A DNA stretch of 64,000 nt, taken from Nitrosomonadaceae bacterium (GTDB lineage Bacteria > Pseudomonadota > Gammaproteobacteria > Burkholderiales > Nitrosomonadaceae). Position 1 is the first letter of the stretch. Each line of letters opens with the position of its first letter. The stretch lies in NCBI GenBank assembly GCA_014190895.1, contig BJGV01000001.1, positions 1-64,000 of the forward strand, read 5' to 3'. Shown piece after piece: positions 1 to 64,000 of this stretch. The translations under genes were made by a program, and so were the position numbers. The notes beneath the pieces are model-generated. The model saw only the letters and a program-made list of their open reading frames with translations. It ran no database searches and was not told the DNA's origin.

Positions 1-225
1 GTACCTTATTTAATATGTTTATATTAGAGCCAATTTATTGCAAAAAAGACGGCCAACGCCGTCTATTATCGGTTTAATTAATCAATAAATCAACCACCAG
101 AAGGCTGTGCGGAGGGAATTTTGTATATTCACTTCTTATTTCGCGGAATTAAGGCAGCGGGATTTTTATATGGATTGATTTCAGAGTCGAAAAAGAAGTG
201 CTGAAACCCTCTCCCATAAAGATAT
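1..225. other. Intergenic stretch at window start, no gene recognised
   Basis: No coding sequence could be supported here. All frames on both strands are broken by stops within about 50 codons. The only structures seen are a minus-strand terminator hairpin at 41-64 and, just outside, the tRNA-Arg terminator. Sequence beyond the window edge would show whether a minus-strand gene feeds the first hairpin. Confidence 0.5.
41..64 (-). terminator. Rho-independent terminator (minus strand)
   Basis: Perfect 7-bp inverted repeat AGACGGC / GCCGTCT around a 4-nt loop. Read on the minus strand it is followed by a run of T. There is no T run on the plus side, so it is oriented to stop minus-strand transcription. 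The transcript it serves is unclear because tRNA-Arg has its own terminator at 226-253. Confidence 0.7.
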
Positions 226-253
226 AAAAAAGGGCAACTTGAAACAAGTGCCC
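226..253 (-). terminator. Terminator of tRNA-Arg(CCG)
   Basis: On the minus strand, GGGCACTTG pairs with CAAGTTGCCC (one bulged base) around a TTT loop, followed directly by six T. It begins about 15 nt after the CCA end of the tRNA, as expected for a single-gene tRNA transcript. Confidence 0.8.
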
Positions 254-268
254 AGTTTTATACACGAT

Positions 269-345
269 TGGTGCGCTCAACACGATTTGAACGTGTGACC
301 CCCGCCTTCGGAGGGCGGTACTCTATCCAGCTGAGCTATGAGCGC
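269..345 (-). tRNA. tRNA-Arg (anticodon CCG)
   Basis: Folds as a complete 77-nt cloverleaf including an encoded CCA. The acceptor stem GCGCTCA pairs with TGAGCGC, and the discriminator is A. The anticodon stem CCGCC/GGCGG holds the loop CTCCGAA, giving anticodon CCG, which reads CGG. It is followed on the same strand by a strong terminator. Confidence 0.95.
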
Positions 346-494
346 AATGAGACATCCAGCAATCACCGGTGCAATATACCAGAGTGATTTTTCTGTATGC
401 TTAATTAAGTTATTTGCAAATTTTTATATTCAAAGGTGTAAAATGCAGAATTGATACATTTCAGTACCTTACCCTAAAGCTTAAAGGATTTGTT

Positions 495-1034
495 GTGAAT
501 AATAATACTGAAGAGTCTTCTTCTGCCATCAAAACGCCGAAACAGTTGGTTATTGTGTTGCTTCTTTCTTTTATATTTCCCATTACGATAATTGTGCTGT
601 TATCCCAGATTGCATCTGGGGGCATTTCTCTGAATACTGATGACCCAGCTTTGTCGTCAGAATCAATAACCAGACGTTTGATGCCGGTAGGTTCTTTAAT
701 TCTTATAAGTGATTTACCAAAAATTACAGAGACATTGGAGAAAAGAGTTGATCTGGTTACTGCAGCAGTTTCGGTTACAACCACTGAGAATATAGACAAA
801 ATTCAGATAATTTATACAGCTAATTGCTCTAGTTGTCATACAAATGGCATAGCAGGTGCACCAAAATTAGGTGATAAATTAGCGTGGGCATCACGTATTC
901 AGAGCGGCAAAAACGCTCTTTACAAGAGTGCACTCAAGGGGAAGAATGCAATGCCTGCCAAGGGTGGTAATATCAGTCTGTCCGATGCTGATGTTATGGC
1001 CACGGTAGATTATATGGTGAGTCAGTTCAAGTAA
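495..1034 (+). CDS. Membrane-anchored c-type cytochrome (cytochrome c5-like)
   Basis: About 179 residues from a GTG start, chosen because AAAGGA lies 7 nt upstream; an in-frame ATG at 414 would add 27 residues with no ribosome site. One hydrophobic segment at about residues 17-38 should anchor the protein with the haem domain in the periplasm. The haem site CSSCH is at 111-115 and a likely axial Met (in NAMPAKGG) at 153, an arrangement typical of single-haem cytochrome c5 domains. The 70-residue spacer between membrane and haem domain has no recognised fold. It probably carries electrons to or from a periplasmic or membrane oxidoreductase; the partner is unknown. It is separate from apaH downstream. 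Confidence 0.85.
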   Translation: MNNNTEESSSAIKTPKQLVIVLLLSFIFPITIIVLLSQIASGGISLNTDDPALSSESITRRLMPVGSLILISDLPKITETLEKRVDLVTAAVSVTTTENIDKIQIIYTANCSSCHTNGIAGAPKLGDKLAWASRIQSGKNALYKSALKGKNAMPAKGGNISLSDADVMATVDYMVSQFK

Positions 1035-1084
1035 ATACCTGTCAGTAAAGGAACTGCAAATTTTTTGCTATTTATGAGATTATT

Positions 1085-1918
1085 ATAGCCACTTATGCGA
1101 TTGGTGATTTACAAGGTCATTACAATGAGTTCAGGCAACTCCTTGATTTAATAGACTTTAGCTCACAAGATAAACTATGGTTGGTGGGAGATATTGTTAA
1201 TCGCGGTCCGGATTCATTACTCCTATTACGCTTCTTAAAAACGATAAGCGACTCAGTGGTTGTGGTGCTTGGTAATCATGATTTACATTTGCTCATGATT
1301 GGAGAGAATTTCGCTAGATTGAATCATGACGACACTCTGCAAGACATACTCACTGCACCTGATCGCGAAGAGTTGCTTCATTGGTTGCGATATCAAAAAT
1401 TATTACATGTAGATAGAAATTATCTTATGGTACATGCTGGCATATTACCGACATGGAGTGTAGTGCAAGCTGTAGAATTTGCACAGGAAGTTGAAACCGT
1501 CTTACATGAGAAGAGTAAACAGAGGTTCCGTGAATTTTGTTCTCATATGTATGGTAATCAACCCAGTCATTGGGACAGTAACCTTGAAGGCTACGATCGT
1601 TTGCGGTTCATCATCAATGTCATGACACGTATGCGTATTTGTACTCTAGAAGGAAGAATTAATTTTTCCTATAAGGGCGGAATAAAAGATATACCAATTG
1701 GTTATCTACCTTGGTTCGAGATACCAAATTTAGCCAGTCGCCAGGTTACCGTTATTTGTGGGCATTGGTCAGCATTGGGTTTGCGAGTCACGAATAATTT
1801 GATTGCTTTGGATACAGGTTGTACGTGGGGAGGTAGTCTTACAGCTATTCGATTGGAAGATCGGAAGATTTTTCATGTACCCTGTGCGGGATTGAAAGAG
1901 ACAGTGCATCAGCAATAG
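1085..1918 (+). CDS. apaH: Symmetrical diadenosine tetraphosphatase ApaH, non-standard start codon
   Basis: Hydrolyses Ap4A to two ADP, removing stress alarmones and the Np4A caps put on RNA. Metallophosphatase motifs are clear: GDLQGH at about residues 7-12, GDIVNRGPDS at 35-44, GNHDLHLL at 63-70, then MVHAGI, CGHWS and LDTGCTWGG. The length of about 277 residues matches the family (E. coli about 280). The reading frame opens after a TAA at 1046 and has no ATG, GTG or TTG before the TTG at 1181, which would delete the first metal-binding motif. The family's initiator Met (MATY...) aligns with ATA at 1085, preceded by ATT ATT at 1079-1084. So it either starts at AUU/AUA or is inactivated at its start. 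An out-of-frame ATG at 1074 gives only a 4-codon ORF. Its 3' end overlaps the convergent acyltransferase gene by 74 bp. Confidence 0.88.
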   Translation: MATYAIGDLQGHYNEFRQLLDLIDFSSQDKLWLVGDIVNRGPDSLLLLRFLKTISDSVVVVLGNHDLHLLMIGENFARLNHDDTLQDILTAPDREELLHWLRYQKLLHVDRNYLMVHAGILPTWSVVQAVEFAQEVETVLHEKSKQRFREFCSHMYGNQPSHWDSNLEGYDRLRFIINVMTRMRICTLEGRINFSYKGGIKDIPIGYLPWFEIPNLASRQVTVICGHWSALGLRVTNNLIALDTGCTWGGSLTAIRLEDRKIFHVPCAGLKETVHQQ

Positions 1919-2639
1919 CTCGTTCTGAGGAGCGTGCGAGTTCTCGTCGGGTTTGTCCACTGCTGCTGATAGATTTGGTAAAAATTAATTCAACACTAAT
2001 TGATGGTTGCCGCAGTATCTTGTGTAACGATCTTAGTAAAGAAATGCCGATGTATGCGGCTGCTTCACTAATTTCCCCTGATGTATTGTGATAGCGTATC
2101 GCTACTGGGTATAGAGAAGCCCCCGACGTTACTGCAGATTGCAATAAAGAGGCATGAAAATACTGAATACTATTACCGTCACTCGTAGTTCCCTCTGGAA
2201 ATACTGCAACCCAATCTCCATTTTCTAACGCAGTGACAATGTCTTGGTTAATGCGAGCAGCATCTCTACGTTTTTTGCGTTCGATAAATAGAGTGCCTAC
2301 GTTTCGACTCAGCCATCCGAGCAGAGGCCAGTTACGAATCTCAGATTTTGCGACAAAACGAGCTGGGCATAATGCTATTAATGAGTAAACATCTAACCAT
2401 GAAACATGGTTAGCTACGAACATTACCTGTTTTGTATGGGCATTGGGCTTAACACCACTGAAACTTAATTTAATACAAAGAATTGCGAGAAGTTTTGCCG
2501 ACCATTTTTGTGCCATCCATTTTTGTGTCTCTTGACTGAGATGGGGGTAAGCTATAGATTGAATCAATCCGGAGAAGATATGAAAGAATAGGAAAGTGGC
2601 ACGCAAGATCTGCGTTAATTTAGTGGTTACTTTATACAT
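1845..2639 (-). CDS. plsC: 1-acyl-sn-glycerol-3-phosphate acyltransferase (PlsC/LPLAT family)
   Basis: Acylates lysophosphatidic acid to phosphatidic acid at the inner membrane in phospholipid synthesis. The catalytic NHxxxxD motif is NHVSWLD at residues 77-83, and the acceptor-binding block FPEGTT is at 147-152. At 264 residues it has family length, with a hydrophobic N-terminal segment around 10-30. The ATG at 2639 is followed by a lysine-containing start typical of the group. Its last 74 bp lie over the end of apaH on the other strand. Family members differ in substrate, so a role on another lysolipid (for example OlsA-like ornithine lipid acylation) cannot be excluded. Confidence 0.88.
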   Translation of the reverse strand: MYKVTTKLTQILRATFLFFHIFSGLIQSIAYPHLSQETQKWMAQKWSAKLLAILCIKLSFSGVKPNAHTKQVMFVANHVSWLDVYSLIALCPARFVAKSEIRNWPLLGWLSRNVGTLFIERKKRRDAARINQDIVTALENGDWVAVFPEGTTSDGNSIQYFHASLLQSAVTSGASLYPVAIRYHNTSGEISEAAAYIGISLLRSLHKILRQPSISVELIFTKSISSSGQTRRELARSSERAIADALSLSIPHRVHEKSSDLPIE

Positions 2640-2735
2640 GCTCTTTTATCTTAAAAATGGTAAAGAAGATAATGATATCTAAATAGCCAAATTTTGATGT
2701 TTTTAATTTAAATTGACTTATCCTAGCGCCGCCTC

Positions 2736-3671
2736 TTATAGAATGCGATTACCAAAATTCTCGAAATAACGTTGATTAATTTCATTTCGATCGAATTTAT
2801 GATTTTGACCACCACGTTGTGTTATTTTTAGGGCCCCCATTAAGGCGCCAAGTTGTCCGGCAGTTTTTAAATCCATTCCATGTCCGATTCCGTGAAGTAA
2901 TCCGGCCCGATAAGCGTCACCGCAACCAGTGGGATCAGTTTGTATATCTGGTCGAACACACGGGACTCTTATTTCCTGATTGTTTGAGTAAATTACTGAG
3001 CCATGCGATCCTTTGGTAACAATCAAACCTTTTACAAGTTTAGCCAATGCGCTCAGTGATTGCCCAACTTTTTCTTGTAATAACTGACCTTCATAGTCGT
3101 TGACTATGATGTAATCAGCTTTATCAATAAAATTTAGTAATTCTTCACTGTTAAACATTGGTAACCCTTGACCGGGATCAAAGATAAAGGGAATCCCCGC
3201 CTCACTGAGTTCATGTGCATGTTGCAACATGCCATCTCGTCCATCCGGAGAAATGATACCAAGATTAATATTTTTTGCATCAGTTACGTGATTGTGGTGT
3301 GAGAAATTCATTGCACCGGGGTGGAATGCAGTGATTTGGTTACCTCCTAAGTCAGTAGTAATAAATGCTTGTGCAGTGAATGTATTGGGCACATGACGAA
3401 CATGAGTTTGTGCTAAATTTAATTTCTCTAATCGAGAAGCGTACGGCTGATAATCGTCCCCCACAGTTGCCATAATAAGTGGTGACCCACCTATCATATC
3501 TAGATTATAAGCAATATTGCCAGCACAACCGCCGAATTCCCGCCGAATTTCTGGTACAAGAAATGCAACATTTAAGATATGAATTTTTTCTGGCAGAATA
3601 TGATTCTTGAAGTGATCATGGAATACCATGATAGTGTCGTAAGCAATAGAACCACAAATAAGAGTATGCAT
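2736..3671 (-). CDS. PfkB-family carbohydrate/nucleoside kinase
   Basis: A 311-residue ribokinase-fold kinase. The family signature near the C-terminus is DPTGCGD at residues 246-252, whose Asp is the catalytic base, and the N-terminal glycine-rich substrate lid motif FGGCAGN is at 46-52. Proteins like this in betaproteobacteria are usually labelled adenosine kinase-like or carbohydrate kinase. The substrate (adenosine, ribose or another sugar) cannot be read from sequence. It stands alone, about 100 bp upstream of plsC and downstream of gcvPB on the same strand, with no obvious functional link. Confidence 0.85.
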   Translation of the reverse strand: MHTLICGSIAYDTIMVFHDHFKNHILPEKIHILNVAFLVPEIRREFGGCAGNIAYNLDMIGGSPLIMATVGDDYQPYASRLEKLNLAQTHVRHVPNTFTAQAFITTDLGGNQITAFHPGAMNFSHHNHVTDAKNINLGIISPDGRDGMLQHAHELSEAGIPFIFDPGQGLPMFNSEELLNFIDKADYIIVNDYEGQLLQEKVGQSLSALAKLVKGLIVTKGSHGSVIYSNNQEIRVPCVRPDIQTDPTGCGDAYRAGLLHGIGHGMDLKTAGQLGALMGALKITQRGGQNHKFDRNEINQRYFENFGNRIL

Positions 3672-3777
3672 ATTTGACAGGATACTCCAGAGAACTTTAT
3701 TCTGTTAATAGCGTTACTGTAGGATTTTAGTTAAGAGAGGAGTCGTTCAAGAAACCTAAAAATGTTATTTTCATCTC

Positions 3778-5232
3778 TTAACTAGGTGTTTTTTTCCAGA
3801 TTAGATCTAATTCTCGAGCAGCTTTAACATCATCTAATTTCCGCACAGGAGTATTGTGAGGAGCATTCTTTACTAATTCCGGTTCGGTGTAAGCCTCTGT
3901 TAAAATTTCTTTCATAGCCACAACAAAGGCATCAAGAGTCTCTTTGGATTCAGTTTCAGCCGGTTCTATTAATAAGCATTCTGGAACTAGCAACGGAAAA
4001 TAAGTGGTGGGGGCATGATAACCTTTGTCCAGCAATCTTTTAGCTACATTCATTGCAGTTACACCTGTTTTTTCTTTTAAATTTTTCAGAGTGATAATGA
4101 ATTCATGACTAGCACGGCGGGTAGGATATGCAATTTCAAATCCCGCCTTACCCAACTCAACCATTAAGTAATTAGCGTTGAGTGTAGCAAACTCAGCTAC
4201 TCGATGCATGCCTTCTGCTCCTAGTAAACGAGCGTAGATATAAGCTCGTAACAATACACCGGCATTACCCATATGTGCAGACATTCTGCCGATAGATTGC
4301 GGTATTTCTTTTTCTGTCACCCAGCGGTATGTGCCATTTTCAAGTGCTACAACTGGTACTGGTATGAATGGCAATAATCGTTCGGAAACCCCTACTGGAG
4401 CAGAGCCAGGACCACCACCACCATGAGGCGTGGAAAATGTTTTATGTAAGTTAATATGAATTACATCAAAACCCATATCACCAGGTTTTACTTTGCCAAG
4501 TATCGCGTTCAGATTTGCACCGTCGTAATATAACAACCCACCTGCTTGATGAACAACTTCACTCATCTTGGAAATATTCTTTTCAAACACACCAAGTGTG
4601 GAGGGATTGGTTAGCATTAGTCCGGCTGTTTTAGGTCCTACCGCTGTTCTCAAGGCCTCCATATCGACATTACCCTCTTTATCGGTAGAAATCTCCACGA
4701 CCTTGTAACCACACATCACTGCCGTAGCTGGATTGGTGCCATGAGCAGCATCAGGCACTATAATTTCGGTGCGAATATAGTCTTTTCGGGATTCATGGTA
4801 AGCGCGTATCATAGCTACACCAACAAGTTCTCCTTGTGCCCCTGCCATCGGCGTGAGACTAACTCCCGCCATACCGGTGACATCTTGCAAGATTTCTTGC
4901 AATTCATACATGCATGCAAGGAACCCCTGACCAGTGTCTTCTGGTGCAAGTGGATGTCGTGCTAGAAATTGTGGAAGCATGGCTAGTGAATTGCATGCAC
5001 GTGGATTATATTTCATGGTGCAAGAACCAAGCGGATAGAATGCTGTATCTATCGAAAAGTTTTTTTGGGATAATCTCGTATAATGCCGTACCGTATCCAT
5101 CTCAGAGACTTCCGGCAGTAGCGGTGGTATTTTACGCACTAAATTTTGCGGAATATCAGTTACTTTAGTTATTATCGTCGGCGACTGAGAATAGTTGAGC
5201 CGTCCAGGTTGTGAATGTTCAAATATCAACAT
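3778..5232 (-). CDS. gcvPB: Glycine dehydrogenase (decarboxylating) subunit 2
   Basis: C-terminal half of the pyridoxal-phosphate P-protein of the glycine cleavage system. It acts with GcvPA to decarboxylate glycine and load the aminomethyl group onto lipoyl-GcvH. At 484 residues it has the usual length of the separate subunit. The PLP lysine is in NLHKTFS (Lys264), followed by the glycine-rich [13 protein letters not shown]. Conserved DAAHGTNPA lies at 161-169. The split P-protein differs from the single ~950-residue GcvP of many proteobacteria. It is last in the minus-strand set gcvT-gcvH-gcvPA-tpx-gcvPB. Confidence 0.95.
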
Positions 5233-5262
5233 AATAAAATTCGTCTTTCTCTGTAGTTAATG

Positions 5263-5757
5263 TTATTTCAAGGCAGCTAAGGCTGCATCATAATTTGGTT
5301 CATTTGTTATTTCAGATACTAATTCGGTATAAATTACCGTGTTATTCTCATCTAGTACTACTATAGCGCGCGTCGCTAAACCAGCCAACGGACCATCAAC
5401 GATGGCAACACCGTAATTCTTTATAAATTCCGCGCCACGCATAGTAGATAGAATTACTACTTTATTTAGTCCCTCGCTATCACAGAAACGAGTCATTGCG
5501 AAAGGTAGATCAGCGGAGATTATTAACACCGTAGTGTTTTCTATATTGCCGGCTTTTTCGTTAAATTTTCGGGTAGAGATGGCGCAGACACCAGTATCCA
5601 AACTAGGCACGATATTAAGTATTTTTTTCTTATTAGAGAAATCACTTAGTGTGACATCTTTGAGATCTTTATTTACCAAAGAAAAAGTCGGTGCTGTGGT
5701 ACCTATTTTTGGAAAAATACCTTCTATCTTTACAGGTGTGCCTTTAAGAGTAACCAT
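5263..5757 (-). CDS. tpx: Thiol peroxidase Tpx (atypical 2-Cys peroxiredoxin)
   Basis: Reduces lipid and hydrogen peroxides using thioredoxin. The chosen ATG gives 164 residues, the family length, and has AAGGAGAA about 6 nt upstream; an upstream in-frame ATG at 5796 lacks a ribosome site. The peroxidatic Cys58 is in the motif [10 protein letters not shown] and the resolving Cys92 in RFCDSEGL, matching the Tpx pair. Odd context: it lies between gcvPA and gcvPB on the same strand, about 30 bp from gcvPB and 68 bp from gcvPA, so it is probably co-transcribed with the glycine cleavage genes. Confidence 0.95.
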
Positions 5758-5825
5758 ACTATTCTCCTTATATTTAGGGGGATAAAAGTTGATCAAATGT
5801 CTTTTGTATCTAATGTTAGTAAATT

Positions 5826-7181
5826 TTAATTCTTAAGAGCACGTTTGAGACATTCGATGTATTTCTTTAAATCATTTGCTGTTTTTGTTTCGGTAGCACA
5901 CACTAGTACTGCATTACCAAGTTCTGGGTAATATTCCTTTAAATCCAATCCAGCTAGTATACCTTGTGTTCTTAGGGTTTTTAGTATGTTGTCTGTTGAT
6001 GTAGGTAGTTTTAGTACCGCTTCATGAAAGTAAGGGCCACTGAAGGCTTTCTTTACCCCATCCAGAGCTTCCATTTTTGTCACAAGTTCTAGGACATTGA
6101 TGTGGGATTGCGTAGCCACACGTTTGAGTCCTTCCGGGCCTAGTAAAGCCATATAAATAGTGGCAGCAGTAACCATGAGTCCTTGATTGGTACAAATGTT
6201 AGAGGTAGCTTTAGAGCGGCGAATGTGCTGTTCACGGGCTTGGAGGGTGAGAACAAAACCTGGTTTACCGTCTACATCTGTGGTGCGTCCAATAATACGT
6301 CCTGGCATTTGTCTTACCAATGTTTGCTTGCAGGCCATAAAACCAAAATATGGTCCGCCACTAGATAGAGGTATACCTAAAGGCTGACCTTCACCTACCG
6401 CTATATCTGCACCATTGCTACCCCATTCACCAGGCGGAGTAAGCATCGCTAGTGTCATGGGATTGACAACACCAATAGCCAATGCGCCGTTATGATGTGC
6501 CCAGTCAGTGAGAGTATCCACTTCTTCAAGTACACCAAAGAAATTGGGTTGAGGAATAACAAGGGCCGCAATATCCTGACCTAAATAGGGCGAAAGGTTC
6601 TCTGTCATTATGCATCCAAGTTCTGGATGATAAGGAATTTCTACAATCTCAATATTCTGATTTTTTACAATAGCATTTACTACTCGACGATATATTGGAT
6701 GAGTAGTTGAGGGTATCAACACCTTGCGAGAAGTTTTGTGCGAACGAACTGCCATCAATACCGCTTCAGCTAGCGCAGATGCACCATCGTACATGCTTGC
6801 GTTAGAGACATCCATGCCTGTTAATGATGCCATCATAGTTTGATATTCATAGAGCAGTTGTAACGTTCCTTGGCTTGCTTCTGCTTGATACGGCGTATAG
6901 GAAGAATAAAACTCGCCGCGAGTGGTGATTTGCCAGACTGCGGCAGGAATATGATGTTCGTAAGCGCCAGCACCAATAAAATTCAGATAACGTCCGTCAG
7001 TTTCAGCCCGTTCTAACATTAGCCGTGAAATGTCCATCTCATTCAAACTTGGCAATACTCGTTGTAGACCATTGCTTTTTAAGGCAGAGGGGATCTCATC
7101 GAACAGATCTTCAATGGTTTTCGCACCAATGCTCGTAAGCATCTCAGCTATATTTGCTTCAGTGTGTGGAATGAATGGCAT
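5826..7181 (-). CDS. gcvPA: Glycine dehydrogenase (decarboxylating) subunit 1
   Basis: N-terminal partner of GcvPB in the split P-protein. At 451 residues it has the standard length and begins with the typical [10 protein letters not shown]. It lacks the PLP lysine, which is in GcvPB, but forms part of the active site. The family sequences [12 protein letters not shown] and [16 protein letters not shown] (about residues 67-108) are clear. It lies about 70 bp after gcvH and 68 bp before tpx, all on the minus strand. Confidence 0.95.
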
Positions 7182-7252
7182 AATTTATTCTCGTCAGTCA
7201 TGAAACAGGTAATTTAAGTAATTAAAGATTCCAGAATTTTATTTTTGCTGTA

Positions 7253-7642
7253 TTAATGGATTTCGCTTTCTATTATTCTTTGATAAGCCGCTGCATCGAG
7301 TAGTTCATTTAATTCATTTAAATCAGCAGGCTTTAGTTTGAACAACCATGCCGCGTAGGGATCCTGATTAATTTTCTCAGGTTCAGATTCAAGTTCAGAA
7401 TTAACCTCAGTTACCTCTCCTGTCATCGGAGCATAGACATCGGCTGCTGCCTTGACTGATTCAACTACAGCGCATTCTTCCCCTTGTTTAAGTTTGCGTC
7501 CAATTTTTGGATACTCTACGAATACCATATCACCCAGAAGTTCTTGGGCATGTTGAGAAATACCGATCGTAACTGTGCCATCAATCTCAAGTCTGATCCA
7601 TTCATGCGATTTCGTATATTTTAGGTGCGATGGAATATGCAT
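7253..7642 (-). CDS. gcvH: Glycine cleavage system H protein
   Basis: A 129-residue lipoyl carrier that shuttles the aminomethyl arm between the P, T and L proteins. The lipoylated Lys64 is in the motif [14 protein letters not shown], and the N-terminal KYTKSHEWI is typical of the family. It starts about 43 bp after gcvT. The lipoamide dehydrogenase (L protein) is not in this window, which is usual because it is shared with 2-oxoacid dehydrogenases. Confidence 0.97.
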
Positions 7643-7684
7643 ATTTCTGCTCCAGAGTTAAATAATCTCGTTTCACTGCATCAA

Positions 7685-8773
7685 TTAAATTAAACTTTTT
7701 CCATTTCGCACAAATGGATATTTTGAGACGCTTGCTCTTAGTTTTTTGTCTCGTACTAATACTTGCACCTCATCCCCAATAGTTATTTTTGAGGGCAGGC
7801 GCGCAAGTGCAATAGATCGATTCAGCGTAGGCGAAAAACCACCACTAGTGATTTGATTTTTGTCTCCATTTTCGTTGTACCGTGTAAAAACTTCTTGGTG
7901 ATTACGTAGCATGCCGCGATCCTCCAGAAGTAAGCCAAATAATTGTTGCCTTATTGGCATTTCTAGGAGCGCTTTTTTACCAATAAAATCACGTGGGTCT
8001 TTTAAATCTATTGTCCAAGTCAATCCAGACTCAAACGGGTTAGTGGTTTCATCCATATCCTGACCGTAGAGGTTCATACCAGCCTCAAGTCGTAATGTAT
8101 CACGAGCGCCCAACCCTGCGGGCGTAACCCCTACAGCATGGAGTTTATTCCAAAAATCTTCAGCATTGTCAGCAGGAAGTATAATTTCAAAACCGTCTTC
8201 ACCGGTGTACCCTGTACGGGCAATAAAATATTTATCAAATACTGTTGATTGGAACAGCTTAAGATTCTCTGTTGCAGCTTGAGACCCGATAATAACTTGC
8301 CAAAGTTTGGCCCGCGCATTGGGTCCTTGTACCGCAATCATAGCTAAATTAAATTGAGGAATAATTTCCAATCCCGGCATGAGCTCGTCACGTTTAGTTC
8401 TTATCCACGCCACATCTTTATCAGCCGTGCCAGCGTTGACCACCATACGAAACCATGACTCAGTTAGAAAATAAATGATGAGATCATCGATAATTCCGCC
8501 TTGCTCGTTGAGCATACAGGTATACAGCGCTTTGCCAGGCTGCACCAGTTTAGTGACATTATTGGCGACTAGATTTAACAGGAAATTACGTGCACCTTCG
8601 CCTCTAATATCAACTGCTAGCATATGTGATACATCAAACATTCCGGCGTCGCTACGTACTTTCTGATGTTCATCAAGCTGAGAACCGTAATGTAGCGGCA
8701 TGTCCCAATCACCGAAAGGGACCATTCTTGCATTCATGTCGCGGTGAATTTGATTAAGAGGAGTCTTTTTCAT
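7685..8773 (-). CDS. gcvT: Aminomethyltransferase (glycine cleavage T protein)
   Basis: Transfers the methylene group from aminomethyl-lipoyl-GcvH to tetrahydrofolate and releases ammonia. At 362 residues it is full length, starting MKKTPLNQIH. Typical family stretches are FDVSHM near residue 47, ARTGYTGEDGFEI near 190 and PAGLGARDTLRLEAGMNLYG near 216-235. It is first in the gcv run, so its promoter should lie in the 270-bp gap shared with the divergent gshA. No glycine riboswitch could be recognised there. Confidence 0.96.
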   Translation of the reverse strand: MKKTPLNQIHRDMNARMVPFGDWDMPLHYGSQLDEHQKVRSDAGMFDVSHMLAVDIRGEGARNFLLNLVANNVTKLVQPGKALYTCMLNEQGGIIDDLIIYFLTESWFRMVVNAGTADKDVAWIRTKRDELMPGLEIIPQFNLAMIAVQGPNARAKLWQVIIGSQAATENLKLFQSTVFDKYFIARTGYTGEDGFEIILPADNAEDFWNKLHAVGVTPAGLGARDTLRLEAGMNLYGQDMDETTNPFESGLTWTIDLKDPRDFIGKKALLEMPIRQQLFGLLLEDRGMLRNHQEVFTRYNENGDKNQITSGGFSPTLNRSIALARLPSKITIGDEVQVLVRDKKLRASVSKYPFVRNGKSLI

Positions 8774-8970
8774 TACAGATTAAATGGTTCTCTAAGAAGG
8801 GGAAAGCCCGAGATTGCGCGTGACTTCACTTCCTATCTAGAGGCGCAGACATAAATTTGCAACTATACCCTATTCACGACAACTAAGACAAGATTTACAT
8901 GCATATACCGTCAGTTTTATCTGTGCTTTCTGTTCAAAGAAAATTGACCATAATCATTGTTGTAGATATT

Positions 8971-8998
8971 CTAAGTATCTTAGAAGTATCTGAGATAC
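8971..8998. promoter_or_regulatory. Cluster of short inverted and direct repeats between gcvT and gshA
   Basis: CTAAGTATCTTAG (8971-8983) is a palindrome with 5-bp arms. GTATCTGAGATAC (8986-8998) is a palindrome with 6-bp arms. The word AGTATCT occurs twice, at 8974 and 8985, spaced 11 bp or one helical turn. The cluster lies about 45 bp before the gshA start, where a repressor or activator site would be expected. The binding protein is unknown. Confidence 0.45.
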
Positions 8999-9043
8999 AA
9001 TATTAGCATCTCGTCGCGTACTATTTATCCCATCCCCATTCAC

Positions 9044-10312
9044 ATGCTGGTACCTCACCTTACTACCGCCATGAAAGGCCCAATTCTTGATCTTGAGAAA
9101 CGAGTACTGGGCGCTATGCCGATTATAGAGCATTGGTTTCGGAGTCAATGGAAAAATCATGCAGCACCATTCTACTGTTCAGTAGATTTACGAAATAGTG
9201 GTTTCAAGTTAGCACCGGTAGACACTAATTTATTTCCCGGCGGTTTTAATAACCTCAGCTCAGATTTCATACCGCTATGCGTACAAGCAATTATGGGAGC
9301 AATAGAGAGAATTTTTCCTAACGCCCACAGTATTTTGCTGATCCCAGAAAGTAATACGCGCAATGTTTTTTATCTACAGAACATATATGTTTTGCAGACT
9401 TTATTACGGCATGCGGGGATGAGTGTTCGCATTGGTAGTTTGTTACCGGAAATAACCAAGATTACTAAAATTAATCTTCCTGATGGTAATAATCTTATAT
9501 TTGAACCGCTCCAACGTAAGGGAAATCGTTTAGGTTTGGAGAATTTTGATCCACACATAGTGTTGTTGAATAATGACCTCTCGACGGGCGCCCCACTTAT
9601 TCTGCAACATTTGGAACAAATTGTTATCCCCCCCCTTAGAGCGGGGTGGTTTACGCGGCGTAAATCACAGCATTTCGCATTCTATGATAGCGTCGCGCAT
9701 GAATTCTCCGAATTAATTGACATTGACCCATGGCTCATTAATCCCTACTTTGCATTCTGTGGAGAAATTAATTTTCTTGAGAGCAAAGGGGAGGATTGTG
9801 TAGTACGGAACGTAGATAAAATTTTACATAAGATCCAAGAAAAATATGCGCAGTATGCTATCAAAGAAGATCCCTTTGTCATTATTAAGGCTGATGCGGG
9901 TACCTATGGTATGGGGATTATGAAAGTGAAAAATGGTGCTGAGATACGTGCACTTAATAGAAAGCAACGCAACAAGATGGCGGTGGTGAAAGGAGGTCAA
10001 TCAGTGACAAAAGTATTGGTGCAGGAAGGAGTTTATACATTCGAAAATCTAAATGCAGCGGTAGCAGAACCAGTCATATATATGATTGATCATTACGTGG
10101 TAGGCGGTTTTTATCGGGTTCATACCGGACGTGGTGTTGATGAAAATCTTAATGCTCCTGGCATGCATTTTGTGCCATTAGCTTTTGAGACTGCTTGCTT
10201 ATTACCAGACAATGAGGCTTATCCCGGACACATTCCAAACAGATTTTATTCTTATGGCGTTATAGCTCGGTTAGCATTATTAGCAGCAGCTTTAGAGTTG
10301 GAGCAAATATAA
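9044..10312 (+). CDS. gshA: Glutamate--cysteine ligase, Acidithiobacillus/betaproteobacterial type
   Basis: First enzyme of glutathione synthesis, joining glutamate and cysteine with ATP. At 422 residues with FYCSVDLRNSGFKLAPVDTN near 45-65, it resembles the gshA_ferroox family described from Acidithiobacillus and found in several betaproteobacteria, not the E. coli GshA fold. Its pairing with gshB immediately downstream supports the call. The start is uncertain: ATG at 9044 or ATG at 9071, neither with a clear ribosome site. A run of eight C (about 9628-9635) sits inside the coding sequence and keeps the frame. Confidence 0.85.
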   Translation: MLVPHLTTAMKGPILDLEKRVLGAMPIIEHWFRSQWKNHAAPFYCSVDLRNSGFKLAPVDTNLFPGGFNNLSSDFIPLCVQAIMGAIERIFPNAHSILLIPESNTRNVFYLQNIYVLQTLLRHAGMSVRIGSLLPEITKITKINLPDGNNLIFEPLQRKGNRLGLENFDPHIVLLNNDLSTGAPLILQHLEQIVIPPLRAGWFTRRKSQHFAFYDSVAHEFSELIDIDPWLINPYFAFCGEINFLESKGEDCVVRNVDKILHKIQEKYAQYAIKEDPFVIIKADAGTYGMGIMKVKNGAEIRALNRKQRNKMAVVKGGQSVTKVLVQEGVYTFENLNAAVAEPVIYMIDHYVVGGFYRVHTGRGVDENLNAPGMHFVPLAFETACLLPDNEAYPGHIPNRFYSYGVIARLALLAAALELEQI

Positions 10313-10391
10313 GCGCCCCTAGAGAGATTTCTATTCAAGGTACATTAGAGAACACGATTAGAGTGTGTAATTAAATTAAAGAGTCGAAGTA

Positions 10392-11351
10392 ATGAAAATT
10401 GCTTTTATTGTTGATCAATTAAATTCAATTAAAATTGACAAAGATTCTAGCTTTGCCATGATGAGCGAAGCTGTCTCTCGCGGCCATTTTTTGTTTGTAA
10501 TGCAGCAGGAAGACTTGGTATGGAAAGACGGTAAAACAATTGGTCTCGTTAGAACTCTAGAGTTAACTGGACGGACAGATAATGAACATTCTTGGTATCG
10601 AACGGGGGAACAAAAAGAAATACCATTGTACAAATTTGATGCTGTATTAATGCGCAAAGACCCACCATTTGATACGGAATATTTGTATAGTACTTATTTA
10701 TTAGAACTAGCAGAGAAACAGGGTGCCTATATTATTAATAGTCCGCAGGGGATACGCGACTACAATGAGAAGCTTGCCATAGTAAAATTTCCTAAACTCA
10801 TCCCACCTACTTTAATTACAAGACAAGAAAAATTAATTCGCGAGTTCTTATCTGAGCATTTGGATATCGTGTTAAAGCCCCTTGATGGCATGGGTGGCGC
10901 TGGGGTATTTCGCGTGCATAGCGCTGACTATAATGTCAGTGTCATTATTGAAACTCTTACGCGTCATGGTGCGCGTATGATCATGGCGCAGCGTTATATA
11001 GCTGAAATCAGTCAGGGTGACAAGCGCATCTTTTTAATAGCCGGGAAGCCGGTACCTTATGCATTAGCCCGCATCCCCAAGTTGGGTGAGTCACGTGGAA
11101 ATTTAGCGGCAGGTGGCCTTGGTGTAGCGAAATTATTGACCGATCGTGATTATGAGATTGCTAAGGCCCTAGGACCAGTATTACATGATCAAGGTTTGAT
11201 GTTGGTTGGGTTAGATGTAATTGGCGAATACTTGACTGAGATTAATATTACTAGTCCTACTTGTATGCATGAAATTAACAATCAGACTGGATTCAATGTA
11301 GCAGGAATGGTGATTGATGAGATTGAAAAGAATGAGAGGGAATTAAAGTGA
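10392..11351 (+). CDS. gshB: Glutathione synthetase
   Basis: Second step of glutathione synthesis: ligates gamma-glutamylcysteine and glycine with ATP. This 319-residue prokaryotic GshB starts MKIAFIVDQL, has the ATP-grasp elements VLKPLDGMGGAGVFR near 160-174 and IAEISQGDKRIFLI near 204-217, and ends with the ligand-binding EINITSPT near 298. It lies 80 bp after gshA on the same strand and is probably co-transcribed. Confidence 0.96.
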   Translation: MKIAFIVDQLNSIKIDKDSSFAMMSEAVSRGHFLFVMQQEDLVWKDGKTIGLVRTLELTGRTDNEHSWYRTGEQKEIPLYKFDAVLMRKDPPFDTEYLYSTYLLELAEKQGAYIINSPQGIRDYNEKLAIVKFPKLIPPTLITRQEKLIREFLSEHLDIVLKPLDGMGGAGVFRVHSADYNVSVIIETLTRHGARMIMAQRYIAEISQGDKRIFLIAGKPVPYALARIPKLGESRGNLAAGGLGVAKLLTDRDYEIAKALGPVLHDQGLMLVGLDVIGEYLTEINITSPTCMHEINNQTGFNVAGMVIDEIEKNERELK

Positions 11352-11498
11352 GAGTCAAGGGAGAATTTCATAAATTACAGTGAGTGTGACATGAAATTTA
11401 ATAATACCCAGTTACTCATCATTAATGCCTCTTTCTTATAATAATTTTTAAATGAAAGAAATCAGAATTTTAACGCGTCTAAATATAACCACAAGGAT

Positions 11499-11533
11499 GA
11501 TTCTGATGGCATTATGTGTAGCGCACCAGAATC
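11499..11533. repeat. Inverted repeat GATTCTG...CAGAATC upstream of metX
   Basis: Perfect 7-bp arms separated by 21 bp, within the 284-bp gap before metX. The loop also has short GC complementarity. No known SAM or SAH riboswitch consensus was recognised around it. It may be a weak RNA hairpin or an operator; function unknown. The rest of the gap (11352-11635) shows no gene. Confidence 0.3.
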
Positions 11534-11635
11534 GAATGTATAATTTACTTGATTATGTAATCCTTGCATGTCAGCGTAGATACTGATGTTCCCTTATGTT
11601 ATTAATTTATAGTTTTTCAGGTCTTTATTACTTTA

Positions 11636-12763
11636 ATGCAGAATCTAACTTCAGTTGGCATTGTCACCTCACAGGCTGTATGCTTCGACACCCCTTTACA
11701 TCTACAAAGCGGCGCTGTACTTGATAGCTATAGCTTAACGTATGAAACTTATGGCGAGCTTAATGCGACTAAATCTAATGCCATATTAATTTGCCATGCA
11801 CTTTCTGGAAATCATCATATAGCCGGTTATTATGCGGACAATACCCAGAATTTAGGTTGGTGGGATAACATGGTTGGTCCCGGGAAGCCTATTGATACTC
11901 GTAAGTTCTTTGTTGTAGGAGTGAATAATCTTGGCGGTTGTCATGGTTCCACGGGACCCTCTAGTATTAACCCAAGAACCGGGAAATCTTATGGTGCAAG
12001 TTTTCCGGTAGTGACGGTGGAAGATTGGGTAGAAACCCAGGTTAGATTGATCAACCATCTTGGAATAAATCAGCTTGCCGTAATAATGGGGGGCAGTCTG
12101 GGTGGGATGCAGGCATTGCAATGGACGTTGAGTTTCCCGAATAGAATCAGGCATTCAATAGTTATCGCCGCCGCTGCCAAGCTGACTGCACAAAACATAG
12201 CGTTTAATGATGTAGCACGTCAGGCCATTATTACTGATCAAGATTTTTATGGCGGAGATTATTACCTACATGATGTATTGCCGCGACGGGGTTTGCGACT
12301 TGCTCGTATGTTAGGACATATTACTTATTTATCAGGCGATTCGATGGCCAAAAAATTTGGACGAGAGTTACGTAATAAGAAATTTAATTTTGATTTTAAT
12401 GTGGAATTTGAAATTGAATCGTATTTACGCTATCAAGGAGATAAGTTTGCCGAGCAGTTTGACGCTAACACTTACCTGATAATGACCAAAGCGTTAGATT
12501 ATTTTGATCCAGCACGTAGGTATAATAATAATCTTAGTAATGCATTTCATTCCGTCAAAGCGAAATTTTTAGTATTGTCTTTTACTACAGATTGGCGTTT
12601 CCCACCAGAGCATTCGCGCTATATTATCAAAGCCCTGGTAGATAATAAACTTGATGTTAGTTACGCAGAAATTACTTCTAGTCATGGTCATGATTCTTTT
12701 TTAATGGAGGATTCTCATTATCATGAGCTGGTAAGAGCTTATGTAAACAATATTATTATTTAA
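11636..12763 (+). CDS. metX: Homoserine O-acyltransferase MetX
   Basis: Acylates homoserine in methionine synthesis. This 375-residue alpha/beta-hydrolase has its nucleophile Ser154 in GGSLGGMQ and its catalytic His in SHGHDSF near residue 352. [21 protein letters not shown] near 36-56 is the family N-terminus. Members in beta- and gammaproteobacteria are often succinyltransferases despite resembling acetyltransferases, so the acyl donor is left open. MetW follows 66 bp downstream, the usual pair. Confidence 0.94.
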
Positions 12764-12829
12764 GACAGAGGGCGATCGTTAGTTTCTCGGTAGTGTTACC
12801 GTATTAACAAATTATAGAGTGTTGATAGA

Positions 12830-13438
12830 ATGACTTATATCCCACATACTGACTTTAGAACAGATTTTTATGCTATTGCCCACTGGATTAGATCGGGTGC
12901 AAGAGTGCTTGATCTTGGTTGCGGCGAGGGTTTGCTGCTAAGTTACCTGAGCGAGACGCGGAATATTGTTGGTTATGGTGTGGATATCGATGATGCTAAT
13001 ATTTTGGCATGTTTGAACAATAAAATTAACGTAATTCAAGGAGATTTAGAGTTCGGATTGTCTATCTTTGAATCAAAATCTTTTGATTATGTTATTTTAT
13101 CGCAGACGTTACAGGCTATGAGAAATACCAATGGCATTATCAAGGAAATGATGCGGGTAGGAAAAGAAGGAATTATAACGTTTCCTAATTTTGGTCATTG
13201 GCAGAATCGTCTGCAGATAGCATGTGGCCGTATGCCAGTTTCAAAAACACTTCCTTATCAGTGGTTTGATACCCCTAATGTTCATTTGTGTACGCTTGTT
13301 GATTTTGAAAATTTTTGTGGTCAGCATAATGTGCGCATTCTAGAACGCAGAATAATGAATAGAGATCATCAAATTATTTTTGCACCCAATCTATTTGGAG
13401 CATTAGCTTTCTATCGTCTTGAACAGCAAGAGGGATGA
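12830..13438 (+). CDS. metW: Methionine biosynthesis protein MetW
   Basis: A 202-residue class I SAM-binding methyltransferase-fold protein with motif I VLDLGCGEG at residues 26-34. MetW is almost always next to metX, as here, and is thought to support homoserine acylation; its own catalytic reaction is not firmly known. The gene ends 9 bp before the convergent ampG, leaving no room for a normal terminator between them. Confidence 0.94.
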   Translation: MTYIPHTDFRTDFYAIAHWIRSGARVLDLGCGEGLLLSYLSETRNIVGYGVDIDDANILACLNNKINVIQGDLEFGLSIFESKSFDYVILSQTLQAMRNTNGIIKEMMRVGKEGIITFPNFGHWQNRLQIACGRMPVSKTLPYQWFDTPNVHLCTLVDFENFCGQHNVRILERRIMNRDHQIIFAPNLFGALAFYRLEQQEG

Positions 13439-13447
13439 TTTGTAGAA

Positions 13448-14839
13448 CTATTTCTGACTTGTTGTTAAATCTTTGGTTTCAAATTTGGCTTGTCCAGCCA
13501 GCCATATCAATATTAATACGGGTAAACCAAGTAAGGTGGTGCAAGTAAAGAAGCTAGCATAACCGTAAGCATCGACAAAATCACCACTAAATCCGGCAAT
13601 GAATTTGGGAAGCAGTAACATCATCGAACTGAATAAAGCATACTGTGTGGCAGAGTAAGCTGAGTTAGTTAAACCAGAAAGATAGGCGATAAAAGCAGAG
13701 GAGGCAATACCGGCCGATAAATTATCCGAGGAAATGGTAAATATCAGCCCTGCAATATCATGCCCGCGTCCCGCTAACCAGATAAATAGCAAGTTAGTTC
13801 CTGCTGATAGCACCGCTCCCAAGAATAGTGTGCGCATAATGCCAATTTTTGCTGTAAGTACCCCACCTATAGTTGCACCTAGAATAGTCATTATGACCCC
13901 ATAAAATTTAGATACAGCTGCTATTTCTTCTTTGGTATAAGCCATATCTACATAAAATGAATTGCTCATCACCCCCATCACTATATCTGAAATTCGGTAA
14001 GTGGCAATAAGTGCAAGAATTAACAATGCACGCTGTCCATGACGCACAATAAAATCTCGGAATGGTGCCACCATTGCCCCATATAGCCAAGCCAATATTT
14101 GCGTAAGTTGCACATTCAGACCCCAGTGTGCAATAGCTTTTCTGGCATGATCTTCGTTTTCAGAGACAAGATAACTAATAGGCACTTCTGGTTCACGGAT
14201 GATGAGCGTGGTGATGATACCTACTGCCATGCAGGCAGCCATTGCCAGATAAGCGGAGCGCCAGGGTGCATAGTTGTAAACAGCTTCTGATGAATCCATA
14301 GCCGCAGCTATCCATAGTACCCCAGCAGAAGCTAGAATCATTGCTAGACGATAACCGGCCTGATAAGTGGCTGCCATGGCTCCTTGTAATTTTGGTGCAA
14401 CAGCTTCAATTCGATAAGCGTCTAGCGCAATATCTTGGGTAGCAGAGGCGAAGGCAACAGCTAAGGAAAAAAATACAATACTTGTTAGATTTTCAGCAGG
14501 GTCAGTGCTGGCCATCCCAATCAATGAGATCGAGATAATTATTTGTGATAACAATAACCATGCACGCCGTCGCCCAAGTAAGCTAGTTAATATAGGTAGT
14601 GACAAACGATCCACCAGTGGTGACCATACCCATTTAAAACCATAAGCTAGTCCAACCCAACTTAGATGACCGATAGTAGAGCGGTCTATTCCTGCTTCTC
14701 GTAACCAGAATGAGAGGGTGCCTAATATTAATAGCAACGGTAGTCCAGCAGAGAAACCTAGCGACAACATACCTAAGACCCGTGGATGGGTATAAATGCG
14801 GAAAGCCTGCAGCCAACTAGATGACGTAATGGGGGTCAT
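13448..14839 (-). CDS. ampG: AmpG-like MFS muropeptide permease
   Basis: A 463-residue integral membrane protein with about 12-14 hydrophobic segments and the typical AmpG opening: RVLGMLSLGFSAGLPL, then WVGLAYGFKWVWSPLVDR near 61-78. Family members import anhydro-muropeptides for cell-wall recycling and can influence beta-lactamase induction. The start ATG overlaps the end of xth by 4 bp (shared ATGA), so the two are translationally linked. Substrate is inferred from the family only. Confidence 0.88.
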   Translation of the reverse strand: MTPITSSSWLQAFRIYTHPRVLGMLSLGFSAGLPLLLILGTLSFWLREAGIDRSTIGHLSWVGLAYGFKWVWSPLVDRLSLPILTSLLGRRRAWLLLSQIIISISLIGMASTDPAENLTSIVFFSLAVAFASATQDIALDAYRIEAVAPKLQGAMAATYQAGYRLAMILASAGVLWIAAAMDSSEAVYNYAPWRSAYLAMAACMAVGIITTLIIREPEVPISYLVSENEDHARKAIAHWGLNVQLTQILAWLYGAMVAPFRDFIVRHGQRALLILALIATYRISDIVMGVMSNSFYVDMAYTKEEIAAVSKFYGVIMTILGATIGGVLTAKIGIMRTLFLGAVLSAGTNLLFIWLAGRGHDIAGLIFTISSDNLSAGIASSAFIAYLSGLTNSAYSATQYALFSSMMLLLPKFIAGFSGDFVDAYGYASFFTCTTLLGLPVLILIWLAGQAKFETKDLTTSQK

Positions 14840-15609
14840 AAGTTGTAGTTGTAATCTATTATGAGTGGTGAGTGATCAGAGAAGCGCTCTGCTTTGTAAA
14901 TGAAGACATTTTTGGCTTTATGAGCAATTCCGGGCGTGGCTACCTGATAGTCAATACGCCATCCTACGTTATTAGCCCAGGATCTTCCGCGATTTGACCA
15001 CCATGTATATTGATCTTGTTCTTGATTTATATGTCGGAATACGTCAACTAATTTGAGTTCGTCAAAGATTCTGGTGAGCCACGCACGTTCTCTCGGCAAG
15101 AAGCCAGAATTTTTTTGATTAGGGCGCCAATTTCTCAGATCAATTTCTTTATGAGCGATATTTAAGTCGCCGCATAAAATAATTTCTCTGTCACTATCCA
15201 CAAGTCTTTTTAGTATAGGAAAAAATTGGTCTAAGAAAAAATCTTTTACGGTTTGTCGATGTTGGCCACTGGAACCGGAGGGAAAATAAACTGAAATTAT
15301 ACTAAGATGACCAAAATCAACTTGTAAGTAACGACCTTCTGCATCAATCTCAACTATATCCATACCTTCAATAACTTTGTCAGGGTTTTTACGGCAATAT
15401 ATACCAACACCGCTATAACCTTTCTTTTCGGCACAATGAAAATACCCGCAATAGTCATTAGGCGAGAGCATGTCAGCAGTAAGATCGGTAGTTTGTGCTT
15501 TTAGTTCCTGCACACAAAAAATGTCCGCCTCTTGCTTTGCAAACCAATGTAAAAAACCCTTGTTTGTCGCAGAACGCACGCCATTCAAATTAAGCGTTAT
15601 AATTCGCAT
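14836..15609 (-). CDS. xth: Exodeoxyribonuclease III
   Basis: AP endonuclease and 3'-5' exonuclease of base-excision repair. At 257 residues it starts MRIITLNLNGVRSA, has the metal-binding Glu in FCVQELKAQ near 32-40, LCGDLNIAHKEIDL near 165-178, and the C-terminal catalytic SDHSPLIIDY. It overlaps the start of ampG by 4 bp and is divergent from pyrE with only 27 bp between the starts, so the two promoters must overlap or lie inside coding sequence. Confidence 0.95.
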   Translation of the reverse strand: MRIITLNLNGVRSATNKGFLHWFAKQEADIFCVQELKAQTTDLTADMLSPNDYCGYFHCAEKKGYSGVGIYCRKNPDKVIEGMDIVEIDAEGRYLQVDFGHLSIISVYFPSGSSGQHRQTVKDFFLDQFFPILKRLVDSDREIILCGDLNIAHKEIDLRNWRPNQKNSGFLPRERAWLTRIFDELKLVDVFRHINQEQDQYTWWSNRGRSWANNVGWRIDYQVATPGIAHKAKNVFIYKAERFSDHSPLIIDYNYNL

Positions 15610-15636
15610 CTCTATTCTTCTAATTCTTTATGAGCT

Positions 15637-16284
15637 ATGAGCGCATCTGATTTTCGGCAAGAGTTTATCGAGTTTGCTGTGAATCGTAACGTGCTGTGTT
15701 TTGGTGAGTTTAAAACTAAAGCAGGACGGATGTCCCCATATTTTTTCAATGCCGGTCTATTTAATGACGGTAATTCTCTATACAAGATCGGTCAATTCTA
15801 CGCGAAAGCTATTCTTGCTGCCGAGCTTCCTTTTGATATGTTGTTTGGGCCAGCCTATAAGGGAATCCCGTTAGTTAGCGCCACTACTATTGCTTTGTCA
15901 GAGAGTGGAAATAATTACTCTTTTTGTTTTAATCGGAAAGAAATAAAAGACCATGGTGAAGGTGGTAGTGTAGTTGGTTCATCACTTGTTGGAAAGGTTT
16001 TGATTGTAGATGATGTTATCTCTGCTGGTGTTTCTGTGCATGAGTCTTTCAGTTTTATTCAGGCATCTGGTGCGATACCTTGTGGGGTTATTATTGCCCT
16101 TGATCGAATGGAAAGAGGACGCGGGTCGCTCTCAGCAGCACAAGAAGTTCGACAGATATATGGAATTCCAGTCATTAGTATTGTCAATCTAGATAATATA
16201 GTGAGTTATCTGCAAGGCAGAAGTGACATGGCTCTTAATTTGAGCGCGGTAGAAAAGTATCGAGAGCAATATGGCGTCACTTGA
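15637..16284 (+). CDS. pyrE: Orotate phosphoribosyltransferase
   Basis: Converts orotate and PRPP to OMP in pyrimidine synthesis. At 215 residues it starts MSASDFRQEFIEFAV, with LKFGEF-type LCFGEFKTKAGRMSPYFFNAG near 20-40 and the PRPP loop VLIVDDVISAG near 122-132. Its pairing with xth on the opposite strand is common in betaproteobacteria. It ends 23 bp before the convergent GNAT gene. Confidence 0.96.
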   Translation: MSASDFRQEFIEFAVNRNVLCFGEFKTKAGRMSPYFFNAGLFNDGNSLYKIGQFYAKAILAAELPFDMLFGPAYKGIPLVSATTIALSESGNNYSFCFNRKEIKDHGEGGSVVGSSLVGKVLIVDDVISAGVSVHESFSFIQASGAIPCGVIIALDRMERGRGSLSAAQEVRQIYGIPVISIVNLDNIVSYLQGRSDMALNLSAVEKYREQYGVT

Positions 16285-16307
16285 TTAAATGAGCCAAATG
16301 TCATTTT

Positions 16308-16718
16308 TTATAATTGCAAGGTCATTTTGATATGGAGAATATTCGCATCTATGAATTCTTTTCCGACTATCTGAAAACCGAACCCGATGTAAAATCCAAC
16401 AGCATGACTCTGTGCGTGAATAATCACTTTCCGCATCTGTTGTTTCTTTGCTTCTATTAGAAGTCGTTGCAGCAATGACTTGCCCACACCCATTCTTCGC
16501 CATTCTTTAAGTACTGCCATGCGTCCAATATAGCCATCTTGTAACAATCTTGCTGTGCCTATTGGACGCTTTGCAAGATCTGTGGCAAGTACATGTAGAC
16601 AATTTACGTCAGATGTATCCCATTCTAACGCAACTGGAACATGCTGCTCATGGATGAATACTGTCTTACGAATGCCGCACAAAGCTAAGCGATCGGTCTC
16701 CCAATTTGCAATTCGAAT
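16308..16718 (-). CDS. GNAT-family N-acetyltransferase, start codon uncertain
   Basis: Gcn5-type acetyltransferase with the acetyl-CoA loop EWRRMGVGKSLLQRL and the strand IGTARLLQDGYIGRMAV before it. Family relatives have about 10-15 more N-terminal residues than the TTG at 16682 would give. Those residues (IRIANWETDRLAL) are present in frame upstream, but the frame then reaches TAA with no ATG, GTG or TTG. Only ATT codons at 16718 or 16712 could start the complete domain. Either an unusual AUU start is used, the protein begins at TTG 16682 with its first strand cut, or the start is lost. The acceptor is unknown. It is convergent with pyrE. Confidence 0.7.
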   Translation of the reverse strand: MRIANWETDRLALCGIRKTVFIHEQHVPVALEWDTSDVNCLHVLATDLAKRPIGTARLLQDGYIGRMAVLKEWRRMGVGKSLLQRLLIEAKKQQMRKVIIHAQSHAVGFYIGFGFQIVGKEFIDANILHIKMTLQL

Positions 16719-16801
16719 AGTATAAGAATTTTTAGGGATTTAGCCGCCGTTTGTTACGGTACTGATTGTATAAGAAGACAGGGTAATTAAAAGACTCTAA
16801 A

Positions 16802-18136
<1,335 letters not shown>

Positions 18137-18198
18137 TTACTGTAAGAAATAGTGTCTTATAAGCGTTATTTAAGTGTCAGCGCTATAAGAAGTCAAAA

Positions 18199-19368
18199 TT
18201 AGATGTCTATAACTTCCCAAATCTTGTTTTTTAATACTAATTTTCTGTTGCAACCAAGTGTATTTTTTTTGTTTTGATATTTTGATAATTCCACAACTAC
18301 TATCTCACCTTCGGTACGCAAGTGTTCAATTTTCTTATTAAGGTTTTTATTGTTTCGATTATATGGTGCTAAGATTGCTTTTGGACGGGAATCAAGTTTT
18401 ATTAATCTTGATAATTCACGTAAATCCATGCTAAAACCAGTAGCCGGTCTAGCTCTCCCAAATGCCTTACCAATCTCATCATAACGTCCACCCAACGCAA
18501 CCGCATTAGGAGAATTATTGGTGTATGCCGCGAACACTATTCCAGTATGATAATGATAGCCACGAAGATCAGCCAGATCAAAATTCAGAGCCCGTACTGA
18601 CGATTCTAATTCCGTTGCTACTGTTCCGAGCTCATCCAATGCCATTCTAATTTCAGGGTAATCGGGCAATAGTTTACGTGCTTGTATCAATATTCGCCTG
18701 TCACCGTATAGCTCTGGTAGCAACATAAATGCTTGCTGCGACACCTTGCCCATATATTTTTTTGCTCCAACACAAAGCTCTTTTAATGTGGAAGTATCTT
18801 TGGCTTGCAGTGCGCCGAATAATTCTGTCTCAAGTTCGACAGGAATTTTTTCTCCATTTATTAGTCCACGAAATACAGCCACGTGACCGAGATCGAGATA
18901 AATTTCATTTATCCCAGAGATTATAAGGCATTGCAGCATAAGTTTTTGAATTTCTAGATCGCTCTCCAGTCCGGCGTGACCATAGAGTTCCGCGCCAATT
19001 TGAAGTAACTCTCGAGTACGATTTAGTCCTGACGGCGTGGTGTGAAGTACGCTACCTACGTAACACAGACGTGTTACTCCTGCATGATTTAATAAATGTG
19101 CATCGATACGTGCAATTTGAGATGTTATGTCAGCACGTAACCCCATCATCTTACCACTCAATTGATCTATCACCTTGAACATACGTAAATTCATATTGCT
19201 ATCGTTGCTTGGAATCAACGACTCTACAAATTCAAGCATGGGCGGCATTACCAACTGATAACCACATACCAACAATCGATCTAAAATACGTCGCCGAATT
19301 ACTTCGATAGCTAGTGCCTCTGCAGGCAGAATATCCTCAATATACTCCGGAAGAATCCAATTACGCAT
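18199..19368 (-). CDS. hisZ: ATP phosphoribosyltransferase regulatory subunit HisZ
   Basis: A HisRS-like protein without tRNA charging activity that activates the short form of HisG, the first enzyme of histidine synthesis. The ATG at 19368 gives 389 residues starting MRNWILPEYIEDILP, which matches the family; an upstream TTG at 19386 is less likely. Class II motifs ALGGRYDEIGKAFGRARPATGFS near 306-328 and LRADITSQIARID near 92-104 are visible. HisG is not in the window. The presence of HisZ predicts a short-form HisG elsewhere. Confidence 0.93.
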   Translation of the reverse strand: MRNWILPEYIEDILPAEALAIEVIRRRILDRLLVCGYQLVMPPMLEFVESLIPSNDSNMNLRMFKVIDQLSGKMMGLRADITSQIARIDAHLLNHAGVTRLCYVGSVLHTTPSGLNRTRELLQIGAELYGHAGLESDLEIQKLMLQCLIISGINEIYLDLGHVAVFRGLINGEKIPVELETELFGALQAKDTSTLKELCVGAKKYMGKVSQQAFMLLPELYGDRRILIQARKLLPDYPEIRMALDELGTVATELESSVRALNFDLADLRGYHYHTGIVFAAYTNNSPNAVALGGRYDEIGKAFGRARPATGFSMDLRELSRLIKLDSRPKAILAPYNRNNKNLNKKIEHLRTEGEIVVVELSKYQNKKNTLGCNRKLVLKNKIWEVIDI

Positions 19369-19411
19369 GATTTTATTTGGATACAATTGAGTGAAAGTGG
19401 AAATCGTAAAT

Positions 19412-19597
19412 CTATCTAGAGAAATAAAGCAGCAAAATTCCAGCCAGCATAGAGGTCAGGCCAATGAATCGTATTTGTCCGTCACCAACTTCAGTTAACT
19501 TTCTGAAAATTTCGCGCCAAATACTGGGCAATAAGAAAGGCAACATACCTTCCATTACCAGCATTAGCGAAAATGCAATTAGTAATGTGTCTAACAT
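19412..19597 (-). CDS. DUF2065 small inner-membrane protein (YjeT-like)
   Basis: 61 residues with two hydrophobic segments (about 4-24 and 43-60) and the family-like IWREIFRKL between them. GGAG lies about 9 nt before the ATG. Its place between hflC and hisZ-purA is conserved in many proteobacteria. Function is unknown; the neighbourhood hints at a link with the HflKC membrane complex, but this is only association. Confidence 0.88.
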   Translation of the reverse strand: MLDTLLIAFSLMLVMEGMLPFLLPSIWREIFRKLTEVGDGQIRFIGLTSMLAGILLLYFSR

Positions 19598-19760
19598 ATC
19601 ACAGTAACTCCAGTAAGACGCCTGAATGAATTAGGGTTTTACACAAATGTTTGTCGCCGATCAGAATTACTATAATTTATGTGTTGTATGTAGAAAATCT
19701 TGATGCACCAAGATTACAAAGATCAATTCACAAGTTTGAATTTATAAAATTTTCTGGTGT

Positions 19761-20639
19761 TTATTTTCCACTTTTTCCAGAATTTCTTAGATACTTGAAA
19801 AATTCAGAATTTGGTTCCAGTACCATTAAGTCGTTTTTATTCTTGAAACTCTGCTTGTAAGCTTCTAAGCTACGATAGAAAGAATAAAATTCTGGATTTT
19901 GTTGGAAGGCATTGGCATATATTTCTGAAGCCTTGGCATCACCCTCACCTTTATTTTTTTGGGCTTCTCGGTAAGCTTCTGCTAAAATTACCTCACGTTG
20001 TCTGTCAGCATCAGCACGAATTTTTTCGGATTCTGCCGCGCCAGTTGAGCGTAATTCATTAGCAACACGTTTTCTTTCTGCCTCCATTCGACGGTAGACA
20101 GACTCACTTACTTCCTGTGGTAGGTCGACACGTTTTAGACGTACGTCTACTACTTCTACTCCAATCTTACGGGCATCGGCATCTGCTTTCTGGCGCATAA
20201 TTTCCATAATCTTATCGCGCTCTCCGGATACTACATCGTGTACTGTACGATTACCAAACTCATCTCGTAGACTTGAATTTACTGTTTGCGCTAAACGAGT
20301 TTGTGCCAGCATTTCGTCACCTCGTACGCTAATATAATATTGTTTAACATCAATAATGCGCCATTTAACGAATAAATCTACTAAAACATTTTTCTTCTCA
20401 GAAGTAATGAAACGCTCTGGTTCGATTGTATCCATAGTCATAATGCGAGATTCAAAGAAACGGACATTCTGTACCATAGGAATTTTGAAATAAAGCCCTG
20501 GAGAAGTCTTTACGCCGACCACTTCACCCAGTTGAAATACGATAGCACTTTGGCGCTGATCTACAATGAATAGCGATGAACTAAGTAGAAAAAATATCGA
20601 AGTAATTGCAATTAGTAATACCGAGCTTTGATTTTTCAT
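19761..20639 (-). CDS. hflC: HflC, SPFH-domain partner of the FtsH protease
   Basis: With HflK it forms a large membrane cage around FtsH and modulates proteolysis. At 292 residues it has an N-terminal membrane segment at about 5-25, an SPFH (prohibitin) domain, and a coiled-coil charged region near 175-235 (RRMEAERKRVANELR). The start codon follows the hflK stop directly, so translation is coupled. It is 163 bp upstream of the DUF2065 gene. Confidence 0.95.
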   Translation of the reverse strand: MKNQSSVLLIAITSIFFLLSSSLFIVDQRQSAIVFQLGEVVGVKTSPGLYFKIPMVQNVRFFESRIMTMDTIEPERFITSEKKNVLVDLFVKWRIIDVKQYYISVRGDEMLAQTRLAQTVNSSLRDEFGNRTVHDVVSGERDKIMEIMRQKADADARKIGVEVVDVRLKRVDLPQEVSESVYRRMEAERKRVANELRSTGAAESEKIRADADRQREVILAEAYREAQKNKGEGDAKASEIYANAFQQNPEFYSFYRSLEAYKQSFKNKNDLMVLEPNSEFFKYLRNSGKSGK

Positions 20640-21836
20640 TTATCTTGACTCCCGTTCACGAGATCGAAATGCTTCGCGTGTTCGCGAAGCATTATCAATC
20701 ACAGGTTCTGGGGTAACAGCTATCGGTATCTCTGGTATTTGAGCAAGAGGCGGCGCAACCGTTTGCATTAGTTTGTCTAGCGGTAGATAAAGTAAATTGT
20801 TGCCATTCTTTTGGTCCACCAATACTTTACTGGTGTTAGAAAGCACTTGTTGCATCATGTCTAGGTAAAGACGATCGCGAGTTACATTAGGCGCCTTATT
20901 GTACTCAATAAGTACTTTTTTGAAGCGATTTGCATCCCCTTCGGAGCTAACAATGACACGCTGTTTATACCCATCAGATTCTTCAATTAAACGGGCAGCA
21001 TTACCTTTAGCTTTAGGGATGACATCATTAGCGTAAGCTTGGCCTTCATTTTTTTGTCTTTCTCTATCTTGCCCTGCTTTAACAGCATCATCAAATGCGG
21101 CCTGTACTTGTTCTGGCGGTTGAGCATTTTGCATAGTAACCTTGCTGATGGCAATACCTATTTTGTAGCGATCAAGAATATCTTGCATTAATTGCGTTGC
21201 TTTCGCTGCCACCTGCTCTCGTCCTTCGTAGAGCACAAAATCCATTTTACTTTTCCCAATAACTTCACGAATCGATGTTTCCGCCGCTTGCAAAACAGCT
21301 TCTTCTGGATCACGGTTATTAAATAGAAATTCTTCTGGATTTTTTAGGATATATTGAACGGCAAATTGAATATCAATGATATTTTCATCATCAGTTAACA
21401 TCAGAGATTCTTTCAACACTTTGCTTTTAACATTATTGCGATAGCCAATTTCAACTGTGCGCACTTGACTTACGTTAACGTTCTCTACAGTTTCAATTGG
21501 GTATGGGAAGTGCCATCGTAATCCGGCTTGGGTAGTTTGAGTATATTGACCGAAACGCAGAATGAGACCACGTTGGCCTTCATTAACAATATAAAATCCG
21601 CTGGCCAACCATAGTAAAAAAATTAACCCAGCAAATAAGCCCGCGCCCATGCCACCCATGTAGCGTTTAAAATTACCGTTTCCCGGTCCTTCTTCACCAC
21701 CAGACTGCCCATTATTAGGTCGTTTACTTCCAAAGATGTTATTAAGTTTCTTGTTAAAATTTAACCACAATTCTTCTAGATCAGGCGGACCAGAATTACC
21801 TTTTTTTCGTCCCCATTGAGGATCATTTAATCCCAT
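20640..21836 (-). CDS. hflK: HflK, SPFH-domain partner of the FtsH protease
   Basis: At 398 residues it starts MGLNDPQWGRKKGNSGPPDLEE-like, the typical glycine-rich and asparagine-rich cytoplasmic tail (to about 58), then one membrane segment near 62-85, the SPFH domain, a coiled coil, and a Pro/Ala-rich end. This order is characteristic of HflK. It is adjacent to hflC. The hflX gene, usually between hfq and hflK in proteobacteria, is absent and a 422-bp gap lies upstream instead. Confidence 0.95.
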   Translation of the reverse strand: MGLNDPQWGRKKGNSGPPDLEELWLNFNKKLNNIFGSKRPNNGQSGGEEGPGNGNFKRYMGGMGAGLFAGLIFLLWLASGFYIVNEGQRGLILRFGQYTQTTQAGLRWHFPYPIETVENVNVSQVRTVEIGYRNNVKSKVLKESLMLTDDENIIDIQFAVQYILKNPEEFLFNNRDPEEAVLQAAETSIREVIGKSKMDFVLYEGREQVAAKATQLMQDILDRYKIGIAISKVTMQNAQPPEQVQAAFDDAVKAGQDRERQKNEGQAYANDVIPKAKGNAARLIEESDGYKQRVIVSSEGDANRFKKVLIEYNKAPNVTRDRLYLDMMQQVLSNTSKVLVDQKNGNNLLYLPLDKLMQTVAPPLAQIPEIPIAVTPEPVIDNASRTREAFRSRERESR

Positions 21837-22258
21837 AATAGTTCCATTTTTATGATAAATGTAAATTAACTACTTAGATTCTGGGTAAGATTTTTTAAAT
21901 TTAGTAAAGATGCAAAAGACCCTATTTTATTCGAGCACGTCAACTTGTTACATTACACCCCTCTTATTTCTAATAATACATTAAGGTACTAGGGGGGGGT
22001 GAATTCTCAATTTTTTCGGCTGTCCCAAGTCTAGTAAGCCTAGGTTCATTACTACCCATTTTTGATTAGATACATTCGTAGTATTCTACCACATTTGTTA
22101 CGCCCATCACAGAAATAGTGAACTCATTATCTTTAGTCAATTGTTCTATTTTAGCCGGGTTATCAATGTAGTTTTTTTTACTAAGATTAATCAGTACAAA
22201 GACACTATTGCAGATGTTCTGGGTAACAGTGGCGTTAGTTATCGGGTGCGGTTGTTAT
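21837..22258. other. 422-bp gap between hfq and hflK, with a 62-codon open stretch
   Basis: This is where hflX is normally found. On the minus strand 22254-22066 reads open for 62 codons before TAA, including FVLINLSKKNYIDNP and IEQLTKDNEFTISV, but has no good start (first in-frame choices are TTG, GTG or ATG in the second half). I could not match it to HflX or any other family. It may be the remnant of a lost gene or chance. A run of eight G lies near 21990-21997. The hflK promoter should also be in this gap but no clear sigma70 pair was found. Confidence 0.4.
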
Positions 22259-22480
22259 TTAAAGTGGAACAGTAAAATCTCTGGTGGGCACCACCGTAGA
22301 AATTGAGTGTTTATATACCATCTGTGTCACCGAATTTTTTAGTAATACTGTCTCTTGATCAAATGAATCGATCTTGCCTTGTAATTTAATTCCATTGATC
22401 AGATAAATTAATGTCGGAATTCCTTCTTCTTGCAAGGCAGTGAGAAAAAGGTCTTGTAAACACCGTTTTTTATTATCCAT
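22259..22480 (-). CDS. hfq: RNA chaperone Hfq (with unusual proximal-face residue)
   Basis: Sm-like RNA chaperone forming hexamers that pair small RNAs with mRNAs. At 73 residues with essentially no C-terminal tail, it has Sm1 ([21 protein letters not shown]) and Sm2 ([13 protein letters not shown]), and the key QD (9-10), Tyr26, Lys32 and YKH motif. Two differences from the usual sequence stand out: QDPF is QDLF, and the position equal to E. coli Phe42 in the uridine pocket is Glu43 (FDQETVLL). The codon is GAG and the frame is intact. It is on the same strand as hflK-hflC but separated by 422 bp. Confidence 0.94.
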
Positions 22481-22668
22481 ATAGTCTACCTAGTATTGTT
22501 AAATGCTGTCTCTAACATTAATTTTTATTTAAGGTTGATAGGTCTTAAATTGAAAAGAACGTATTTACAATTTGGTTGCAAAAAAAGATTCTTATCTCTT
22601 ATGTAAGATAGATTCTGGTTAAATTAGTTCACGGATTCGTATAAAAATACCTATACTCACGTATACCG

Positions 22669-23151
22669 TTATGGGTGGACATGATTGATTAGATGGGCTA
22701 ATTCAGTTAAGGCTTGTTGATAGACTTGACGCTTAAATTCGATTACTGATTCCGGTTCTATCCAGTAATGGCTCCAGCGCCAGGCATCAAACTCCGGATG
22801 AGAATGAGAGCGTAGAGATATGTCGCAATCGCGCCCCATGAAACGCAGCAAATACCAAATTTGTTTCTGCCCTTTGTAATTTTTGCGCCAGTCACGTTTT
22901 ATCCATTGATCCGGTACTTCATATCGCAACCAGTTACGGGTACGCCCGATAATAGTAACGTGGGAAGAGCATAGACCGGTTTCTTCTGTCAATTCTCGAT
23001 ACATTGCCTGTTCTGGACTTTCACTAGGTTCAATACCACCTTGTGGAAATTGCCAGAAATCTTGTTTAATACGTTTCCCCCAGAAGACTTCATTTTTTTT
23101 GTTTAGTAAAATGATACCAACATTGGAACGATAGCCATTACAGTCAATCAT
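22669..23151 (-). CDS. rppH: RNA pyrophosphohydrolase RppH
   Basis: Removes pyrophosphate from the 5' end of mRNA, starting RNase E-dependent decay. At 160 residues it opens [17 protein letters not shown]. The complete Nudix box GGIEP...REltEETGL is at 38-60, and the aromatic C-terminal stretch (WRWSHYW, near 135) is typical. It is divergent from proS across a 220-bp gap, a common betaproteobacterial arrangement. Confidence 0.95.
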
Positions 23152-23225
23152 ACGATGTATTCATTTGATTTATTATATTTAGGTTCAATTTAAGTCTTTC
23201 CATATTCTATATCAGACAGAGATCT

Positions 23226-23262
23226 ACCATTCAATTAATAGACGGCTTATTAATTCAATGGT
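23226..23262. repeat. 37-bp near-perfect palindrome in the rppH/proS intergenic region
   Basis: Two 15-nt arms, 23226-23240 and 23248-23262, pair perfectly except for one C-C mismatch; the 7-nt loop is GACGGCT. The inner arm is AATTAATA/TATTAATT, the outer ACCATT/AATGGT. It lies between divergent starts and lacks a flanking T run, so it is unlikely to be a simple terminator. It could be an operator, an mRNA leader hairpin or a small mobile palindrome. Confidence 0.55.
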
Positions 23263-23372
23263 CTGTATCATATTAGTTACGCGTTACTGTTATTAATACA
23301 GTCTCAAATGAGACTTACTCAAGTCTTTCACGGTAGAATTACCTTTATCTAGTTATTGTAATGGAGATAGTA

Positions 23373-25082
23373 ATGCGTGTTTCGCAATTTTTTATATCCA
23401 CACTTAGGGAGGCCCCTGCAGAAGCGGAGCAAATAAGTCATAAATTGATGTTGCGAGCAGGCTTTATTAGGCGTCTTAGTAGCGGTTTATACACTTGGAT
23501 GCCGCTTGGTTTAAGAGTTCTGCGGAAAGTTGAGAATATTGTGCGTGAGGAGATGAATAAAAATGGAGCTATAGAACTTCTGATGCCTGCAGTACAGCCA
23601 GCTGAATTATGGCAAGAGACTGGACGTTGGGATGTATTCGGGCCACAGATGCTCAAAATAAAAGATAGACATCAACATAATTTTTGTTTCGGTCCTACAC
23701 ATGAAGAAGTTATTACCGATATCGTACGGCAGGAAATAAAAAGTTATCGCCAGTTACCGTTGAATTTTTATCAGATCCAGACTAAGTTTCGTGACGAGAC
23801 TCGTCCTAGATTTGGAGTGATGCGTGCGCGTGAATTCGTGATGAAAGATGCTTACTCGTTTCATGCCGACATGGAATGTTTGGAAAAAACTTATAAAATT
23901 ATGTATCGAACTTATGACCAAATATTCTCTCGTTTGGGGTTAAGATTTCGTGCGGTAGCAGCGGATACCGGATCAATGGGTGGAAGTAGTTCGCATGAAT
24001 TTCATGTGTTGGCCGATTCAGGTGAAGATAGTATTGTTTTTTGTCCAGATTCAGATTACGCCGCCAACATAGAGTTGGCGGAAACCTTGCCACCCGATGA
24101 ATTGCGTCAGATGGCAAGTAATCCTATGCAGAAAATTTTAACGCCAAATAAGAGAACGTGTGAGGAGGTAGCTAATTTTTTTAAAATACCAGTACAGAAA
24201 ACTGTAAAGACTTTAGTAGTAATAGTAAATAATAAGATGGTTCTTCTGCTGTTACGCGGCGATCATCAGTTAAATGAAATTAAAGCTCAGAAGATTTCAG
24301 TTCTTGATGGTTTCCGATTGGCAAGTGAAGAAGAGATATTGAAACAGATTGGTTGTCGTTCAGGGTATATAGGGCCAGTCGGTCTAGAATTACTTATCAT
24401 AGCTGATAGAGTTGTCACAGAAATGAGTGATTTTGTTTGTGGTGCAAATGAAACAGATTATCACTTGACCGATGTTAATTTTGGCCGTGATATGAGGGAA
24501 CCCGATCATGTTTTTGATATTCGTAATGTAATTTCTGGGGAATTATCACCTGACGGGAAAGGCCAGCTTGAAATTTGTCGGGGCATCGAAGTTGGACATA
24601 TTTTTCAATTGAGAACTAAATATTCAGAAGTAATGAAAGCTGAGTATCTTGATAAACAGGGGCATTCTCGATTCATGGAAATGGGTTGTTATGGCATTGG
24701 GATATCACGTATTGTGGCAGCAGCTATTGAACAAAATTATGATGAGCGCGGCATCATTCTTCCGATTGTTATGGCGCCATTTAAAATTGTTATCATACCC
24801 ATTGGTATGAAAAAAAGTGAACAGGTAAAAAGAGAAGCGGAGAAGTTATACACAGAACTTTATTCCGCCGGCATTGAAGTGTTGCTTGATGATCGGGATG
24901 AACGTCCGGGTGTGATGTTTGCTGATATGGAATTAATTGGAATTCCTTATCGTATCGTTATTGGAGAGCGTAGTTTGAAGGAAGGAAGTGTTGAATATCA
25001 AAAACGGTGCGATAAAGAGTCTAAGATAATTCCTTTGCAAAACGTGATTAATTTCTTGATGTCAGAGGAATGGAAAAGTTAA
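23373..25082 (+). CDS. proS: Prolyl-tRNA synthetase
   Basis: Charges tRNA-Pro. From the ATG at 23373 (GGAG 6 nt upstream; a second in-frame ATG at 23361 lacks this) it has 569 residues. It is the bacterial type with the class II core ([16 protein letters not shown] near 32, [25 protein letters not shown] near 138-162), a YbaK-like editing insertion at about 225-385, and a C-terminal anticodon-binding domain with [20 protein letters not shown] near 508-527. The matching tRNA-Pro(TGG) is at 35721. Confidence 0.97.
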
Positions 25083-25246
25083 TTAAAATAGCCTGATTGT
25101 TTGCATTTTTTATTTATTAAATAGATTTTCTCTATGTTGTGAGCTTAAGAATTTTTGATATTGAATTGATTTAGACATTTTTATTAATACTGTTCAAATT
25201 TAGGCCGGAGACCAGAGCGTGCTTATTGATAATGAATCAAAAATCT

Positions 25247-25271
25247 TTATTCAAATTTTGCATTTGAATAA
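25247..25271. repeat. Perfect 10-bp inverted repeat between proS and leuA
   Basis: TTATTCAAAT and ATTTGAATAA around a 5-nt loop, in the 265-bp gap between convergent proS and leuA. It is AT-rich and lacks a strong T run on either side, though the minus strand has TTTTT a few bases on. It may be a weak bidirectional terminator. The rest of the gap (25083-25347) shows no gene. Confidence 0.4.
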
Positions 25272-25347
25272 GCATAGGTTATTAACTAATAAGCTACGTC
25301 ACAATAAAAATAACGTATTAAAGTTTTCACACTTATTTAATTCAGAT

Positions 25348-26880
25348 TTATACTTGTGGGTGCGCTCTCTCTAATTTTTTGTGTAATTTATTGAGCGCGC
25401 TGAGATAAGCCTTCGCTGAAGCTATGACAATGTCTGTGTCTGCTCCATGGCCATTAACAATACGTCCAGATTTTTGTAGTCGTACCGTTACTTCTCCCTG
25501 GGAATCAGTGCCGCTAGTGATGTTATTCACCGAATATAATTGTAAGTCAGTCTCACTGACCAAAATTTTCTCAATGGCCCGAAAAGTGGCATCCACTGGC
25601 CCACTACCGTCTGATTCCGCATGCAGTTCTTTACCTTCTTCAGTAATAACTATATAGGCATACGGAGTTTTACCAGTTTCGCTATGGGCAGTTAAGGATA
25701 AAAGTTTGTAATGCTCTTGTAGAGTCATTACCTCATCTGAGACAAGCGCATGCAGATCTTCATCAAAGATATCATGCTTCTTATCGGCTAATTCTTTGAA
25801 ACGCATGAATGTAGTGTTGAATAGTTCCTCTGATTCTAGTTCGATACCAAGCTCGGCCAGGCGACTACGAAAAGCGTTACGCCCAGAGTGCTTCCCTAAT
25901 AATAGTTTATTGGCGCCCCAACCCACATCTTCAGCGCGCATAATTTCATATGTTTCACGGTGTTTGAGCACGCCGTCTTGATGTATACCGGATTCGTGCG
26001 CAAATGCATTCGCACCAACAATGGCTTTATTGGGCTGTACTGGAAAACCCGTAATTCCGGACACTAATTTACTAGCTGACACTATGTGCTTGGAATCTAT
26101 ACGCGTATCACAAGGAAAGAAATCTTGACGAGTTCTTACTGCCATCACTATTTCCTCTAACGAAGCGTTGCCTGCACGTTCACCCAGACCATTTATAGTA
26201 CATTCTACTTGTCTCGCTCCATTTATGACTGCCGACAAAGAGTTTGCGACTGCCAAACCTAAATCGTTGTGACAGTGAACTGAAAAAATTACCTTATCAG
26301 AGTTAGGTATGCGTTCACGAAGAGTTTGAATAAGGGCGCCGAATTGCTCCGGTACAGTGTAGCCAACGGTATCAGGAATATTCAGGGTGGTTGCCCCAGC
26401 GCTGATGACTGCTTCTAATATACGGCAAAGAAAGGTAATTTCTGAGCGACCCGCATCTTCAGGTGAGAATTCTATATTATCAGTATACTGGCGCGCCCAT
26501 TTCACAGCCCTTACAGCCTGCTCTACTACTTGGTCTGGAGACATGCGTAATTTCTTCTCCATATGAATGGGTGAAGTAGCAATAAAAGTATGAATGCGTC
26601 CTGAATTACAGTTTCTTAGGGCCGTACCAGCACGTATTATATCCGCTTCAGTAGCGCGAGCTAACGCACATACGGTACTGTCTTTAATCACATCAGCCAC
26701 CGCTTGCACAGCTTCAAAATCACCATTGGAAGCCGCTGGGAAGCCGGCCTCAATAACATCTACTCGCATTCGTTCTAGTTGCCGCGCAATGCGTACCTTC
26801 TCTTCTTTTGTCATGGATGCACCAGGACTTTGTTCACCATCACGTAAGGTTGTGTCAAAAATTATCAAATGATCGCGCAT
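25348..26880 (-). CDS. leuA: 2-isopropylmalate synthase
   Basis: First committed step of leucine synthesis: condenses acetyl-CoA and 2-oxoisovalerate. At 510 residues it has [16 protein letters not shown] near 8-23, the HCHNDLGLA metal motif near 202-210, a [12 protein letters not shown] stretch near 236, and a C-terminal regulatory domain (about 390-510) for leucine feedback. GAGGAAAAG lies upstream of the start. It is last in the block ilvB-ilvN-ilvC-psd-pssA-leuA, separated from pssA by 222 bp in which no gene is seen. Confidence 0.96.
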
Positions 26881-27102
26881 CTTTTCCTCCTCTATTCTAA
26901 TAAGGATACTTGAATTGTGAGCACAGAACTAAAAAAGATTGATCAGGGTAAAAATTTAAGGAGGCGTAGTAATTTAACGTACAGAATACAAGAGTCGAAT
27001 TAAAAAACAGATCATACTGAAAATGAGCGCAAGAGCAATGTTCCATTTACTTCATTGGGTGAAATGCAAATGGACTTTTCCGTTTACGCAATGAAGAAGA
27101 GG

Positions 27103-27876
27103 CTAAGTTTTTAGCGTATCGTTATTTTTTTTCTTTTTCTTTAGTCTCCATAACCATATAATATAGCCAGATACTGCATACGATACAAATAGGCAAAATA
27201 GCACAACAGGCGGGTGACTTGGAATTAGAACAAAAAAGAATAATACAAGCAGTAATACAGTTATAAATGGCACATTTTTGTGCAGATTGATCTCTTTTCC
27301 GCTGTAGTAAGGAAGACTGCTGACCATAGTAATGGCGGCAAATAGAGTGATGCACCATGCTAACCAATTGATGCTTGAACCCTCCATCCCGAAATCCAAC
27401 ATTACCCAAACTAGTCCTGCGATCAATGCCGCCCCTGCAGGGCTAGGTAAACCTTGAAAAAAACGTTTATCCGCGGTTCCTGTGTTAGTGTTAAAACGCG
27501 CTAAACGAAGAGCGGCGCAGGCACAGTAGATGAAGGCCGCAATCCAACCTAGTTTCCCCATATCTTTCAGAGCCCATTCGTATATGACTAGTGCAGGAGC
27601 GGCACCGAATGAAATCATATCAGATAGACTGTCGTACTCTGCCCCAAATTCGCTTTGAGTATGGGTGAATCTTGCTACCCGACCATCCAATCCATCTAGT
27701 ACCATAGCAATGAGAATCGATACAGCAGAGTGCTCAAAATTCCCATTCATTGCTTGTATAATGGCATAGAAACCAGCAAACAAGGCGGCAGTGGTGAATA
27801 GATTGGGCAATAAATAAATACCGCGTCGCCGTAATCTTGATTTAGGTGTGAAGTGAGACTGATCTGGGTCGTACAT
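27103..27876 (-). CDS. pssA: CDP-diacylglycerol--serine O-phosphatidyltransferase
   Basis: Makes phosphatidylserine at the inner membrane, the precursor of phosphatidylethanolamine. It has the CDP-alcohol phosphotransferase motif DGRVARFTHTQSEFGAEYD with following LSD, and about 6-8 membrane segments. I chose the ATG at 27876 (257 residues, starting MYDPDQSHF); a TTG at 27963 would add 29 residues without a clear reason. It lies downstream of psd, so the two steps to phosphatidylethanolamine are adjacent. The C-terminus ends in a lysine-rich tail. Confidence 0.92.
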   Translation of the reverse strand: MYDPDQSHFTPKSRLRRRGIYLLPNLFTTAALFAGFYAIIQAMNGNFEHSAVSILIAMVLDGLDGRVARFTHTQSEFGAEYDSLSDMISFGAAPALVIYEWALKDMGKLGWIAAFIYCACAALRLARFNTNTGTADKRFFQGLPSPAGAALIAGLVWVMLDFGMEGSSINWLAWCITLFAAITMVSSLPYYSGKEINLHKNVPFITVLLLVLFFFVLIPSHPPVVLFCLFVSYAVSGYIIWLWRLKKKKKNNDTLKT

Positions 27877-27982
27877 TATTTGTGTGATACACAAAGAAGT
27901 ATGTAGGGTAAATCGTTGTTTTAGATAGTAAACCAGGGGTAACAGCAAGTTACAAATAGGCAACTAATACACTAATTTAATT

Positions 27983-28627
27983 TTATCTAGGTAGTTCCGC
28001 CAATACGGTTAATGTTGCATAAACTTTGTCCCCGATACTCACTTTAATTTCAGTATTGAGGGGCAAGTATACATCTACTCGCGAACCGAAGCGGATGAAA
28101 CCAAAACGTTGACCACGCGTGAGGTATTCCCCGGCTTTAACGTAACATAAAATACGTTTTGCGATCAATCCAGCAACTTGTACACAAGTTATATCAGAAC
28201 CATTGGCTGTTTTTATCCATAAAGCATTGCGTTCATTCTCTAGGGAAGCTTTGGGCAGGTTGGCACTGATAAATTTTCCAGGTGAATACCATCCACTAAT
28301 AATTTTTCCATCTACTGGACTACGGTTAGAGTGAACATTAAACACATTCATGAATACACTAATCTTGACAGCATCACGCTCGAGATAGGGGTCTCGTATG
28401 TTTTCTACTGCAACTATCCTGCCATCGGCAGGCGACAAGACAGTATTAAGTTTCTCTGGAACGACACGTGGTGGATCACGGAAAAATTGTAACACAAAAA
28501 ATGCGAGCACCCAGAGGGGTGCCGCCCATTGCCAGTCAGTAATGGCATGCACTAATGATGCAATAATTGCAGCCCCAGCAATAAAAGGCCAGCCTTCACG
28601 AGCAATAAAAGGGTGTGGGTAATTCAT
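27983..28627 (-). CDS. psd: Phosphatidylserine decarboxylase proenzyme (short form)
   Basis: Decarboxylates phosphatidylserine to phosphatidylethanolamine. This is the 214-residue short form with two N-terminal hydrophobic segments, [12 protein letters not shown] near 64-75, [16 protein letters not shown] near 91-106, and the self-cleavage site in [13 protein letters not shown] near 177-189, where the Ser becomes the pyruvoyl group. It sits between ilvC and pssA, the arrangement common in betaproteobacteria. Confidence 0.95.
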
Positions 28628-28716
28628 TAGGTGATATAAATAGTTAACAGTAAGAAGTATTTAGTTTATCAATGCATGGAGCTAATCATTTTTTAAACGT
28701 TGCCTATCATTTCAAG

Positions 28717-29745
<1,029 letters not shown>

Positions 29746-29828
29746 CTATTTTGTTTTAATTTTGAATAAGATAAGTGTTGAAAGCTAATTTAGTGGGTAG
29801 TATCTTGTTCTATACATAAGGAGCGCCA

Positions 29829-30320
29829 TTACACCTTGAGCGTTCTTTCGCCGCGACCAATACCAGAGGCACCGGTACGTACAGTTTCCAGAATAGAGCT
29901 GTGCCCTATGGTATTAATAAACGTATCGAGTTTTGAAGTAGTTCCAGTCAGTTTGATAGTATAAGATATATCAGTTGTATCGACAATGTGACCACTAAAA
30001 GTATCAGTTGTATGTTTTATTACTTCTCGATTTTTATCGGTCACATGGATTTTCACAAGCATTAATTCATATTCAATGTGATCGCCATCACTTAGGTTCA
30101 AGACCTTTATTACATCAATCAGTTTATTTAACTGTTTTATTATTTGTTCAACTACATCATCTGAGCCAATTGTGACTATGGTCATGCGCGACAAGGTTGA
30201 GTCCTCAGTTGGCGCGACTGTGAGCGATTCAATATTATAGCCACGAGCCGAGAATAGTCCAGCAACGCGTGATAGCCCACCAGCCTCGTTTTCTATTAAT
30301 AAAGAGATAATATGTCGCAT
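29829..30320 (-). CDS. ilvN: Acetolactate synthase small (regulatory) subunit
   Basis: At 163 residues it has an N-terminal ACT domain (MRHIISLLIENEAGGLSRVAGLF) that binds valine for feedback inhibition, and a C-terminal domain contacting the catalytic subunit. The gene starts 2 bp after the ilvB stop, so the two subunits are translated together. This type is also called ilvH. Confidence 0.96.
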   Translation of the reverse strand: MRHIISLLIENEAGGLSRVAGLFSARGYNIESLTVAPTEDSTLSRMTIVTIGSDDVVEQIIKQLNKLIDVIKVLNLSDGDHIEYELMLVKIHVTDKNREVIKHTTDTFSGHIVDTTDISYTIKLTGTTSKLDTFINTIGHSSILETVRTGASGIGRGERTLKV

Positions 30321-30322
30321 TT

Positions 30323-32020
30323 TTATACGAGAATCATTTCAGAAAGACCCTTGCCACCAGGTATCATTGGGAATACATTTTCTGTTTGATCAGTAATGAA
30401 ATCCATAAATACCAGTCTATTTTTGAGTTTAAATGCTTCTCGCAGCGCACTTTCAATATCGCCAGGACTCTCTATCTTCATACCAACATGTCCGTAGCTC
30501 TCAGCTAATTTTACAAAATCTGGTAACGCATCCATGTAGGACTCAGCATAGCGATTACCATGAAAGAACTCTTGCCATTGACGCACCATTCCCATGTAAC
30601 GGTTATTGAGATTTATGATCTTAAGTGGCAAGTTGTATTGTTTGCAAGTAGATAATTCTTGTATGCACATTTGAATACTGGCTTCGCCAGTGACACAAGC
30701 CACTGTGCTTCCGGGGTTGACAAACTGCACGCCCATGGCTGCTGGTAGACCGAATCCCATGGTTCCCAGACCGCCAGAATTGATCCAACGGCGTGGTTTA
30801 TCAAATTTGTAGAATTGTGCTGCCCACATTTGATGTTGACCAACATCAGAGGTGATAAAAGCATCACCTTTAGTTATTTCATAGAGTCTTTCAATTACCA
30901 TTTGAGGTTTAATAATAGTACTTGCGCGATCATATTTAAGACAGTCACGCTCACGCCATAAATTAATTTGTGTCCACCACGCTCTAAGCGCTATTAGATC
31001 TAATTTCTCTTTGTCGATTCTTAGTAATCGAATGAGATCGTCCAGTACGTCAGAAATGTCGCCGATAATAGGCACATCTACTTTAACGCGCTTAGAGATG
31101 GACGAAGGATCAATATCAATGTGTACAATCTTCCTTTCATTATTAGAAAAGTGCTTTGGGTTTCCAATCACGCGGTCATCAAAACGTGCACCAATAGCTA
31201 TTAATACGTCACAATCTTGCATTGCCATATTAGCCTCATATGTGCCATGCATACCTAACATACCGACAAAGAATTTATCTGTGGCAGGATAGCCGCCTAG
31301 TCCCATTAAAGTATTAGTACACGGAAAACCCATTATTTGTACTAAATTTATTAGTTGTGTACTTGCATTGCTCAGAATTACTCCTCCGCCAGCGTAGATC
31401 ATAGGGCGTTTTGCGCCCAATATTAGTTGCGCCGCTTTTTTAACTTGCTCAAGAGAAACCTTGATAATCGGATCGTAAGAGCGCATAAAAACACTGTCAG
31501 GGTAAGAGAACTCTGTTTTCTGTTGACTTATGTCTTTTGGAATGTCTACTAGTACCGGTCCAGGTCGTCCAGTCGAAGCAATGTAGAATGCTTTTTTGAT
31601 GGTAGTAGCCAATTCTGTAATATCTTTTACCAAAAAATTATGCTTAACACAGGGACGTGTGATGCCCACAGTATCTACTTCTTGAAATGCATCCAAGCCA
31701 ATAGCGTAGGTAGGTACCTGCCCGCTAATGATAACCATCGGGATTGAGTCCATGTAGGCGGTAGCTATACCTGTAACGGCATTGGTTACACCAGGACCAG
31801 ATGTTACTAGCGCGACCCCTGTTTTCCTACTAGAGCGCGCATAACCATCGGCCGCATGTACCGCGGCTTGTTCGTGTCGCACTAAAATATGTTTGACTTT
31901 GTTCTGTTTACACAATTCATCGTATATGAACAATACAGCGCCGCCAGGGTAACCAAAAATATGATCCACCCCTTCTGCCTGTAAACAACGTATTGTAATT
32001 TCAGCACCCGTTAATTCCAT
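30323..32020 (-). CDS. ilvB: Acetolactate synthase large (catalytic) subunit
   Basis: Thiamine-diphosphate enzyme making acetolactate or acetohydroxybutyrate. From the ATG at 32020 it has 565 residues, the normal length, beginning MELTGAEITIRCLQAEGVD; the frame is open further upstream but that part is not family-like. GYPGGAVLFIYDEL near 20-33 carries the catalytic Glu environment and GEASIQMCIQEL near 430-441 replaces the common GDGSFQMN thiamine motif, with Glu and Ala in place of Asp and Gly. The rest of the domain is intact. It leads the ilv-psd-pssA-leuA run. Confidence 0.94.
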   Translation of the reverse strand: MELTGAEITIRCLQAEGVDHIFGYPGGAVLFIYDELCKQNKVKHILVRHEQAAVHAADGYARSSRKTGVALVTSGPGVTNAVTGIATAYMDSIPMVIISGQVPTYAIGLDAFQEVDTVGITRPCVKHNFLVKDITELATTIKKAFYIASTGRPGPVLVDIPKDISQQKTEFSYPDSVFMRSYDPIIKVSLEQVKKAAQLILGAKRPMIYAGGGVILSNASTQLINLVQIMGFPCTNTLMGLGGYPATDKFFVGMLGMHGTYEANMAMQDCDVLIAIGARFDDRVIGNPKHFSNNERKIVHIDIDPSSISKRVKVDVPIIGDISDVLDDLIRLLRIDKEKLDLIALRAWWTQINLWRERDCLKYDRASTIIKPQMVIERLYEITKGDAFITSDVGQHQMWAAQFYKFDKPRRWINSGGLGTMGFGLPAAMGVQFVNPGSTVACVTGEASIQMCIQELSTCKQYNLPLKIINLNNRYMGMVRQWQEFFHGNRYAESYMDALPDFVKLAESYGHVGMKIESPGDIESALREAFKLKNRLVFMDFITDQTENVFPMIPGGKGLSEMILV

Positions 32021-32073
32021 ACTTTTTTCTATACCCAAGAAGTAATAAATCAAACTTATAACAGTAACGGTTA

Positions 32074-32090
32074 GCTGACCTCTGGTCAAC
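32074..32090. promoter_or_regulatory. Hairpin upstream of ilvB
   Basis: GCTGACC and GGTCAAC with a 3-nt loop form a 7-bp stem (one wobble pair) about 55 nt before the ilvB start. It may be part of the leader of the ilv operon. No branched-chain-rich leader peptide followed by a terminator was identified, so classical attenuation is not supported. Confidence 0.3.
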
Positions 32091-32446
32091 TCTTTATTGG
32101 TAGACGTCCTCTATGTTTGACAGTTTCTATCTATATTATTCGTGATTATTAGTAGTTAGAGTCTTTTTTTGTTCATTTTAAGGAAATAGGTAAGAGGAAT
32201 GTTTTGAAAGGTGGTGTTCTAATAGTTAAAGCAGTAGCCTAAATTTCGGGTTATTAGACAAGCTATCATCTATAACCTCTTGCAGGTACATTCTCCTAGA
32301 TTTTTGTTATTTTCAACATAAAGCATGAATCCATTTGTTATTTGAGTATGCGAGACCAAAAATAAAGTCGGTATATTACTTGAGAGTTCACCCCGTTACA
32401 GGGTAAAATGGGTATTTTATGTTGAGCATCTAACTGGAGAATATGC
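32091..32446. other. Divergent promoter region of ilvB and rpsO, no gene
   Basis: 356 bp between the ilvB hairpin and rpsO. Stops occur in all frames and no RNA gene is recognised. The region must hold the promoters of the ilv operon and of rpsO. A TTGACA is present at 32117-32122 but no well-spaced -10 follows, so no promoter is called. Confidence 0.5.
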
Positions 32447-32716
32447 ATGTTGGTAACAATCAATACAAAGGCGCAAGTGGTGCGTGACTATCAGAGGGCC
32501 GTGGGGGACACGGGTTCTTCAGAAGTGCAAGTGGCCCTACTGACAAATCGTATTAATGAGCTGGGGGATCATTTTAAGACCCATGTTAAAGATCATCACT
32601 CTCGTCGTGGTTTATTGCGTATGGTAAATCGCCGTCGCAAATTACTTGATTATCTAAAACGTACCAGTCTTGGTAGCTATCGTTTGCTTATTGAACGTCT
32701 TGGGCTTCGTAAATAG
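32447..32716 (+). CDS. rpsO: 30S ribosomal protein S15
   Basis: 89 residues, the standard length, with [27 protein letters not shown]-like central sequence (about 20-46) and [21 protein letters not shown] near 49-69, both characteristic. CTGGAG precedes the ATG. It binds 16S rRNA early in assembly and often represses its own translation through the leader. pnp follows on the same strand, the conserved pair. Confidence 0.97.
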
Positions 32717-32839
32717 AATTTCTTGGCAAAAAGAGGGGGGCGTGAGAGATATTTGAACCACTTGTTCGATGCCTAATGGTAAAAATATGTCGCACGATAT
32801 ACAGTCAAATAAAAATAGTTCATCAAAAAGGATAGTTAA

Positions 32840-34948
32840 TTGAAATCGATTAAGAAAAGTGTTGTGTACGGACGTCATCAATTAACGCTGGAAACTGGCG
32901 AAATTGCGAGGCAAGCTAATGGTTCTGTGCTTGTTAAGATGAACGATACTGTGGTTCTGGTGACCGTGGTGGGTGCGAAAAATGCTAAGCAGGGACAAGA
33001 TTTTTTCCCATTGACTGTGGATTATCAAGAACGTAGTTATGCTGCCGGTAGAATACCAGGTAGTTTTTTTAAACGCGAAGGGCGTCCTTCCGAGAAAGAG
33101 ATTCTTACTTCCCGCTTGATTGATCGTCCTATTCGCCCATTATTTCCAGATAGCTTTTATAATGAAGTGCAAATTGTTGCCACAGTTTTATCTTCTGATA
33201 ATGAAGTAGATTCAGATATTCCTGCGATGATTGGGGCTTCTGCAGCACTAGTGCTCTCTGGTATCCCCTTTGATGGTCCAGTTGGTGCTGCTCGTGTTGG
33301 TTACATGAATGGCGAGTACATGCTAAATCCAACCGCTACTGAATTGAAAAATACCCAATTGAATTTGGTAGTTGCAGGAACGCAAAACGCTGTATTGATG
33401 GTGGAATCAGAAGCAATGGAGCTGCCTGAAGACATAATGTTAGGTGCAATTATGTATGGTCATCAACAAATGCAGGTGGTTATTAATGCCATTAATGAAC
33501 TGGCTGATGAAGCTGGAGTTTCTATATGGGAATGGGTACCTCAACAGAAAGACAAGGAGTTATCTGAAAAGATTGCCCAGTTAGCGGAAACAGATTTACG
33601 TAGCGCTTTTCATTTAAAACAGAAACAGGCGCGATCAGAAGCAATTGATGAAGTCTGGCGAAGAGTTTTTGATGAGATCGGCGTTGATTCTGATAATGGA
33701 CCGACAGGGCAGGTTGTCAAAGAAATTTGTTTTGCTCTTGAGTCAAAGATTGTGCGTACTCAAATTTTAGATGGTGAACCACGTATAGATGGACGAGATA
33801 CGCGTACCGTGCGACCTATTACTATTCGTAATAGTGTCCTGCCGCGTACCCACGGCTCTGCCTTGTTTACTCGTGGAGAGACTCAGGCGTTAGTGATTGC
33901 AACTCTGGGCACGGGACGCGATGAACAGAAAATTGACGCATTACAAGGAGACTATACTGATCGTTTTATGCTTCATTACAATATGCCACCTTATGCTACC
34001 GGTGAAACTGGTCGCGTGGGTACACCTAAGCGCCGAGAAATTGGTCATGGACGTCTCGCCAAGCGAGCACTTATTGCAGTTTTGCCTTCTGCTGAAGAAT
34101 TTGGTTATTCAATTAGAGTTGTGTCAGAGATTACCGAGTCAAATGGTTCCAGCTCTATGGCATCAGTTTGTGGTGGATGTCTTGCGTTAATGGATGCAGG
34201 TGTTCCGCTTAAGGCTCATGTAGCAGGCATTGCAATGGGTTTAATTAAAGAAGGCAATCGTTTCGCTGTACTGACAGATATTCTTGGCGATGAAGATCAT
34301 TTGGGTGACATGGATTTCAAGGTTGCCGGTACTGAGCAGGGCATTACAGCATTACAAATGGACATTAAAATTCAAGGTATTACTAAAGATATTATGCACG
34401 TTGCATTGGTGCAGGCAAAAGAAGGACGTATGCACATCTTAGAAATTATGAAGCAGGCATTACCTTCAACTCGAGATGATATTTCTCAGCATGCGCCGCG
34501 CATCATAAAAATTAAAATTAACCCTGAGAAAATTCGTGATGTAATCGGAAAAGGCGGTGCAGTAATTCGCGCATTGACTGAGGAGACCGGAACTACTATT
34601 GATATCACAGACGACGGCACTGTTACGATAGCTTGTATTAGCGCTGAAGGCGGCGAGCTCGCTAGAAAACGCATTGAAAATATTACTGCTGATGTAGAAG
34701 TTGGTAAGATATATGATGGTACCGTATTAAAATTGCTGGACTTTGGTGCAATTGTTAGCGTCTTACCAGGAAAAGATGGTTTATTACACATATCACAAAT
34801 TGCTAACGAACGAGTGAGTAGCGTTGCCGAGTATCTGAAAGAAGGGCAGATGGTACGTGTGAAAGTTCTAGAAGCTGATGACAAAGGACGACTTCGTTTA
34901 AGTATGAAGGCAGTTTCTGTCGACACTAGCGAGAATGTAGTTTCCTAA
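32840..34948 (+). CDS. pnp: Polyribonucleotide nucleotidyltransferase (PNPase)
   Basis: 3'-5' phosphorolytic exoribonuclease of mRNA decay. At 702 residues it has two RNase PH domains (first [20 protein letters not shown] near 74-93; second [10 protein letters not shown] near 318), a KH domain ([15 protein letters not shown] near 564-578) and an S1 domain ([19 protein letters not shown] near 625-643). It starts at TTG with AAGGA about 8 nt upstream; the family begins at this point, so the TTG is credible. A clear terminator follows at 34985-35023. Confidence 0.97.
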
Positions 34949-34984
34949 TTTATATCCAGAATTTAAAAGCTTTACTTAATATAA

Positions 34985-35023
34985 GAATGCCCGGTATCTT
35001 CTGAAACGGGGCATTCTTTTTTT
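34985..35023 (+). terminator. Rho-independent terminator after pnp
   Basis: GAATGCCC and GGGCATTC form a perfect 8-bp stem around a 16-nt loop, followed by seven T. It lies 37 bp after the pnp stop and ends the rpsO-pnp transcript. On the other strand it could also weakly serve dksA, which ends at 35074. Confidence 0.9.
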
Positions 35024-35073
35024 ACTTAAAAAATGAATATGCTTGACTTATCTCACTAAGAAAAATAGTAACT

Positions 35074-35496
35074 CTACTTAGCTAGTTGCTTTTCTTTTAT
35101 TTCATCAAGCGTTTTACAGTCTATACAAAGAGTTGCAGTAGGACGCGCTTCAAGACGCTTTAGACCGATTTCAATCCCGCAGTTGTTGCAGTAACCATAT
35201 TCACCAGTCTCTATTGCAATAATAGTCTTATTAATTTTCTTTATGAGTTTTCGTTCGCGATCACGATTACGTAACTCTAGCGAGATATCTGCTTCTTGAC
35301 TGGCGCGGTCGTTTGGATCAGCAAAGACGGTTGCCTCATCTTGCATTTTATGGACCGTATTGTTTATATCTTCACCTAATGAGGCTTTCATCTCATTCAG
35401 TATCCGGTGAAAGTGTATAAGTTGCTTTCGGCTCATATAAGCCTCGCCTTTCTTTAGTTGATAGACGGTAGCTTGGGCATGTAGTTCTCGTGGCAT
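35074..35496 (-). CDS. dksA: RNA polymerase-binding transcription factor DksA
   Basis: Works with ppGpp in the secondary channel of RNA polymerase to control rRNA and amino-acid genes. At 140 residues it has the coiled-coil tip DPNDRASQEAD (near 64-74) with both aspartates, and the zinc finger CNNCG...CIDC near 105-129. The ATG at 35496 has AAGAAGG about 10 nt upstream. It is convergent with pnp and about 225 bp from the tRNA operon, which reads the other way. Confidence 0.95.
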   Translation of the reverse strand: MPRELHAQATVYQLKKGEAYMSRKQLIHFHRILNEMKASLGEDINNTVHKMQDEATVFADPNDRASQEADISLELRNRDRERKLIKKINKTIIAIETGEYGYCNNCGIEIGLKRLEARPTATLCIDCKTLDEIKEKQLAK

Positions 35497-35682
35497 TTTT
35501 TAGAGCCTTCTTATAATTTAAATATCAGGGTGCTTTAATATCAGAAATTATGTGATATAGCAAGTGAATTTAATATTTCTTTATAGTGCTTTTTTGAGTT
35601 TTATGGCGAGAGTGGTGTTAGTCGACATAGGCTATGTTATTGAATCCACAAGTCTGTTAGACAAGTATAACAAGATTACAAA

Positions 35683-35711
35683 TTGACCTTTTATTAGCGG
35701 GCGGGTATAGT
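35683..35711 (+). promoter_or_regulatory. Sigma70 promoter of the tRNA Pro-Arg-His operon
   Basis: -35 TTGACC at 35683-35688 and -10 TATAGT at 35706-35711, separated by exactly 17 bp. The tRNA-Pro 5' end is 10 nt after the -10. Both boxes are close to consensus and the position fits a stable-RNA promoter. Confidence 0.85.
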
Positions 35712-35720
35712 GCTTTTTTC

Positions 35721-35797
35721 CGGGGTGTAGCGTAGCCTGGTAGCGCGCCTGGTTTGGGACCAGGATGTCGGGAGTTCAAATCTCTCCACCCCGACCA
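35721..35797 (+). tRNA. tRNA-Pro (anticodon TGG)
   Basis: 77-nt cloverleaf with encoded CCA. The acceptor stem is CGGGGTG/CACCCCG with discriminator A. Anticodon stem CCTGG/CCAGG holds TTTGGGA, giving anticodon TGG, which can read most proline codons by wobble. It is first of three tRNAs in one operon. Confidence 0.97.
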
Positions 35798-35850
35798 ATC
35801 AATACTTCATTGATTTAATTCAATAAAGTAAGTGTAACCCGGCTTGAGTA

Positions 35851-35927
35851 GTGCCCGTAGCTCAACCGGATAGAGCACCAGCCTTCTAAGCTGGGGGTTG
35901 CAGGTTCAATTCCTGTCGGGCACACCA
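35851..35927 (+). tRNA. tRNA-Arg (anticodon TCT)
   Basis: 77 nt with encoded CCA. Acceptor stem GTGCCCG/CGGGCAC, discriminator A. The anticodon loop CTTCTAA gives TCT for AGA and AGG codons. Second gene of the tRNA operon, 53 bp after tRNA-Pro. Confidence 0.97.
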
Positions 35928-35998
35928 TAGAATTTCTTCAGTAAATTGCATCAGTGCATCAGGATTTTCGAACCTGCGTGATCTTAGCTTTTTCAGAT

Positions 35999-36074
35999 GG
36001 TGGCTGTAGCTCAGTGGTAGAGTCCCGGATTGTGATTCCGGTTGTCGTGGGTTCGAAACCCATCAGCCACCCCA
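35999..36074 (+). tRNA. tRNA-His (anticodon GTG)
   Basis: Acceptor stem GTGGCTG/CAGCCAC starting at 36000, with the extra G(-1) of histidine tRNA encoded at 35999 opposite discriminator C36071, then CCA. The anticodon loop TTGTGAT gives GTG. Last gene of the tRNA operon, followed by a terminator 8 bp on. Confidence 0.97.
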
Positions 36075-36082
36075 ATAGAATG

Positions 36083-36109
36083 AAGGCTTGCAGCGATGCA
36101 AGCCTTTTT
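36083..36109 (+). terminator. Terminator of the tRNA operon
   Basis: AAGGCTTGCA and TGCAAGCCTT form a perfect 10-bp stem around the GCGA tetraloop, followed by a short T run. It lies directly after tRNA-His. Confidence 0.92.
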
Positions 36110-36524
36110 CACACCAAACGGATTTTTTGCTCCGTATAGGCGCAGTGTAGGATTTCTCGGATCGTGCAGCAAGCATCATGTTCATAAAATAAAAACCGTT
36201 GGGCTATCTCGGCGGTGACGGCTTAAAGCATTGTCTTAAAAAACGGGATCTACTTTACTTAGAATCATTATCTTCTATAACAACTTTTCTTGTGCTTGTA
36301 TTTTTACTTTTTTGAACACCTAGGAAGAACATTTCAGGGATTGTATAATGCTAATCTGAGGAGGTAACCCCTACGCCTAACTCATCTGTAAGACCCTAAT
36401 TCTCTTGGAGATTCTGGCTTACTAGCGTTCAGAAAATCTCAAGAAGTTTAGAGGGAAATTTATTGTTTTTTAATGATTTTTGTGCTCATAACTTTATTTT
36501 TGCATGTAATTTAGGAGTTACTCT
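36110..36524. other. 415-bp gap between the tRNA operon and the J-domain gene
   Basis: No gene is supported. On the minus strand a short open stretch includes FLFYEHDACCTIREILHCAY but has internal stops and no start, and I could not assign it to a family; it might be a decayed gene. The second half (about 36330-36460) holds small imperfect hairpins such as AATTCTC/GAGATTC. No known RNA gene (6S, 4.5S, tmRNA) was recognised. Confidence 0.4.
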
Positions 36525-37301
36525 GTGTTTAAATTTTTAAGCGCTTTGATAGGCTATTATTATTTTGGAATTTCTGGGGCATTCATTGGTTATTTCTTGG
36601 GAAGCATTATTGACCGTTACAGTGCCTATGGTTTTGGTGGAGTTAATCCGCTGAGCGGCAATTATCGGAAGGAAATTTTTCTTGAGACTGTTTTTATTTT
36701 AATGGGGAAGCTTGCTAAAGCAGATGGTCGCATATCAGAAGATGAAGTTAATCATGTTGAGCAATTTATTACCAAATCAAGAATGTCTGTTGAGCATAGA
36801 CAAAAAGCAATTACTCTTTTTAAGCAAGGATCCGCAACAGAGTTTGATTATGAGTCGTGTTTAAAGAAATTTATAGATGTTTGTGGACAGACGCATAATT
36901 TAAAACAGATGCTGTTGGTTTATCTCATTGTGATGGCTTCGTCCGATGGACGCGTTGACTCTACTGAAGAGCGCTTACTCGCAGACATTGCTCTCCATCT
37001 TGGCTACAACCAGATTGCATTCAAACAGTTGTTGGATATGGTTTTAAATCAATCTCACTTTGCCGGTGGCCAAGTGGTATCCGCTACAGTTTTGGAGGAT
37101 GCTTATAGAGCGATCGGCGTCAGTAAAGATAGTAATGATCAAGATATTAAGCGGGCTTATCGGAAATTAATGAGTCAATATCATCCTGATAAGTTAATAG
37201 GTCAGGGTGTTCCGGAAGATATGATTACTGTGGCCACTCAGCAATCACAGGAAGTTCAGGTTGCTTATGATTTAATTACGAAAAGCCGGAAAAGTAGTTA
37301 A
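36525..37301 (+). CDS. DjlA-like co-chaperone (TerB domain plus J domain)
   Basis: 258 residues from GTG with GGAG about 10 nt upstream. An N-terminal glycine-containing membrane segment (about 5-28) is followed by a TerB-like helical domain with two acidic repeats (LAKADGRISEDEVN and MASSDGRVDSTEERL) and a C-terminal J domain (about 190-255) with the invariant HPDK in SQYHPDKLIGQG. This is the DjlA layout: an inner-membrane protein presenting its J domain to DnaK in the cytoplasm. It stands alone between intergenic regions. Confidence 0.9.
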   Translation: MFKFLSALIGYYYFGISGAFIGYFLGSIIDRYSAYGFGGVNPLSGNYRKEIFLETVFILMGKLAKADGRISEDEVNHVEQFITKSRMSVEHRQKAITLFKQGSATEFDYESCLKKFIDVCGQTHNLKQMLLVYLIVMASSDGRVDSTEERLLADIALHLGYNQIAFKQLLDMVLNQSHFAGGQVVSATVLEDAYRAIGVSKDSNDQDIKRAYRKLMSQYHPDKLIGQGVPEDMITVATQQSQEVQVAYDLITKSRKSS

Positions 37302-37539
37302 CCTTAACGAGTATTAAAGGATTCGATAACAAGCTTTTTTCTATGAAGGTTAGACACTTTTACTCGTCGATGAATTGCATGCGTTCTCTTGTGCGCGCTC
37401 CATTGACTCTGTTACATTAGTAATCTTGATATTGTAATTGATGGCGTTACTCAGGCCCTCTTAGAAAATTGTAATTTAGAGTTGAATTTGCCGGTTATAT
37501 TTGTGTTATAGTTTTTAATCAACTTAAAAAAGGAAATTT

Positions 37540-37824
37540 ATGAAAACAGTACTTACAGCCGTTGTTATGTTGTTTGCATTTACCGGAAGTGTTTATGCCG
37601 CAATTAATATCAATACAGCAACTCAAGCCGAGCTTGAAGCTCTAAAATCGGCAGGCATTACTACCATTAAAGCTAAAGCAATTATCGCTTACCGTACCAA
37701 GGCTGGTGCATTTAAATATGTAGATGATATAGAAAAAGTTGATGGCATTAATAGCCATACAGTTGATATGGAACAGTTACGTACAGCTATTACAGTTACA
37801 GGCCCAACTGTTTTAAGGAAATAA
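37540..37824 (+). CDS. ComEA-like helix-hairpin-helix DNA-binding protein
   Basis: 94 residues with a signal peptide (about 1-20, cleavage after VYA) and a duplicated helix-hairpin-helix unit starting ININTATQAELEALKSAG and including YVDDIEKVDGIN. This fits periplasmic ComEA proteins that bind incoming DNA during natural transformation. Other com or pilus genes are not nearby, and short ComEA homologues occur in many bacteria not known to be competent, so a role in DNA uptake is only inferred. AAAAAAGGAAA precedes the start. Confidence 0.85.
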   Translation: MKTVLTAVVMLFAFTGSVYAAININTATQAELEALKSAGITTIKAKAIIAYRTKAGAFKYVDDIEKVDGINSHTVDMEQLRTAITVTGPTVLRK

Positions 37825-38005
37825 GATAAGACTGTAATCTGATTTAAATACAGATGTATTAGAGGGGATATCTCTATAGAAGGGCATATTAAATTGCAAG
37901 AGTTGATTCCACATAAAAGAGTGGTTAGATAGAATAGGTGAAAGCTCCCTGTTCAACTACTACGGGAATAACATTTATTTTAATTAGTATTGACCCATTA
38001 AGTAA

Positions 38006-38740
38006 TTAAGAACTTTGATTCGGTGTAATTGTAGAATAATTTGAATTTATTCCTAGCTCGATACCTGCATATTGAGTAACTGTTGACAAAGTAGAGCATG
38101 CCATACGTAGTTCTGCCGAAAGACGGAATAGTGTACTTAGATTTACAGTGCGCCGTAATAGTAAAGAGAGTACTTGTAAGAGATCTGCACTTCCATCTGG
38201 GCGTATGGCGTCAATAAGTGCGTTGGGTGGTGAGAATTTTAATGGGTCTGCAATTGCACGTATCGCAAGGAAGGGCATGCTGGCATTTGCAGCAACTCTA
38301 GCTATCGCGGCACTTTCCATATCTACTGCACAAGCCCCAGTAACTTCCGCTTGCCCATATTTTTCATCTATAGAGGTGAGTACGCACTGACTCTCTGCCA
38401 ATGTGCCGCCAATGATGTGCAAGCTGGAGGGCAGGCATTGTTGTAATCGGGTTCGCCAGTCTAGAGCCACAGGCAGAGAGTATCCAGCATAAATCGACTC
38501 CGGTAATATTAGGTCTCCTGGATTCAAATTCGCGTCCAAGGCACCTGCAATTCCAAAGCTTACGAGGGCGGTTGCCCCCTTATTTTGTAGTTCTATTGCT
38601 GCCATCTGGGCAGCTTTAGAACCTATTCCAGAGAGGCATATTATCGCATTTCCTCCCAAGTTAATTATTTGACCAATAGGTAAATTTTGCCGAGTAATAC
38701 AACGTGCTTCGGCACGCATGGCTGTGATGATACCAATCAT
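38006..38740 (-). CDS. hpnG: Hopanoid-associated phosphorylase HpnG
   Basis: Nucleoside phosphorylase-fold enzyme that removes adenine from adenosylhopane in making bacteriohopanepolyols. The chosen ATG lies 2 bp after the shc stop and gives 244 residues starting MIGIITAMRAEARC. SFGIAGALDANLNPGDLILP near 61-80 and ACAVDMESAAIARVA near 141-155 are typical of the fold. The frame continues upstream inside shc but that part is not homologous. Last gene of the hopanoid run. The adjacent hpnH makes its substrate. Confidence 0.9.
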   Translation of the reverse strand: MIGIITAMRAEARCITRQNLPIGQIINLGGNAIICLSGIGSKAAQMAAIELQNKGATALVSFGIAGALDANLNPGDLILPESIYAGYSLPVALDWRTRLQQCLPSSLHIIGGTLAESQCVLTSIDEKYGQAEVTGACAVDMESAAIARVAANASMPFLAIRAIADPLKFSPPNALIDAIRPDGSADLLQVLSLLLRRTVNLSTLFRLSAELRMACSTLSTVTQYAGIELGINSNYSTITPNQSS

Positions 38741-38742
38741 GC

Positions 38743-40743
38743 TCAAGTTATGATCTTCTGAAGGAATGCTCTGTATCTGGCCAAAGCCCAGAGTGGAAAA
38801 TACTTTGAGTAGCCATGATATTTTAAGTAAAAGACTCGTGGAAATCCTGGTGCAGTGAACCACGGATCATCCCATAAATTGTCGTTTCCTTGCGTATGCA
38901 GAAGGTATCTAATGCCGCTCCTTACTTCTTGGCTAGCTGCCTCGCCTGCCGCCATCAAACCAAGTAACGCCCAAGCAGTTTGGAATGAAGTGCTTGTTTT
39001 AAAGGATCCTGCTAATTGTGGCTCAAAATAACTATCGTTACTTTCCCCCCACCCACCATCTTCACGCTGTACAGATTTTAGCCACTGCACAGCATGGCGG
39101 ATAGCGTTATGGTGAGAGTCTATCTGTGCCAACCGCAAAGCCTCCAGTACCGACCAAGTGCCATAGATATAGTTGCTTCCCCATCGCCCAAACCAAGAAC
39201 CATTTGACTCTTGTTCATTAAATAAGTAGGTCAAGCCTCGTTTTACCGTATTTTGATGTTCAGGTCTCCCATGTAGAGCAAGTAAACCTGTGCAACGGGC
39301 GCTGACGTCACTGGTAGGCGGGTCTAGTAATGCGCCATGGTCAGCAAATGGAATCTCATTAAGATAATAATAAGTGTTATCTACATCAAAAGCCGCAAAA
39401 CCACCGTTTTTAGATTGCATCCCATTAAGCCATTCAGTCGCCCGTATTAAACTGTTATGATAAATCTGTGGATCAGCCTGATGCATTGCCCAAGCGACTG
39501 CTGCGGTATCATCTAAATCTGGATAGTGGGGATTGGCATATTGGAAAGCCCAACCACCGCCAAGCAACGCAGGACTCTTTTCTTGCCAATCTGCAGGCGC
39601 ATCTAATATTTGCAATGGTACCAGCCAATCTAGAGCATCACGAATAGGTTTTTGATCCGCATTAATGTCTTCCTGCAAGGCAAGACTTGCAAGAACGGTA
39701 TCCCATACGGGTGATGTGCAAGGTTGGCACCAAACGCACTCCTCTTCATTCACTAATAGGCCTCGTAGAGCTTGACGACATTGTTCTCGGAGAGGGTGCT
39801 CGTAAGGATACCCTAGTAGAGCTAATGCCTCGCTGGCATTTACCATAGCCGGGAAGATTGCTCCCAGACCACATTCTCCGTTTAGTCGTTCTATGATCCA
39901 GCGTTCTGCACGATGCAATGCTAGACGGCGTAAAGCTTTTGGAATAAGCGATTCAAATAGTGAAGCGGCTCGTTCTATGAATAGAAATAAGTGATTGAGA
40001 CGGGTACGTACTGGGAAATAATTACGCTCTTCCTCAGGATTTATGTTAAATAACTCAGAGACGTTAATTTTACGTGGATTAGCAGCATGAGCTCTTAGGC
40101 TACATAAAATAGTTAACGGCACTGTCACAGTACGTGACCAGTAAGCAATTTTACTCAAATGGAATGGGAACCAACGAGGTAATAATATAATTTCTACTGG
40201 CATAAAAGGTACGCCACGCCAAGGAAGTTGACCATACATAGCAAGCAGTATCCGAGTAAATGCATTAGCACGCGCTGCGCCACCATGCTCCAGAATGGCT
40301 GCACGAGCCTGCGTCATATGCGTTGCATTAGGCTCATCGCCGACAAGTTTGAGCGCATAATAAGTTTTTATGGTACAACTTAAATCAAAGTGTCCACCGT
40401 AGTATAGAGGCCAGCCACCGTGCTTTGGATCTCTCTTATCACGAATAAATTGCGCTAATTTTTTCTCTAGATTAACATCTATTTCATTCATGAAATGCAT
40501 CATTAGTATGTACTCAGCTGGAATCGTACAATCCGCTTCAAGCGGAAAACACCAGTGACCATCTTCTTTCTGCAGAGACAGGAGGGCCGTACGTGCGGCA
40601 TTAAATTTACTTTCTAGTTGAGGCATATCTAGATCTAGATATGCCTCTGATTCTGATTGTTGTTTAGTAGTATAAATTTCTTCCATGCCAGCAAGACTAA
40701 TATTTTGTGTGGGCACTGTAACCATCTTATTGATATTTTCCAT
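38743..40743 (-). CDS. shc: Squalene-hopene cyclase
   Basis: Cyclises squalene to hopene and hopanol. At 666 residues it has the protonating acid motif DLDDTA at 409-414 (central Asp411), and repeated QW motifs, for example QSKNGGFAAFDVDNTYYY near 455 and QREDGGWGESNDSY near 572-585. It is an inner-membrane monotopic enzyme. Its ATG overlaps the stop of the MlaA-like gene (TAATG), so the two are translationally coupled. Also named hpnF. Confidence 0.97.
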   Translation of the reverse strand: MENINKMVTVPTQNISLAGMEEIYTTKQQSESEAYLDLDMPQLESKFNAARTALLSLQKEDGHWCFPLEADCTIPAEYILMMHFMNEIDVNLEKKLAQFIRDKRDPKHGGWPLYYGGHFDLSCTIKTYYALKLVGDEPNATHMTQARAAILEHGGAARANAFTRILLAMYGQLPWRGVPFMPVEIILLPRWFPFHLSKIAYWSRTVTVPLTILCSLRAHAANPRKINVSELFNINPEEERNYFPVRTRLNHLFLFIERAASLFESLIPKALRRLALHRAERWIIERLNGECGLGAIFPAMVNASEALALLGYPYEHPLREQCRQALRGLLVNEEECVWCQPCTSPVWDTVLASLALQEDINADQKPIRDALDWLVPLQILDAPADWQEKSPALLGGGWAFQYANPHYPDLDDTAAVAWAMHQADPQIYHNSLIRATEWLNGMQSKNGGFAAFDVDNTYYYLNEIPFADHGALLDPPTSDVSARCTGLLALHGRPEHQNTVKRGLTYLFNEQESNGSWFGRWGSNYIYGTWSVLEALRLAQIDSHHNAIRHAVQWLKSVQREDGGWGESNDSYFEPQLAGSFKTSTSFQTAWALLGLMAAGEAASQEVRSGIRYLLHTQGNDNLWDDPWFTAPGFPRVFYLKYHGYSKYFPLWALARYRAFLQKIIT

Positions 40744-41825
40744 TAATTTCCATTCGAGATATTTTTAGTTGCCAAATCAGATTGTGTGTCAATCTCTAAT
40801 TTGTCACGAGATTCATTGGTTTGAGTACTGATATACGGAACATTTACTTCGATCTCATGTTTTATAGGTGGACAATCTATCATGTTACTGGCACTGAAAG
40901 TGTTCTGAAGATTGCCTTCTGCATTCTGCAAAAAAGATGGCTGTTTAATTTCATCAACAAGCAGAATTTGCTGTACGAGTTCCCTCTGGCAAGGTTCAGT
41001 AGGTTGAGCCGCTTCTGGATCATCTGATGCAATAACTTCTGAAGTATCGATATCAGAATAATCTCCAGATGATACATTGCCATCTTGAACGAGATGCTTG
41101 CGTTGCTGTAGATAAGCCTCACGCACAAACAGATAAGGGTCGAGTGCCGCCTCATCACGAATACGTAATGAGTCAGACACCTGGGCTCTTTTATCAACAG
41201 CTGCAAGAATACCCAAAGGTACAAAGATTGGCGCGCCTACTATGTAGCCCGCATAGGTCAAAGCATTAGAAACAATAGTCATGGGTATGCTTGCTATATC
41301 ACGGCTGCTACTAGGCCCAAGAAAGGGAAGAAACATGTAAGACTTAGTGTCAACACCCCAGGCGCCAAGCGTTTGCCCAAAATCCTCATCATGTTTCTTT
41401 AGGCCCACAGATGTTGCTACATCAAAAATTCCCAATAGACCAACAGTAGAATTCATGAAGAAGCGTAAACTGTCCTGAAATCCCTGAATCAGTTTACCTT
41501 GCAAAAAATCATTCAAAATTACGTTAGGATACGCGAGGTTGCTATAAAAATTTCCGACTGAATTCTGAATAGGGCGAGGTATGTATTTAATATAAGTATT
41601 AGTAATTGGCGCCATAAAATAATTATCTACAGCATCAGTGAATGAGTAGAATTTACGATTAAAATTTTCATAGGGATCAATTGGGACAGTATCTACAGCA
41701 CCCAGAGGATTGCTACTTGGATCTTCGGGAGTAATTTTTTGATTATCGTGTGGTACGGAGGCGCACCCTACAAATAATGTAGTCCAAAGTAATAATAGAA
41801 AAATGATTCGATTGTGATATTTCAT
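40743..41825 (-). CDS. mlaA: MlaA/VacJ-like outer-membrane lipoprotein with long C-terminal tail
   Basis: From the ATG at 41825, 360 residues. A lipoprotein signal ends at LFVGCAS (Cys about 22). The MlaA domain follows: DPYENFNRKFYSFTDAVDNYF near 47-67 and GVDTKSYMFLPFLGPSSSRD near 157-176, ending around 245. The remaining ~115 residues are acidic and low in structure, longer than the usual ~250-residue family. MlaA proteins form a lipid-selective channel at the outer membrane. Its place between hpnN and shc, coupled to shc, suggests work on hopanoids instead of, or as well as, phospholipids. Confidence 0.9.
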   Translation of the reverse strand: MKYHNRIIFLLLLWTTLFVGCASVPHDNQKITPEDPSSNPLGAVDTVPIDPYENFNRKFYSFTDAVDNYFMAPITNTYIKYIPRPIQNSVGNFYSNLAYPNVILNDFLQGKLIQGFQDSLRFFMNSTVGLLGIFDVATSVGLKKHDEDFGQTLGAWGVDTKSYMFLPFLGPSSSRDIASIPMTIVSNALTYAGYIVGAPIFVPLGILAAVDKRAQVSDSLRIRDEAALDPYLFVREAYLQQRKHLVQDGNVSSGDYSDIDTSEVIASDDPEAAQPTEPCQRELVQQILLVDEIKQPSFLQNAEGNLQNTFSASNMIDCPPIKHEIEVNVPYISTQTNESRDKLEIDTQSDLATKNISNGN

Positions 41826-41984
41826 GTTTAACGTAGTGAATAAATTTATATCAGGATAGTATAAAACTGAGATTGTGAGATTCAGAATGCTCGGCAGGAA
41901 AGATTGACAAGATTTAGCATAACATGTCACATATATAATAACAAAGCCATGCCGGCACTACATGCACCTACATTGCTTGCGCAT

Positions 41985-44642
41985 TTATAAGTGACTTATA
42001 GTTTTATTATTTTGAGTTGGAATTTTTAGTATTGTAGGCAATATTAAAAGAGTGCAGATTAAGGTAAAAGTTAATCCTACAGTGAGCAATATTCCCATGC
42101 TAGCAGTACCTTGATGTGATGAGAACATCAGACTTGCGAAATCAACCAAAGCAGTGAGAGCGCTATAAAAAATCGCACGAGCAGTACTGCTGTGCATCAG
42201 AGTCCCGCTAATTAAATCATTATTACGGCTTCGGTGCACCATGTGCAGACTACTATCGATACCAATGCCTAGTAAAAGTGGTAATGCAATGATGTTAGCA
42301 AAGTTAAAAGGTACATCTAACAAGACGGTAAAAGCGCCTGTGAAGGCACTGGATAATAGTAACGGAATCATTACGAGTAAAGTGTACTTCACACTACGTA
42401 GTATTAATAAAAGTGCTATTAAAATCCCTACTAATGACAAAGAAAAAGCCTCAATAAAAGCTTGGACTACAGCTTCACCAGCTTCTAAACTTATTATTGG
42501 TGCCCCAGTGGCTTGCGGTGCCACCTGTTGAATTGACCGTACAAATTTTCGCAATTTCTCATTATCATTGATATCCTCTTTTGGATAAATTGCAATCCGA
42601 TACTCTCCAGTTTGACTATGCCAACGATTACTTAGTGATACCGGGAGATCTTGTTCATTAAATATAACAGCCTCGCTAGAGGTACGCAGATGCTGTAGAG
42701 CAATTGGTAACATAGTAAGCAGATCGCTTTCTAATGAGTCTAATAAAATATTTCCATCATTACTACTCACTGTATCGAGACGAGTGAATAGTTGGATAAG
42801 TGATTTTTTCAGAGTTCGCACAGATTCCGATGCAGAATGATCGGGTTGTTTCTCAATGAACTGATCTAGTGCGGCACTCAATTCATTTAGAGCATTACGC
42901 TGCTGTGCTGAAGTGTGTTTACTTTTTATGGGTGGCCATATTGATAAAGTAATGGGCCCCGTTATAGCCGCCATTTCCTCAATTAAGAAAATCTTTTCTT
43001 CTTGTTGCGTCGGCACGAAATCGATAATTGTTACCACTTTATTTACTTCAGGAAGCGCTCTGAATTGCTGCGTTAGACGTTCCGCCTCTTTACGATTTTT
43101 GGCAACCATAATTGCGTGCCAGGGTGAATTATCGACTACCGAGATGAGTTCTCGGAAAGTTTGTATTGCTTGTCCTGTTGGATCCTGCATATTGAAAAGA
43201 TTATAATCAAACCTCACCTTTGGTAGCATTACTACGGTAGAAAATAATGCTAAAAGAGTTAAACTGTACGTTAATTTACGCCATCTTAGTAATGATTCAA
43301 GTACTCCGCCAAGAGATTTTTTAACAGTTAATTCTTTTATAGATTTTTTTGGTAAGTAGCGTAGTAATGCAGGACCTATGGTCAAAGTCACCAGCAGACT
43401 AATTAACATCCCTGTGCCCGAGATTATTCCGAGCTCTGCTACCCCGCTATAATGAGTCGGTATAAATGCGTAGAAACCGATTGCATTGACAATAGTGCAT
43501 GCAGTAAGTGCGCTCCCGGCTTCCCCTCCGGCTTTATACGTTACTTTTTCTACAGGCAGATTAGTCTCCAAGATCTCGTGATATCTTAGTAAGAAATGAA
43601 TAGCAAAATCTGCACCAAGACCTATGTATAACACCGCAAAAGCAATGGAGATGACATTCAAGTGACCAATGGCAACGGTAGCAAAAGTAGCAGTTAAGAT
43701 TAGACCCAGGGTTAGACAGAGTAGAACAGCCAGTACCATTCCGGCAGCGCGCATTGCACAGTAGAGGACTATCACTACCATTAAGAATGTGAGTATTCCA
43801 GCATATTCCATGCCATTGATTGAGCTTCTAAGTTCTTCATCAGCTAATGCCGCTTCACCAGTAATGCGTATTCGTATTGGACTATTGTCCATTAAACCAG
43901 CATCTTTAGCCGCAGCATGTATCGCCAAAATAGATTGCTCAGCTGGAAATATTTGAGTGTAATTTAACCTCGGTTTAACTATAATTAATTCTCGGTATTT
44001 TTTTTTCTGAGGATCCCCGTGAAATAGAATTTCCCATGATAATACTCGTGGGATATCTGTAAGTTTAGCCTCCACAGTTGTACTCATGCCATTGAGCACT
44101 GGTGTTAAATCTAGATTTCGTCCTTTACGTAATTCTCCTATCGCCTCAGATAATACAGAAGCAAAGTTCTGTAGGCTGGGATCTTTAGCAATACGGGCGA
44201 TTAGAGGTTGTGCCGTTGCTAAGCGATCAGTGATTCTTTCTAATTCTGGGATATCTTTATAAAGTAAACCATTCTTCTCGAAGAAAGGGTCTATATTTGC
44301 GGGGTAAACATCATAAAAATTTATGGCATCTTTCTTTAGAAGTGTCGCAAGACGATCAGCAGTGACATAGGCTTGTTCTGGCGTAGGAGCCTCAAGTACC
44401 AACAATAAATTATTCATATCTTGAGGAAATATTTTATTGTAATGCTTGATATGGGCACGAAACGGTAGATCCTCGGAGAGCATATCCGTAGTATCGGTGT
44501 TCATACCTAAGTTGCGAGAAATGTAGACGGTGCATGCTGCGGCAATGAGCAGCATTAGAAAGAGAACCCATGGAGCATGACGATAAGAAGCAGAAGTCCA
44601 GCGTGCAAAAGCTTTATAGAGATGGCTTTTTGAAGCTTCCAC
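41985..44642 (-). CDS. hpnN: Hopanoid transporter HpnN (RND/MMPL family)
   Basis: An 885-residue RND-type inner-membrane protein with two sets of six membrane segments, the first set around 275-430 and the second around 720-880, each preceded by a periplasmic domain. GLGADFAIHFLLRYHE near 345-360 and LGIGIDSSLHMVHRSRNN near 795-812 are the paired family motifs. HpnN is known to move hopanoids to the outer membrane in Rhodopseudomonas. It lies between hpnM and the MlaA-like gene on one strand. Confidence 0.93.
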   Translation of the reverse strand: MEASKSHLYKAFARWTSASYRHAPWVLFLMLLIAAACTVYISRNLGMNTDTTDMLSEDLPFRAHIKHYNKIFPQDMNNLLLVLEAPTPEQAYVTADRLATLLKKDAINFYDVYPANIDPFFEKNGLLYKDIPELERITDRLATAQPLIARIAKDPSLQNFASVLSEAIGELRKGRNLDLTPVLNGMSTTVEAKLTDIPRVLSWEILFHGDPQKKKYRELIIVKPRLNYTQIFPAEQSILAIHAAAKDAGLMDNSPIRIRITGEAALADEELRSSINGMEYAGILTFLMVVIVLYCAMRAAGMVLAVLLCLTLGLILTATFATVAIGHLNVISIAFAVLYIGLGADFAIHFLLRYHEILETNLPVEKVTYKAGGEAGSALTACTIVNAIGFYAFIPTHYSGVAELGIISGTGMLISLLVTLTIGPALLRYLPKKSIKELTVKKSLGGVLESLLRWRKLTYSLTLLALFSTVVMLPKVRFDYNLFNMQDPTGQAIQTFRELISVVDNSPWHAIMVAKNRKEAERLTQQFRALPEVNKVVTIIDFVPTQQEEKIFLIEEMAAITGPITLSIWPPIKSKHTSAQQRNALNELSAALDQFIEKQPDHSASESVRTLKKSLIQLFTRLDTVSSNDGNILLDSLESDLLTMLPIALQHLRTSSEAVIFNEQDLPVSLSNRWHSQTGEYRIAIYPKEDINDNEKLRKFVRSIQQVAPQATGAPIISLEAGEAVVQAFIEAFSLSLVGILIALLLILRSVKYTLLVMIPLLLSSAFTGAFTVLLDVPFNFANIIALPLLLGIGIDSSLHMVHRSRNNDLISGTLMHSSTARAIFYSALTALVDFASLMFSSHQGTASMGILLTVGLTFTLICTLLILPTILKIPTQNNKTISHL

Positions 44643-44673
44643 TATTACCGGTCGTCCTTAAAACAGTCAATTT

Positions 44674-45309
44674 TTATTTTTTCTTGATCAGAGCAATCTT
44701 CTCGAAGAGCATCTCTAGGAGCGATGGGAAACCTTTTTTTTCAAGAATCGAGCGGTACTCGGAACGTTTGAGTGCAAGGTCACTGACACCATTAGCCAGA
44801 GTATTTGTAATTCGCCAGGCGCCTTTTTCTTGACGTAGAATGTAATCAAATCCGATAGTGTCCCCATTTTCTTGAATTAATTGACTGCGTACTAATACTT
44901 GATCTCGAGGTATATCTCTTTGTTCTAAAAATTCAAAGCGCTCATTGTTATAGCTTTTAAACCATCCAGCATAAGTGCCGATACTTAACTTTCGAAAGGC
45001 TTCAATAAAGACATGCTGTTGTTGGGTATCTAATTTAATCCAATGACCTCCAAGAATAACATGTGCAATATAATTTAGATCATGAGAGCGATCAATCACA
45101 GGTGCTAGAAGATCAAAACGACCCTGATAATCTAATTGGCTTCCCTCTTGCATCGATTTGAGTAGGGTATCTTGAAGATGTTCTACAATTTGTCTTGGAT
45201 TATTAATACTCAGACTTTGAGACCAAGAATAGGATACAGCTGTAAACATTAACACAGTCGTCATTATCAGTACGTGCATAACAGCTTTAATTTGGAACGC
45301 TATTCTCAT
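44674..45309 (-). CDS. hpnM: HpnM, MlaC/Ttg2D-like periplasmic lipid carrier
   Basis: A 211-residue protein with a signal peptide (about 1-32) and an MlaC domain, including DRSHDLNYIAHVILGGHW near 74-91 and FDYILRQEKGAWRITNTLANGVSD near 155-178. MlaC proteins bind lipid tails in a deep pocket and ferry them through the periplasm. Its position 31 bp before hpnN in a hopanoid operon identifies it as HpnM. No mlaD, mlaE or mlaF is present, so it should work with HpnN and not an MlaFEDB complex. Confidence 0.9.
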   Translation of the reverse strand: MRIAFQIKAVMHVLIMTTVLMFTAVSYSWSQSLSINNPRQIVEHLQDTLLKSMQEGSQLDYQGRFDLLAPVIDRSHDLNYIAHVILGGHWIKLDTQQQHVFIEAFRKLSIGTYAGWFKSYNNERFEFLEQRDIPRDQVLVRSQLIQENGDTIGFDYILRQEKGAWRITNTLANGVSDLALKRSEYRSILEKKGFPSLLEMLFEKIALIKKK

Positions 45310-45364
45310 GAGCTAAGGAGAGAATCTGTCTAGCAGTTAGTTAAGGACTTGTAGTGTCTGCAAT

Positions 45365-46474
45365 TTATCTAATAATCGTGATAGGAATTCCGGAAATCTT
45401 ATTTCGATTATTTAGTTCTTCGGTAACCCATTTAGGAACTGGTTCAGCAACCATTGTCCCTGAGGTTTTTGGGCCTCGGATAGACGTAAATAGTCCTTTG
45501 AATGGGTGTTGTAGCATATCTTCAACTGCAGTTGCTTCATAACCACAGTGAGCCATGCATTGCGCGCATTTTGGATTGTTAGTGTTACCGTATTTTTCCC
45601 AAGGCGTGTCTTCCAGAAGCTCTTTGAAACTAGATGCGTATCCTTCATCTGATAACAGATAACATGGTTTCTGCCAGCCAAAAACATTGCGGGTTGGATT
45701 GCCCCATGGGGTGCAATCATAACTCTGATTACCCGCCAAAAAATCAAGATATAACGTGGAATGATTTAGTTTCCAATTACGTTTTTTGCCGATCTTGAAA
45801 ATCCCTCGAAATAGATTTTTAGTGTCTTTACTTTTAATAAAGACGTCTTGCTGAGGGGCTCGTTCGTAGCTGAATCCGGGCGCAATTGTTGCGCCTTCAA
45901 TACCGAGAGTCATAGCGTAATCTAAAAATTCAGCAACATCTTCTGGAGTTTCACCTTGAAAAAGGGTGCAATTTACAGTGACCCTAAAACCTTTCTCAAC
46001 AGCTATTTTTATCGCCTCAACGGCCCTATCAAAGACACCTTCTTGGCAAACTGAGGCATCGTGTCTTTCTTGCATTCCATCTAGGTGAATGGAGAAAGTC
46101 AGGTAAGGAGATGGAGTGTAATCATCAATTCTTTTCTTTAGTAATAAAGCATTCGTACAAAGATAAATATATTTTTTTCGAGCAATAATACCGGCTACTA
46201 TTTGTGGCATTTCTTTATGTATGAGTGGTTCCCCACCTGGAATAGAAACCATTGGCGCATCGCATTCATCCACGGCCTGCATACATTCTTCAAATGACAA
46301 ACGTTTGTCTAGAATTTCGTCAGAGTAATCTATCTTCCCGCAACCACCGCAGGCCAAGTTGCAACGAAATAAAGGCTCCAGCATTAGAACCATGGGGTAC
46401 TTCTTAACCCCCCTTAATTTCTGTTTTATCAGATAGCTACCTACGGCTAGTTGTTGTCGTAAAGGCACCCCCAT
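45365..46474 (-). CDS. hpnH: Adenosyl-hopene transferase HpnH (radical SAM)
   Basis: Adds the adenosyl group of SAM to the hopene C30 position, the first step in extending the side chain. At 369 residues, the radical-SAM cluster cysteines are Cys38, Cys42 and Cys45 in CNLACGGC, and the N-terminus MGVPLRQQLAVGSYLI is typical. A second Cys-rich region (CAQCMAHCGYE near 311-321) is also usual. First gene of the hopanoid run, 55 bp before hpnM, with tRNA-Leu just upstream on the same strand. Confidence 0.95.
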   Translation of the reverse strand: MGVPLRQQLAVGSYLIKQKLRGVKKYPMVLMLEPLFRCNLACGGCGKIDYSDEILDKRLSFEECMQAVDECDAPMVSIPGGEPLIHKEMPQIVAGIIARKKYIYLCTNALLLKKRIDDYTPSPYLTFSIHLDGMQERHDASVCQEGVFDRAVEAIKIAVEKGFRVTVNCTLFQGETPEDVAEFLDYAMTLGIEGATIAPGFSYERAPQQDVFIKSKDTKNLFRGIFKIGKKRNWKLNHSTLYLDFLAGNQSYDCTPWGNPTRNVFGWQKPCYLLSDEGYASSFKELLEDTPWEKYGNTNNPKCAQCMAHCGYEATAVEDMLQHPFKGLFTSIRGPKTSGTMVAEPVPKWVTEELNNRNKISGIPITIIR

Positions 46475-46569
46475 AATTACATTCCTTTTTCTATTTTAAC
46501 GAATCAATGATTTATGTGAATAAAACCTCTTAATTTCCTAAAATCCGTAGCGTTCTCTCTGTCTTTTTA

Positions 46570-46656
46570 TGGTGCCGGGAGGGGGAATCGAACCCCCATG
46601 ATGTCACCATCGCGGGATTTTGAGTCCCGTGCGTCTACCAATTTCGCCATCCCGGC
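46570..46656 (-). tRNA. tRNA-Leu (anticodon CAA)
   Basis: 87 nt with encoded CCA and a long variable arm, as for leucine. Acceptor stem GCCGGGA/TCCCGGC, discriminator A. The anticodon stem CGGGA/TCCCG holds CTCAAAA, giving CAA, which reads TTG. No terminator was recognised between it and hpnH, 96 bp downstream. Confidence 0.95.
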
Positions 46657-46875
46657 AAAGTTTGTCGCCCAAAGTGACATCCTGAGAATTGTTTTTTGTA
46701 AATATCCAGCAAGCCGATTTACTATAAAAATTACTTATTAATCTAATCTCTAATTTTAACTTAAAGTATTGAATAAATCTAGACTACAGAGCAGGCAGAC
46801 CACAAATGGGAAGAAAAAGAGTGCGGCATTTTATATCTATAATTTTTACAATATAAGATTTTACATTTTAAGTAA

Positions 46876-47970
46876 TCAAAAATTTATCGCTAAAGCGGTT
46901 GTTAGAAATGTGTTGGTATCTGCGGTATTGCCATTATGCCTACCAAAGACTTTATCTTTACTGGTTAATGCCCTGGCTTCAATTCTCCAGATGAGGTTTT
47001 TTGTGATGTGATAATCAAAGTTGGTTGAAAATCCCCATGTTTTAAAACCATTAGGTGTCTCAGATGCAATAATTACACCATTCTTGTCATTATAGTACTC
47101 TGTTCTAACAGCAATAGCAGCTTTCTCCGTTAACTCATATCTTAAGATCAATGTTGGATTGAACCATATGTTCATGGCCGATGAATTCAGATCTTTTTGT
47201 TCGGCTCCGATATCGAAACCAACGATTGCATCCCATCCATTTTGTAGATCTAAGAAGGCATAGAAGTTATGCAGGTAACGCATTTTCCTAGTATTATCAG
47301 GCTTGTCAGTACCAATAAATGTACTGCTGTTTAATGTCACTCTCGAGGAGGGTTTATAAGTGATTTGGGTACCAAATGCAGGAAGCGTGTTGCCATCTAA
47401 AGGCTGAATGCGTTGCCAACCACTGAGAATTAATGCACTTAGAAATAACTTCCCATCATTTGATGTGCTGCTTATTTTGGTACCAGCTTCAAAATAAGGA
47501 GTATTTTCTCCCTGCATGCTTCTAGTTAAATTAAAGTGCTCTTTACCAATAGCGTTCTCGAAACCAATGTGTGATGTAAAGATACCTACATCAAGCCACA
47601 CATTATTCTCTTTTAAAAGCAGTACGCCGATATTCCCCTCATAAAGATTCTTTAGTAGACTAGATTCTGCTGCATAATTAGTGCGCATATAGCTACCAAG
47701 ACCTAATGCAAGATTTGCCCTGATGTTTTCTGTATCGTACGATCCTTTAATAAAAGCTAAATTTAACGAGACCTCATCATTCTTGTTGTGGTTGACAAAA
47801 AATGATGGTTTCTTATGATTCATAGAATTGTTTAGATCAACAGAATAATACCCCTCAGCGTAACCACTAATAGTAAATGGGGATGACAGCTCGCCTTTAG
47901 TTCCGGTATTTTCTTGTGCATGAACTCCTAGGCTTGTCAGCAACCAGAGAATTAGTAGAATATGTTTCAT
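46876..47970 (-). CDS. Outer-membrane beta-barrel protein (BBP2/OmpL-like porin)
   Basis: 364 residues with a signal peptide ending VHA-Q (about 1-18) and alternating beta-strand pattern throughout, ending in Phe as outer-membrane barrels do. FTISGYAEGYYSVDLN near 32-47, FVNHNKNDEVSLNLAFIKG near 57-75 and FKTWGFSTNFDYHITKNLIWRIEAR near 312-336 resemble the putative beta-barrel porin-2 proteins that I know mainly from Bacteroidetes. AAGG lies 4 nt before the start. It probably forms a porin; substrate unknown. The Bacteroidetes-like style suggests transfer, not proven. Confidence 0.8.
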   Translation of the reverse strand: MKHILLILWLLTSLGVHAQENTGTKGELSSPFTISGYAEGYYSVDLNNSMNHKKPSFFVNHNKNDEVSLNLAFIKGSYDTENIRANLALGLGSYMRTNYAAESSLLKNLYEGNIGVLLLKENNVWLDVGIFTSHIGFENAIGKEHFNLTRSMQGENTPYFEAGTKISSTSNDGKLFLSALILSGWQRIQPLDGNTLPAFGTQITYKPSSRVTLNSSTFIGTDKPDNTRKMRYLHNFYAFLDLQNGWDAIVGFDIGAEQKDLNSSAMNIWFNPTLILRYELTEKAAIAVRTEYYNDKNGVIIASETPNGFKTWGFSTNFDYHITKNLIWRIEARALTSKDKVFGRHNGNTADTNTFLTTALAINF

Positions 47971-48153
47971 TAACCTTGTCTGTAAATTGACGGAGTTATA
48001 ATGTGCATTAATATAGATAGCGCGACTTTATTGTACTTGAACATACCCTACTTATTTTTTTAACGCAGAACTATATTTCTGCTAGATACAATAAAAATGA
48101 TAGCCACAAATAAATGAACAATAATTCATGAAAGCAAGATCATAAAGCATCGG

Positions 48154-48159
48154 TATAAT
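48154..48159 (+). promoter_or_regulatory. Candidate -10 box immediately upstream of queA
   Basis: Perfect TATAAT ending 7 nt before the queA ATG, with no ribosome site between. The -35 region at 17 bp is weak. If used, transcription would start at or next to the ATG, giving a leaderless mRNA. Confidence 0.4.
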
Positions 48160-48166
48160 GCGTTAA

Positions 48167-50307
<2,141 letters not shown>

Positions 50308-50342
50308 AATAACTTTTTTGTAAAATTATCTTCGGAGAATTT

Positions 50343-50681
50343 ATGTTGATTAGTGAAGCTTACGCTCAAGCCTCTACGTCCGCTTCTGCTGGCGGGGACA
50401 TGCTATACCAATTGCCGATGATTGGAATGGTTATTGGTATATTTTATTTTGTGGTCATTCGTCCCCAGACAAAGAAAGTGAAAGAGCAGAAATTGATGAT
50501 AGGAGCTTTGCAAAAAGGCGATGAAATCACAACGACCGGGGGTGAATTAGGCCGTGTGGTTAAATTGAGTGGAAATTATATAGTATTGGAGATAGCTAAA
50601 AATGTGGAAGTAGTTATACAGAAAACAGCTATCCAAACTTTGTTACCTAAGGGGACTTTAAAGAGTCTTGAGAAGGAGTAA
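50343..50681 (+). CDS. yajC: Preprotein translocase subunit YajC
   Basis: 112 residues with one membrane segment (about 25-42, ending FYFVVIRPQTKK) and a cytoplasmic domain with LQKGDEITTTGGELGRV. It belongs to the SecDF-YajC accessory complex. CGGAG lies 7-9 nt before the ATG. It lies 35 bp after tgt and 53 bp before secD, the classical order. Confidence 0.96.
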   Translation: MLISEAYAQASTSASAGGDMLYQLPMIGMVIGIFYFVVIRPQTKKVKEQKLMIGALQKGDEITTTGGELGRVVKLSGNYIVLEIAKNVEVVIQKTAIQTLLPKGTLKSLEKE

Positions 50682-50734
50682 TTAACAGTAACACATGTTA
50701 TTCCCCATCTATTTTTATTTATACTTGTTTAATT

Positions 50735-52579
50735 ATGAATCACTATCCTCTTTGGAAGTATCTAATCATCCTAGTCTCGGTTTTGCTTGGACTACTTTAT
50801 ACTTTACCAAATTTCTACGGGGAGTCGCCAGCCGTACAAATTTCCCCCTTACGCAACACCGCTAAAGCGGATGGCATTCTATTACAGCGAGTCGAAGATA
50901 CGCTCAAGAACGCCAATATTACTGTCGATGGAACATTTTTTGAGGCAGGGGGGATTAAAATACGTCTTTCTGATGCCGATACACAAATAAAAGCTAAAGA
51001 TGCCTTGCAATCGGCGCTTGGGAATGGATACGTAATTGCACTGAATTTACTCTCGAACTCTCCCCATTGGTTAACTAATATCGGTGCATTGCCAATGTAT
51101 TTAGGACTTGATCTTCGCGGCGGGGTACATTTTATGTTGCAAGTGGACATGAAAGGTGCCCTTTCTAAAGCACTAGATCGCTATAGTTCTGATATTAGAG
51201 GTAGTCTGCGTGAAAAAAAGATTCAATATCTAGGGCTCGATAAAGAGGGCTCTCAGATTACTATTAAATTTCGTGATGTTGAATCGCGGGTGAAAACAGA
51301 AGTTGAAATTAATAAAACTTATGCTGATTTAAGCTTTCGTGAGCAAGATACAAGCAACGAATCCCATCTCATAGTGAGCTTAAAGCCAGAAGTTCTCAAG
51401 CGGATACAGGATTCTGCTGTACAGCAGAATATTGTCACACTGCGTAACCGTATTAATGAGCTAGGCGTTGCTGAACCCATAGTGCAACAGGCAGGAATTG
51501 ATCGTGTAGTGGTGCAATTACCAGGTGTTCAGGATACCGCAAAAGCTAAAGATATTTTGGGACGTACAGCTACATTAGAAGTGAGAATGGTTGATGAGGA
51601 GCATGATTTAAGCGCGGCATTACGTGGGCAAGTGCATTTTGGTTCAGAGCTTCATAATGAACGTGGTGGCACCCCGGTATTAGTGAAGAAGCAGGTGGTA
51701 TTAACAGGCGATCGTATTAATGATGCCCAGCCAGGATTTGATAATAATAATCAACCGGCGGTGCATATTGATTTAGACAATAATGGTGCGCGTATTTTCA
51801 AGCAATTGACCCGTGATAATGTTGGTAAGCGTATGGCAATTCTACTCATTGATAAGAATCAGACAGAAGTGATTACTGCCCCGGTCATCAAAGATGAGAT
51901 TGGCGGCGGAAAAGTGCAAATTAGCGGCAGTATGACCATAGAAGAAGCCAGAGATATTTCTCTGCTATTACGGGCTGGTGCATTAGCCGCACCCATGGAT
52001 ATTATTGAAGAACGTACCATTGGTCCAAGTCTTGGGGCGGATAACATTGCACGTGGTTTTAATTCAACTTTATTTGGTTTTACTGCTATTGCTGTTTTCA
52101 TGATTATCTATTATTTAATGTTTGGTTTTATTTCAGTAACAGCATTAGGTGTTAATTTATTACTATTAGTTGGTCTGCTGTCGATACTACAAGCTACACT
52201 AACACTGCCAGGAATGGCAGCAATCGCGCTTACTTTAGGCATGGCAATTGACGCTAATGTGCTTATCAATGAGCGCGTTCGAGATGAATTGCGTAATGGT
52301 ATTACGCCACAAGCAGCCATTAATGCGGGATATGAGCGTGCATTCGGCACCATATTAGACTCCAATATTACTACCATGATTGCCGGTGTTGCGCTTTTTG
52401 CATTTGGTTCTGGTCCAGTCAAAGGATTTGCGGTAGTACTGTGTTTAGGTATTCTGACTTCGATGTTTAGCGCGGTAATGGTGTCGCGCGGCATGGTCAA
52501 TCTGCTGTATGGTAACCGTCGTAAATTAGCCAGTGTTTCTATTGGCCAAGTGTGGAAACCAGTGAGCGAGAAACGTTAA
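50735..52579 (+). CDS. secD: Protein translocase subunit SecD
   Basis: Proton-driven accessory protein that pulls exported proteins through SecYEG. At 614 residues it has one N-terminal membrane segment, a large periplasmic region (YLGLDLRGGVHFMLQV near 122-137; ILGRTATLEVRMV near 274), and five C-terminal membrane segments with LTLGMAIDANVLINERVRDE near 496-515. secF follows after 56 bp. Confidence 0.97.
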   Translation: MNHYPLWKYLIILVSVLLGLLYTLPNFYGESPAVQISPLRNTAKADGILLQRVEDTLKNANITVDGTFFEAGGIKIRLSDADTQIKAKDALQSALGNGYVIALNLLSNSPHWLTNIGALPMYLGLDLRGGVHFMLQVDMKGALSKALDRYSSDIRGSLREKKIQYLGLDKEGSQITIKFRDVESRVKTEVEINKTYADLSFREQDTSNESHLIVSLKPEVLKRIQDSAVQQNIVTLRNRINELGVAEPIVQQAGIDRVVVQLPGVQDTAKAKDILGRTATLEVRMVDEEHDLSAALRGQVHFGSELHNERGGTPVLVKKQVVLTGDRINDAQPGFDNNNQPAVHIDLDNNGARIFKQLTRDNVGKRMAILLIDKNQTEVITAPVIKDEIGGGKVQISGSMTIEEARDISLLLRAGALAAPMDIIEERTIGPSLGADNIARGFNSTLFGFTAIAVFMIIYYLMFGFISVTALGVNLLLLVGLLSILQATLTLPGMAAIALTLGMAIDANVLINERVRDELRNGITPQAAINAGYERAFGTILDSNITTMIAGVALFAFGSGPVKGFAVVLCLGILTSMFSAVMVSRGMVNLLYGNRRKLASVSIGQVWKPVSEKR

Positions 52580-52635
52580 TTTCACAGCTTAATAAACTCA
52601 ATACAGTTCGGATTACAAAATAATAAAGGTTTGAC

Positions 52636-53568
52636 ATGGAATTTTTTAGAATCAAACGCGATATTCCTTTCATGAGTTGGGGTAAATATACTACCACCAT
52701 TTCGCTAGTAACTTTTTTACTAGCCATCTTTTTTTTAGCCACTAAAGGATTAAATCTAGGCGTAGATTTTACGGGCGGCACAGTTATGGAGGTAGGTTAT
52801 ACTCAATCTGTTGACGTTAACAAAATACGGAATACGCTTTCTGCTTTAGGGATGTCGGATGCTAGCGTGCAGAATTTTGGCACCTCTAGCGACGTGTTGA
52901 TACGTTTACCAGCCAAAGCGGGAGTGTCTAGTGCTAAATTGTCTGAGACGGTAATGACAGCACTACGGCAGAGTGACAATACTGTAGAGATGCGTCGAGT
53001 AGAATTTGTTGGCCCACAAGTAGGCGAAGAACTGGTTGAGAGTGGTGCATTGGCATTGTTAATCGTGTCACTTGGTATTGTTGCTTATCTTGCATTTCGT
53101 TTCGAATGGAAGTTTGGGGTTGCGGGTATCATTGCTAATTTGCATGATGTCGTGATTATTCTCGGTTTCTTTGCGTTTTTTCAATGGGAGTTCTCGCTCA
53201 CTGTATTGGCTGCAATATTAGCAATTTTGGGCTACTCAGTTAATGAGTCAGTGGTAGTTTTTGATCGAATACGTGAAAATTTTCGGAAAATGCGCAAGGC
53301 CTCGGTGGCAGAGGTTATAGATAACGCGATTACCCGTACTATGTCGCGCACCATTATTACTCATGGTTGTACTCAAATGGTAGTTACCTCAATGCTGTTC
53401 TTTGGCGGAGAAGCATTACATTATTTTGCGCTAGCGTTGACTATCGGCATTTTATTCGGCATCTATTCATCAGTTCTAGTTGCGAGTCCGATTGTCATGT
53501 TGTTAGGTGTCTCCCGTAAAGATCTTGTGCCCCCGGAAAAGAAAATAGAGGCAGAAGGATTGTCTTAA
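52636..53568 (+). CDS. secF: Protein translocase subunit SecF
   Basis: Partner of SecD. At 310 residues it has KGLNLGVDFTGGTVMEVGY near 37-55 and ILGYSVNESVVVFDRIRENFRKM near 196-218, with six membrane segments. It is the last of the queA-tgt-yajC-secD-secF run; the DedA-family gene follows on the same strand 38 bp later. Confidence 0.97.
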   Translation: MEFFRIKRDIPFMSWGKYTTTISLVTFLLAIFFLATKGLNLGVDFTGGTVMEVGYTQSVDVNKIRNTLSALGMSDASVQNFGTSSDVLIRLPAKAGVSSAKLSETVMTALRQSDNTVEMRRVEFVGPQVGEELVESGALALLIVSLGIVAYLAFRFEWKFGVAGIIANLHDVVIILGFFAFFQWEFSLTVLAAILAILGYSVNESVVVFDRIRENFRKMRKASVAEVIDNAITRTMSRTIITHGCTQMVVTSMLFFGGEALHYFALALTIGILFGIYSSVLVASPIVMLLGVSRKDLVPPEKKIEAEGLS

Positions 53569-53606
53569 TTTCAGTTCTAGATTTATTGGTTTGTTATTAG
53601 GTCATT

Positions 53607-54257
53607 TTGGAACTTCTTATCACATTTTTCAATGGCGTTCTGCATCTAGACTCGCATCTCATCTGGTTAGTTCAGAACTATGGGAACTGGGTCTATGTCA
53701 TATTATTTCTAATTATTTTCTGTGAGACTGGGTTAGTAATCATGCCTTTCTTGCCAGGAGATTCGTTATTGTTTATGGCAGGTACAGTTGCTGCCAGTGG
53801 GACAATAGACGTCCAATGGCTGATACTATTACTCATATTTGCCGCGTCTTTGGGTGATAATACTAACTACTGGATTGGGCGTTATTTTGGGCCTAAGATG
53901 TTCAATCGCTCAGATTCAAATATTTTAAACTTTACCCATTTAAGAAAAACCGAGGAATTTTATGAAAGACATGGCGGGAAAGCCATTATTTTTGCACGAT
54001 TCCTTCCAATTATCCGCACCTTTACCCCTTTCGTTGCTGGTATTGGATGTATGGTTTATGTTCGTTTCTTCACATGCAGCTTGTTAGGCAGCATTTTTTG
54101 GATTAATTTTTTTGTAATTGGTGGTTATTTTTTTGGCGGGCTAGCAATAGTAAGAGATAACCTAACCCTCTTCATTTTCGGCATAATTTTCGCCTCTCTC
54201 CTTCCTGGTATCATTCAATTAATATTTGGTCGGTCTAAGGAAAGCAAGAGCAAGTAA
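53607..54257 (+). CDS. DedA-family membrane protein
   Basis: 216 residues from a TTG start (the frame has no better one that keeps the family N-terminus). Features of the DedA/SNARE-associated family: FCETGLVIMPFLPGDSLLFMAG near 39-60, GDNTNYWIGRYFG near 83-95 and FARFLPIIRTFTPFVAGIG near 129-147, with several membrane segments. Family members are undecaprenyl-phosphate or phospholipid flippases/scramblases that keep envelope homeostasis. Its 3' end faces hemH, 83 bp away. Confidence 0.9.
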   Translation: MELLITFFNGVLHLDSHLIWLVQNYGNWVYVILFLIIFCETGLVIMPFLPGDSLLFMAGTVAASGTIDVQWLILLLIFAASLGDNTNYWIGRYFGPKMFNRSDSNILNFTHLRKTEEFYERHGGKAIIFARFLPIIRTFTPFVAGIGCMVYVRFFTCSLLGSIFWINFFVIGGYFFGGLAIVRDNLTLFIFGIIFASLLPGIIQLIFGRSKESKSK

Positions 54258-54340
54258 GTTTTGCAGTTTATGAAAGCAGTATTGACACGAGAAAGTATTG
54301 GAGATCCTTTTAGCACAATTCATTACTGTGTATACTTTTA

Positions 54341-55432
54341 TTATTCTAGGGCTCCCATCCCCAGACTTAATTGACGCGACTGTTGCATTTCTTCTTCCGA
54401 TTGCTCTTGGTCTAACCATCCTTGTAAATTGTCTAGAGCAATATCTGCTAATGTTTGTATCCATTCATTACGCTCATTAAGACAGGAAATATAATTAAAC
54501 TCCCCTCCGCCAGCTTGTATAAAAATAGCCCTACCTTCTATGGCAATTTCCTCAAGAGTTTCAAGGCAATCAGAAACAAAACCTGGGCAAACTATATCTA
54601 GACGTTTGGTATTTTCTTGCCCTAGTTGCTTCAATATCTCTGCGGTATAAGGCCTTAACCATTCTGTTCTGCCAAAGCGTGATTGAAAGCAGATTTGATA
54701 TTGATTTGTATCTAATCCCAGTGCTTCAGCTAGCAATCGTCCGGTCTTTTGGCACTCACAGTGATAAGGATCACCTTTATCTAGCGTAAAACGCGGAACG
54801 CCATGGAAGCTCATGACTAGTTTGTTAGGTCTGCCAGTCTCTGCCCAGTGATCGCTTATATTCTTAGCTAGCGCGGCAATGTAACCAGGGTGATCGTGAT
54901 AATGCTTAATGGTGCGAATAGCTGGGGCATTACGCATTTTCCCTAGCTGTGCGAATACTCCATCGAGTGCAGCAGCGGTGCTGCTGGCAGCGTATTGAGG
55001 ATACAGCGGGAGCACCAGAATACGCTGACAACCCTGTTTCTTCATACGGTTCATAATCTCGGCAATCGAGGGGTTACCAATGCTCATAGCATACTCTACC
55101 AACAGTGGGGACTGGGTGCGTTGCCCTAGAAGTTCCGATAACAATTTTGTTTGGCGTTCGGTATGAACTTTTAGGGGAGAGCCTTCTGGTGTCCAGACTA
55201 GAGCATACTTTTCAGCTGATTTTTTAGGACGAATATTGAGTATGATGCCATTGAGAATTAACCACCATACCCAGGGGGGGATTTCGATAACCCGAGAGTT
55301 GCTCAGAAATTCTTTGAGATAGGGCCTTAATGCTTGTTTGGTGGGCGCATCCGGGGTGCCAAGATTAATCAGGAGGACACCAGTTCTGCTGGCAGTGCCA
55401 TGTTGGTAGGTGGGTTCAGGAGACATTGACAT
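54341..55432 (-). CDS. hemH: Ferrochelatase
   Basis: Inserts Fe2+ into protoporphyrin IX, the final haem step. At 363 residues it has [26 protein letters not shown] near 18-43, the catalytic His in [10 protein letters not shown] near 205-214, and [19 protein letters not shown] near 247-265. Long C-terminal part [18 protein letters not shown] lies beyond the core and is of unknown use. It lies downstream of hrcA on the same strand, as in many betaproteobacteria. Confidence 0.95.
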
Positions 55433-55513
55433 GGATGCGATCCTTAATTTAGCACAGGTAAACTACTTGCCTTGAATTGGAAAACAATTTATCTGGCGTC
55501 GCAAGTTTAATTA

Positions 55514-56533
55514 TCAGTGATATGACAGTGCATTGGAGAGTAACTTGGCAGTTATATCTACAATTGGAATAATACGTTCGTAGGCCATACGAGTAGGACC
55601 TACAACGCCAACCGTACCAACAATTTTACCATCTATTTCATAGGGCGCGGTGACCACGCTGTACTCATCTAACGTCACCACACCGGACTCACCACCAATG
55701 AATATCTGTACGCCTTGTGCTTTACGGCTAGATTCCATTAGTTTCAGTAATGCAGTTTTCCGCTCAAATAGAGCAAATAATCTTTTTAAACTAGCCATAT
55801 TACTAGCCAAGTCACGCACATCAAGTAGGTTGTGTTCCCCCGTTATCACAACAACTTCATTATTTTCATTGATTGCCTCTCCGCTGATTTCGATAGCTGC
55901 CGTCATTAAATTAGTCATATCGTTATGTAATTTTTTAAGTTCTTCTTGAAGGCGGCCACGGATTTCTTCCAAAGCGCAACCCGCATAGTTTCGATTAATA
56001 AAATTAGCTGCTTCGATTAGTTCTTTTTGACTATAGATTTTATCTACAAAGAGCACGCGATTCTGTACGTTGCCCTCAGGTGTAACAATAATGAGCAGGA
56101 TACGTTTTTCTGACAAAGCCATAAATTCAATGTAACGAAAAACTTCGCTGCCATTTTTTGGAGTCACTACTACCCCTGCAAAATGAGTTAATTCAGCAAG
56201 TAATTGTGAAGCTGAGTTACGCAATCGTGATGGATTATTAAGATGAAATTGATTTTCTAGATGATTAATTTCAATAGTGTCCAAGGGTTTGATAATGAGT
56301 AATGTATCTACAAAGAAACGGTAGCCTTGTCGTGTAGGAATTCTTCCAGAGGAAGTATGGGGGCTAGTCACCAAGCCCATTTTTTCAAGATCAGCCATCA
56401 CATTGCGAATAGTGGCCGGGCTTAGATCTAGTCCAGAGAATTTGGAGAGTGATCTAGAGCCTACTGGCTGACCCTCTCTGATATAACGTTCAACAAGAGT
56501 TTTGAGTAGAATTTGGGCGCGCTGATTAAGCAT
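55514..56533 (-). CDS. hrcA: Heat-inducible transcription repressor HrcA
   Basis: Represses groE and dnaK operons through CIRCE operators. At 339 residues it has an N-terminal winged-helix domain (REGQPVGSRSLSKFSGLDLSPATIRNVMADLEKMGLV near 18-54), a GAF-like middle domain and the family-specific LEEIRGRLQEELKKL. No CIRCE element was recognised nearby, so it presumably acts elsewhere. Divergent from nadK. Confidence 0.95.
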   Translation of the reverse strand: MLNQRAQILLKTLVERYIREGQPVGSRSLSKFSGLDLSPATIRNVMADLEKMGLVTSPHTSSGRIPTRQGYRFFVDTLLIIKPLDTIEINHLENQFHLNNPSRLRNSASQLLAELTHFAGVVVTPKNGSEVFRYIEFMALSEKRILLIIVTPEGNVQNRVLFVDKIYSQKELIEAANFINRNYAGCALEEIRGRLQEELKKLHNDMTNLMTAAIEISGEAINENNEVVVITGEHNLLDVRDLASNMASLKRLFALFERKTALLKLMESSRKAQGVQIFIGGESGVVTLDEYSVVTAPYEIDGKIVGTVGVVGPTRMAYERIIPIVDITAKLLSNALSYH

Positions 56534-56697
56534 ATATTGACATTCTACACTAAGGATCCAGACCTGCGGATCTGGTAATGAATAAAGTACGCATTCTGTA
56601 AGAAAATATGGAATCTTTTGTCACTTGCAGTTCAATATGGTTTAATCTTAAAAATATTATCCATCGTGATCAAATAATTTTTTGCGCTTAGCCCAAT

Positions 56698-57570
56698 ATG
56701 AATCTCTCATTTAAGACCATAGCTTTAATCAGTAAACATCAAAATCTAGGCGTGATGTCACCATTGTTACGTATAGGAAATTTTCTTGAAAGTCGTAATC
56801 TTGAGGTTTTATTAGATAGCTTCACTGCTACTCATATAACAGAGAAAGAGTATACGATTTTGACTCTGGATGAGATTGGTGTGCAGGCCGATCTTGTTAT
56901 CGTTCTAGGAGGCGACGGAACTATGCTGAATATTGCCCGTAAATTGGCATTCTTTGACGTGCCATTAGTGGGTATTAATCAGGGCCGACTGGGGTTTCTG
57001 ACAGATCTGTCTATTGACACTATGTTAGAAACTCTGGGCTCTATTCTTGATGGACGGTATATTATCGAGCGCCGCATGTTACTCACTGCTGAAGTAATGC
57101 GCAATGAAGTTCTTTTATTCAATGCCTTAGCTTTAAATGATGTGGCGGTTAATCGAGGTATCGGTGGAAATATGATAGAGTTTGAGGTGCATGTCGACAA
57201 TGAATATGTTTATTCATTGCGCTCTGATGGACTAATTATAACCACCCCCACTGGCTCTACTGCCTATGCTCTATCTTCGGGTGGGCCAATTTTGCATCCC
57301 AGTCTTGATTCAATTGCTTTAGTACCAGTGTGCCCCCATACCCTAAGTAATCGTCCTATCGTAGTAGGGCCTGATGCGGTAATAGAAGTTCTCATGCATC
57401 ACACCGAAGACGCACGCATCCATTCCGATAGCCATGCTCATTTTGGTCTACAAGAGAATGACAAGGTTGTTGTGCGGCGCTCCCCGCATGCTGTGAAGTT
57501 ATTACATTCTTCCAGTCATAGTTATTATCGGATGTTGCGCGAGAAGTTGGGTTGGGTTGAGTTTTCCTAG
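56698..57570 (+). CDS. nadK: NAD kinase
   Basis: Phosphorylates NAD to NADP with ATP or polyphosphate. At 290 residues it has GGDGTML at 71-77, GRLGFLTD near 98-105, NDVAVNRG near 146-153, and TTPTGSTAYALSSGGPI near 180-196. recN follows 23 bp downstream, the classical nadK-recN pair. Confidence 0.96.
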   Translation: MNLSFKTIALISKHQNLGVMSPLLRIGNFLESRNLEVLLDSFTATHITEKEYTILTLDEIGVQADLVIVLGGDGTMLNIARKLAFFDVPLVGINQGRLGFLTDLSIDTMLETLGSILDGRYIIERRMLLTAEVMRNEVLLFNALALNDVAVNRGIGGNMIEFEVHVDNEYVYSLRSDGLIITTPTGSTAYALSSGGPILHPSLDSIALVPVCPHTLSNRPIVVGPDAVIEVLMHHTEDARIHSDSHAHFGLQENDKVVVRRSPHAVKLLHSSSHSYYRMLREKLGWVEFS

Positions 57571-57593
57571 AGAGCGATGAATATATTCCCATT

Positions 57594-59276
57594 ATGTTAA
57601 GGTTCTTGAGCGTACAAGATTTTGTGATTGTTGATCAAATGGAATTAAATTTTGTTCCCGGTTTCACCGTTTTGACTGGCGAAACTGGGGCAGGAAAATC
57701 AATTTTGATTGATGCGCTATCACTCGTTTTAGGTAAACGTGGTGACGCGACCGAAGTGCGAGATGGTTGTGACCGGGCAGAAATCAATGCAGAGTTTGAT
57801 GTGAGTGAGTTACCAGAATTACTAGATTGGCTTCAAGAGAATGATTTAGAGAATGAGGATGACAGTAAGAGCACATGTTTGATGCGTCGGGTTATAGAAA
57901 TTAATGGACGTTCCCGAGGTTTTATTAATGGCCGTCTTGTGACCTTGCAGCAATTACGTGCGGCGGGGGAGAAGTTAGTAGACATACATGGCCAGCATGA
58001 ACATCAATCTCTATTACGTAGTGAAACACAGCGCGATCTACTGGATAATTTTTCAGGTAGTTGTGAATTAGTTAAGAAAGTTTCTACAGCCTATCTGCGT
58101 TGGCAGAACTTACATCAGCAACGCATCATTTGGGAAAAAAATGTTGCTGTATTTATGAAAGAGAAAGAGCAGTTGGAATGGCAAGCTCATGAACTTGCCA
58201 CATTAAATTTTTCATTAGATGAATGGCAAGTACTACAAAATGACCATAGTCGATTATCTCATGTAGTAGCGCTAGTTGAAGCGGTGCAAGTGTCCATAGA
58301 AACTATTTCAGAAGGCGAATTTACCTCGCTGACACAAGTAAATTCAGTGATCTCACGTTTGCGTAATGTATTAGATTTTGATACAGATCTTAGAACAATA
58401 ATCGATTTACTGGAATCAGCACAAATCCAATTACAGGAAGCGACTTATGAACTGTCACGTTATCAGCAACGTCTTGATGTAGATCCGAAAAAGTTTCAAG
58501 AAGTAGAGGATCGACTTACTGCGATCTATGCTATCTCCAGAAAATATCACGTTGCCCCAGGTGAATTACCAAGTGTACTGAACGTAGTCAATGAAAAGTT
58601 AGAGATATTTAGTCGCAATGGCAATAGTGAAGAAATCGCAAAAGAAGAGAGAGTGACTTTAGATGAATATCTAAAATTTTCTCAAGCGCTAAGTGTTGTG
58701 AGAGAGAAATCAGCCAAGGATCTCTCTCGGCAAGTCACTTCTGTGATGCAAACTTTAGCAATGGCAGGTGATTTTTCTGTGATGCTTACACCATTAAAGT
58801 CAGGTAATGTTCATGGTATAGAGCAAATAGAGTTTCAAATTTCTACCCACCAAGGAGCACCACTTAGGGCCTTGGTAAAAGTTGCATCCGGTGGAGAGTT
58901 GTCACGTATTAGTTTGGCAATACAAGTGATCACGAGTAAGATTAGTAAAGCATCGACGCTGATATTTGACGAGGTAGATGTAGGTATTGGTGGGCGCATA
59001 GCAGAGATAGTTGGCGGACTGTTAAAGAAATTAGGTACAGAACGTCAGGTAATGTGTGTGACGCATCTTGCACAAGTTGCATCAGCAGGAGACCAGCAAT
59101 GGCAAGTGATTAAATTAAATGACCTAACTAAGGATGGCACAGTGTTGAGCCGCATTAATATACTTAGCACAAAAGAACGGATTGAAGAGATTGCCCGTAT
59201 GCTAGGAGGTAAAGAAATTACCGAGACCACTCGTAAGCATGCTGCAGAAATGTTGCGCATGAGCGGAAGGTTGTGA
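57594..59276 (+). CDS. recN: DNA repair protein RecN
   Basis: SMC-like ATPase that helps double-strand-break repair. At 560 residues it has Walker A GETGAGKS at 29-36, a long coiled-coil middle region (about 150-370), signature ASGGELSRISLAIQ near 434-447 and Walker B TLIFDEVDVGIGG near 458-470. No LexA-box consensus was recognised in the 23-bp gap; it is probably transcribed with nadK. It begins MLRFLSVQDFVIVDQ. Confidence 0.96.
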   Translation: MLRFLSVQDFVIVDQMELNFVPGFTVLTGETGAGKSILIDALSLVLGKRGDATEVRDGCDRAEINAEFDVSELPELLDWLQENDLENEDDSKSTCLMRRVIEINGRSRGFINGRLVTLQQLRAAGEKLVDIHGQHEHQSLLRSETQRDLLDNFSGSCELVKKVSTAYLRWQNLHQQRIIWEKNVAVFMKEKEQLEWQAHELATLNFSLDEWQVLQNDHSRLSHVVALVEAVQVSIETISEGEFTSLTQVNSVISRLRNVLDFDTDLRTIIDLLESAQIQLQEATYELSRYQQRLDVDPKKFQEVEDRLTAIYAISRKYHVAPGELPSVLNVVNEKLEIFSRNGNSEEIAKEERVTLDEYLKFSQALSVVREKSAKDLSRQVTSVMQTLAMAGDFSVMLTPLKSGNVHGIEQIEFQISTHQGAPLRALVKVASGGELSRISLAIQVITSKISKASTLIFDEVDVGIGGRIAEIVGGLLKKLGTERQVMCVTHLAQVASAGDQQWQVIKLNDLTKDGTVLSRINILSTKERIEEIARMLGGKEITETTRKHAAEMLRMSGRL

Positions 59277-59379
59277 GGGAGTACAGAAGATTTCATCTTA
59301 CTATGCTTTGTGTAGACTCTTTGTTTAATATTCGAAAGAACATCGTTCCCAAAAAATTCACAGGGATATTGGATTAATT

Positions 59380-59766
59380 ATGAGTATCTATGCAGTAGCT
59401 GCAGTAGGTGTAGGGGCAGCATTAGGAGCATGGCTACGCTGGTGGCTCGACCTGATATTAAACCCCATATTTCCATTGCTCCCTTTCGGTACTTTACTGG
59501 CTAACCTAGTTGGGGGGTATCTCGTAGGCATTGCAGTAGAGTATTCTTTTTATAATGCCGCACTATCATTTGAGGCAAGATTATTCATCGTCACTGGTTT
59601 TCTTGGCGGACTAACTACTTTTTCAACTTTTTCTTCCGAAACAGTGTTGTTGCTATTACGTGAGCAATATGGTTGGGCTCTTGCTATGATTTCTTCTCAT
59701 TTGCTGGGTTCTCTGGTAATGACAGTATTAGGGATATTCACTGTGAGATTCTTTACGCAGCATTAG
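59380..59766 (+). CDS. crcB: Fluoride ion channel CrcB/Fluc
   Basis: Small dual-topology membrane protein that exports fluoride. At 128 residues it has four membrane segments, GTLLANLVGGYLVG near 36-49 and GFLGGLTTFSTFSSE near 73-87, both central to the fluoride pore. No fluoride riboswitch was recognised in the 103 bp upstream. It stands alone between recN and mltA. Confidence 0.95.
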   Translation: MSIYAVAAVGVGAALGAWLRWWLDLILNPIFPLLPFGTLLANLVGGYLVGIAVEYSFYNAALSFEARLFIVTGFLGGLTTFSTFSSETVLLLLREQYGWALAMISSHLLGSLVMTVLGIFTVRFFTQH

Positions 59767-59934
59767 CGGCATAAAATTGTCCAAGAGAAGTGGGTATATA
59801 GCTAGTCATGTTTCAGTTGGCATTAATACGGCGTTTCTTCATACAAGTTATTTTGCTATTTTGTTATGGGAGGGTAAATTGTCATGAATCAGCATAAGTT
59901 ATAACAGTCTTTTTACCTTGATCATCTAGGACCA

Positions 59935-60036
59935 TCAATCTTTTTTCTCATCATTTTTCTTACGCGGCATAGTCCACCATATAATGACGATGAGCAAAAT
60001 GATTGCAACGCTGAGTTCGAGTAGTATTACCCACAT
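59935..60036 (-). CDS. Small single-membrane-span protein (33 residues)
   Basis: Encodes MWVILLELSVAIILLI followed by VIIWWTMP and a charged tail PRKKNDEKKD, then TGA. One hydrophobic helix (about 2-23) with a positively charged cytoplasmic end makes a credible inner-membrane microprotein. A weak AGGTGT lies about 12 nt upstream. No family is known to me with certainty. It occupies the gap between crcB and mltA, opposite in strand to both. Confidence 0.5.
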   Translation of the reverse strand: MWVILLELSVAIILLIVIIWWTMPRKKNDEKKD

Positions 60037-60086
60037 ATCTTGAAGACACCTGTATATTTAACACATACAACTGTAACTAAAATTCA

Positions 60087-61334
60087 ATGAAAAACCAATT
60101 AATTTTTCTAAGCGTCATATCACTATTTCTTCTTAATGCTTGTACTACCGTACCAATAGTTGCATCTACTGCTCCAGAAGAATCACTTATCCCAATTATT
60201 TCGGTACCTCCTGCTCCCTCTACATCCATATCTCCCATCCTCGGTATATCTCCTGCCATCACTTCTAAATCTATATTAAAGGCAGCTGACTGGAGTGCAT
60301 TGCATGGATGGAGGGATGATGATATCTCATTAGCATGGGGTGCATTTTTGCAGAGCTGTGTTGTTTTGAAGAATCAGTCGTTATGGCAGGAAATCTGTAC
60401 CGAAGCAATGTCAATGGAGCAGCCAGATAACAAGATGCTTCGGGAATTCTTCGAGAGTCGTCTGACTCCATACCAAGTGCTTAATTTAGACGGTAACGAG
60501 GATGGATTAATCACTGGATACTATGAACCATTATTAAAAGGGAGCCGTAAACCATCTAGTCAGTTTCCTTATCCTGTTTACAGAGCGCCAGATGAGCTCT
60601 TAACGATTGATTTGAGCGAGATTTATCCAGAACTTAAGGGTATGCGATTACGTGGGCGATTACAAGGACGCAAAGTGTTACCTTATTATAGTCGTTCGGA
60701 GATTGAGAATCCTGCCAGTAATAGTGTTAAATCTTTACAAGGGTATGAACTCCTGTGGGTGGAGAATGCGGTCGAATTATTCTTTTTACAGATTCAAGGA
60801 TCGGGCCGGGTGAAACTTGAGAATGGTGACATTATAAAAATTGGCTATTCTGAGCAAAATGGTCATCCTTATAGATCTATCGGTAAAATATTGATTGGAC
60901 GCGGTGAATTAGCACCAGAGAAAGCTTCTATGCAAGGAATCAAGGAATGGGGCTTTAGAAATCCAAATAGATTGAACGAGTTACTACAACAGAATCCAAG
61001 TTATGTTTTTTTTCGCGAACTTCCTGCTGGTTTATCGGGGCCATTAGGTGCGCTGGGTGTCCCCTTAACTGCGGGTAGGAGTCTTGCTATTGATCCTGTT
61101 GCCATACCTCAGGGGGCCCCTATCTTTCTTGCTACCACTTGGCCGAATAGTCACAAGCAACTTCGTCGATTGATGATGGCACAGGATACCGGCGGAGCTA
61201 TTAAAGGAGGCGTGCGCGCTGATTTCTTCTGGGGCTTTGGTCCAGAAGCGGCTAATCAGGCGGGGAAAATGAAACAAATCGGTAAGATATGGGTGCTGAT
61301 GCCGAATGACTACATACCTAAGTCAGAGAACTGA
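60087..61334 (+). CDS. mltA: Membrane-bound lytic murein transglycosylase A
   Basis: Outer-membrane lipoprotein that cleaves peptidoglycan glycan strands. At 415 residues it has lipobox LLNACT (Cys19), a Pro/Ser-rich linker to about 55, the MltA barrel (GLITGYYEPLLKGSRKP near 140-156), and the 3D catalytic end with DTGGAIKGGVRADFFWGFG near 369-387 carrying the catalytic Asp. It is convergent with dsbC, with 20 bp between. Confidence 0.95.
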   Translation: MKNQLIFLSVISLFLLNACTTVPIVASTAPEESLIPIISVPPAPSTSISPILGISPAITSKSILKAADWSALHGWRDDDISLAWGAFLQSCVVLKNQSLWQEICTEAMSMEQPDNKMLREFFESRLTPYQVLNLDGNEDGLITGYYEPLLKGSRKPSSQFPYPVYRAPDELLTIDLSEIYPELKGMRLRGRLQGRKVLPYYSRSEIENPASNSVKSLQGYELLWVENAVELFFLQIQGSGRVKLENGDIIKIGYSEQNGHPYRSIGKILIGRGELAPEKASMQGIKEWGFRNPNRLNELLQQNPSYVFFRELPAGLSGPLGALGVPLTAGRSLAIDPVAIPQGAPIFLATTWPNSHKQLRRLMMAQDTGGAIKGGVRADFFWGFGPEAANQAGKMKQIGKIWVLMPNDYIPKSEN

Positions 61335-61354
61335 TAGGCCGCAGTTCTGTAATT

Positions 61355-62065
61355 TCATTGAGTATTTGCATCGAGTTTTTTCTCAATTATCTCAGCAGGT
61401 ATCATCCCCAACACAACCGATCCATCAGCAAAGATTAGTGTCGGCGTACTATTAAAGTTATGTTTTTGGCCTATCTGTATTAGCTTAGAGAGCGGTGCAT
61501 TGCAGTTCACCCCAATTGGCGGGATAGATCGCAACATAAGATCATTCCAAGTTTTAAGACGATCCGTAGCGCACCAAACTGCTTTAGAAAGCTCTTTAGA
61601 GCCTTTGAGTATTGGGTATAATATCGTATAGATGGTGACATTGGTTATACCCAGCAATTCTTTTTCCAGGCGCTTGCAGTAGCCGCAGTTAGGGTCCGAG
61701 AAAACTACTAACTTTCGTTGACCATTACCCCTTACCGCTTTGATAGCAAGCTCCAGAGGCAATGAATTAATGTCTATCCGTCTAGCATTTTGTATCGCCT
61801 GCAAACGTTCTTCAGTGAGATTTTTTTCAGTTTTCAGATCAAATACGTGACCAGAAAATAAATAGGCTGCTGTCTCATCGGTGTAAAACAATTTATCGCC
61901 AACCACCACTTCATATAATTCAAGATAAGGAGTTTTTTTAAGGCTCTCTATTTTTGCGTTTGGAAAAAATGTTTCGAGAGTCTTTCTTAGCGATACTTCA
62001 TCTGCATAAGTTGTGCAAGAGAAAAGGCACATTAAGCAGGAGAGAAAGAAGAGTTGTATGCGCAT
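61355..62065 (-). CDS. dsbC: Thiol:disulfide interchange protein DsbC
   Basis: Periplasmic disulfide isomerase. At 236 residues it has a signal peptide (about 1-21), an N-terminal dimerisation domain, and a thioredoxin-fold domain with active site CGYC (Cys127 and Cys130) in FSDPNCGYCKRLE; the cis-Pro is in FNSTPTLIFADG near 205. It may help mature secreted cytochromes. It lies downstream of ubiH on the same strand. Confidence 0.94.
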   Translation of the reverse strand: MRIQLFFLSCLMCLFSCTTYADEVSLRKTLETFFPNAKIESLKKTPYLELYEVVVGDKLFYTDETAAYLFSGHVFDLKTEKNLTEERLQAIQNARRIDINSLPLELAIKAVRGNGQRKLVVFSDPNCGYCKRLEKELLGITNVTIYTILYPILKGSKELSKAVWCATDRLKTWNDLMLRSIPPIGVNCNAPLSKLIQIGQKHNFNSTPTLIFADGSVVLGMIPAEIIEKKLDANTQ

Positions 62066-62137
62066 AAATATAGCAATTTGAGTTGTAAGTTACGGCAATT
62101 TCTTCTAAGCGATTCTGGAATTCATTGTGAAATTAAA

Positions 62138-63307
62138 TTAATGTAGCGCGTGTTGCATCAGGTAGTTTTTTATTCGAGGCAGTTGATTAGTGATTCCTAG
62201 TCCTAAGTTACGTAAACGAGCAATTGTTGGATGAGTGTTGTTAAATAATTTTTGCAGACTATCAGTTGCAAGCTCCATGGTTAATATATCCTCTCTGCGG
62301 GCTCGTTCGTATCGACGTAGCAGACTGTAATCACCACAATCTTTTTGAGGCCTTTGTTTGATAATAGTTTTAGCTAACTCATGAGCATCTCGCAGACCCA
62401 AATTCATACCCTGACCAGCTAAGGGATGGATGCCATGAGCAGCATCACCTATAAGAGCGAGACGGGGTTGTACCAGCCTCTCTACATGTAAAAAATTTAA
62501 TGGAAAAGAGGTTGGTTTTGTAACCAGTTGAACTGCTCCGAGCATATGAAAAGATGCGCTTGCTACCTGTGAGCAAAGTTCTGCTTCGGGCAAATTAAGT
62601 AAGATATTAGCCTGCTCAGTATCGGCCGACCATACCATAGATGTTAATTTTTCTGGCATCGGTAGTAGTGCCAATACTCCATCTCGACGGAACCATTGGT
62701 AAGCAACATTCCGGTGATTAAGTGCAAGACTAAAGTTTGCCACCACACCAATTTGTTGATAAGAACGCTGTGAAATATTAATTCCTGCCTGTGTTCTGAC
62801 CCATGAATTAAGTCCATCTGCACCCACAATTAACGCAGTCTCCAAGACGTTGCCATTCGTTAAATATAGGTCGGCGTGAGATTCGTTCCATTTTATCGAG
62901 GCACATTCAACGTGATTTAATATTTCCACATTATTTTCTGGGCGCTTGAGTAAAGACCAAGCTGTTGCTTGAAGTTGGCGATTTTCTGCTATAAAAGCCA
63001 ATTCACTCATACCGGAATTGTAGGCATTGAAATCAAGACGGGCTGAGTTATCATCCCCGAATACCACCATTTCATAGACTGATGTTATGCGTTCTATATT
63101 AAGTGCTTGCCATACACCAATGCTTTCTAAAAATGCTGAGCTACCCGGACTAATCGCATAAATCCTGCTGTCCCAATCTTTATTTTCTACAGGAAGTATG
63201 GGCGGGTGAGCATCTATCAGCGCTATTTTCAGACCACTCTCTTTGAGAGCCAGCGCGAAGCTTGCGCCAACTAATCCACCACCAATGATAATAATATCAA
63301 ATCTCAT
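62138..63307 (-). CDS. ubiH: FAD-dependent hydroxylase, UbiH/UbiF/VisC family
   Basis: Ubiquinone ring hydroxylase. From the ATG at 63307 it has 389 residues starting MRFDIIIIGGGLVGASFA; a TTG at 63322 is less likely. The FAD motifs are GGGLVGAS (9-16), the DG motif VGADGLNSWVR near 160-170 and GDAAHGIHPLAGQGMNLGL near 287-305. Which ring position (C5, C6 or C8) is hydroxylated cannot be told from sequence alone, so the symbol is tentative. Confidence 0.88.
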   Translation of the reverse strand: MRFDIIIIGGGLVGASFALALKESGLKIALIDAHPPILPVENKDWDSRIYAISPGSSAFLESIGVWQALNIERITSVYEMVVFGDDNSARLDFNAYNSGMSELAFIAENRQLQATAWSLLKRPENNVEILNHVECASIKWNESHADLYLTNGNVLETALIVGADGLNSWVRTQAGINISQRSYQQIGVVANFSLALNHRNVAYQWFRRDGVLALLPMPEKLTSMVWSADTEQANILLNLPEAELCSQVASASFHMLGAVQLVTKPTSFPLNFLHVERLVQPRLALIGDAAHGIHPLAGQGMNLGLRDAHELAKTIIKQRPQKDCGDYSLLRRYERARREDILTMELATDSLQKLFNNTHPTIARLRNLGLGITNQLPRIKNYLMQHALH

Positions 63308-63459
63308 CAGGGGATTATACAAGCGTCTGATGTTTGATAGAACAAGATATCAACAGCTTAGAGGGCTGGGGGCGAGCACACATAAATTAGAATAAATTTA
63401 GATAACGATTAATAAAACATAAAACTAGTGATTTTCAGATCTTTCTTTAACTTGTGCGT

Positions 63460-63488
63460 TTGAGTCAAGGGACTAAATCAGCTAGAAT
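63460..63488 (+). promoter_or_regulatory. Sigma70 promoter of tRNA-Met
   Basis: -35 TTGAGT at 63460-63465 and -10 TAGAAT at 63483-63488 with 17 bp between; the tRNA starts 12 nt after the -10. Good fit for a tRNA promoter. Confidence 0.75.
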
Positions 63489-63499
63489 GCCTAAAATAT

Positions 63500-63576
63500 A
63501 GCGAATTAGCTCAGCCGGTTAGAGCGACGGAATCATAATCCGCAGGTCCCCAGTTCGAATCTGGGATTCGCTACCA
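63500..63576 (+). tRNA. tRNA-Met (anticodon CAT, elongator type)
   Basis: 77 nt with encoded CCA. Acceptor stem AGCGAAT/ATTCGCT, fully paired (A1-T72), which argues against an initiator tRNA. The anticodon loop ATCATAA gives CAT. The stem ACGGA/TCCGC has an A-C mismatch at its top pair (27-43). The GGAATCATAATCC sequence resembles elongator Met tRNAs of betaproteobacteria; a lysidine-modified Ile tRNA is the less likely alternative. Confidence 0.9.
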
Positions 63577-63619
63577 TTTAACCCGTGGTTAATAACTGTG
63601 TTTGATCCCCAGTAAAATT

Positions 63620-64000
63620 TTAACGACAGTCTTGGTAATCACTCTCCATACACTTCGTAGCTAATACTTGTGCTTTTGTTATTTGATCGCGCATCATATA
63701 GGTACTCATAAGATCACGAAGCCTCTCGGCTTTGCTGTCACCCTGAACGGCTGCTAGAATTAACCACTTCTGCGCATGTATGAAATCTTGATCCACCCCC
63801 CGTCCTTTGAGATGCATTAAACCGAGTGCATATTGTGCAGACGTATTTTTTTTCACCGCAGCTTTCCTGTACCAGTGGATTGCTTGCTCATAATTTTTAG
63901 TCATGCCCTCCCCTTCTTCATACATAGCACCAACAAATTGTTGGGCGGATGCATAATTTTGTGTTGCAAGCGACATAAATAAACTGAGCGCCAACTTGAA
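63620..64000 (-). CDS. Sel1/TPR-like repeat protein, 5' end beyond window
   Basis: C-terminal ~127 residues of a protein whose frame runs open to the last base, so the true start is outside. Visible Sel1 repeats are ASAQQFVGAMYEEGEGMTKN followed by YEQAIHWYRKAA, and TSAQYALGLMHLKGRGVDQD followed by FIHAQKWLILAA. It ends with a Cys-containing stretch CMESDYQDCR. Sel1 proteins are helical scaffolds, often secreted or periplasmic; no specific role can be given. A TTG at 63994 is not a credible start because the preceding residues continue the repeat. Confidence 0.85.
   Translation of the reverse strand, partial: FKLALSLFMSLATQNYASAQQFVGAMYEEGEGMTKNYEQAIHWYRKAAVKKNTSAQYALGLMHLKGRGVDQDFIHAQKWLILAAVQGDSKAERLRDLMSTYMMRDQITKAQVLATKCMESDYQDCR

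Follow-up and report, generated by a model that had tools for sequence, protein, structure and literature searches.

The window analysed here, a 64,000-nucleotide stretch of contig BJGV01000001.1 (GenBank assembly GCA_014190895.1) from a Nitrosomonadaceae bacterium, carries at 46876..47970 on the minus strand an intact, ATG-initiated open reading frame for a porin of 364 amino acids. On one side of it are tRNA-Leu(CAA) (46570..46656, minus strand; detected by ARAGORN) and then the hopanoid block hpnH-hpnM-hpnN, whose first gene beyond the tRNA is hpnH (45365..46474, minus strand; NCBIfam TIGR03470, E 3.4e-168). On the other side is the divergent pair queA-tgt, with queA (48167..49195, plus strand), recognised from its ORF and an orthologue search over 61 genomes, forming the right-hand flank. 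Together, the tRNA and queA mark the insertion site of the porin gene. The original prediction had described a Bacteroidetes-style outer-membrane barrel beside tRNA-Leu, between the hopanoid genes and queA, and both its placement and its identification of the protein are borne out. The Pfam BBP2 profile (PF07642, putative beta-barrel porin-2, OmpL-like) matches with 321.1 bits against a gathering cut-off of 26.2 (E 1.2e-95), residues 32-364 covering profile positions 2-339 of 339, that is, end to end, and the quoted blocks FTISGYAEGYYS, NHNKNDEVSLNLAFIKG and GFKTWGFSTNFDYHI are present. As read from the sequence, the N-terminus resembles a signal peptide (likely residues 1-19, MKHILLILWLLTSLGVHAQ; 47914..47970, minus strand) and the beta-barrel domain (residues 32-364; 46876..47877, minus strand) terminates in phenylalanine.

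BBP2 is an already known and broader family whose name states no substrate, and the window protein belongs to a subfamily that in Bacteroidota is linked to K+ importers. It is the sole BBP2 protein found when the whole genome was searched. At E<=1, the Pfam scan returned besides BBP2 just KdgM and Porin_2, both below their cut-offs, and no match to the Porin_O_P (OprP/OprO) profile; a comparison with PDB sequences gave nothing useful (best E 0.6), and NCBIfam held no informative family. The gene has a G+C content of 37.7% and a GC3 of 34.0%, within the range of its neighbors (30-35% for queA, tgt, secD and three hpn genes, 40.7% for yajC); its composition is therefore host-like, with no sign of recent import.

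An AlphaFold model built on a 59-row alignment (mean pLDDT 83.2, pTM 0.79) places 16 strands between residues 32 and 363, with a helix at residues 2-13, low confidence at 9-27, and pLDDT below 50 in segments 139-144 and 147-149. The closest solved folds are Pseudomonas OprO/OprP (Z approximately 25, rmsd 2.8-3.2 over 301-310 residues), followed by general porins (Z 22-23); identity to the best solved folds is 7-14%. Since the model matches both anion channels and general porins at such low identity, the predicted fold does not name the substrate. The concept of a one-substrate porin would be shared with OprP/OprO, but identity to them is 14%, their Porin_O_P profile finds no match, and the genes linked to the window subfamily concern K+ rather than phosphate. 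Inward-facing charges, assigned via hydrophobic alternation and not from coordinates, amount to about 11 conserved acidic and 9 conserved basic residues per barrel. Cation selectivity based on conserved lumen residues was considered and rejected, the predicted charges being mixed and presenting no clear cation filter. These charges and the similarity to anion channels count against K+ passage.

Gene neighborhood in Bacteroidota

A scan that took a single genome from each of 84,980 species kept the best 80 of 250 relatives, of which 21 are nitrifier loci and 59 are Bacteroidota loci (one titled Candidatus Kapaibacterium). The usual gene order in Bacteroidota is kdpA-kdpB-kdpC-porin-kdpD(N)-kinase. 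Among the 59 named Bacteroidota loci, 56 have kdpC directly upstream of the porin on the same strand and within 700 bp, 52 have KdpD-N immediately downstream of it, and 57 have some kdp gene beside it. The two exceptions are L096 and L101, the latter having a KdpE-like regulator and a DUF4118 kinase divergent from the porin. These loci were chosen by similarity; a separate sample of 296 Bacteroidota genomes was drawn regardless of the porin, and in it the porin (E<=1e-20) occurs in 54 genomes and kdpB in 84. With porin matches of at least 400 bits, kdpB precedes the porin by 0.6-2.1 kb, on the same strand, in 24 of 25 genomes, compared with kdpB in 60 of the remaining 271 sample genomes (odds ratio 84, p 1e-13). 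A kdpB-linked porin is found in 27/30 genomes at a cut-off of at least 300 bits, which was picked after the matches were known, and in 28/51 at a cut-off of at least 85 bits, which was counted as well, like that of 400 bits. At 300 bits or more, the porin of G619 lies 16 bp before kdpA, that of G649 immediately follows TrkH and a TrkA-domain protein, and that of G527 immediately follows Kup, no kdpB being found in the latter two; in all 30 genomes the porin adjoins a K+ importer, and these importers belong to three unrelated types.

Below 300 bits, the surroundings were covered at 16 of 26 places: one porin follows Kup (G712, 284 bits) and one follows kdpB (G560, 194 bits), and the other scanned neighbors are not K+ genes, which counts against a role in K+ passage. 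Two distant BBP2 porins stand beside Amt (L203:3-2198 and L012:3-2649, the latter with P-II between), which also counts against it; they are perhaps the NH4+ counterpart of the K+-linked porins.

What might explain the presence of a porin in these operons? The well-known Kdp system (kdpFABC with kdpDE) is not known to have an outer-membrane part; the kdp operon of Bacteroidota regularly includes the porin. The protein could be a general diffusion porin with little selectivity that cells produce in response to osmotic or K+ stress, housed in kdp operons as KdpD-type regulation suits it and, in nitrifiers, just another of the general porins. The fold similarity to general porins, the mixed lumen charges and the persistence of the porin in nitrifiers that lack Kdp all lend something to this explanation. 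The linkage reaches TrkH-TrkA and Kup in Bacteroidota where no kdpB was found, however, a pattern that tracks the substrate and not a single regulator. We regard a general porin as a possible but rather doubtful explanation.

Nitrifier porins and K+ importers

The 21 nitrifier loci come from Nitrosomonas, Nitrosospira, Nitrosovibrio, other Nitrosomonadaceae or Proteobacteria, and four Ca. Nitrotoga (Gallionellaceae). Same-strand kdp genes lie beside the porin in four of them (L024, L026, L029 and L036) and in G035, where the order is accA-kdpABCDE-porin-ABC-F; L036 is likewise kdp-bearing, its accA side falling outside the covered sequence. The porins of Nitrosomonas oligotropha Nm75 (L024) and Nitrosospira sp. 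56-18 (L036) belong to the same nitrifier clade as the window porin and are 62% and 54% identical to it, but they still stand beside kdp genes and the window copy does not. In several ammonia oxidizers, kdpE and the porin are separated by a CorA-like protein of 553-577 amino acids with a sub-cut-off Pfam match (L024:3111-5360, L026, L027, L122:7385-9831) and by a small protein that contains cysteine.

The accA/porin/ABC-F locus of the G035 type occurs without kdp in L022 and G015, and two orphan porins have a kdpE relic upstream on the same strand, of 129 residues at 86% identity in L027 and of 64 residues at 64% with two stops in L035. At least in these cases, the porin has outlived its adjacent kdp genes. 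In a quick tree, KdpB of seven nitrifier rows groups with other betaproteobacteria (support 98), apart from the porin-linked KdpB of Bacteroidota. The nitrifier porin thus stands beside a kdp lineage other than its original one, and a functional tie is therefore favored. Transfer of the whole operon, kdp and porin together, into nitrifiers is unsupported by the KdpB tree, with which a whole-operon transfer followed by replacement of kdp would be compatible.

The tie to Kdp is loose in nitrifiers: kdpB is present in 5/19 named porin-bearing nitrifier genomes, and this counts against the K+ interpretation, as does the orphan state of the window porin, whose tRNA-Leu and queA flanks include no K+ gene. 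No kdpB was found in any of the eight genomes of the window's genus. The window genome has no detectable TrkH either, and the only K+ importer detected in it is a Kup on another contig (L211; G000:C12:32861-34222). Its seven genus-mates have TrkH and no Kup; the main K+ importer is swapped between the window genome and its genus-mates.

The nitrifiers might instead have taken over the pore for nitrogen compounds, supplying NH4+ to periplasmic ammonia oxidation or carrying NO2- traffic, and this would explain why no proteobacteria other than nitrifiers retained it. K+ and NH4+ are alike in size, Amt neighbors some of the distant BBP2 porins described above, and the Pseudomonadota among the best 80 of 250 relatives are confined to Nitrosomonadaceae and Ca. 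Nitrotoga. However, Ca. Nitrotoga oxidizes nitrite, an anion, so that a shared substrate is not obvious, and linkage to amo, hao or nxr was not recognized in the flanks examined; we regard this takeover as quite improbable. Among 37 genomes searched, 13 have ammonia monooxygenase, each of them one of the 23 family members, and the corresponding profile (PF02461) was found neither in the window genome nor in 4/7 genus-mates. Loss of ammonia oxidation from the window genome was set aside: according to a study of streamlined Nitrosospira, contigs with amo and hao commonly escape binning (PMC9239080), and for that reason the missing AMO is probably not a real loss. The same study describes a streamlined freshwater clade, NspGL1, with a median genome size of 1.42 Mb and 40.7% G+C (PMC9239080). 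The window genome, whose assembly is 1.32 Mb and 99.97% complete, appears akin to it in size and G+C.

Ancestry and age of the porin

Among 61 related genomes, 14 contain some porin match (E<=0.001), and 10 of 37 family members have an intact copy; at E 1e-20 the porin was found in none of 368 class genomes besides the window's. The nearest non-nitrifier relatives among the best 80 of 250 are all Bacteroidota, approximately 50-57% identical. A 100-row tree, with SH-aLRT support values only, omitted 13 named Bacteroidota loci as near-duplicates (12 Flavobacterium/Flexibacter and one Olivibacter) and further Bacteroidota, and unites all 26 nitrifier rows in one clade (SH-aLRT 99). A 57-row tree, a smaller choice from the same set, recovers its 19 nitrifiers as one clade (100/99), inside Bacteroidota and beside a Chitinophagaceae/Mucilaginibacter pair, through nodes supported at 97/96, 81/89 and 94/84, the last being the node that joins this pair. 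In both trees the window porin groups with kdp-linked Bacteroidota and nitrifier sequences, and the 57-row tree puts nitrifier genes closest to it. Forcing the in-group Bacteroidota together without the nitrifiers costs 18.6 log-likelihood units and is not rejected by the AU test (p-AU 0.25). The BBP2 proteins used as outgroup in that test are also from Bacteroidota, so this node is not the only basis for the ancestry, and a Bacteroidota origin of the nitrifier porins is well supported by the sequence comparisons. Horizontal transfer had been predicted for the porin, with a protein tree as the check: the Bacteroidota relatives, the nesting of a single nitrifier clade and the absence from the 368 class genomes speak for it, and the alternative topology left standing by the AU test tempers it. 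Ca. Nitrotoga and the Nitrosomonadaceae belong to different families, and transfer of the porin between nitrifiers is likely.

The AU result would also permit an ancient betaproteobacterial gene, retained by nitrifiers only and then passed to Bacteroidota, since it allows nitrifiers outside the in-group Bacteroidota. Against such a history stand the 368 other class genomes devoid of the porin, the Bacteroidota outgroup and the nesting of nitrifiers in the best tree, and it is highly improbable.

When did the porin reach the queA/tRNA-Leu site? In seven of seven family genomes examined from other genera, queA and tRNA-Leu(CAA) are adjacent, with a gap of 80-130 bp and no porin between them. In the window's genus, five of the eight genomes have an intact porin in this gap (the window, G001, G002, G005 and G006), the four others being 57-58% identical to the window porin, and G004 has a broken porin at the same site. 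No porin ORF was found in the gap in G003 and G007, where it still measures 576 and 1127 bp. In G003, a stretch resembling the 18 C-terminal residues of the porin scores E 0.005, the best of 20 shuffled queries reaching E 0.003; its strand, position and stop agree with those of a porin, which suggests, and no more than suggests, a real remnant, though the score is no better than that of shuffled sequence. Because other genera have nothing at the site and this one has it occupied by the porin or widened by remnants, the porin most likely entered it at the root of the genus, either by insertion or by relocation, and some members are losing the gene. The dN/dS values are 0.09-0.20 for six pairs among G001, G002, G005 and G006, and the porin is under purifying selection although the genus is without Kdp.

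The comparison of the hpnH-queA interval in relatives, which had been proposed as a check, thus returned an empty gap in other genera, together with an occupancy across the genus that makes the entry old. The description of the porin as new to this lineage is not supported: copies occur throughout Nitrosomonadaceae and in Ca. Nitrotoga, synteny is kept within the genus, the composition is ordinary and the nearest relatives are from nitrifiers. Recent direct transfer from Bacteroidetes into the window genome, or contamination of the assembly, has the sequence style and the patchy family distribution in its favor, and it is extremely unlikely in the face of same-site orthologs in four genus-mates, a broken copy in a fifth, nitrifiers as nearest relatives and host-like composition; synteny across several assemblies made independently contradicts it.

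What we take to be a serine-recombinase fragment (L131:2547-2855) and a TIR/SEFIR-like protein (L133:4479-5918) are found close to queA/tRNA-Leu in G011 and G020, and the tRNA-Leu may be an insertion hot spot. G006 and G002 presumably have a UmuC/UmuD-like pair (L125:6794-8676 and L135:5578-7490) between the tRNA-Leu and an ispH-like gene. The window has no UmuC/UmuD-like pair between hpnH and the tRNA. Elsewhere in the related genomes, G030 contains a broken second porin copy (L016; G030:C14:311542-311892), whose neighbors resemble those of the intact G027 copy (L008).

Proposed K+ supply across the outer membrane

General porins are usually regarded as the route by which K+ passes the outer membrane. 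Considering the family membership, predicted fold, operon linkage, phylogeny, kdp relics and purifying selection together, we favor, with a probability of about 0.58, a K+ porin born in Bacteroidota that feeds K+ importers, was gained by nitrifiers and is free of Kdp in the window's genus. The usual job of this BBP2 subfamily would be the passage of K+, and possibly of similar small cations such as NH4+, across the outer membrane. K+ (perhaps NH4+) would diffuse through the barrel into the periplasm, from which Kdp, Trk or Kup would take it up, the importer fed being mostly Kdp, and Trk/Ktr or Kup in some organisms. Such a dedicated pore might be worthwhile when K+ is in short supply or when there are few general porins. 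The porin would have arisen in Bacteroidota, whose kdpABC-porin-kdpD operon normally has it as a constant member, and would have reached the betaproteobacterial nitrifiers probably once, the kdp genes of Bacteroidota not being kept. In some nitrifier lineages it would have come to stand beside their own betaproteobacterial kdp, and others would have lost kdp and retained the porin. In the window's genus the porin occupies the tRNA-Leu/queA site and would work without Kdp. The window porin is thus probably a K+ doorway, to judge from the sequence comparisons, kept by a nitrifier genome that has no high-affinity K+ pump. K+ is the permeant suggested by the linked genes, and the importer served here would be Kup or Trk. 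In a wider formulation, dedicated outer-membrane K+ channels, with NH4+ relatives, would travel with Kdp, Trk or Kup, and nitrifiers would have captured the K+ version once in a form that may admit NH4+; we think this unlikely.

Among openly accessible papers we found none linking the BBP2 porin family to K+ uptake, and the available main text of a Chryseobacterium study that discusses Kdp contains no word beginning with "porin" (PMC10634447). The porin is also a specific example of a gene that passed from Bacteroidota to nitrifiers. If the K+ interpretation is true, the supply of K+ (perhaps NH4+) across the outer membrane can be a dedicated step, and a "putative porin" without known substrate would become a testable assignment in cultured type strains.
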